From Cliona cf. orientalis (lineage: Eukaryota > Porifera > Demospongiae > Clionaida > Clionaidae), in assembly GCA_963930775.1 (NCBI GenBank), contig OZ005696.1:744001-808000 (forward strand): 64,000 nucleotides of DNA, written 5' to 3'. The notes below the pieces were generated by a model. That model worked only from the letters and a program-made list of their open reading frames with translations. It made no database searches and was not told where the DNA came from. The stretch's first letter is position 1. Each line of letters starts with the position of its first letter. Position numbers and translations under genes: made by a program. Positions 1 to 64,000 of the stretch are shown here, piece by piece.

Positions 1-41
1 TTTTTGTACAATTTGCCAATTATATATTTAATTTTTTACAG

Positions 42-646
42 GTGATTTTGAATAAGGGAGATATTGGCCATCATATGTACTTTATATCTATGGGAGAGGT
101 GGAAATACTGCCAAACAAAGATGCAGCTCCCCTGGGCACTCTCAGGGAGGGAGATACGTTTGGAGAGGTATGTAATATATCTAAAATTATGCAGTTTTGA
201 GCTACGACACAAAATTAATGACAGCCCTTTCATACATAGATTAACCTGGTTCATGGTGTGGCGTGTGCAGGAGTTGTGAGGGCCAAGACTCACTGTGATA
301 TCCTCCTGCTCTCCAAGGCAGACACCCAGCACATTTTACAACACTTTCCTGAAGGTAAAGTATCTGTACCAATTTTAAGTTAGCATATTCTAGCAGTAAT
401 CCTTTACCGTCAATATTAGCTATGTTGTCTATGTGACGATTTTTAATGTTTAGTTTTTGAGAGCATGAAAGAGGAGATTAGCCGTCGATGTGACGTGGCG
501 TTTGCTGCTCCACCTGATGACAACTCCAGCAGCAGCACCGCAAGTACACTGGAGGCTTATACCAGCAGAAATGCAAGGAAGAGGAGCAGCAAAGGGCACC
601 ATCACCATCACCGCCACCATCATCATTCAACAAATGCAATGCAAAA
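42..646 (+). other. CNGK-A repeat I CNBD and His-rich linker
   Basis: Three exons encode the beta-roll of the repeat I cyclic-nucleotide-binding domain and the cytosolic linker to repeat II. FGE is present, but the position of the ligand-phosphate arginine is cysteine (VACAG). This makes cyclic nucleotide binding unlikely by family knowledge. The linker carries a histidine cluster, HHHHHRHHHH, near position 600. Confidence 0.85.
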
Positions 647-3600
647 GTAAAATTTTACGTCCTTTGTCCCTGGAAAAATTGGAGATGAAGTCATTGATAA
701 TTTTTCTCAATGCATGCCCTCCAAAATTTGCTCTTGACTAGATGAGCCTAGATCTAGCTAGATAATGATTGACTGATTAATTAATGGTGCCCCCTTTGTT
801 AATCTCCTTATCTAGTTACATGACATTGTTGTCCACACATGCATGCATGCGTCCACCTGTCTCCGTCTGCAGCTGTATCAGATCTCTGTGTTCACTGTGG
901 AACAAATTTTCTGTCGTTCCGGGCACAAAATTTGCCATCATCTGGGAGCTCTTGATCATAGCCGTCATTCTCATTGTTGCATGGATCTATTCTTTTGAGG
1001 TCAATACAACTAAACTATTAATGTTGTGATAATTGTTGTAACTAAGTCTTGAATTTAGGCTGGATTCGGTAGGCTCAAAGTGAGTATCAGTTATGGTGGT
1101 AGTGCTATTGGTCAGACTTTCTTTGGTTTCACCTACCTGCTGGATCTGCTGCTCATAGCTGATATCTTTGTCTCTATGAAGAAAGCAATTGTCACCCCAA
1201 CAGGTTTGTCATTAATTCTACAGCCCCTATAATTATACATTGTGATTATGCAAAATTCACTGCATAATATTGTGGTCACGATTCTCCATTCAGAGGTGAT
1301 TACTTCTTCCCGAGCCACATTCTTCAACTATATCAAGTCGTTTGGCTTTCTCCTTGATGTTCTGGCTGTTCTCCCTCTCGAGATCTTTGCTCTGGTCTGG
1401 TTGGGCTCTGGTGAAGATCCATGGAGCTACATTGCTCTTCTGAGAACCAACAGGCTCATCAAACTGTGGAAGGTGGTGTCGTTCTTCAGTGAAATGGAGG
1501 CATCTCTCTACATATCCATGGCCTATGTCAATGTGCTAAAGTTCTCCATCTATATTCTGACGGCTACACATTTCAGTGCTTGTATATGGTTCCTTATTGC
1601 CTGCTTCTCCCCTGGATCTTCAGTACAGTAAGATGAAGATAACTGGTGTCCTAGCTAATATAATATTTGATGTGAATTTCAATCGAAAAGTGGGGGGGGG
1701 GGGGGGGGGGGGGGGGCGGGGGTGGGGTGGGGGGGAGTGCATTTGTATTAATTGTATGCATGCTTCATCTGATAACATTTTGGGGGATGATCCTATAATA
1801 TGCATAATAATAATTATATAATATTATCATAGTATGGGATGGTTATTAGCTTCATATCCTCTGGAAATTATAGTTGCAGTGATGAAAGCTGGGCTTCAGA
1901 GCACGTTGTCTCTCCAAGCAGCACAATATTTCACGACTACCTCATATCTGTCTACTGGGCTGCCGCCACCACAACCACTGTTGGCTATGGTGATATATCT
2001 GCTCACACTCCACTGGTAAGATACAACAAACAAAACCTTGTTATCATGATAATATCACCTTGCGACCAATGTTATAAGCCCAATCACGCATTATGTAAGG
2101 GTTCCCCTTACATTGTAAAACCACTTACACCAGCTTACCAATTACATTACATTGTATACGTAAGCTATGCATGTAAGGGTCCCTGCTTACATTGTAAGCC
2201 GCTCACAATCATGTACCATCAGAAACAATAATTATATCACTGTGCTGGAATGATTAGGAAATGATGGTGGCACTGGTTGTTCAGCTGCTGGGTGTGATGC
2301 TCTATGGATATTGCTTGGGAGCTATTGCCGCCTCACTCACCAATGTAGTAGGATCAAGGTGAAATATTATTATACTTTACCGCATGGTGCTAAGCTGAGT
2401 GATTTTTTTTTTGCTATCCAGGGTGTCATTTCAGGAGAAGGTGCAAGTAGTTCACCAGTTCATGTTTGATCACAAGCTTGGGCAAGGACTCCTCAAGAGG
2501 GTAGACCACTACTTCACCTTGCTCTGGGGACAGTACAAGTGCGTTTTATGAAAACCCAAAAAAAGTTGAAATATTCTATGCAGTAGCCTACTATATTATG
2601 GTATATTAGAAAATTTTCATGTTTCTCAAAGTGTCATTGCATTTCCTGTTTAATGTTAGTCATTACAGCTAACTATTTGAGTAATTGCTAATAATTGCAG
2701 GGGTGAGACAGTGCCAGGTGGGCTGAGCTTGATACATGACATGCCACAGAGTGTTCGTGAAGACGTGAGCATGGAAGAGTGTGCTGATCTGCTCAGTAAC
2801 ATCCCTTTCTTCAAGCATGTGGACAATAGCTTCCTCAGAGAAGTCTCTCTCACTACCTCCGTCTATCTATTTGCCCCTGGGGATATGATACTCTACAGTG
2901 GAGACATGGGAAGGGAGATGTACTGCATTCGCAAAGGGTATATTGAGGTCAGTAATGCTAACTTTATTTGCTGAGCTGGTAGCTTAGCATTGCCATGGTG
3001 ACAGAAATTTCAAGTAAAAATAAGCCTATGGAAGAGGCTTAAGCTTGTATTTTTTTAAAGGAAAATGTATAATTTATTGCAGATTCTTGCTGAGGATTTG
3101 AGTCAAGTTGTATCTGTCCAAGGGCCGGGTAGTCATTTTGGAGAACTTGGCTTCCTGTTCGGAGCACCTCGAATGTCGACCATAAGAGCAGCCACGCACT
3201 GCCAGCTGGTGATGCTCAACAAGCCCTGCATGGACAAAGTGCTGGAACACTTCCCTCTCATAGCAAAGTAAGATTCTAACTACCGTATAGCAAGAAATAT
3301 TGGCAGGAATTAAATTTGGCGGTTGATTCCAAAATCGCTATTGCAAGAATATAAAGTTTGGCAGTTCAGTATGGGATAGCCATAAGTAGATATGCGAGTA
3401 GGTGAATTTTAATTTGGCGGTTGTAATATAGACCGCCAAAATGCCAAATTTAATTCTCCGCCAAATTTTTTCCGGCTATACAGTATTTCTGACTCTTCCT
3501 CCCTCCCATTCAATGGAATTATTTGATAAATCTCATACTCAGGCAATTTGATGCCCTAACATCAAATACTGATCACCTCAAAGACGCCCAGAAGGCAGTT

Positions 3601-6600
3601 CTTGAGGCCAGTGCTAGGGCGATGAACAACCCAAGGCGATTCACCAAGCCGTGCACAATGACTGCTCTGGCTGTGGCTATGGCCACACCTCTCTCTATCA
3701 TCATAAAGACATCCATCGCTAACACTATCATTGCCTGTGTTGGGGGGAAAGATGAACAAAGCAAGGTTAGTGGATGAAAATGAGAAATATTGGACTTTAA
3801 GTTAGCTACAGCATTAAATTTGTGCTCATCACAGTATCTAATGCTATGACTGATTTATGTAAATTTATTTTGTTTCAGCTTGCTGGTCCTATCAGCATTG
3901 GGGAGACGTATGACACTACCCTAATCAAATTTAGCCGAAAGGAGTTCTCCAATTTGCTATCGTCAGATCAAGAAAAGCCAGAAGATCACCAGTCGAGCGG
4001 ATTACGTCATCGTGGAGCTCAATCGAGATCCAATGTAGCTACTTCGTCCACTTCTGTGGCTGAGCCACCCACCTCTACCACAGTGACCTGGGAGGACCAG
4101 CAGCCTCAGTATGCAAGGTCAGCAAAAAAAACTGTTACTTTTGTGATCATTGTGTCACTGTTGATTGTTTTTATTGATGGTAGAGAAGAGGAAGAGGATT
4201 CAAGTGTAGTGGAGAGAATATTCAATTTCTGTGAAAAAGTTGCCTCATATTGCATCATTCCGTAAGTCTGATCCACTCCTAAAACTGCCAGAATACTCAC
4301 AATCACATGTTTTAGGTACACTTTCTTGCCAAATACCAAGTTTGGAAAGTTCTGGGAGGGTCTGATATCCGTGACGGCATTCATCACTGTGCTGACAGTA
4401 TCTCTCCAGGCAGGATTTGTCCACGCCCAGCCTGCACTTTGGACCATCAACTACCTATTCGACATTATCTTTCTTGCTGACATGTCAGTGCAAAATAGCT
4501 AACAGTATCATAATACCATAGGACGGGTTTTAATTGCGTAGTTTAATGATTGCATTCTAGTCAAGTCAGACAAATCCAATAATTATTGCGATGGACGACC
4601 CCGTACCATACTATAGTATTATGTGTGACTTTGTGTTTGCAAATCTACTATTAATTATTGGAAACGTAGAGAAACTCGCAATTCGCAATTAATAGATACT
4701 CGCAATTAAAACCCGATCTACGGTACTATCTTAAATTTACTCAATATCTCTGCTGTTCATGATTTTAGGGTTCTGAAGGTCCACACAGCTTTTTACAACT
4801 CAGAGGGTGTTCTCATCACACAGCCTGTGGCCTGTGCCTTGCATTACTTCAAGTAATACTAAAATCTGTAATTGCAGTCGATTTGTTCATAAGGGATGTA
4901 TTTTGTCATTATAGGACTAACTTTGTCATGGATCTGATCTGTAATTTTCCAACTGACATCATAGTATTGGCGGCCTGGACTGGCAATTTTAGTGAGTAAA
5001 GAAGTGTAGAAATAAGAGGCTTGAGTGACTAGATGCAATTCACCCCATTGTTATAGGTCATGTTCTTCGAGTGCTCTCATTGGCAAGACTCAACCGAGTT
5101 CTTAGACTCTACAAAATGGTATAATTATTTTGCAGTGAATTTATACTGTTATCCATTCTCACTTAATTTCTGGCAGCCTCTTGCATTTGACTACCTGGAG
5201 AGTCAGATCACCAGATCAAGTGGGCTCATTACGTGAGTAATGACTTAATGGAAACTAGTCCTGCTATCACCAAAAAAAATTTTTTTAACATCACCCCAAA
5301 GCCATCAGGATCCATTTCTCCTCTTGCAGAGAACTCAAATTTGCAGCATACATGTGCATTTGTACCCACCTCACTGCCTGTGGCTGGTTCCTGCTGGCCT
5401 GCTCCTCCCTCTCTGTTGGTGCTACGGACCCCCACCTTTGCAACGTTGGAAGCTGGGCTCTACAATTCTCTGAAACACCACTCAGTAAGAAAAACTAATG
5501 CCAGATGCATTTGGCTGTGCCTTGACTGGATATTATATTGTTTGAGAAACAGAAGCTTTTGGTTAGAAAATAGTCCATCCTTTACTAACTCAAGACTGCA
5601 AATTTGATGATTCTAGAACTAGATGTCTTATTTTGTTTCTTGTCTCTTGCAGATAACTTCAGTATCCCCTACCAGTACATAGTATCACTGTACTGGGCGA
5701 CTGCTACCACTACCACGGTTGGCTACGGGGACATTGGGGCTCATACAGATCTGGAGAGAGCCTATGCCACGTTTGTGATGATCATTGGCGTGGTTGCGTA
5801 TGGCTATATCATTGCCAGTGTTGCTGCTGGTCTGGCCAATGCAGACTCTGGGAGGGCTCAGTATCAGGACAAGCTCAAAGCTATCAAGTCATATTTGAAG
5901 GTAAACTAATTTATTTCATGTGTGTATAGTGTATTTGCTGATATATAGATCCTCACTAATCACGCACTGACAGTGACACACATCAATAAATCTATCTCTT
6001 TCTCTCTGTAGGATCAAGATATGGACACAGCGATAACAAGAAGAGTTATTAAGTAAGAACTTCCTTATCCGACATTTGCCACTATATGCTAGAATAATTT
6101 GAATTTTTCTACTCAGCTACTACGAGTACATATGGCAGCGCAACAAAGGAGTTAGCTTCAGTTCTCTCTTTCAAGGAATGCCCATCTCCCTGCAAGCTGA
6201 CATCTCTCTCAGCCTCTACAAGAAGATCATTGATCAGGTGCCTCTCTTTCAGAACACAGAGATAGGGTTCACCAAGCTACTGGCTCTCTCCATCAAGCCA
6301 GTGCTCTTCCTCAGTCAGGAGTACGTTGTCAGAAAGGGAGACATTGGAAGTGAAGTAAGCTCATATCAACGTAAAAAAAAAACTGATTTGATCAATTATT
6401 CCACCCATTGCTAATATTATCATGGTTGATTTCTTGCTGCAGATGTTTTTCATCAACCATGGTACTGTTGAAGTGGTGAGTGAGGATGGAACTGTTGTCT
6501 TTGCTACCCTGGGCGAGGGAAAGTTCTTTGGAGAAATTAGTCTGGTCTTCAGCTGCCCTAGAACAGCTTCTATCAGGTAACATTGCAAAAAATTTTCTTA

Positions 6601-9600
6601 AAATTTTATGATATCTACATTATTTTTTTCAGAGCTGGCACCAATTGTGATTTGTTTATGCTGACAAAGACAGATCTGGACACTGCTCTCTCCTACTACC
6701 CTCATATCGAAGAGCAGATAAAGAAAGTGGCTGGAAACAGAGCCAATCTCGTCAAGAAAAGGAGCCAGATAGCTGCCAAGGCTGCAGCTGAGGGGAAGAG
6801 TGCTGCTGATGCGGCAAAAGCTGCAGCCCAGGGCACCAAGAATGATGATGATGATGATGAAGACTCAAAGCAAAGAGAGAAAGAGAAAGAGAAGGAGAAG
6901 GAGAAAGGGGAAGAGAAACCAGCAACAGCTACAGCACCATCTGCTCCAGCTCCTGCTAGTACTAGTGCCCCTGCACCGGCTGCCAAACCAGCTCCTGCTC
7001 AGAGTACGAGCAAAGATGAAGAGACAGAACAAGGTAAAAAAATGAGCATCTATGCATACCCTTGCTGTAATGCATTACATCTGACTAACTAATTTTGTAT
7101 GGGAGATATATACAATATTGGCACCAAAATTATGATACTGTTGATGGCAGCTATCTTATGACGAAATCCATCATAACAATATTATTACTATTGCTTATAA
7201 ATGTATTTATCTCCTGTAGAAGCAGCATCAGTGCCTCCTAGATTTGAGTGTGGCCAATGGATGAAGACCAAGGTGTGGCCACCACTGAAGAAGCTGCTCA
7301 CCTTCACTGTGAAGAAGGAGGGAGTCCTGGGCACTGTGCTTCACCTTCTGGGATGCCTCATGGCTTATCTAAGCGCCTTCATCATCACCTATCAAGTACG
7401 CACTGCCTTGATTATTTTCATTGAATATAATATACTGACTATGGTGATATAATTTCAAGGCCTGTTTCCAAAACAACTCACCTATCCTCTGGAGTGTGAA
7501 TTATATCTTTGAAGCGTATTTTCTCTTTGAGGTATGAAATTATTATTGCTAGTTAGTATAGCAGCCATGCACACAGAAACAAAGTTAATGCTAGTTCCTG
7601 GTATATAGAGCTTAATATTCACAAAAAAACCCCTTCAATTCAGATGTTCATGAAGTTTCACTTGGCTTACAAGGATGCCCAAGGAACTGTGGTGACTGAT
7701 TTCAAATCCATTGTCTTTCACTATCTCAAAGATCCCTCTGGGTTCTTACTGGACTCCATAACGATATTCCCCTTCGAGCTGATTGGAGCTCCCATCCAGG
7801 ACGAGGCTAAGCGTACAGCAGCCGTGCTCTACCTCAAGCTACCGCACGTCATCAGGATCATCAGAATACAGTGGTTCTTCTCAGAGGAAGAGAAGAGACT
7901 CAACCAAAAGTAAGTCAACGACTGACCAAAAGCTGTATGTCATTGTACGCTTTGAGAATTAGTAGGCCACTCCTATCTGCAGCACTGGGTGTTTGCACGT
8001 CACCAGCACCAGTGGCTGGCGTGGAAGTATTTGAGTTTTATTCTAACTTTCACAATAATTATCAGAGCAAACCCACAAAAAAATTCAACATTTTAGTGAA
8101 TCGGTCATGACCAGCTGGAAGCTATACTGTAATGTGTAGCTACTCTCATTCCCCCCCCCCCCCCCCACACACACACACACACCACAGGACACTGCTGCTT
8201 CGACTACTCAAGTTCATTGTGCTGATCAGCATTTGCACCCACTTTGTTGCCTGCATTTGGTACATGCTTGGCTGTCAGGCTGATCGGTGCCAGCACAACA
8301 CTTGGGCAGTCACTGCCTCTCTGGTTGACTCAACGGCCAGCGATGCCGATCACTACTGCAACAGCCTCTACTGGGCCGTGGCCACCATGACAACCACTGG
8401 CTACGGTGACATATCAGCAACCAACGTACAAGTAAATTTTATATTGATGATTTTTTTGCAATAAAGGTTATCAAAGGTGATTATGACAGTTATTTTAGCA
8501 TGATTCATAATAATTTTTGTGAGTGCTTACCTTGAGCAAATCTTGATATTTTTCTCATGTCATGTCATGCAGGAGATGATTTATGCCATTTGTGTGATGG
8601 TGATAGGGAAGCTTCTGTTTGGATTCATCCTGGGAAGCATTGCCTCCACTCTGGCCAATCTTGACACACAGAGGGTGCTATTTGAGGAGAAATTCATTGC
8701 ACTGAAGGTAGCTATGTATGAAAATTATAACCATCACAAGTTTCAACTTTGAGGAAGAAAAATGACCTAGAATATTGAATTTTACTCATCCATAGAATGG
8801 TTAATACTTAGACCAAAAAAATACTTGTTATAATTAATTTTTCAGGAGTACATGCACGAGCAGCAGCTGTCTTCACTGACAAAGCAGAGGGTGATGGATT
8901 TCTTTGACTACCTCTGGGTGAAGAACAACGGAACGGACAGACAAACACTCCTCGCCGATATGCCCTACTGCATGCAGGCCGAGGTCTCCATGGCAACCAC
9001 TGAACCCCTCATGAGAAATGTACGAAGAATACGTGTAATTATGCAGCCAAAATAGATTTTTATCTAATCTCAGGATTACAAATTTAATCGTTCCTCATTA
9101 TAATATTGTTTAATTTCGTGCAGGTGTCGATCTTTGCAACTGCTGATGCGGCATTTCTTCGTCACCTGACTCTAATGATGAAGCCTTGCCTCTTCCTTCC
9201 TGGGGAGTACATTGTCCACAAAGGCGACATGGGACTTGGCATGTTCTTCCTCTACCATGGCTCTGTAAGTTCTATCATATTTTCACCAGGAGACAAATTT
9301 CGCCACCTGCACTCATTGGCAGAATTTCATCACACCAATTTCTTTCCAGATTGCATGGAGATAAGGCCACTGTAACTTGATTCCTTGTTTCCCGTCACCC
9401 GCCCGCATGCTTATTTTGTAGCCGCCTCAAAATTCATTATGCATTGCTACAGCTAGCCAGCTAGTCATGCTCCTTGTAAACCACAGGAAGTGGGCAAGGT
9501 TTAGTGGTTACATAATGATATTCATGCATAATGAATAATGAATAATGACCGCCCGCCCGCATGCTCTCCAGGCATAAGAGAGGACGGGAAACAAGCATTT

Positions 9601-9931
9601 AAGTTACAGTGGCCTAACTATGATAGCTAGCTAATATTGTCATGGTGACCTTTACTGCATTGGCTACAAGAATAATATCATTCTACAGGTTGAGGTTCTG
9701 AATGATGAGTCTGGTACAGCCAGTGAGGTGCTGACAGAGGGTAGCAGCTTTGGAGTCAAAAGCCTCCTCTACAACAGTCCCATGGAGAGCTCTGCTTGTG
9801 CCCTCAGCCATGTTGATATGTTCACTATCAGTCATGCTGATTTTCAGCGTGTACTCGAGGACCATCCTTCAGTTGCCGACAGCATTGCTGAGCTAGCAGC
9901 CGAGGAGTATGGCAAGAGAGTCAGCTTGTAA
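42..9931 (+). CDS. CNGK: CNGK-type four-repeat cyclic-nucleotide-gated K+ channel, copy A (5' part outside window)
   Basis: Plasma-membrane K+ channel in which four channel repeats are joined in one chain. The window starts inside repeat I, so the N-terminus and repeat I pore are missing. Exons: 42-167, 240-354, 454-646, 873-999, 1059-1203, 1294-1627, 1874-2015, 2258-2358, 2422-2538, 2701-2947, 3083-3267, 3543-3765, 3879-4117, 4184-4261, 4316-4483, 4769-4852, 4915-4991, 5057-5118, 5177-5232, 5330-5484, 5653-5900, 6012-6052, 6117-6354, 6443-6576, 6633-7033, 7220-7395, 7460-7531, 7644-7909, 8188-8431, 8573-8707, 8846-9019, 9124-9264, 9689-9931. They join to 1828 codons plus TAA with no stop, and exon sizes match copy B except for four indels of 3 or 6 nt. 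Filters read VGYGD (II), VGYGD (III) and TGYGD (IV). An AATAAA lies at about 10064. A frame-preserving exon series argues for a working gene, not a pseudogene. Confidence 0.93.
873..4117 (+). other. CNGK-A repeat II (S1-S6, C-linker, CNBD) and II-III linker
   Basis: S1 is at 873-999, S2 at 1059-1203, S3-S5 at 1294-1627, the pore with VGYGD at 1874-2015, S6 at 2258-2358 and the CNBD at 2701-3267. The S4 is short in charge (LLRTNRLIKLWK). The CNBD has FGE and one arginine, but methionine replaces the usual threonine (PRMST). Exons 3543-3765 and 3879-4117 make a polar linker rich in Ser, Thr and Pro. Confidence 0.85.
3281..3485. repeat. CCGTA-ended TIR element in CNGK-A intron
   Basis: About 205 bp with inverted ends (taccgtatagc at left, ggctatacagta at right) and inner arms repeating 'aatttggcgg' and 'ccgccaaatt'. 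The equivalent intron of copy B has the same element (15691-15906), so this insertion predates the gene duplication. Confidence 0.75.
4184..7033 (+). other. CNGK-A repeat III (intact CNBD) and charged III-IV linker
   Basis: S1 lies in 4316-4483. The S4 in 5057-5118 has the best voltage-sensor pattern of the protein (RVLSLARLNRILRLYK). The pore VGYGD is in 5653-5900. The CNBD in 6117-6660 has both FGEISL and PRTAS, the two halves of a competent phosphate-binding cassette. The linker in 6760-7033 is a K/E/D run followed by an Ala/Pro stretch. Confidence 0.88.
4514..4726. repeat. TIR element, gggttttaattgcg ends, in CNGK-A
   Basis: Inverted ends 'cgggttttaattgcg' and 'cgcaattaaaaccc' bound an AT-rich core. 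The right boundary reads ctacggta. At the same place copy B carries a different interior (16974-17155). Confidence 0.65.
7220..9931 (+). other. CNGK-A repeat IV and C-terminus
   Basis: S1 is in 7220-7395, S2 in 7460-7531, S3-S4 in 7644-7909, S5 and pore (TGYGD) in 8188-8431 and S6 in 8573-8707. The CNBD fold spans 8846-9931 but has FGV for FGE and SPMESS for PRTAS. It therefore looks unable to bind cyclic nucleotides. The protein ends soon after the CNBD C-helix. Confidence 0.86.
9365..9614. repeat. 250-bp TIR element found only in CNGK-A
   Basis: The ends 'ggccactgtaactt' and 'aagttacagtggcc' are inverted, and the arms continue into 'cttgtttcccgtc' and its complement. The paralogous intron in copy B passes straight from the shared left flank to the acceptor, so it entered copy A after duplication or was lost from B. 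Confidence 0.75.
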
Positions 9932-10531
9932 CTAAGCCCCGCCCCCAAAGACTACTGGATTCTAACCAATTACATGACCTTATTGCTCTTAGGATCTGGT
10001 GCCTTATGATGGTTTCAAAATTAATATCATGCATACTAATTATTACAAGTATAAAAACAATTGAATAAAAATTAATGAAGAATGAAGTAGGGATGGCAGG
10101 ATCAAAAAGTACACAAATAAGAGATAATCGCATCTACTATACATCCCTACGCTTGCTTTTCTCTACTATTGTGCTTGTTGAGTGCGGTATGTGGCAGACA
10201 TTCGTGCAGGTTGTTCCCTAGTTGTCACAATGGTTCCGGTTTATCAATTTGATTCAATTGCATTATTATTGGCTATTTTTGCACCCCTCAAAAAGCATGT
10301 GCATGCAATACGGATGCCCCAAGGCAGTTTTGTGCCATACCCAAGCCATACAAGGTGAAAGGTTGAATTATGGACGGTTAAGGGGTTGATGATCGATGAT
10401 CGGCGCCGCGTGGTGAGCTTTTGTGCGCATGCGCAGAATAACTCGTCAGCGCGCAAAGCAGCAGCTGCAGCTGCAGATCTGAGATCGAGAAGAAAGGAGA
10501 AAGCGCTCAAAAGGTAGCTCAGCTAGGCAAT
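9932..10531 (+). promoter_or_regulatory. Intergenic region and CNGK-B promoter with NRF1-like motif
   Basis: 600 bp between the two channel genes. It holds the copy A 3' end (AATAAA at about 10064). A perfect NRF1-like palindrome TGCGCATGCGCA lies at 10424-10435, about 100 nt before the copy B ATG. The last 150 bp are richer in CpG than the surroundings. No TATA box was seen near the start. Promoter function is inferred. Confidence 0.5.
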
Positions 10532-12819
10532 ATGGCACCCTCAAACGAGCGGAGCTTTAGCCTTTCTGATCCCCACACCAGCCCTACTATGAGGCTAATC
10601 TACAAATTCGGCTACGTTTATCTTCCATTGTTCTTTGAGTCCATAGTAGCGATCTCAGCGACAGTATCCACCTTCATGGTGATCTATCAGGCCGTCTATC
10701 ACGCCGGCTTGCTGTGGCAATGGGCGCTTATCTACGCTATGGATGTGATTTACGTGGCCTACATAGTGTATCGCTTCTTTCGGCCCTTCAAAAAGCGTGG
10801 AGAATTGATTACGGACAAAAAGAAAATTGTTATGAACTACATCCGCAGTTCTTTCCTTCCCGACCTGCTGTCCGTGATTCCATTGGAGATATTCTCTTTC
10901 GCGAGAGCTAATCCGATCTATATCGCTGCATTCCTGCGTCTAAATCGCTGTATCCGAAGCTACAAAGTATGGGGCCTTTTGTGTAAGTTTAAGAAAATTA
11001 GATGTACAGCATAATTTTATTTACTTCATTCATTTGCAGTCACAGCCCAGTATATCTATTCTTGGTTAATAATAAAAATTTCTATTTTCAGCTTCAAAAG
11101 AGAAGGAATTGGATAGCAACACTGTGTTGCTGAAGAGTCTTCGCTTTATATTCCTCGCTCTTCTTAGTATCCATGTGGCTGGTGGAGTATGGTTTTTTCT
11201 CTCCTGCCACAATGCAGTGGACATGGACACTCCTACTGCTAGCCTGTTGACGGAGGATGATGACCATGATGATGACCACCATGGTGAAGCATGCCGGGAA
11301 GACACATGGGGAAACCATGAAGGTATATATCATTAACATGAACTTATTGAAATTTTGTTCCATTAAAATTCATTATCCATGACGAAATATTGTATAGTAG
11401 CTAGCTAGCTAGCTAGCTAATTTTAACGCCAATAAATTTTTCTGTAGATGTTCACTTGCACTGGGATCAGGATAATGAGTTGCATAAGTGCATTGTGTCC
11501 TTGTACTGGGCTGTTACCACCATCTCAAGTGTTGGGTGAGACCTTATAATTTTATGCATGTATACTTTCTTACTGGGGTAAGAAGCAGGGGGGCTGGGGG
11601 GCTGTAGTCCCCCCCCCCCCCCCCCCCCCCCCATCTTGTCAGCCAAGTGGGCCTAAACCTAGGAAGATATTTATTCTACTAGGCCTTGACATCTTCAGAT
11701 TTGTGATGTAAAGTCTACTTTACAGCCAAATTAGCGTAATAATGGGCATGGTTTGAAGGCGTATCGTATCGTATGATCAAACATTTTTTGCACGCTTTGC
11801 ATACAATTTTATTTACAGCCCCCCTGTTCAAAAATATCTTCTTACGCCACTGTTTCTGAATTTATTATGATTGATTTTTTTCCCCCAGCTACGGCGATGT
11901 TGCTCCTAATACACCAGAGGAGAAGTGGGTGGCAACTGTGTGCATGCTATGGGGTGTGGTTCTCTTTGGCTACATCCTAGGAGACTTGGCCTCACTACTG
12001 ACCAATGCCGATGCGCAGAGGTCAAGGTACATTCATCGGCTCAACACCATCCGAGAACATCTCAAGAAGGTCGGAGTCAGTGAACCGCTCAGGAAAAAAG
12101 TCCTTGGATACTACGAGTATCTGGTATTATCACTTCAATTAATTCATTACTAGAATCTGATATGCATTATTGTTGATGGCCGTGTATTCGTACAGTGGCA
12201 CAGGAACAGGGGCAAGGCTATAACTGAACTCTTTGATGAACTACCGTTAGCGTTTCAAGCTGAACTGTCACTGGAGACTTACAGAGCCATGATAGACCAG
12301 GTATAGTAATATAGTTACATGTAGTTAAATTGGAATGTTCATATACTCACATGCATTTTATAGTCAACACTGTTCAAAGGTGCTCCTGAAGAATTTAGGA
12401 GAATGCTCTCGCTGGCTGTTAAGCACATGCTCTACTTACCTCAGCAGGTAAAATGACATCATTAATTTTTTTGTACAATTAATTTTGTTAATTTACTTTT
12501 CTACAGGTGATTTTGAACAAGGGAGATATCGGCCATCATATGTACTTCATATCTATGGGAGCGGTTGAAATACTGCCAAACAAAGATGCAGCTCCCCTGG
12601 GCACTCTCAAGGAAGGAGATACGTTTGGAGAGGTATGTAATACATCTAAAATTGTGCAGTTTTGAGCTACGACACAAAATTAATGACAGCTCTTTCATAC
12701 ATAGATCAACCTGGTTCATAGTGTGCCATGTGCAGGAGTTGTGAGGGCCAAGACTCACTGTGATATCCTCCTGCTCTCCAAGGCAGATGCCCAGCACATT
12801 TTACAACACTTTCCTGAAG
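10532..12819 (+). other. CNGK-B repeat I
   Basis: Residues 1-478. S1-S4 are in exon 1 (S4 reads FLRLNRCIRSYK). S5 and the extracellular turret are in exon 2; the turret holds an acidic/His run, EDDDHDDDHH. The pore is TTISSVGYGDVAPN, unlike the TTTTVGYGD of the other repeats. The CNBD (residues about 370-478) has FGE but Cys449-Ala450 where Arg-Thr is expected. Confidence 0.88.
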
Positions 12820-15800
12820 GTAAAGTATCTGTACCAATTTTAAGTTAGCATATTCAAGCAGTAATCCTTTACTGTCAATGTTAGCTATGTTGTCTATGTG
12901 ACGATTTTTAATGTGTAGTTTTTGAAAGCATGAAGAAAGAGATTAGCCGTCGATGTGACGTGGCGTTTGCTGCTCCGCCTGATGATGACTCCAGCAGCAG
13001 CACCATGAGTACACTGGAGGCTTATACCAGCAGAAATGCAAGGAAGAGGAGCAGCAAAGGTCACCATCACCATCACCGCCACCATCAGTCAACAAATGCA
13101 GTACAAAAGTAAGTCCTTATCCCTGGAAAAATGGGAGATGAAGTCATTCTCAATGCCCTCCGGCTCTGCATATATGTATGTGCCTGTAGCTGCTTGTAGC
13201 CATGCTGACTAGCTACTAGATTTAGCTAGATAATGATAGACTGATTAATTAATGGTGCCCCCTTTGTTATGTTAATCTCCTTATCTAGTTACATGACATT
13301 GTTGTCCATACATGCATGTGTCCACCTGTCTCCGTCTGCAGCTGTATCAGATCTCTGTGTTCGCTGTGGAATAAATTATCTGTAGTTCCGGGCACAAAAT
13401 TTGCCATCATCTGGGAGCTCTTGATCATAGCCATCACTCTCATTGTTGCATGGATCTATTCTTTTGAGGTCAATACAACTAAACTATTAATGTTGCGATA
13501 ATTACTGTAACTAAGTCTTGAATTTAGGCTGGATTCGGTAGGCTCAAAGTGAGTATCAGTTATGGTGGTAGTGCTATTGGTCAGACTTTCTTTTGTTTCA
13601 CCTACCTGCTTGATCTGCTGCTCATAGCTGATATCTTTGTCTCTATGAAGAAAGCAATTGTCACCCCAACAGGTTTGTCATTAATTCTACAGCCCCTATA
13701 ATTATACATTGTGATTATGCAAAATTCACTGCACATTATGATCACGATTCTCCATTCAGAGCCGATCACTTCTTCTCGAGCCACGTTCTTCAACTATGTC
13801 AAGTCATTTGGCTTTTTCCTTGACATTCTGGCTGTTCTCCCTCTTGAGATTTTTGCTCTGGTCTGGTTGGACTCTGGTGAAGACCCATGGGGCTACGTTG
13901 CTCTTTTGAGAACCAACAGGCTCATCAAACTATGGAAGGTTATGTCGTTCTTCAGTGAAATGGAGGCATCTCTCTACATATCCATAGCCTATGTCAATGT
14001 GCTAAAGTTCTCCGTCTATATTCTGACGGCTACACATTTCAGTGCTTGTATATGGTTCCTCATTGCCTGCTTTTCCCCTGGAACTTCAATACAGTAAGAT
14101 GAAGATAAATGGTGTGCTAATATTGATGTGAATTTCAATGGTGAAGTGGGGGAAGGGAGAGGGGTGCATTTATATTAATTACATGCGTGCTCCATCTGAT
14201 ATATAACATTTCTGGTTCACTCTGGGGGGATGATCCTATAAATATGGGATGTTTATTAACTTCATATCCTCTGGAAATTATAGTTGCAGTGATGAAAGCT
14301 GGGCTTCAGAGCACCTTGTCTCCCCAACCAGCACAATATTTCACGACTACCTCATATCTGTCTACTGGGCTGCCGCTACCACAACCACTGTTGGCTTTGG
14401 TGACATAGCTGCTCACACTCCAATGGTAAGATACAAAAATCAAAACCTTGTTATACAATATCACCTTGCGACCAATGTTATAAGCCACTTAACTCCCAAT
14501 CATAATATAATGTAAAATCGCTTACACCAGCTTACCAATTACATTAAATTGTATATGTAAGCTATGCATGTAAGGGTCCCTATTTACATTGTAAGCCGCT
14601 CACAATCATGTACTATCAGAAACAATAATTATATCACTGTGCTGGAATGACTAGGAAATGATGGTGGCTCTGGTTGCTCAGCTGGTGGGTGTGACGCTCT
14701 ATGGATATTGCGTGGGAGCTATCGCCGCCTCACTCACCAATGTAGTAGGATCAAGGTGAAATATTATTATACTTTACCGCATGGTGCTAAGCTGAGTGAT
14801 CATAATGATAATATTATGTCATTTTTTTGCTATCCAGGGTGTCATTTCAGGAGAAGGTGCAAGTAGTTCACCAGTTCATGTTTGATCACAAGCTTGGGCA
14901 AGGACTCCTCAAGAGGGTAGACCACTATTTCACCTTGCTCTGGGGACAGTACAAGTGCGTTTTATGAAAACCGATACAAAGTTGAATATTCTATGCATTA
15001 GCCTACTATAATATTATGGTAAAAGAAAAGTTCAATATTATTATTCCCATTTACATGTAATGATGCTAGTCATTACAGCGACTGTTTGAATCCATGGCAA
15101 TTGCTAATAATTGCAGGGGTGAGACAGTGCCAGGTGGGCTGAGCTTGATACATGACATGCCACAGAGTATTCGTGAAGACGTGAGCATGGAAGAGTGTGC
15201 TGATCTGCTCAAAAACATCCCTTTCTTCAAGCACGTGGACAATAGCTTCCTCAGAGAAGTCTCTCTCACTACCTCCGTCTATCTGTTTGCCCCTGGGGAT
15301 ATGATACTCTACAGTGGAGACATGGGAAGAGAGATGTACTGCATTCGCAAAGGGTATATTGAGGTCAGTAATACTAACTTAATTTACTGAGCTGGCAGCT
15401 TAGCATTGCCATGGTGACAGTAAAAATAGCCTGTGGAAGAGGCTTAAGCTTGTATATATTTTTTAAAAGGAAAATGTATAATTTATTGCAGATTCTTGCT
15501 GAGGATTTGAGTCAAGTTGTATCTGTCCAAGGCCCGGGTAGTCATTTTGGAGAGCTTGGCTTCCTATTCGGAGCACCTCGAATGTCGACCATAAGAGCAG
15601 CCACGCACTGCCAGCTGGTGATGCTCAACAAGCCCTGCATGGACAAAGTGCTGGAACACTTCCCTCTCATAGCAAAGTAAGATTCTAACTATTGTATAGC
15701 AAGAAATATTGGCGGTAATTAAATTTGGCAGTTGAGCCCAAAATCGCTTTTGCAAGAATATTGGCAGATTTAAATTTGGCGGTTAGGTACAGGATAGCCA

Positions 15801-18800
15801 TAAGTATATATGCGAGTAGGAAATTTTGGCGAATTTTAATTTGGCGGTTGTAATATAGACCGCCAAAATGCCAAATTTAATTCCCCGCCAAATTTTCCGG
15901 CTATACACTCTTCCTCCCTCCCATTCAGTGGAATTATTCGATAAATCTCATGCTTAGGCAATTTGATGCCCTAACATCGAATACTGATCACCTCAAAGAC
16001 GCCCAGAAGGCAGTTCTTGAGGCCAGTACTAGGGCAATGAACAACCCAAGGCGATTCACCAAGCCATGCACGATGACAGCTCTGGCTGTGGCTATGGCCA
16101 CACCTCTCTCTATCATCATAAAGACATCCATCGCTAACACTATCATTGCCTGTGTCGGGGGGAAAGATGAACAAAGCAAGGTTAGCGGAATGAGAAATAT
16201 TGGCCGAAATGATATTACAGCATTAAATTTTTGCTCAAAACAAGATCTATTACTATGACTGATATTCATCTTCGGTAGTATAAATAATTATTAATTTACA
16301 ATAATTATTATGATTTGTTTCAGCTTGCTGGTCCTATCAGCATTGGGGAGACATACGACACTACCCTTATCAAATATAGCCGAAAGGAGTTCTCCAATTT
16401 GCTATCGTCAGATCAAGAAAAGCCAGAAGATCACCAGTCGAGCGGATTACGTCACCGTAGAGCTCAATTGAGGCCCTATGTAGCTGCTCCTCCGTCCACC
16501 TCTGTGGCTGAGCCACCCACCTCTACCACTGTGGCCTGGGAGGACCAGCAGCCTCAGTATGCAAGGTCAGCAAAAATTGTTGATATAATTATTTTTTGTG
16601 GTCACTGTGTCACTAGCTATCGATTGTTTTATTGATGGTAGAGAAGAGGAAGAGGATTCAAGTGTAGTGGAGAGAATATTCAATTTCTGTGAAAAAGTTG
16701 CCTCATATTGCATCATTCCGTAAGTCTCCGCTCCTAAAACTGCCAGAATACTCACAGTCACACTGTTTTAGGTACACTTTCTTGCCAAATACCAAGTTTG
16801 GAAAGTTCTGGGAGTGTCTGATATCTGTGATGGCATTCATCACCGTGCTGACGATATCTCTCCAGGCAGGATTTGTCCACGCTCACCCTGCACTTTGGAC
16901 CTTCAACTATCTACTCGACGTCATCTTTCTTGCCGACATGTCAGTGCAATTAATATAGCTAACAGTATCATAACACCATAAATCGCAAATATTTCGTATC
17001 TAAAATATTTCGTGCAATAATTTTTCATGTTAAATAATTTTCGGACAAACGACCCTGTACCGCATTATCGTTAATATTGCACATGTATTTTCGTGTGTTT
17101 AATTTTCGCACAAGCCAGGCTGTCCGAAAATATTTATATTCGCGATTTACGGTATTATCATAAATTTACTCAGCATCTCTGCTCCTTTGTGGTTTTAGGG
17201 TTCTGAAGGTCCACACAGCTTTTTACAACTCAGAGGGTGTTCTCATCACACAGCCTGTGGCCTGTGCCTTGCATTACTTCAAGTAATATAAAAAACCTGT
17301 AATTGCAGTCGATTTGTTCATAAGGGATGTATTTTTATTATTATAGGACTAACTTTGTCATGGACCTAATCTGTAATTTTCCAACTGACATCATAGTACT
17401 GGCGGCCTGGACTGGCAATTTTAGTGAGTAGAAATAAGAGGCTTGAGTGGCTAGATGCAATTCATCCCATCGTTATAGGTCATGTTCTTCGAGTGCTCTC
17501 ATTGGCAAGACTTAACCGAATTCTTAGACTGTACAAAATGGTATAATTATTTTGCAGTGAATCAAGTTTGTACTGTTATGCATTCTCACTTAATTTCTGG
17601 TAGCCTCTTGCATTTGACTACCTGGAGAGTCAGATCACCAGATCAAGTGGACTCATTACGTGAGTAACTAGCCCCGCTATCACCAAAGATTTTTTCAATG
17701 TAACCCCAAAATCATCATATTCCATGCATTTCTCCTCTTGCAGGGAACTCAAATTTGCAGCATACATGTGCATTGGTACCCACCTCACTGCCTGTGGGTG
17801 GTTCCTGCTGGCCTGCGCCTCCCTCTCTGTTGGTGCTACGGACCCTCTCCTCTGCAATGTTGAAAGCTGGGCTCTACACTACTCTGAAACACCACTCCGT
17901 AAGAAAAACTAGTGCCAGATGCATTTTTGGCTAGATAATATTGTTTGAGAAACAGAAGCTTTTGGTTGGAAAAAAAATACGGTATAGCCTGTCAAATTTA
18001 TACTTTTACTAACTCAAGACTATAAATCAGATGATTCGAGAACTAGAATTTGATGTCTTATTTTGTTTCTTGTCTCTTGCAGATAATTTCAGTATCCCCT
18101 ACCAGTACATAGTATCACTGTACTGGGCGACTGCTACCACTACCACAGTTGGCTACGGGGACGTTGGGGCTCACACAGATCTAGAGAGAACCTATGCCAC
18201 GTTTGTGATGATCATTGGTGTGGTTGCGTATGGCTATATCATTGCCAGTGTTGCTGCTGGTCTGGCCAATGCAGACTCTGGGAGGACTCAGTATCAGGAC
18301 AAGCTTAAAGCTATCAAGTCATATTTGAAGGTAAACTAATTTATTTCATGTGTATTATAGTGTATTTGCTGATATATAGATCCTCACTAATCACGCACTG
18401 ACAGTGACACACATCAATAAATCTATCTCTTTCTCTCTGTAGGATCAAGATATGGACACAGCGATAACAAGAAGAGTTATTGAGTAAGAACTTCCTACTC
18501 CGACGTCCACCACTATACACTAGAATAATTTGAATTTTTCTGCTCAGGTACTATGAGTACATATGGCAGCGCAACAAAGGAGTTAGCTTCAGTTCTCTCT
18601 TTCAAGGGATGCCCATCTCGCTGCGAGCTGACATCTCCATCAGCCTCTACAAGAAGATCATTGATCAGGTGCCTCTCTTTCAGAATACAGAGATAGGGTT
18701 CACCAAGCTACTGGCCCTCTCCGTCAAGCCAGTGCTCTTCCTCAGTGAGGAGTATGTCGTCAGAAAGGGAGACATTGGAAGTGAAGTAAGCACATATCAA

Positions 18801-20460
18801 CGTAAAAAAAAACCCTGATTTGATCAATTATTCCACCCATTGCTAATATCATGACTGATTCTTGCTGCAGATGTTTTTCATCAACAATGGTACTGTTGAA
18901 GTGGTGAGTGAGGATGGAGCTATTGTCTTTGCTACCCTGGACGAGGGAAAGTTCTTTGGAGAGATTAGTCTGGTCTTCAGCTGCCCTAGGACAGCTTCGA
19001 TCAGGTAGCTAACAACCATTCTTTCTTAATGCAAAACTTTATGACATTCATATTGCCGATTTTTTCTCAGAGCTAGAACCAATTGTGATTTATTTATGCT
19101 GACAAAGACAGATCTGGACACTGCTCTCTCCTACTACCCTCACATCGCAGAACAGATAAAGAAAGTGGCTGGAGACAGAGCCAATCTCGTCAAGAAAAGG
19201 AACCAGATAGTTGCCAAGGCTGCAGTTGAGGGGAAGAGTGATGCTGACGCGACAAAAACTGCAGCCCAGGAGACCAAGGATGAAGATGATGACAAAGACT
19301 CAAAGAAAGAGAAGGAGAAAGAGAAAGAGAAAGAGAAGGAGAAAGAGAAAGGGGAAGAAAAACCAGCAGCTGCTACAGTACCATCTGCTCCAGCTCCTGC
19401 TAGTACTAGTGCTCCTGCACCGGCTGCCAAACCAGCTCCTGCTCAGAGTACGAGCAAAGATGAAGAGACAGAACAAGGTAAAAAAAATGAGCATCTATGC
19501 ATACCCTTGCATCACATCTGATTAATTTTGTATGGAAGATATTGGCACTAAAATTATGATACCGTTGATGGCAGCTATCTTATGATGAAATCCATCATAA
19601 CAATATCATTATTATTACTAGTGCTTATAAATGTATTATCTCCTGTAGAAGCAACACCAGTGCCTCCTAGATTTGAGTTTGGCCAGTGGATGAAGACCAA
19701 GGTGTGGCCGCCTTTGAAGAAGCTGCTCACCTTCACTGTGAAGAAGGAGGGAGTCCTGGGCACTGCGCTTCACCTTCTGGGATGCCTCATGGCTTATCTA
19801 AGCGCCTTCACTGTCACCTATCAAGTATGCACTGCCTTGATTATTAATTTTATAACGTACTGACTGTGGTGATATAATTTTCTAGGCCTGTTTCCAAAAC
19901 AACTCACCTATCCTCTGGAGTGTGAATTACATCTTTGAAGCGTATTTTCTCTTTGAGGTATAAACAAAGTTAATGCTAGTTCCTGGTAATATTCACAAAA
20001 TCTTCAATTCAGATGTTCATGAAGTTTCATCTGGCTTACAAGAATGCCCAAGGAATTGTGGTGACTGATTTCAAATCCATTGTCTTTCACTATCTCAAAG
20101 ATCCCTCTGGGTTCTTACTGGACTCTATAACGATATTCCCCTTCGAGCTGATTGGAGCTCCCATCCAGGACGAGGCTAAGCGTACAGCAGCCGTGCTCTA
20201 CCTCAAGCTACCGCACGTCATCAGGATCATCAGAATACAGTGGTTCTTCTCAGAGGAGGAGAAGAAACTCAACCAAAAGTAAGCTAACGACTGACCTATA
20301 GCTGTATGACATTGTTCACCTGTGTGGAAATATTTGAATTTTATTCTAACTTTCACAATAATTATCAGAGCAAAGCCACATAAAAATTTTATGACATTTT
20401 AGTGAATCGGCAATGGCCAGCTGGAAGCTATACTGTGATGTATAGCTACTCTCATCCCCC

Positions 20461-20491
<31 letters not shown>

Positions 20492-22171
20492 CACAGGACA
20501 CTGCTACTCCGACTACTCAAGTTCATTGTGCTGATCAGCATTTGCACTCACTTTGTGGCGTGCATTTGGTACATGCTAGGCTGTCAGGCTGACCGGTGCC
20601 AGCACAACACCTGGGCAGCGACTGAGGCTGCCTCCCTAGTCGATTCAACGGCCAGCGATGCCGATCACTACTGCAACAGCCTCTACTGGGCCGTGGCCAC
20701 CATGACAACCACTGGCTACGGTGACATATCAGCAACCAACGTACAAGTAAATTTTTAATGTGTTGTGTTGTATTGTGTTAAAATTAATAATGAATCTCCA
20801 AAATAGTTTGATTTTTGGGTTGTTTTGCAATCAAAGGTGATTATGACTCACTTTAGCACGATTCATAATAATTTTTGTGAGTGCTTATCTCTGAGTAAAT
20901 CTTGAAATTTTTCTCATGTCATGTCATACAGGAGATGATTTATGCCATTTGTGTGATGGTGATAGGGAAGCTTCTGTTTGGATTCATCCTTGGAAGCATT
21001 GCCTCCACTCTGTCCAATCTTGACACACAGAGGGTGCTTTTTGAGGAGAAGTTGATTGCACTGAAGGTAGCTATGCATGAAAACATAATATAACCATCAC
21101 AAATTTGAGGATTTTTAATGACCTAGAATATTGAATTTCACTCATCCATAAAATGGTTAAAAAAAAACACTTGTTAAAAATAATTTTTCAGGATTACATG
21201 CGCGAGCAGCAACTGTGTTCGCTGACGCAGCAGAGGGTGATGGATTTCTTTGACTACCTCTGGGTGAAGAACAACGGAACGGACAGACAAACACTCCTCG
21301 CCGATATGCCATACTGCATGCGGGCTGAGGTCTCCATGGCAACCACTGAACCCCTCATGAGAAATGTACGAAGCATAATATGTGTAATTGTGTAGCTAAA
21401 ATAGGTTTTTATCTTTCATCTCAGGATTACAAATTTTTAAAAATTTAATCGTCCCTCATTATAATATTATTTAATTTCGTGCAGGTGTCGATATTTGCAA
21501 CTGCTGATGCGGCATTTCTTCGTCACCTGGCTCTAAAGATGAAGCCTTGCCTCTTCCTTCCTGGGGAGTACATTATCCACAAAGGCGACATGGAACTTGG
21601 CATGTTCTTCCTCTACCATGGCACTGTAAGTTCTATCATACCGTATAGTGGGAAATTTTCAAGGGAAAGAACTTTCGCAGATCGGTAGGAAAGGAGCATT
21701 TCACAGAGAAAACTTTCGCGGAATGTTAAAACTGGTCGCATAATGGGTGTGGCATGCCTAGAATTTCGTGGAGAAAGCTTTCACGGATGGCTGAAAAATC
21801 GAGAAATTTGTGAAAGTTTTCTCCCTCAAAAGTTTCCCGCAAAACGGTATTTTCACCAGGAGACAAATTTCGCCACTTGCTTCCATTGGCAGAATTCCAT
21901 ATCACACCAATTTCTTTCCTGATTACAGGTTGAGGTTGTGAATGATGAGTCTGGTACAGCCAGTGAGGTGCTAACAGAGGGTAGTAGCTTTGGAGTCAAG
22001 AGCCTCCTCTACAGCAGTCCCATGGAGAGCTCAGCCTGTGCCCTCAGCCACGTTGAGATGTTCACCTTCAGTCATGCTGATTTTCAGCGCGTACTCAAAG
22101 ACCATCCTTCAGTTGCCGACAGCATCGCTGAGCTAGCAGCCAAGGAGTATGGCAAGACGGTCAGCTTCTAA
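10532..22171 (+). CDS. CNGK: CNGK-type four-repeat cyclic-nucleotide-gated K+ channel, copy B (complete)
   Basis: Complete paralog of copy A, 39 exons, 6693 nt, 2230 aa plus TAA. Exons: 10532-10982, 11092-11322, 11448-11535, 11889-12123, 12196-12300, 12364-12447, 12507-12632, 12705-12819, 12919-13108, 13342-13468, 13528-13672, 13760-14093, 14284-14425, 14655-14755, 14838-14954, 15117-15363, 15492-15676, 15958-16180, 16324-16565, 16642-16719, 16772-16939, 17199-17282, 17347-17423, 17479-17540, 17604-17659, 17744-17898, 18083-18330, 18443-18483, 18548-18785, 18871-19004, 19071-19477, 19649-19824, 19886-19957, 20013-20278, 20497-20746, 20932-21066, 21192-21365, 21485-21625, 21929-22171. Filters are V256-D260 (VGYGD), G781-D784 (GFGD), G1413-D1416 (GYGD) and G1990-D1993 (GYGD). 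The family is known from sea urchin sperm, where a CNGK channel responds to cGMP. The start ATG opens directly into S1 of repeat I. Confidence 0.95.
11575..11853. repeat. Degenerate TIR element with poly-C core in CNGK-B intron 3
   Basis: The left end 'gtaagaagcaggggggctg' is mirrored at the right as 'cagcccccctg' and 'cttcttac'. The interior includes a poly-C tract at about 11611-11632. Copy A's matching intron is outside the window, so its age is unknown. Confidence 0.5.
12919..16565 (+). other. CNGK-B His linker, repeat II and II-III linker
   Basis: Residues 479-1162. The linker His cluster is shorter than in copy A (GHHHHHRHHQ). Repeat II has Phe782 in place of the filter tyrosine (VGFGD). 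Its CNBD keeps F965-G966-E967 and Arg976, but Met977 replaces threonine. The pore exon acceptor is the AG at 14282-14283, which also works in copy A. Confidence 0.87.
15691..15906. repeat. TIR element in CNGK-B, ortholog of 3281-3485
   Basis: Same intron position and same arms (aatttggcgg / ccgccaaa, ggctatac end) as the copy A element. It was carried along in the gene duplication. Confidence 0.7.
16642..19477 (+). other. CNGK-B repeat III (cNMP-competent CNBD) and charged linker
   Basis: Residues 1163-1745. The S4 carries regularly spaced Arg/Lys. The CNBD has Phe1594-Gly1595-Glu1596 and Pro1604-Arg1605-Thr1606-Ala1607, the full signature for cAMP/cGMP phosphate and ribose contact. The linker (about 1650-1745) has a longer KE repeat than copy A, then an Ala/Pro/Ser stretch. 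Confidence 0.9.
16974..17155. repeat. TIR element, aaatcgcaaatattt ends, in CNGK-B
   Basis: The ends 'ataaatcgcaaatattt' and 'aatatttatattcgcgattta' form inverted arms, with inner copies of 'atttcg'. The right junction is tacggta. It occupies the same spot as a different element in copy A. Confidence 0.65.
19649..22171 (+). other. CNGK-B repeat IV and C-terminus
   Basis: Residues 1746-2230. The pore filter is TGYGD at 1989-1993. The CNBD has Val2173 for the conserved Glu and Met2182-Glu2183 for Arg-Thr, so it is predicted not to bind ligand. Copy B has two extra residues (Glu-Ala) in the S5-pore turret relative to copy A. Confidence 0.88.
21640..21850. repeat. CCGTA-ended TIR element inserted in CNGK-B only
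   Basis: The left end is 'ccgtatagtgggaaatttt' and the right end 'aaagtttcccgcaaaacgg'. Copy A has the empty site: 'tctatcata' joins directly to 'ttttcaccagg'. In copy B these flanks are separated by the element with TA at both ends. Confidence 0.85.
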
Positions 22172-23052
22172 CTAAGGCCCCGCCCCCCAAGACTACTGGA
22201 TTCTATTATAACCGATTACATGACCTTGTTGCTGTTAGGATCTGGTACCATTTATGGTATTAAATATCATGCATAATATTATATTATAGTATGTCTGACT
22301 CTGTATAACCACTTTTATTATACTCTTGTCACTATCCTATTACCATTATTCTCCATACCATATTATCTCAAGATTTTTATTATCATAAAAATTAATTATG
22401 GTACAACCGTACTCAAAGTATACAATATTTCAGACGCTTAAATAGTCTGTGTCCTTACTTGGAGGGCTGTGAATAACATAACTCGTGTGGCATTAATTTT
22501 GTTAGCTGCACGTGCCGGAGGTGGTACCCGTACCCCCAATATCCGTCTATCCTGACCAAAATTATGATAATGCTAGCTAGTTGTTACAAACATACTTGTA
22601 ATGGCAGGAAAAAAAATAGTCCCAATCATCCCTCCCCCCGGGGCCGAGTCGCCACAGCTTCGGTGATCCGTTTGGGAGTGACCCTGCGGACATTACCGCA
22701 GGCATACTTCCAGGGATGGGGGGTATTCAAGGGAGGAACCTGGGTGACCCCTAAGCCACATATGCCCAGGACCATGTGCAGTTTTCAGCTGCCAGAGGGG
22801 GTACCCCTGATACCGTCTAGCCCCGAATTTTTGTTTAGTTCTCACGATTTATGTGGACTACACTGTACTTGATATCAGATTCTAGATTATGTATATATTA
22901 TACCACAGCACACAGTCATAAAAATTAATTAATAGTAACTTCTTCATAGATCCTCAAAGTATTATTCCAGCAAAGTTAATATTATAATTATTAGACAAAA
23001 TTATTAATGAATAATGGTTTACTACAAGGTCCCATGTGCACAAAGTGATGAG
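22172..23052. other. Convergent intergenic region with one arm of a dispersed inverted repeat
   Basis: Lies between the 3' ends of CNGK-B and SPT5. AT-rich apart from the GC-rich repeat at 22611-22825. I see no gene here; the 102-codon open frame in the repeat is not conserved in its second copy. Confidence 0.6.
22611..22825 (+). repeat. 215-bp GC-rich dispersed repeat, copy 1
   Basis: Near-identical in reverse complement to 28961-29181. It runs from 'tagtcccaatcatccctcc' to 'accgtctagcccc'. No terminal inverted repeats, no long poly-A and no shared reading frame were seen. It may be an RNA-derived or non-autonomous element. Confidence 0.75.
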
Positions 23053-34949
<11,897 letters not shown>

Positions 34950-35131
34950 GGCTTCTAAGCTGCTAAAGTGTGGAAAATCGAAGAAAAAAGTTTTATAGCT
35001 CTCCTCCACCTCGTGGAAGAATTCAATTTGGTCATGTGACAATCACATGACACCGAGTACTTACATACCCACAACAAGGGCAGAATCTGAGATAGCACTA
35101 TAGACGGCAAGGGCGTGCAGAAGATCGCAGA
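34950..35131. promoter_or_regulatory. Shared head-to-head promoter of SPT5 and CNOT9
   Basis: Only 182 bp separate the two start codons. A palindrome 'gtcatgtgacaatcacatga' (E-box-like CATGTG/CACATG) sits near 35031-35051. No TATA box. Co-regulation of two transcription/mRNA-decay factors is inferred from spacing. Confidence 0.6.
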
Positions 35132-38247
<3,116 letters not shown>

Positions 38248-40311
38248 CTAGCTGTAAAAAAATAGCTAAAGGGTGGATCATTTAATAGTGTGCACAGTCA
38301 GCACTCATTCTTTCTTTTTCTGCAAAGAAATTGTGAAAAATTATTAAATATTGCATCACTTTGATATTATGTCCCAAATGAGATTTGCGACATGAAAACA
38401 AATCCATGCAAGTGTATGTCTTTGTGGAGTGAGGTGGATTGCAAAACGTGGCAACCGATACTGTGTCTATAAATAGAAGTTCTAAATTTGTAGTGGTCCG
38501 CCCGCGACCGCGCGCGCTCGGGGACATCCGGATACTAGAGAGTGTGGTTAATTGACTTCCGGTCAGATGACGTCAGTCGAGCCAACACGATTTTGTACAC
38601 GGGTCAATCGACCTTTGAAATTTTTAGCGAAGGAGGGAGTCTGTGGGACGTTCTGTGGCCGTCGCAAGTCGCCGAGAGAGAGCTGGGGTCGAAGAGAGAG
38701 AGAGGACGAGAACAACTTATAATTTAAGATAGGTAAGTCGATCGTAATAAGCGGCGGGCCCTCGTCTATTAGCCAGCCGGCCGCTCTGTGAGGCGAAGAC
38801 TCGCTCTGAAACGTGACAGGGTTTCGAAAGAATGATACGCCGTGAATGGCGTCCCATGAAGCCGACAGATTCTTGATACCGAGGAATGAAGAAAGTGGGG
38901 GGTCGAAGTTAATATAAACCGCACTGTACAGTCGAGGCGTATCGTTTATACGCCTTGAGGCTCACTAAGTCGGTTATGTGGCGTCGAAGTCGTCGTATCG
39001 TTGGGCTGGGGAGCCCGTAGCGTAACCTGAAGACGGATTCAAATTCCCTAAAGGCTGTGACATCACCAAGGAACGCGAGCAGGACATACGTAGAGAGCCT
39101 AACCCCCTGCCCTGGTCCAAGAAGGCTCTCTTTTCTGACATAAAGGGTGTAGCCTTGAAGATGGTTGTGGTCTCGAGTTACTCTACACCATGGCGACACA
39201 TACTACTAGCAGTAGCTACCAAGTGTAGGGGTTGCCTTTTTTATTCGTCATGGATTCCTGAAACAGTAGCAAGCCTCTTGGCTCATTTCACAAAACACTA
39301 GTAGACACCCACCACTCTGTTACGCATTGCCCAATTGGTCTGTAGTGCGTATATGAGTGTGTATATCTCTACCCCACAGTATTGACAATTTGAAGAGATG
39401 GAGATTGGGGTGGTTTGGACCCTTCCGTTAGGTCGTTAGCCCTCGATGTAGAAAGCTAGTGAGATTCACAGCACCTTTTGTTCACTAACAACTGATGTTG
39501 TACCACATACACAGCCTCAGTCCAGTCATCCGGAGCAGAGAACAATGTGCCATTTTGACCAAAAAAAGCTTGAAAGCTTAGTGTGACAACTATCATTATC
39601 TCATCCATGTGGTAAAAAAACCTTACTGAATAAGCTTTGAAATCCCTAAGTGTGTGTATGTATAATATTATCTCCTATAGGACTCAGCAGTATTAGCAAG
39701 GATCTAGAGTGTGTCTATGCTATATTACGTGACGTTGGTTGATGTGTTTTTCAAGTTTGTTTTGTTTAGCTTGTGTGCCAGCTACAGTCTGCTATCTTGA
39801 CACTGCTACATGTATCTAGCCTAGCTGGGAAAGGTTTGTGTACCCGTGGATCTCTTTGAGATAATGGCTGGGACTGCTGTTATGAGAAAACCTATTCCCT
39901 GCAGCTGGGATATCTCCCTGTATGCATGTATGCCCCTGTCTATAGCTGTAGCTCCATAGGACAAGCAGCATGTAAACTATCATAGGAAGTGCTGTGCTGT
40001 ATCATTTAGGGTGTGGTAGGTGGGCTTTAATTGGAATAAGAATGTAGCTGTATCTTCTGTGTACACAAGTCAACTGTGTATGAAGATTCAAACCCGATGT
40101 TGACTTTGCAACTTAGTTTTTGCTAAATGCTTCCTGTGAAGTATTGAACTAGTACTTAGTCTGTACACATACTCCTCTACAGTTTGTAACTGCACTGCTC
40201 AGTTTGAATCACACATTCATCATAAATTAGGTTTTGTGTTCATTGTTCTGCTTCTCCCAGGTGTATTTATAGCGCTTTGACCCCTGGAGTTGGTTTGGAG
40301 AATTCAACAAG
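38248..40311 (+). promoter_or_regulatory. CNOT9-ARF6 interval: ARF6 promoter and probable non-coding first exon
   Basis: A CRE-like TGACGTCA at 38568-38575 and an ETS-like ACTTCCGG just before it sit in a CpG-rich patch. A donor-like 'gataggtaagtcg' near 38730 and an acceptor 'cttctcccag' near 40260 suggest a 5' UTR exon spliced to the ARF6 ATG exon. The rest looks like leader intron with no coding sign. Confidence 0.5.
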
Positions 40312-43300
40312 ATGGGGAAGGCATTAGCAAAGCTCTTTGGGAAGAAGGACATGAGGATATTAATGCTGGGCCTTGACGCAGCAGGAAAGACAAGTATCCT
40401 ACTTCTAAACTACTACATTTAGTGTCTCTATGTATATTACTATCTTGTCACTGTATAGAGTGAGAGGAAGAGAGGAGAGAAGAGAGAGAGAGAGAGAGAG
40501 AGGAAAGAGATAGAGTGATAGGGAGGGAGGGGAGGAGGAGAGATATGGAGAGAGAGGGGGATAGGGAGGGAGGGAGGAGAGAGAGATAGGAGGGAGGGAA
40601 GGAACAAATAGAGAGCGAGTGAACATACCAGTGGGTATGTTAATCGCATTGGATAGTGTTCAAAACAAATCACTTGTGCCTCGTATACACTTGGTATGTG
40701 TCAACCAGCACACCATACACACTGGGACAGCTAGCTGCTGTGTTGTTGAAGCTCAGCTATGCTTTACGTTACTTAAACAGCATACTAGCATGCTTGTTTG
40801 TGTGCGATCGAGTATGTCACTTGTATGGGTATATTACTAACAGAGAGAGATGCTTTATGAGTTTGTGTTAGTTGCTAAACTGAAAACGCTACACACCGAG
40901 AAAGTATAAAGTGGGAGGCGTGCGTGCAAGTTAAAAATAGCACCGTCTTGCGTAATCTTGTGTACTAAGTAATTATTCATAAACTAACTTATCCCAGCTT
41001 TGGGACTCTGCCTAGTCCTGCCACATAGAGTGGTCTAATCTTAAAGCATTAAGAGTCCCAACTAATAAGAATAATAAGCAAAACTCACGATTATAAAGGT
41101 GTTGTAGATCACTGAGGGGGCGAGTCTGCTTAAAATAAACTTTTATGTATTATGGTAGCAAACATCGATATGTGTGCGATAGGATCATGCGTAATATTTG
41201 TGGCTATTTTTTTAGGACGGAGGGAACGATTGTATGAATATTGATTAAGAACGAAAGAAAAGGTGACAATTTGAAGATAAAATTGTTAGGAGTTGAGGTA
41301 GGGGTATATCAGAGTATAGTATGGTTGATCTCGGAGTGACACCTAGCTCGTTAGTGGTAATATGGTGTATGGGTGATCGATTTTGGAATGGAATATTAAA
41401 TTTTAGCGAGATGGTGTGGTAGGAACAGTAGCTAGGCTCACGGCATCAATGAACAATCTTGATCTTAATAAGCAAGCTACTTGTTCGAAGTATGAAATTG
41501 GGCGATTTTGCATATATAGCATCCTATGTCAGTTTCGCTATACACATACAGCTGGGTATTAGATGGGCATAGAGAAAAATATTTTAGAATCTTAAGAATG
41601 AGCACCACGCTAGTAATGTTTGTATATATTCAAGTGCACGTGTAGTAACGGCCGATTTCACATAATGAAATAGCCATCTTCTTAGCAACAACGAGAACAA
41701 TAGTGTGATCTATAGATAGTCTGGCTGAGCTGATCTAAGTCTAACTTTGTCCAATTGCCATGGCTTCTGTTGTCCAACAGTGGTGCAGTTGTGAAGTGTC
41801 TATTTACTGGAAGCTAAGCTGGCTACAGTGGTGGTCAGTGGCTATGCCAAGTGCAGTGAGAGCGAGGGAGCCTTACTTTGACTTCCCCTCATCCCTACTC
41901 TCTCCACTACAACCTACATCCTGGATTGAATCACAGTTCTATTATGAACGATCCACGCTATATTCTATCCATTTCCCATGGCCCATAAGAACTGTTGGTG
42001 GTTGGGGTGGGATGTCTGTACATGCGTGTGGAGTGGAGTGGTTTTCAGTTATCATACTCCCATTGTTCAGATCTAGTGTTTGTGGACACTCAGAGAGTGT
42101 GTGTGCGCGCATTGGATGGTCATTGTCCAATGTGAATTGAAATGACATTGTGTATGTGTGAGGGAGTGAGGGAAAAAAGAGAGAGAGGGAGAGAGAGAAA
42201 GGAGAGAGGATGATTGTGTGTACGTTCTTAAGTGAACTGGTGAATTGCTGTGCTGTTCGTTCACTATTGTTTGATGTCTGACAGTCGTGATGTATGTATT
42301 GTGTATTGTTACAATAATAATTGTTATCGATATTGCACCAATCGGTATCACCGTGTGCTCCTTGATTCACTGATTTCACCACCAGCCATCCTCTACAAGC
42401 TCAAGTTAGGACAGTCAGTGACCACTATACCCACCGTCGGATTCAACGTAGAGACAGTCACCTACAAGAATGTCAAATTTAATGTTTGGGTAAGCCCCTC
42501 TAATTATTATAGTCTTCCTATATACATTGTTTTCTTTTGGAGTGGGGGGGGGGGGGAGGGGAAGGAGGGAGGGACAGAGAGAGAAAGAGAGATCCAGCTA
42601 GCTAAAACTAAACGAAGGGGGGGGGGGGGGCACATCTATGGGGGTGTAGCGTTTCCATCAAAGAGGAATTGACTCTTTGACCCCTATCATAAGTGACTGA
42701 TAATACTTCCTGTTCACATCCTCCCCCTCTTTCCCTCTTCCTCTTCTCACTTCCTTTTAACCAGGATGTCGGTGGTCAGGACAAGATTCGTCCTCTATGG
42801 CGGCACTACTACACAGGGACTCAGGGGCTCATCTTCGTCGTGGACTGTGCGGACAGAGACAGAATCGACGAGGCAAGACAGGAGCTACACCGCATCATCA
42901 ACGACAGAGAAATGAAGGATGCCATTATCTTAATTTTTGCCAACAAACAGGACTTACCAGATGGTAAGCTTCAACTGCTTGTAGTGGTGAGATTGCATGG
43001 CCTTAACCCTTCCACGTGAAATAACCCCACTATAGAGCATAAGTGGTCAATTAAAGAGGTATCCATTTGTAGGGGTAATCCACTTGAGAGTATGATAGCT
43101 ATTGGACATGTAAAGTAGGCCAAGATGTACTTGGCAAGTATCCACTGATAACGCCCATATACTTTGTTTCATTATCTCCCCCTCCACCAATTTTCAAGTC
43201 TTGGAACGGCTCCATAATTTTCTCGTAATTACCTCATAGATTACCTAATAATTACACCACAATTACCTCATAACCACAGAAAAGTAAATTGCCCCCAAAT

Positions 43301-43486
43301 CGTACAATATTCATATTCAATGTATCCTTGTCCACTGTAGCGATGAAGCCAGTTGAGGTACAAGAGAAGCTAGCATTGACAAAGCTTCGAGACCGGCTTT
43401 GGTACGTGCAGCCATCGTGTGCCACAACAGGGGACGGGCTTTATGAAGGATTAACGTGGCTCACATCAAATCATAAAGGAAAATAA
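40312..43486 (+). CDS. ARF6: ARF6 small GTPase
   Basis: Plasma-membrane and endosomal ARF GTPase controlling recycling, actin and PIP2 production. Exons: 40312-40393, 42386-42489, 42765-42963, 43341-43486; 176 aa plus TAA. It starts [10 protein letters not shown], with Gly2 for myristoylation. G1 is GLDAAGKT, switch [13 protein letters not shown]3 DVGGQDK, G4 NKQD and G5 CAT. Apart from the N-terminus and a few C-terminal positions it matches human ARF6 almost residue for residue. Introns fall inside the GKT-T codon, after FNVW and inside LPD-A. Intron 1 (2 kb) holds a GA microsatellite near 40460-40620. Confidence 0.97.
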
Positions 43487-43988
43487 AAAATGAAAAAAGA
43501 CTTGCTACTCTAAGTAAAAAATATCTCGTGTATTATTATTATTGTTATTATTTGTGGTGCTTACTAATTAATTATTATTATTTGTATACACACAGTATTG
43601 TTATTATTACAAGCCAGTGTTTTACTGTGACTGTTATCCAGGAAAAAAAAACACTACTCTGTTCAAAAATTTTTCTCTTCTTTTTTTTTTGTTTCAGTGA
43701 TATTATACTAACACATGCACCTCTCTTGCTCTCTCCACTGAAGTGTTTTATTACCATGCATGCATGTATTGTCTGTTCTTTGAAAGGTTAGAGTTCACAG
43801 TTAATTAAGTTATATTATTAGGGTTTTCATTGATTATTTTGAAACTAAAAAGAAGTTGAATATAAAGTGTTTCCATGATTGATTAATATTATCTTTGAAT
43901 CTTCAAGAGAGAGGGAGAGCAGACTCTTGAAAAATTAAGAGATTACATCGAAAATTGCAATGGCTTAGCAAAAAATAACTGTACATAC
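43487..43988. other. Convergent 3' region between ARF6 and WDR4
   Basis: AT-rich 3' UTR sequence for both genes. I see no gene or defined repeat. Confidence 0.6.
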
Positions 43989-45885
43989 TCATTCATGGCT
44001 ATCTATTCTGATCTTTTTGTCCGGAGGTTCAGCTGGTGCATCAGTGCCTGGTTCTTCACTGATACCCTGTCCTGCTCTGACCCTCAGTCGCTCCTCCTTG
44101 CGAGCGAGGTAGCTGGACATGTTGTCATACACCTGCTTTTTCATCTGACTCCAGTTCTTCTCGCTACCCACAGCACCTTGAAGGAGGGAGGGAGGGGGAG
44201 AGGGAGATTATCATTTGCTTCCATCTTATAGAAGTCATTACTTTTCAGTAAGTCCCATCTGCCTAAGCATTTCAATAATCTATTATCTTCAACCACTTTC
44301 AAAAGCTGCCGAGAGCCATCAGATTCAAGTTTATAGCAGAGAAGTGGCTCTGCCGGATGTGGGAGACACACCCACAGCCGATCCGACCAATCAAACGCAA
44401 GGCTCCACGGTGGCGCAGCAAGGGAGAGGAGATTATCATCACCATGGCAACGGGTCAGTTTTCCATCATTTGACAAAGCAAACTGAAAAAGGTTGCAACA
44501 TCTGCGAAAAAATTATCAGTCAAAATTAGAAGTCCAACTGCACTCACCCCTCTAATGCCACAATGACCTTCGACCTTCCACTGTCATCACATGACCGACA
44601 GCAACATAGCTGAGTCAGCACTTTTGGTGCCTCATCGTCTGCACCTGACGCCCCTCCCACGGCTGACTGAGGAGAGCTAACGACAGCTGTGTCCAATAGC
44701 CTCCCTCTCTCCCACTCCCAGCTCCTCAATGTACCATCCTATAGCAGAATGGGGAATGGGAATGGGCCTACCATATTATGTATATAATACAATGTAGCTA
44801 GACTTACCCCAGAAGCTGAGAGAAGCAAGTGTGGCCAGCTTTTGGAGAAGCAGATTCTCGTCACAAAACTACCATAAAATTTTGATATTTAATTATTTTT
44901 ATTGTTTATACTGCTAATTAGGAGGGGCTTACTCTGTATGGGACAGACAGTATGTCTCAATATTGTATGAGTTGGGATATTTGCTAACTCTGATCTTCTC
45001 GTCCCTGTCACACGTGATCACATGACTGTTGCTAGAAGACAGTACCTAATGAAAAAAAACATCATTGATAATTTGAACGGGATATTACACATTGAATTTC
45101 TATCATACATTTTTAGCAAAATCATGCTCTACAGTGTCAGGATGGCTATTAATTTTTCATTTATAAGGCTGGCGACCTTTACCGACTACAAACAGTCATT
45201 TACATCTGGAGCTCACCTACTGGCTTAAAATAGTTACATGAATTTGAAATCCCTGCTGAAATAGCTAATTATATACCATATCCAGTAGCATGGAGAAGTG
45301 GCCAAGGAGATACTCTCCTGGAGAGGTGGGATCAGAGGTCAAACTATAGCGATGCAGATCCCCCGCCTTGTCCGATACGAGGATGTACTGGTCGTCGTTG
45401 GTGAACTGAACAGCTGTGGCCCTTTTGGGGAGAACCCTGTAGCATAATTAATATCATCACTTAGAATTAATACCTCTGATAGCTGAGCAAGTTTGATTGC
45501 ATGTGCATAATGCAGATACAATGTGCAAGGGGTATAATAATATTATTATCATATTATGTGCTCTACAGAGCTCTAGCTATATATAATTTAGACCATAATA
45601 TTGTCACCCCAGTCGGTATGCAATAATTTACTATGATATTATGCTGCATATTCGTAACGAACCTCTCCATGACAGTATTCCAAGTCTGAGTTTGCCATAT
45701 CTTTAGTCTTTTTTCATCGGAGCAAGCAGCCAGGAGCAGACTGGAGGGGTTGAGCCCACAGCAGGCTATGGCCGACTCATCAATTCCCAACCTCAATACA
45801 CCTGCATCTGCATCATCCAATGAATCACCAGTGCTGAAAAATTGTTGTAAGCAAAATTTTAATAACGGACAAGAACATAAAAAAT

Positions 45886-45920
<35 letters not shown>

Positions 45921-46592
45921 TGGCTTCTCAACCAGTCACCGTATTAGCCAACCTATATGTATGGCTATAATCACTTCTAGAGGGGTATCAAGGCCGTGAT
46001 GTTACACTATACTTTGTCTCTTTCCTGTACTAAATGCTAAGAGGGGGGCAGATGTTAATTTTTCCCCAAGAGTCCTAATTAGACTTATTCCACCATGGGA
46101 GTGGTCTGGTATTAGTCTCGTACCCAGCCCCTCCTACGCACCCAGGGAGAGAGAGAGGGTCTGGGGAATTGTGCACTTCCGGCTTGTCCCTGTTAGAAAT
46201 TTCCAGGCACCAATCAGATTGCAGTATGTGGCACATGACAGCTCAAGAACGTACGGAATTTAATTTCATGCGCTCACGATGTTAGTAACGTTCAGAGCTG
46301 CAGCACATGTGGTGCGCTGACCAAAAACATTTAATTATTGACTATGCGATCAAATCCTAGATCCTGTCGCCAGAACAACTCGTTGTATGTACGGTCACCA
46401 GTAGCCTCCTCTCCCTCAAAGAGCCTGGGTACGCTGGGTCACCAGACCCTCGGATTGGGGGTGTGGCGCGCGAGACAAGAGAATTGAGGATGCATACTTA
46501 ATTTTCGATTCTGATGCGATCAGTAGCTCAGCTCCACAGGATACAATCATCCATCCCTCAGCTGCTGCTCCTCCTGCATGAATCATCGCCAT
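43989..46592 (-). CDS. WDR4: WDR4, non-catalytic subunit of tRNA m7G46 methyltransferase
   Basis: WD40 partner of METTL1 (yeast Trm82) for N7-methylguanosine at tRNA position 46. Exons in order: 46498-46592, 45663-45833, 45277-45437, 44933-45045, 44808-44868, 44548-44738, 44242-44482, 43989-44176; 406 aa plus stop, close to human (412). Diagnostic stretches are [33 protein letters not shown] and [13 protein letters not shown]. The C-terminal tail [12 protein letters not shown] matches the family's end. Exon 1 ([14 protein letters not shown]...) is my best fit: it has a gtatgc donor in the needed phase and an N-terminal CGAELL like the family, but weaker support than the rest. Intron 1 contains a poly-G tract at about 45887-45918. 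Confidence 0.9.
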
Positions 46593-47109
46593 ACTGGACA
46601 CATCTCATGTGCATCTCAATTAGAGCGCATCAATATCGATCACACCTTCACTTCACCTGCGCATGCGCATCAACGAATTTCTGCCGCGGCCGCGGGCGCC
46701 GGTTACCTGATGGTATCATGTTTAATACCTCTGGTATTACTCAGTGTATCAAGAAAATTAATAAAAATGTCCACCTCCCCTATGCCATCCTGGTAGCATA
46801 AACTGCATGATCGTCATAAATTTGGATATTTCAATCCTCTGCAAAGCTGGTTTCAAGGTTCTGTAGACATTGGATTTGACTGGCTTGCAATCACAATAGA
46901 GCAACTGCTCACATTAATTTTATGCAGCACTATAGGATGGTATAGGGGAGGTGGATATTTTACTTCTCGATACTGAGCTATACCTTTGTATGATTATACC
47001 ACTGCAATTTTGGTGCTAAATACTATTCTCTATATATACCAGTACTGTATAATATTATAATATTATAGAATTATGTATTAGAAGCAACGAGAGTTGATTT
47101 CAATGGTGA
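46593..47109. promoter_or_regulatory. WDR4 upstream region with NRF1-like site and a TIR element
   Basis: TGCGCATGCGCA at 46659-46670 is about 70 nt upstream of the WDR4 ATG, within a CpG-rich patch that includes GCGGCCGC. Further out, 46733-46985 is a foldback element. The remainder up to the fusion gene stop is AT-rich. Confidence 0.5.
46733..46985. repeat. About 250-bp TIR element between WDR4 and the fusion gene
   Basis: Left 'tccacctcccctatgccatc' and right 'gatggtataggggaggtgga' are inverted. Outer 'ggtattactcagtgtatc' pairs imperfectly with 'gatactgagctatacc'. Confidence 0.75.
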
Positions 47110-50100
47110 TCAGCTGTATTTATATTTAATTTTCTTTGGGTCGTATTCTTTACCACGATGTTGGGATCTGAGCAATTCTAATCCTTCATAGAGACCCTCT
47201 CCACTGGTAGCACAAGTTGGCTGAATGTACCAGTTTCTATCATGTAGACTAGGCAGTCCCATCTTCTCCTGTATTTCTGCGGCACTCAGTGCTGTAGAAG
47301 TGGCAGGGATAACATCGTAGTGCACTTTCTTATGATAACAGCTTAGTACTAAACTAATATAGTATACCATGCACATGATTGTACATTCATGCAAAATCAT
47401 TCCATACAATAGCCTACCATTTGGTAGATCCTGCTTATTAGCAAGCACAAGGATGATAGCATCCCTTATTTCCTCTTCTTTTATGGCACGATGAAACTCA
47501 TATCTTGCTTCATCAATCCTCTCACTGTCATTGCTGTCAACAACAAAGATGAGAGCATCAGTATTAGCAAAGTAGTGCCGCCAAAGAGGTCGGATCTTGT
47601 CCCCTCCACCAACATCCTATTAGTACCGGTATTATACATGTATTATGAAGAAATAGTTAACAATAATATGTCATAGAATTAATTTAATATTTTTTGTAGA
47701 TGCTACTTGTAACAAATACAGTGAATTGATCTGATTGGTTGAACTGCAGTATCTATCCAGCTCCAAAAACCCAGTAAATTTTTTCTATGGCTAGTTTATA
47801 TCTAGACAGTTGTTTACTACATCCCAGTAGCTAAATTTACTTTCTGAAACAAGAAAATATATGCCCAGTAAGGGTATCGAATTGTGAAATTTGGCACAGA
47901 CATGGATGAATATGGAAATTTATCTGTTTTCATTTAGACGAAAATAATTTCGTGCAGGTGCAGGTAGAAAATACCAGGTATGTAGCCTTGTAGGATAGGG
48001 GAAATTTTCTACATAATATCATTTAAGTTAGCAAAATTCTGCCCTATCCTCTGACAATCTGAATCATGTGTAGGAAATGTCATGTTTATAACAGACGGAA
48101 ATCTTAGCATTGGTCTAATGCAAGTTATGCCACTTTAAAGCATTTGACTAGTATATATACAGTATGCTACTTACTTGCATGGTGACCCTTTACCATAATA
48201 CAATGAAGCTATTATATATCACTGCAAAAAGAAAAGGGTTACTTTAACCCAACTTTGGTTACCTGAGTTGCATTGATGAACAATGCATACACAGTCATCC
48301 ATGCATGAATGCATGATTTTGGAATATATAATCATAATGTGTACCCATTGCACATAGTTTCTTGAGACGTGCATTGCTATGGAGAGCCAAGTAGAGCAAG
48401 AGTATTTGCAGTGCTTCTGGTAATTACCACTTCACTTATACTTCAATTACCAATTGCAACCACTTCACTCAATGTCATTCACCTTCATGCCCCTGTGCCA
48501 ACTATAATAATTATATACAATAAGGTAGCCTTAGCAACTTCATGCACGTCTCAGATATGTGAATAGCCTGGCTTCAAGTATGTTATATGATCAAAGCTAG
48601 GAATACTTTCATTCACATTCCATAATCATGGCTGGTCACGAACTGCATTCTTTTAGCTTGTGAGTGCAACTCAGGTAACCTAAGATGGGTTAAACTAACC
48701 CTTTTGTTTTTGCAGTGATATATAGGGAAGCGATGTGGTAATCGTTATAATTATACAAAACTTTTGGGCATTGTTGCTAGGATCTAAAGTTGTTAGACAT
48801 GCACTGTTTACTTAGTTGAATGTGCCATTTATATAATATTTATAGAAGCCATCATGATCAGGGCCCATGTACAGCCCCTTTGGTCTTCTAAATCACGTAG
48901 AAAGCTCCTAAATAGTATCTAACTACTATAATTATATAGAGATGTTACATATACATAATACAGGAATAGAACAGTTTCAGTTTCAATTTTGCAACAGACT
49001 GAGTATTATAATTTGATGCACCAAAACAAGAATGGTATAGCTAGTGATGGAAAACTAATACTAGAAGACATCCCTATACATCACATTAATTTTATGAAGT
49101 GAAGCACGTGCAGTGACAACTTAAATGATGATATTACTGCCAGTAGTAGATCTATTGGATGTCTCCTATAGTATTAGTTTTCCATCACTACTACAGTGAC
49201 TCCTGTCTTGGTGCTTTTTGTTACTGCCACATGTACTTCAAGTTCTAATACTTTGTATATAATATGTATTATGGCTGTCCATGATTGCATATGCATTGCT
49301 ACTCACCCAAATAGTTAATGACATCTTCCTGTAAAATATACTTTCAACATTGAACCCAATGGTTGGAATAGTGGAAACAGTCTCACCAAGCTTTAGTTTA
49401 TAAAGAGTGGCTGTGAATTTAGGTGTCAAATTAAGGAAATAATAATCAAGACTTCAGTAGATTATTTACTGATAAGTGAAAAAAAGATACACATGTAATA
49501 ATTCCCGAGTATTGCATTCAATATAAGCAGTGGGTAGATACATATCCAAGCTAAAGTTAAACGAATTATAGCTGTGTGCATGTGCAGGCTACATCGGTTC
49601 TAACAATCAGCATAACAATAATATAACAGCATTGAAAATTTCTTCATAATACTGGCTCATTTGTGTGTTCTGTGCAGGAGGGGCATAACATTTCCCTCCC
49701 AAACCTACGGTATAACCCATCTTTGACCACCAAGATGCAATGGCCTATATAATATTATCATGGTAATGTTCAGCAATTTCTCTCATTCAGCCCTCCCTCC
49801 ACTGCACAGCACCACCACCCCCCCCCCCCCCCCCCCCATTAAAAAAGTGAGTGAGTGTGCATACTATTTTACACTCATCTGGAAATAGTGCATATAGATA
49901 GCTAGGTCAGGATACTTGTTTTGCCAGCAGCATCAAGACCGATCATCACTGTTCTCATGTGTTTACGATCTCTTTTCCTATTCCTCTTCCTTTGTTTTTT
50001 TTTTGAAGTTGATGCTTTCTTTTTTTTCTTATCACCTTCGTGCTTTGTATCTTTCTTCTCCTTTCTGCTTTCCTTTTTAGTGTCCTTCTTAGATTTTGAT

Positions 50101-52742
50101 TTCTTTTGTCTCCATAACCAAGTGAACTTTCTTTTTCTTTTCTTCCCTTTTAGTAAAGATTATAGTGAATATTATCGGCATGATAGATTATGTACATTAC
50201 CTGTTTCACCTTCTGAACTACCTTCTGATTTTGTAGCACCTTCATCATAACCAGTAGCTCGAGGTAAAAATTTTATGGTTATCTCAGGAGAGTCATTCAC
50301 CATCTCAGCACCACTATATGTTTGTAACTCTTTTCCTTCCTTTGCCTTGGCATCATCTTGCACTTTTTCTAATCCTAGATCTGCTTTATTGTTTTTTTCT
50401 GATTTAGTGTCTTGTGATTTCGGTAGTGATTCTCCCGTTGCAGTTACTTCATCTTGGTCAAAGCCACCTGCTCTCTGCAATTTCCATTTATGATCGTGAT
50501 GATTTCTTGGGTGCTGATCTGAAGCTTTTGCTTTTTCACTTGAGGTATTCCATTCTCGTAAAGTTTCATCCTCCATAGTGTGTACCTCTGCAGCAATTAT
50601 AATCACATCTTGTGCTTCTGGATCCTCTGCTCCATCAATGGGACTATCATGATGCTCTTTAACACTTTTCTCACCTTTGGAACTGCTTGTAGCACCTTCA
50701 TCAGAATCAGCTGATAAAATGGTTATCTCAGGAGAATTATTCACCATCACGGTGCCACTATGTGTTTGCACCTCTTTTCCTTCCCTTGCCTTTTGTTTGT
50801 TTTCTTGGTCTGGTTGTGCATCATATTGCTTGCTTTCTTGCTTTGGTTGCTGTGTGACAATAACATCATCACACTCATTTCCTAGCTCTGGCTGTTCTGC
50901 ACCATGCTTACGTTCTTCCTTTCGTTGTTCCGTGGCACTGGCATTATCATGCTTGATTTCTTGCAGAGTATCCTCTAAATCTGTGTCTACATTTTGTACT
51001 GGCTTTCTTTCTTCTTTCTTATTCATCATAATATCATCACCATTTTCTTGCATCTCTTGCTGAACATCCTCATGGCCACTGTCTTGTACTGTATCTTCAC
51101 TCTCCTCTCTCTTCACATCTGTAGTGACAGCTGTTTGAACGATATGCCGGGGGCCACTTTCTTCTTTTGACCTCAACTTTTCCTCAGCACCATTTTCATG
51201 CTGTGGACTATCACGATGACTCTCGGTGTTTTCATTTTCCACTGGTTTACTTATCTCCTCATCTTCTATATGTTTATCAATCTCATGCATGCTTTTGCAG
51301 GACTGATCACCATTTTTATTGGCACTATTAAGCCTTGGTGATGGAATCACTTTTTCTTCAATGAATTTTTCAGAACTACCACCTGGTTTACTACCTTGTA
51401 CCTTTGGTACAGACTCTCCAACTGTTTCTTCATCTTTGTCAAATCCACTTACTTTCAGTGATTTCTGTTTGCAATCTTGTCGGTTGTTTGGGTGCTGTTC
51501 TGAATGGTTAGCTTTTTTATTTGGGCTATTCTGTTCTGGTGAAGTTTCATCTTCTTTAGTGTGTACTTCTGCAGCAATGACGATCACATCTTGTGCTTCT
51601 GGATCCTCTGCTCCATCAATGGGACCATCATGATGCTCCTCAACATTTTCCTCAGGAACATAATATGAGTCGGATGCTTTATTTGTATTTGAAATCATTT
51701 GTCCTTGATTTGACCCACTTATGTCTGCATCTTCATCTGATGTCAGCTGATTTCCTTCGAGCTCATTTGACCTCTTTTCACTATTTTCACCTTTGCTAGG
51801 TGCTCCACTTTGTTTACTTTTCCATGAATCTGACACACTTTTGCAATACTTGTCATTTTCCTGAAGTTTCTTCATCTTCTTGTAAAGCTCTTTGGCAGAA
51901 GGACGCTGGGTGCTGTCATTACTCAAGCAGGGGAGTGCAATCTGCAGGAGTGGGTGGTTTGGATCGATTTCACTAATGTGGCCTTTTCGACGCTCTATCT
52001 CGGGAATATTCACATAATATGACTGCATACAATCATCATATTCAGCATCTGGAGGCTTGTGGTGATCGATGGGACAAGGGAACTTCCGTGTCATTATTTG
52101 GATAGCGACCACACCAAATGAAAAGCAATCAATTTTCACATCATAATAGGGATTATTTCTCAAACCTTCTGGAGGCATGTAGGGAAGTTTGGTAGAGCTC
52201 ATGGTGTGCACAAGAAAGCTTCTTTTTGGATTGAAACTGCTCAACCTGGCCATACCAAAATCACTCACTTTAGCCCGAACATTACTGATGAGCAACACAT
52301 TGTTGCCAGAAAGATTTCTATGGATGATACCATTTGAATGGAGATAGGAGAGTGCTAGAACGATATCTCGACTTAAATTAACTTGGAGGTGGTATGGCAC
52401 TTTGTATGGGGAGGACTCGAGGAAGTGGGTGAGATTCTCATCCATCATTTCCATGAGCAGGACTGGTTGGCCAGTGATTTTGTCATAGTGAATACCTAAG
52501 TACTGGACAATATTGGGATGCTGTACAGTATGAATAAATTTGCATTCTTGCTCAAATCTCTGTGCATTTTTATACGGTCCAGCTATGGAAAAGATTGTTG
52601 AGTCAAGGATCTTAGCAGCACAGGGAAGGTCATCGCACTGTGCATGACACACCGCTCCAAAGGCACCAATACCAATGATTTGATCCTTGAAGAGTTCTAT
52701 GCTCTCAAATCCAGCCTTCTTCTTCACAAGCTTAGCTGCCAT
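47110..52742 (-). CDS. Kinase-like/ARF GTPase fusion protein, copy 1
   Basis: Not a family I can name. Exons in order: 50201-52742, 49916-50146, 49307-49410, 47418-47616, 47110-47291; 1085 aa. Residues 1-295 form a protein kinase fold: GIGAFG loop (24-29), AAK lysine (44), HRN at 141-143 where HRD is expected, DFG, then MPPEGL. Residues about 300-845 are an acidic Glu/Lys/Ser/Gln-rich tail with an internal duplication. Residues 848-910 are strongly basic (KKRKRKFTW, many KKK). The last 175 residues are an ARF domain: [23 protein letters not shown] and CATSG are kept, but G3 is DVGGGDK, lacking the catalytic Gln. There is no N-terminal myristoylation Gly. The first ATG is at 52740-52742. Predicted kinase-dead, GTP-binding scaffold; localisation through the basic stretch is inferred. 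Confidence 0.88.
48213..48724. repeat. 512-bp TIR element in fusion copy 1 intron 3
   Basis: Inverted ends of about 60 bp begin 'tatatatcactgcaaaaa' at left and end with its complement at right. The arms contain 'gggtta.tttaaccca' and 'ggttacctgagttgca'. The core has no transposase frame, so it is non-autonomous. Confidence 0.88.
49042..49190. repeat. 149-bp TIR element in fusion copy 1 intron 3
   Basis: The ends 'tagtgatggaaaactaatac' and its complement at 49171-49190 are nearly perfect over 32 bp. TA at each edge fits a TA target duplication. Confidence 0.85.
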
Positions 52743-53062
52743 GGCAATCAAAAAGGTTATAGCTTAATAATAAAATAATTAGCTAACAATCACGGTTTAG
52801 CTAACTTGATCTATTTAGGGTTCACTGAATGCTTTAGACTAATTAGCTACTGAGCTATTTGGTGCTGGGTACTGACAATATCTAGATCTCTTGAAGGACC
52901 GGATATGTATGGGTAAGCCAGGTGTACAAAATGCCAGCAAATGAGTGCATAGGGCATAAGTCTACCGCGACGTAACATGCCGCTCGCGTAGGTGTAAGTT
53001 AAGTTTGCAATTCGCTAATTTAGAACTGTATGTTAATTGCTCAGTGACTGAGTACCGCAATA
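52743..53062. promoter_or_regulatory. Divergent promoter of fusion copy 1 and the TRPA-like channel
   Basis: 320 bp between two start codons facing away from each other. No clear TATA box in either direction. Shared regulation is inferred only. Confidence 0.45.
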
Positions 53063-56000
53063 ATGGCTGGCAGACATCAAGAAAGTAATGTAAAGCTAGT
53101 GCCAGGAAACGAAGTTAATATAGAATTGGACGTGATCGCCGTTGTAAGCACTATTAAATAGCTACTAAAACGCCTGGCTATAACGCATAGCTGCACGGTA
53201 ATACTACTGAATTCATGCCGCATATAAATGCACGCAGGAGGAGGCTGATTTGGATTCTAACAGCTCTCAGGATGGCGCCGCAAGCTTTAACGTTGGTGAC
53301 GCTGTCAGCAACTCCGAATCGTCGTCTGACCTCATTCAGATTGATGACAATCTTGCAGGCGTAAGCCGCATGCAGTACTATGTAAATCTACGGTACCATG
53401 TTTTAGTATGCATAGCACCATAGATATCTATGATAGCACCTAGTGGCCGCCACAAAAATGCGGCGGGCAATTATCTGCATGCTATGATTACCGGTGGTAA
53501 TAGTGCTTGCAAAATAGACGACCTTTGCCAATAATAATCATCAAAATCTGGGGGTGAGATGCTAGAATTAATATTCGCTTATGGATGTGCCAAACTAACT
53601 TGGATCATAGATTAGATATTCCCCTTGGATACTGATGGGCTTAATAATAGCATTATAATGATATTATGTGTACAGGCGATTGAGAAAGGGGACCCTGAGG
53701 GTGCGTTTGCATCTTGGCTAGAATCCCTCCCGGCGTCTAGTGACGAGAAAAAGACAATACTCAACACCATCAGATACAACAACTCCAGTACAGCTCTCCA
53801 TCTTGCTGCCGAGTACAATTGCCCAAAGATCGCCAGGTTGCTTTTGGATGAAGGGGCAGGTATCTAGAAATTATCTTCTCATTCTCAGCTGGCACCTCTG
53901 AGCCTTTTGGTAGCTACCCACATAGCTACATTTCTGTGTGTCACAAATATTAAAAAAAAAAAAAAAAAAGTGTAGAGGTCGCCATTGGCTTGTCGCAATG
54001 ATACTAAAACTTATCATACCATAATGGTATGACTATTAACACCTGATAGCTATATTATTATGTGTTGTAGATCCAAATATCAAGAGGACTGATGTTTCTG
54101 AAGACGCTGACGATGAAGAAGAAAGTAAAGAAAATGATTCTAGTGCACTGCATATTGCCTGTAGCAATTCCGCTGAGGCTGACATCTCTGACTTAGTGCA
54201 ACTTCTTGTCGAGAACAGGTATCTTGCCACCACACCATGCACTAGCTGCATACAACCATCTTTATTAATGTCATTTCATATATCAAGCTGCATTGGTAAA
54301 AAATGGGTATACAATTGGAAGGAAGTACCTTTATTATTATTATTATGCAATCTCTATGGCTTTATAGTGGCATACTATAATAATATTATATTATAATATA
54401 CATATAGGAACTGTAATATAGATGCAGCAGACAGCCTCCATCATACTCCCCTCCACATTGCTGCAAAACGAAATCACATTTCAGCCGTGAAAATTCTCCT
54501 TGCAAAGGGTGCTGACATGCAGCTGAAGGATGACAATGGTGACCAACCCATCCACATAGCAGCAGAGGCTGGCAACTACGAGTAAAATTAATAATTAATT
54601 TACATGTAGCTACTACCATTAATGTGTATGGGGAAGGTGGTAGGGTTGGTGGGGCAATATAGAACAAGCGAGCATGCATGCATCATTAAGCATGGTTATC
54701 TTCCCTCAAACCCACGCTCATTCCAAGCATCAATAATTAGTACTAAAAAGAATTTTTCCTGCATGTGTTAATAGAAACATTATTATTGAATTATCACATG
54801 CATGCGCAGTATTGTGGAACTGCTGATTGAGAAGAATGCTGAGTGTGTGCACTGGCTTAGTGACAACTATGAAACACCACTGCACAGGGTCTGTGCACAC
54901 AGCCATAACATCCGCATCACCAAGTTACTAATCGACAAAGGAGCCAACGTCAATGCTGTGTACGTATGAAATGCATTTTTGATACTATCCATAGCAGTAA
55001 TTTATTATGCATGCTTTAATAGGGATGATGGAGGTGATACTCCACTGGTCTGTGCTTCAGAAGATCAGAATAACACTGAGTTGGTAGAGCTTCTCCTAAA
55101 CAACGGAGCAGATGTGAATCCTCCACCAGGCGAGGTTCGACCGTAAAAAAGAGCGCTTAGCAGCTGCTAAAAGATGGTTTGTTGTAATGATAATATTATT
55201 ATGCAGGAATCAGACACTCCACTTCAAACAGCTTGCTTCTTCGGATGCAGTGATATCGTATCTCTGCTTTTGAAACATGGAGCAAAAGTGGACTCCAAAG
55301 CACTCGAGAAGGCTGTGAGCGAGGGATATGAGTAAGACAATCAAGACTGCAATAGTACTAGGTTTCATGTCATTCTTTTTACACTTTAGGGGGATAGTTA
55401 AGGAATTGATTCAGAAACCTGAATGGCCACAGCTTATGCGCCACATTATAGAGGATGATTCAGAAGAAGGGACCACTCCTTTCAGAGAGATGATCAAGAA
55501 AATGCCAGGTAGCTAGCTAATCAGCACCCCATATGTGAGAAAGAATCTGCTATCCTTTTTTAAATTTTTCTTGATGGTCAGGATACAGAATTGGACATAA
55601 TTGTAACCTTATTCCAGCAGTATTAAATTTTTAAATGCTATTCAGCATGCGTATGACATTGTAAAGCAGGGAATAGGTTGACCCTGGGACTGTGCTGCAC
55701 AAGGCCTGCTTCTATTAATTTGCAGATGTAGCTGAGGAGATTCTTAACAAGTGCACAGTGAATGACCCGGAATATACTAACCCTGACGATCCAGATTATT
55801 GTGTGGCTTTCAACTATGAGTTCATAGAAGACACTAGGGATGATAAGAAAAGGTGAAGGAACTGCACGTATACAGCACACTCTAGCTAAAATGATGTAGC
55901 TGGTATCGAATCTGTCCATGAACTTACTATGATCAGTGAACACATACACGCAGGACTGATGACCGTCGCAGAAAACCGAGATTAAATTTGAAGGATGAGG

Positions 56001-58249
56001 AGGATAGATATGGGTGTGGTTACAGAACAATAGAACAGCGTAAGAAGGAAAGCTACACTTCCTCATGGGGACCTGTGGGGTTCAAGAAAGCTACTCACCC
56101 GTTAGCTATTATGGTATGATACTCCTTGCACATAAATTACAATAGCTTTACGATTATTGAAGAAACAGTCAAGGAAAGGGAGAGAGCTGATGAGAGTGAT
56201 AAAAGATGAAAAGAATGAGAGAGAGAGAGAGAGAGAGACTGGGTTATGGCTGAGTTTATGATTGAATCTTCTCAAAGGTGGAGAGTAAACGTCTCAATCT
56301 GCTGACTCATCCTCTTGTGGGGAGCTTGCTGCATCACAAATGGAGGAAATTTGGCCAATATGGTTACTTTGCCAACCTACTGATATACTGTGTCTTCGTA
56401 ATCTTCCTTACCACCTTCGCACTCATAGTTCAAAATCCAAGGAGCGAAGCTTGTGAGTCTGTCGTTCTTGATTTCCAATAATGTTAATGCATTTTTTTGG
56501 TGCACTATTCAGGTTTGAAAATTAATGAAACTAGGATTGATTGTGGTATGTTATTTAATACACCCATACCTTAGTCTCATTCCCAGACCCCAAACTCCAA
56601 GGATTGGGATCTGGGAATGGAGCCTACAACTGCTCTATACGTGGCATTTCAGGTATCAGCACACATCGCCTGGTTGCTATCTATTTTTCTGCCATTGTCG
56701 TCATCATTTTATCCCTTTTCCGTCTGGTGATTCTGGAGGGGATACAGTTCATAACTCAGCGTTCTCGCTATCTATTGGACTGGGTCAATTGGATCGAGAT
56801 TACTCTATTCATCTGCTCCATCATATATGTGTGGGTCTTTCACACAGACTGCCTCTGCCCTTTGACCTGGCAGTGGCAGATTGGAGTCGTGGCAGTATTT
56901 CTGAGCTGGTTCGATCTGATCATCTTCATTTCCAAATTTCCATTAACCGGAATCTACGTTCTGATGTTTGTAAAAATATTATATACATTCCTCAAAATGC
57001 TTATTCTCTCAGTTCTGCTCGTATTTGCGTTTGGACTAACATTTTATTTGGCTTTCACACAACCAGAAATTTTGGTACGATGATTGATCTATTTATGTTG
57101 CCGTTGATATATTTACATAATTTTTTTATCCACGATAGCGATCACCATTTTCCCATCCTGGACGTTCGCTGCTTAAGACCATGACTATGGCCACTGGAGA
57201 GTTTGATTTCGATCCCATTTTCCGTCAAGATCCAACTGGAGCGCGTGATAATGACGAGGAAATCCCCTTTCCCCCGGTCTCCTACATCTTGTGGATCGTA
57301 TTTATTGTTATCATGCCTATTCTACTTACAAACATGCTGGTATGCAGGTAGCCTCATCCCCAGGCTCCCCAATCTTTTGCAACGCGCGTGCGTGCGTTGA
57401 AAAAGATTGGGGAGCCTGGGGACAAGCTTAATGCTGGTATGCAGGCATAATGATGTGATGCATACGGACCAGTGCACACAACCAGAATCCTTAATTTTTT
57501 TATTATGCTTTTTATCATCAGGTTGGTCTTGCCGTTGATGACATCCAGACCATTCAAAAGGAAGCTGCTTTGCAAAAACTGGCACTTCAGGTTTTAAAGG
57601 GCACATTAATTTTTGCATGACTAATAATAGCTAGAGATATTTTAGGTAGAGCAAGTGCTGACTGTTGAAGAGCTTCTTCCACCAAAATTGCGGCGTCGAT
57701 TCACTACTGGATTCATGAAGGTGTCTCCAAATAAGGGCGTGTCATGGAGGAAGAAATTTCTATTCATTGTGTGGGGCGGAGAGAGGTACAACACTCGAGC
57801 CAGCATCGGGAAAGTACTGCATCCAAACGAGGTGCCTGCTGCTGCAAATTCTGTATTTTGATTCATGGTAGCTATAGGACTATAATAGTAATTTTTGGTA
57901 TGCCTTAATTGACCTCAGCATCTAATTTTAACCCTGTTGCTATATTTAGGATGAGACTGAAAGACTACAAAGGAAGACTGATAAGTTGCTTCATGAAGTT
58001 GATGGAATGAAGGTATGGGATCTAACTGTGTATTATTAATTAATTTAACAAAGAAACCAATTTTTAGGATGAAAACGAGAAGCTACATGGGAAGACTGAT
58101 AAGTTGCTTCAAGAAGTAGAAGATATGAAGGTATGACATTGTATTACCGTAACTCAATGTCACTGCATCATACTATTCTGTTTATTATATTAATATAGCA
58201 TTTGATTAAGCAACTCATTACAAAACTGGAGGAAAATAAAAAAAACTGA
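53063..58249 (+). CDS. TRPA-like ankyrin-repeat cation channel
   Basis: Membrane cation channel. Exons: 53063-53143, 53238-53360, 53676-53859, 54071-54218, 54408-54581, 54810-54959, 55023-55134, 55207-55331, 55390-55508, 55726-55852, 55954-56113, 56278-56452, 56513-56545, 56587-57074, 57139-57339, 57522-57590, 57646-57831, 57950-58012, 58068-58130, 58199-58249; 943 aa plus TGA. Residues 1-68 are polar. About seven to eight ankyrin repeats (TALHLAAEYN, TPLHIAAKRNH, TPLHRVCAHSH and others) span about 90-405. S1 is at about 525-550, S2-S5 in exon 14, the pore MATGEFDFD and S6 in exon 15. After S6, LTNMLVGLAVDDIQTIQK resembles the TRPA1 post-S6 segment. The S1-S2 loop has N-glycosylation sites (NETR, NCSI). 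The C-terminus is a coiled coil. It has fewer ankyrins than TRPA1 (about 16), so it is TRPA-related, not necessarily a strict ortholog. Confidence 0.9.
56572..56620. repeat. Foldback element contributing a splice acceptor to the TRPA-like gene
   Basis: The arms 'cattcccagaccccaa' (56578-56593) and 'ttgggatctgggaatg' (56604-56619) pair with one mismatch. It starts with 'ttagtctcattcccag', like the foldback at 63682. Its CCCAG is the acceptor of exon 14. Confidence 0.6.
57334..57445. repeat. 82-bp foldback insertion with 15-bp target duplication at a splice donor
   Basis: The arms 57358-57385 and 57394-57421 match over 28 bp with one mismatch around an 8-nt loop. The element (57349-57430) is flanked by direct repeats 'atgctggtatgcagg' at 57334-57348 and 57431-57445. 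The repeat includes the exon 15 donor CTG|gtatgc, which is therefore present twice. Confidence 0.9.
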
Positions 58250-58950
58250 ATCCAAGTGTAGCTAGTGTGTAGTCCTACACATAAAGCATACACATTATGA
58301 CATTGTAGTGTGCAGCCAGCTTATAATTATGCATTGTGTTGAAGTAGAACACACACGGAGTAGACACTAGTCTTTCCATTATGTTATAGTAATGTTATGA
58401 TTGTGCCTAAAGCTATGTTGATGAGTGATTTTTTTATTTTAGCATGGCATGAATATTTATCTTAATAGCTCTAGCTATTCAATAATTGTGACACGACCCC
58501 CAGGTTTCCTCCTTTGAAGAATGCATTAAATTAATAATTAAACAGTGCATCATAGTGTCAAATTTCAAGTTGAAGATGTCATGAGACTACTTGATTGTGG
58601 CCTGCAGGACGATCAGCTAATCCAATTAATTAATACCCTAGTTAGCGCATGGTTGGCATAACTAAGTTGAGCATCTGAATGGATGGGCAGCTATAAGACC
58701 AACATAAAAAAAACATTGGTCAGCAGGCTATAATAATATTGGTGTCTGAACACCAAATTAAACTATGACATTGTAGTAGAAGGTTAGAGGCTTCAAGGAA
58801 ATTTGAACACTGAAAGGTGATCAGGAAAGTGCTCCAGTCAGCTGGACATTAATATCAGACTCTACTGTTATAGAAGCGCGCAGATATCTCCAATCACATC
58901 AAGTATAGTTGTATATACTGAGGAATTAACTACAAGCTTTTTTGGTTCCC
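58250..58950. other. Intergenic region between TRPA-like gene and fusion copy 2
   Basis: AT-rich. It should hold the channel's 3' end and the promoter of the fusion gene. I see no gene, TATA box or clear repeat. Confidence 0.5.
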
Positions 58951-61900
58951 ATGGCAACTAAGCTCGTGGAGAAGAGGGCTGGATTTGAGAGCGTAGAATT
59001 CTTTAAGGATCAAGTGATTGGTATTGGTGCCTTTGGAGCGGTGTGTCATGCACAGTGTGATGACCTTCCCTGTGCTGCTAAGATCCTCCACCAGACCATC
59101 TTTTCCATAGCTGGACAACATAAAAAGGCACTGCAATTTGAGCAAGAATGCAAATTCATTCGTACTATACAGCATCCCAACATTGTCCAGTACTTAGGTG
59201 TTCACTACGACGACATCACTGGCCAACCAGTCCTGCTCATGGAAATGATGGATGAGAATCTCACCCACTTTCTCGAGTCCTCCCCAGACAAAGTCCCTTA
59301 CCACCTCCAAGTCAATTTTTGTCGAGATATCGTTCTAGCACTCTCCTATCTCCACTCAAATGGTATCATTCACAGAAATCTTTCTAGCAACAACGTGTTG
59401 CTCATCAGTAATGTCCGGGCCAAAGTGAGTGATTTTGGTATGTCAAGGCTGAGCAGTTTTGATCCAAAAAGAAGCTTTCTTGCACACACCATGAGCTCTA
59501 CCACACATCCCTACATGCCTCCAGAAGGTTTGAGAAATAATCCCAATTATGATGTGAAAATCGATTGCTTTTCATTTGGTGTGGTCGCTATCCAAATAAT
59601 GACACGAAAGTTCCCTAGTCCTACTGATCGCCTTCAGCCTCTTGATACTAAAAGTGCTGCTGGTCTACTATCGTATACGATTGTTCCTGAGATAGAGCGT
59701 AGAAAGGGCGACATTAGCAAAATCAATCAGAACCACCCACTCCTGCAGATTGCACTCCCCTGCTTGAGTAATGATAGCACTCAGCGTCCTTCTGCCCAAA
59801 ATCTTTACAAGAAGATAAAGAAGCTTCAGGAAAGTGACAAGTATCGCAAAAGTGTGTCAGATTCAGGGAAAAGTAAACAAAGTGGAGCATCACGCAAAGG
59901 TGCAAGGAATGAAAAGAGTTCAAATGAGCTCAAAGGAAATCAGCCGACGTCAGGTGAAGATGCAGACGCAAATCAAGAACAGATGATTTCAAATACTATG
60001 AAAGCATCCAACTCACATATCGCTGAGGAGTATCATGATGGTCCTATTGATGGCCATGGAGCAGAGGATTCAGAAGCACAAGATGTGATCGTAATTGTTG
60101 CAGAAATACACACTAAAGAAGATGAAACTTCACCAGAACAGAGTGGCCCAAGTGAGAAATCAAAAACTTCAGAACAGCACCCAAGCAACTACCAAGATCA
60201 CAAACAGAAATCGCTGAAAGCAATTGGATTTGACAAAGATGAAGAAACAGTAGGAGAATCTGTACCAAAGGTACAAGGTATCAAACCAGTCGATAATTCT
60301 GAAGAATTCATTGAAGAGAAAGTGATTCCATCACCAAATAGTGTCGATAAAAATGGTGATCAGTCCTGCAAAAGCATGCATGAGATTGATGAGCATATTA
60401 TTGAAGATGAGGAGATAAGTAAACCAGTGGAAGATGAAAACACCAAGAGTCATCGTGATAGTCCACAGCATGAAAATGGTGCTGAGGCAGAGTTGAGATC
60501 AAAAGAAGAAAGGGAACATATCATTCAAACAGCTGTCACTATGGATGTAAAGAGAGAGGAGAGTGAAGATACAGTACAAGACAGTGGCCATGACTCATGG
60601 CATGAGGATACCGGTATTCAGCAAGAGATTCAAGTAAGTGAGAATGATGACATGAACAAGAAAGAAGAGGAAAGGAAGCCAGTGCAAACTGTAGATGCTG
60701 TGGAGAACAATCTACAAGAAAGCAAGCATGATGACGCCAGTGTCACAGAACAACCAAGGGAAGAAAGCAGGAATGAAGCTGATGGTCCAGAACAGCCAGA
60801 GCAAGAGAGCAGGGATGATTTCACACAGAAATCAAAGCCAGAAAGCAAGCAAGATGGTACAGAAGAGTCAACGTCAGAATTAGAAAGTGATGTTAGCGTA
60901 ACACAGCAATCAAAGCAAGAAAGCAAGAGAGAAGAGTCAGAGATGGAGAGCAAGCAAGATGGTATGGATGAGTCAGAGGTAGAGAGCAAGCATGATAATG
61001 CAGAGCCACAAAAGCAAGAAAGTAGGCAAGATGATGCACAACCAGACCGAGAAAGTAAACAAAAGGCAGAGGAAGGAAAAGAGGTGCAAACACACAGTGG
61101 CAATGAGAAGGCGAACAATTCTCCCGAGATAACTGTTTTATCTCAAGCTACTGGCTCTGATGAAGGTGCTACAAAACCTGAAACCACTTCTGATAGTGAA
61201 GCAGGTAATACCATTGCAGTAGTGTCCCGGGTAAGCACCCATTCCCAGATAAGCACTCATGCAACTGACGTTCATGGAGCTCAATGTAGCAGCTTCTATA
61301 CCCTGGGTAGCTAAGCCCATACAGGCCAAAATTGAGCTACGCTTACATGGGCATGCACTTAGCTACCCAGTTACTGTTACACTAATGTATACGTATTAAC
61401 TCTTATCTTCATTATTATAATTATAGAAGTGAAAAAAAGAAAAAGGAAATTCACTCTTTTCTCAGGACGTAAGGGATCAAAATCTAAAAAGGGGGCTAAA
61501 GAAAGCCAGGAGAATGATAAAACTGAGGATGAGGGAAGTAAAATGCATGGTGGTGGCAAGAAATCTAAACCTAAAAAGGAAAAAGAAAAGAAAAAATCAG
61601 TTCCAAAAGCTGAATCCAAAAAAAGCAAGCATGAAAAAAAGAAAAAGCAGAGAAAGAAAAGTCGTAAAGAAATGAGAACGTTAATGATTGGTCTTGATGC
61701 TGCTGGCAAAACAAGTATCCTGACTATGCGATTAATAACTTGTATATTATGATGGTAATTAACATAGGATTTGTATATACCATAAACCATGCAGTCAAGA
61801 TTGTGCATTAAATACTCACATGTAGTTGAGCTTGAGGGGAACATACATGGCTGCAGCTCATGTTCATTGAACACTTACTCTCTTTCTCCAAACTGCTACT

Positions 61901-63303
61901 GTAACGGTGTTCCATAATTCTATAATATTATTATCCTATGGAGGATAATTTTTGGAAATTGGAAGCTCCATTACTTTCCACATGACTGCACTCTATTTCA
62001 ATTTATGCTACTTGCCATAATTATTTAGATTCTTTAACTCATCTCCCAAATTCGCAGCCACCCTTTATAGGCTGAAGCTTGGTGAGAGCGTTACAACTAC
62101 TCCAACCTGTGGGTTCAACGCTGAGACTGTAAAATACAACAAGATGAAATTCGCTATTTGGGTAAGTAGCTACTGTACAAGGGTGTAGATGGGGGGGGGG
62201 GGGGGGGGGGGGGGGAGGTGTGTGGTGGGCACTTTTGAGCAATAATTTATGTACTATAATATATGGGATTGTCTAAAGTTAGATGAAATTCTAGTTGTAT
62301 TCACTCTAATGATAGTTGGATAGCCAAAAGGTGCAAAACTGAGATATAATAGCTGGAAATAGCGATTTTAATAACAAATTTTTTTGTGCACTTTGCTCGC
62401 AGTTGTCACAAAGCTCCCCCCCCCTTGGAAACCGTGTCTACGCCCTTGCTGTATAGCATGAAATTTTCGAGGGAGGAAATTTTAATAAATTTCACAATTT
62501 TAGGGCCACTCACAAAAGTTTCCTTCATGAAATTTTAGGCATGCCATATTCACCTATCTATAGGACTGGTTTAAAATAATTAATAGCATTCTGTGAAATT
62601 CTCTCTGCTAGATGCTTTTTCCTACTGATCCGTATTTTTTGTCCCCCCAAAATTTCATGCGGTAGCTAGCTATGGTATTATAGTTATAATACTATGAAAG
62701 TGCATATTGCCCATTTCTTCACAACGACTTAGGATGTTGGGGGACAGGACAAGATCCGACCTCTTTGGCGGCACTACTATGCTAATACTGAGGGTCTCGT
62801 TTATGTTGTCGATAGCAACGACAGGGACAGGTTTGGTGAGGCAGTACAGGAGTTTCACCGCACCATACATGAACGGGAAATGAAGGATGCTATTATTCTT
62901 GTGCTTGCTAATAAACAGGATTTACCAGATGGTAAGCATAACTTTGGTGAGGTGTAGCTAGCACTCTGATACCTCTATACTCGGTATTGACGGATTTAGA
63001 CTAGCTATAGCTTATACCATGCATACACATTCTGTGCCATCAAAAAGGTCTGCCAGTATTATATTAGTGCAAAATTAAATATGTTAAGCATCATATTAAA
63101 TCATCATGGTTCCTGCCTCCACAGCAATGAAACCAGTAGAAATACAGGAGAAGATGGGGCTGCCTCGTCTACGTGATAGAATTTGGTACGTTCAGCCAAC
63201 TTGTGCTTGGTCTGGAGATGGTCTGCATGAAGGATTCGAATGGCTCAGATGTCAGCATGTCGGTAAAGAATACAGCCCAGCTACAGCAGATACACTCGAT
63301 TGA
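58951..63303 (+). CDS. Kinase-like/ARF GTPase fusion protein, copy 2
   Basis: Inverted paralog of copy 1. Exons: 58951-61204, 61427-61714, 62058-62161, 62733-62931, 63125-63303; 1007 aa plus TGA. Kinase fold: GIGAFG (24-29), Lys44, HRN at 141-143, Asn148, DFG at 161-163. The charged tail runs about 300-750 with many short QESK/ESKQD repeats. The basic stretch is about 752-835. The ARF domain is about 838-1007 with [17 protein letters not shown] in switch I, intact DVGGQDK and NKQD, but G5 reads CAWSG instead of CATSG. The ATG at 58951 matches the copy 1 start. The ARF introns are in the same positions and phases as in ARF6. Confidence 0.88.
62162..62732. other. Fusion copy 2 intron 3 with poly-G tract
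   Basis: Holds a poly-G run at about 62190-62214, the diverged TIR element and ordinary AT-rich intron. Confidence 0.6.
62448..62668. repeat. TIR-like element in fusion copy 2 intron 3
   Basis: Left 'gcatgaaattttcgaggg' and right 'ccaaaatttcatgcggtagc' are roughly inverted. Inner 'gaaattttag', 'tttcac' and 'aaagtttcc' recall the element at 21640-21850. Diverged, so the ends are approximate. Confidence 0.5.
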
Positions 63304-63754
63304 AAGCGGCTCTCATCAGTTTAGTATCAGCAATCCAATGACTGGAATCATAGCTATACACTGATACCAGTACAAAAAATAATAATAATAAGTACGTAGT
63401 GCATAGCATATTCTGTATATAAATAATGAAACTACTCAGTCTACTGTAGTGTAGCATATTCTGTATATTATTATCAATGTGTGCATCCATGCTTCCTTTT
63501 TCAGAGTGATGTGCGCGGAATGGAATTTCCAGTTTTTGATGATCCCAGACCACACCCTCACGCATGCGCACATTATGCAGAGGGTGGCATGGGGTCTGGA
63601 AAAAGGTCCAACACCTTTTGGCATGGGAACGGAATTGGAGGGACTAAGAATTGTGCGCACTATTTAGAAGTGTAGTAGCAATTAGTCTCGTGCCCAGCCC
63701 CCTTCATGCACGCGCGTGTTGCATGAAGGGGGCTGGGCACGAGACTAAGTAGCA
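63304..63754. other. Intergenic region and leader of the last gene
   Basis: Contains the fusion copy 2 3' end, an NRF1-like half motif (cgcatgcgcac near 63560) and a foldback element directly before the next start codon. Confidence 0.5.
63682..63748. repeat. 67-bp perfect foldback with 7-bp target duplication
   Basis: Arms of 29 bp (63682-63710 and 63720-63748) are perfectly complementary around a 9-nt loop. They begin 'ttagtctcgtgcccagcccc'. Direct repeats GTAGCAA flank it at 63675-63681 and 63749-63755. Confidence 0.92.
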
Positions 63755-63875
63755 ATGGCTACAGAAGAAAATCGTGGCGGTCCTACACAGCATCAGCAGC
63801 AGCAGTCCAATGTTGGAGCGAAGACAGAGCTCTACAGTTACTCGGCCAGCTCATACACCACCAAATCTAATGAAG
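63755..63875 (+). CDS. First exon of an unidentified gene, truncated by window end
   Basis: ATG opens 40 codons (MATEENRGGPTQ, a Gln run, then LYSYSASSYTTKSNE) ending at a donor, G|gtatgc. The sequence is polar and low-complexity; I do not recognise the family. The ATG is chosen because it is the first in frame and follows a foldback-bearing leader. The downstream gene lies outside the window. Confidence 0.55.
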
Positions 63876-64000
63876 GTATGCGGTACTGCGCTCGTCCCCA
63901 GTTTCTCTTCGCCGGCTGCGGGCCGCTATAGCGATATATAGCCGGCTGGGGGCGAGGCCATGGCCAGTCATTCATATTGCATAAAGAGTGTTTTAATCTA

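Follow-up and report, generated by a model that had tools for sequence, protein, structure and literature searches.

The stretch of DNA analysed here, called the window below, comprises 64,000 nucleotides from the sponge Cliona cf. orientalis (contig OZ005696.1, here C8, positions 744001-808000), and the genome searched for related loci is 217 Mb. A canonical ARF6 gene encoding 176 aa lies on the plus strand of the window (exons 40312-40393, 42386-42489, 42765-42963 and 43341-43486), 3.6 kb from the first of two loci, copies A and B, which were rebuilt exon by exon. Both copies consist of five exons with GT–AG introns throughout and no internal stops, and both have the domain order kinase-like domain, acidic tail, polybasic exon and ARF GTPase core. 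Copy A, on the minus strand, has 1085 codons. Its exon 1 (50201-52742) encodes the kinase-like domain (52742-51837) and the acidic tail (51836-50201), exon 2 (49916-50146) the polybasic segment and the ARF P-loop, exon 3 (49307-49410) switch I, exon 4 (47418-47616) the part from switch II (DVGGGDK, that is, Q67G) to NKQD, and exon 5 (47110-47291) the ARF C-terminus with the stop. Copy B, on the plus strand, has 1007 codons, and its exons encode the kinase-like domain (58951-59853) and the acidic tail (59854-61204) in exon 1 (58951-61204), the polybasic segment and P-loop in exon 2 (61427-61714), switch I in exon 3 (62058-62161), switch II (DVGGQDK) to NKQD in exon 4 (62733-62931), and the ARF C-terminus (CAW, that is, T157W) with the stop in exon 5 (63125-63303).

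Pfam places the kinase domain at residues 20-288 or 289 in both copies and the Arf domain at residues 905-1068 in A and 827-990 in B, and other GTPase models match the ARF part as well, with weaker scores. The five-exon chains, with a Pfam kinase and a Pfam Arf match in each, bear out the initial annotation of a kinase-like domain spliced onto an ARF domain at both loci, whose coordinates and lengths of 1085 and 1007 codons agree exactly with the rebuild. Two of its terms hold only in part: the "full" kinase-like domain is present as a Pfam kinase domain, but its HRD reads HRN, and the "complete" ARF domain has the GTPase core, but lacks the first 13 residues of ARF6, including the myristoylation start. 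The number of copies, given there as two, has to be raised to six, plus a seventh locus where the tail and the ARF part occur without the same kinase.

Other frames were also observed around these loci. Between copies A and B (53600-57300, plus strand), by eye, ankyrin-like repeats are followed by membrane-spanning frames, resembling a TRP-type channel. WD-repeat-like frames, which we take to be WDR4-like, occur twice beside the ARF cluster, at 45200-46600 on the minus strand of the window and at C8:846-848.5k; this pairing suggests a segmental duplication.

The whole-genome search with the kinase domain of copy B as the query gave 131 scored matches among 1246 first-look candidates, and the counts are lower bounds. 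Six matches, B itself included, reach an identity of 81% or more with the query, while the next best stands at 57%. Downstream ARF exons were traced at these six, and polybasic and ARF exons were found downstream on the same strand in every case; among the 125 other matches, 25 were read, for the HRD motif. Five of the fusion copies (A, B, C, D and E) are located on C8 and one (F) on C10, with lengths of 1085, 1007, 1148, 1148, 1004 and 951 residues for A to F, respectively. All six agree in the length of exon 1 modulo 3, which is 1, and in that of exon 2, which is 0; in each of them exon 3 has 104 bases and exon 4 has 199, a regularity beyond chance. It should be noted that the six copies do not represent six independent trials, because they share common ancestry. 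C and D, which lie in opposite orientation and are one residue apart, could be a single locus assembled twice, and are therefore taken as one wherever distinct copies are counted. An assembly or annotation artefact is unlikely, since complete copies sit on two contigs, and the kinase–ARF fusion itself is, judging from the sequence, very probably real. Copies B and E form a mosaic, with 99-100% identity in the tail and the polybasic exon, 95% in the kinase and 87% in the ARF part, which is probably the result of gene conversion.

The seventh locus, G, is located outside the window (C8:842129-833795, minus strand). Here the tail, polybasic segment and ARF part follow, in frame and over nine exons, a protein with the order NACHT, LRR, COR-like and Death domains. 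The chain is 2210 codons when counted from the preceding stop; a start codon was not found. Pfam identifies NACHT (E 3.9e-22) and LRR_6 (E 1.8e-8), the combination that marks an NLR-like receptor. The COR-A match, in the non-ARF part, scores 34.3, just below the cut-off of 35.3; the Pfam Roc match lands on the ARF part, and a Roc-like P-loop ahead of COR is recognized by eye only. The Death-domain exons of G are 82-90% identical to those of a paralog, L051 (C8:1174065-1175700), in which, by eye, the Death-domain exons lead into an acidic stretch and then the beginning of a kinase-like part. Within one exon of G, 88% identity to the C8:1174k paralog gives way to 90% identity to copy C, and the switch takes place within about 3 bases. 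This abrupt mid-exon switch argues that the tail–ARF block moved into G as a unit. A simple broken kinase copy was considered as an explanation for G and rejected, because the tail runs in frame from the Death-domain exons and identity switches in mid-exon. A second, truncated NACHT start is seen upstream of G at C8:844120.

The ARF part of the fusions is of ARF6 type. The window ARF6 gene scores 368 bits against ARF6 of PDB entry 2a5d, and the best PDB relative of the copy B ARF is also ARF6 (267 bits, vs. 244 bits for ARF1); in the three loci scanned with Pfam (A, B and G), the Arf model scores 197-227 bits against a cut-off of 22.3. Identity between the fused ARFs and the window ARF6 is 64-73%, and both have the same three ARF intron positions, with exons of 104 and 199 bases. 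In a tree with frames from L001, L002, L003 and L005, a C18 gene, the window ARF6 and six fused ARFs, drawn from a genome with 96 Arf matches and leaving out L007 and two ARFs of the L004/L005/L006 cluster, the fused ARFs and the window ARF6 group apart from the five other ARF-family rows with a support of 92/92, where the mark of the tool is 95; a single origin of the six fused ARFs receives a support of only 47/17. The window ARF6 gene is likely to be the source of the fused ARF part. A side observation concerns L018 (C18:58.1-59.6k), a canonical ARF gene with an MGN start, where two tandem versions of the switch II exon (DVGGRDKI and DVSGRSGI) were noticed by eye; they are perhaps mutually exclusive exons.

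Residues were compared, by ARF6 numbering, in the six distinct ARFs (A, B, C, E, F and G). K26, T27, T44, D63, G66, N122 and D125, as well as F47 and W62, are kept in all six, and Y77 in five. Q67 is also kept in five, being Gly in A, while T157 is replaced by Trp in B and C and by Ala in F. Accordingly, one of these two positions is changed in four of the six, and E and G keep both. In ARF6, Q67L is described as constitutively active and T157A as fast-cycling (PMC10272126, in excerpt). By analogy, a Gly at position 67 or a Trp at position 157 may act like Q67L or T157A, and the GTPase of copies with Q67G, T157A or T157W would perhaps be biased towards the GTP state. If so, these copies would be controlled mainly through their placement at the membrane and not through nucleotide exchange.

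Selection was assessed pairwise as an excess of synonymous changes over the share expected under neutrality (Fisher p < 0.05, uncorrected), with D omitted as a copy of C; the pairs compare related copies, and count as support rather than as independent tests. The excess is found for the kinase in all 10 pairs among A, B, C, E and F and, with G added, for the tail in 14 of 15 pairs (exception B–E). For the polybasic segment, whose alignment is low in complexity and whose dS is near or above 1 in many pairs, it is found in 12 of 15 (exceptions B–E, B–F and E–F). The ARF part also shows it in 12 of 15 (exceptions B–E, A–G and C–G), and its dN/dS is 0.34-0.63 in 13 pairs, 0.96 for B–E and 1.15 for C–G. 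Constraint is therefore not evident between the ARFs of G and C, and G may be young, relaxed or decaying. In view of ARFs that are only 64-73% identical to ARF6 and of dN/dS values up to 1.15, some fusion copies may be decaying as well.

The fusion would most likely act as a scaffolded, membrane-tethered ARF6-type switch. The alternative that survives best also accepts that the fusion is made, and holds that its ARF is a decoy or dominant-negative form, which binds effectors or regulators without cycling, and that the kinase is a plain scaffold. The fast evolution of the ARF part, the changes at Q67 or T157, the lost N-terminal helix and the HRN kinase are all consistent with it. However, the nucleotide-binding motifs are intact in all six distinct ARFs and the synonymous excess persists in most ARF pairs, and we consider a decoy unlikely, although it deserves more weight than the alternatives that follow.

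Between kinase and GTPase, the fusion copies carry an acidic tail with a net charge of -41 to -80 and a lysine/arginine block with a net charge of +21 to +26. A 207-residue piece of the copy A tail has 10 matches genome-wide, in 7 loci. The polybasic exon occupies the place of the ARF6 N-terminal helix, which is missing together with the Met-Gly myristoylation start when the copies are aligned. For the membrane-tethered switch, the lysine-rich block would take over from the myristoyl helix and hold the protein electrostatically at acidic membranes, and the acidic tail, to judge from charge alone, might fold back on the block and mask it until the tail is phosphorylated or a partner binds it. 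The lysine block might just as well be read as a nuclear signal: it is highly basic, and its KKRKRK presumably resembles a classical signal of this kind. That the exon serves nuclear targeting or RNA binding, with the protein acting in the nucleus instead of at membranes, nevertheless seems improbable, since the block takes the position of the ARF6 N-terminal helix and the effector residues of ARF6 are conserved.

All six fusions retain the DFG motif of the kinase and its VAIK-type lysine (K44 in A, B, E and F; K43 in C and D), whereas their catalytic HRD reads HRN, with D changed to N at the catalytic base. The closest relatives outside the fusions are kinase–coiled coil–Kelch genes of this genome, up to 57% identical, among the 125 of 131 scored matches that are non-fusion. 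They differ from the fusions in keeping HRD, as do 25 of the 25 non-fusion family kinases read (L025-L049, of at least 125 such matches), and in having a Kelch-like end instead of the tail, polybasic segment and ARF. Among these 25, the C-terminus has a Kelch-like motif in 17 and is ankyrin-like in 3, all on C16, while 5 are incomplete before it; Kelch was confirmed in L026, the sole relative scanned with Pfam. By eye, an LRR–Roc–COR-like frame lies downstream of L049 on the same strand and may belong to one gene with it. With HRN in every fusion and HRD in all 25 relatives read, the fusion kinase domain is probably a pseudokinase. With the lysine and DFG kept, it may still bind ATP and serve as a docking or sensing platform; for PSKH2, an HRN pseudokinase, nucleotide binding is predicted to persist (PMC9988210, in excerpt). 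Structure prediction for the kinase from the two window copies gave a mean pLDDT of 38.9 and was not relied on.

It might also be argued that the HRN kinase is active enough to phosphorylate targets and that the ARF merely delivers it to membranes. The domain is constrained and retains K44 and DFG, and very low activity is reported for the HRN domains of HER3 and JAK2 (PMC9988210, in excerpt). However, the loss of the catalytic base in every fusion, against its retention in the relatives read, makes this slightly less probable even than a nuclear role. The decoy, nuclear and active-kinase alternatives overlap, and the probabilities that we attach to them do not add up to one.

The weakest alternative, two head-to-tail genes per locus (a kinase–tail gene ending in intron 1 and a separate ARF gene, with the open junction a coincidence), can appeal to the in-frame stop beyond the exon 1 donor in all six copies (after 9 codons in A, 36 in B and E, 17 in C and D and 8 in F), but is very improbable, because exon 2 opens at the splice acceptor without a Met-Gly start in any of the six and the first in-frame Met of exon 2 directly precedes the P-loop in A and F, intron 1 of A is just 54 bases, the junction phase is kept in all six, the tail piece searched is accompanied by ARF exons at 7 of 7 loci, and tail and ARF were transferred together in locus G. 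One spliced kinase–ARF protein, as the initial annotation proposed, is therefore the best reading, with the junction in six of six copies, no Met-Gly start in exon 2 and constraint on both sides in most pairs. Since the frame stops past the exon 1 donor in all six copies, a kinase–tail protein without ARF, made by retention of intron 1, is possible in addition.

For the spliced protein, the proposed steps can be joined as follows. Release of the masked lysine block would allow an ARF6-type switch to operate at the plasma or endosomal membrane, where the kept effector residues would recruit ARF6 effectors. The full mechanism, with a pseudokinase platform, a polybasic anchor, masking by the tail and an ARF6-type output, is about as probable as not, leaning a little to the doubtful side. 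Because the same GTPase tail is joined to an immune-receptor-like protein in locus G, a portable signalling module is also suggested: the tail, polybasic segment and ARF6 core might be a C-terminal output module through which unrelated sensors (the pseudokinase in six genes and the NACHT–LRR–COR-like–Death receptor in the seventh) drive membrane signalling of ARF6 type directly, and several copies would already be set towards the GTP state. We put this forward tentatively, as clearly less probable than the mechanism for the fusions themselves. The mid-exon recombination at locus G shows a possible route by which such a module could spread.

ARF GTPases normally work as free-standing, myristoylated proteins that are switched by exchange factors and GAPs. 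An ARF6 core hard-wired behind a pseudokinase or an immune-receptor-like protein would be a natural direct coupling of signalling domains to membrane traffic. Compared with ARF6 itself, the fusions have the same intron positions, the nucleotide-binding residues and most effector residues, but the N-terminal helix is replaced and Q67 or T157 is changed in most distinct copies, so that the family constitutes a natural series of ARF6 variants at these two positions. A kinase and a GTPase are joined in a single chain in ROCO/LRRK proteins too. In ROCO proteins, the Roc domain is followed by COR, whereas the GTPase of the fusions is an ARF6-type core, and no COR was found by Pfam in A or B. In TRIM23 (ARD1), an ARF core lies at the C-terminus, as in the fusions, behind an N-terminal RING/B-box/coiled coil part instead of a kinase; neither RING nor B-box was found by Pfam before the ARF core in A and B.

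TRIM23 thus resembles the fusions in that its ARF family GTPase core is embedded in a larger signalling protein, and it belongs to the multidomain ARF proteins (PMC8358228, in excerpt). According to the same excerpt, 75 multidomain proteins occur among more than 2,000 ARF sequences, with the lineage-specific partners BTB, F-box, RSP3, VPS9, 2OG-Fe(II) oxygenase and Rab-BTB-BACK (PMC8358228); the likeness is that an ARF core is joined to an unrelated block within one lineage. No protein kinase, NACHT or Death-domain partner is named in its section 13, and the paper nowhere uses the words sponge, Amphimedon, Porifera or NACHT. The earlier claim that no described protein has this order of domains stands to the extent that none is named in the titles or abstract openings of the open-access matches listed. 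Multidomain ARF proteins are already known, and the kinase–ARF combination is new as far as the open-access papers searched show. Sponge NLRs have been described, with COR among the accompanying domains (PMC12909245, a paper in which neither ADP-ribosylation nor GTPase occurs as a word). An ARF domain and an acidic tail are also combined in the ciliate radial spoke protein Rsp3C, with ARF at its N-terminus, an acidic, glutamate-rich tail at its C-terminus, and no kinase (PMC12399478, in excerpt).
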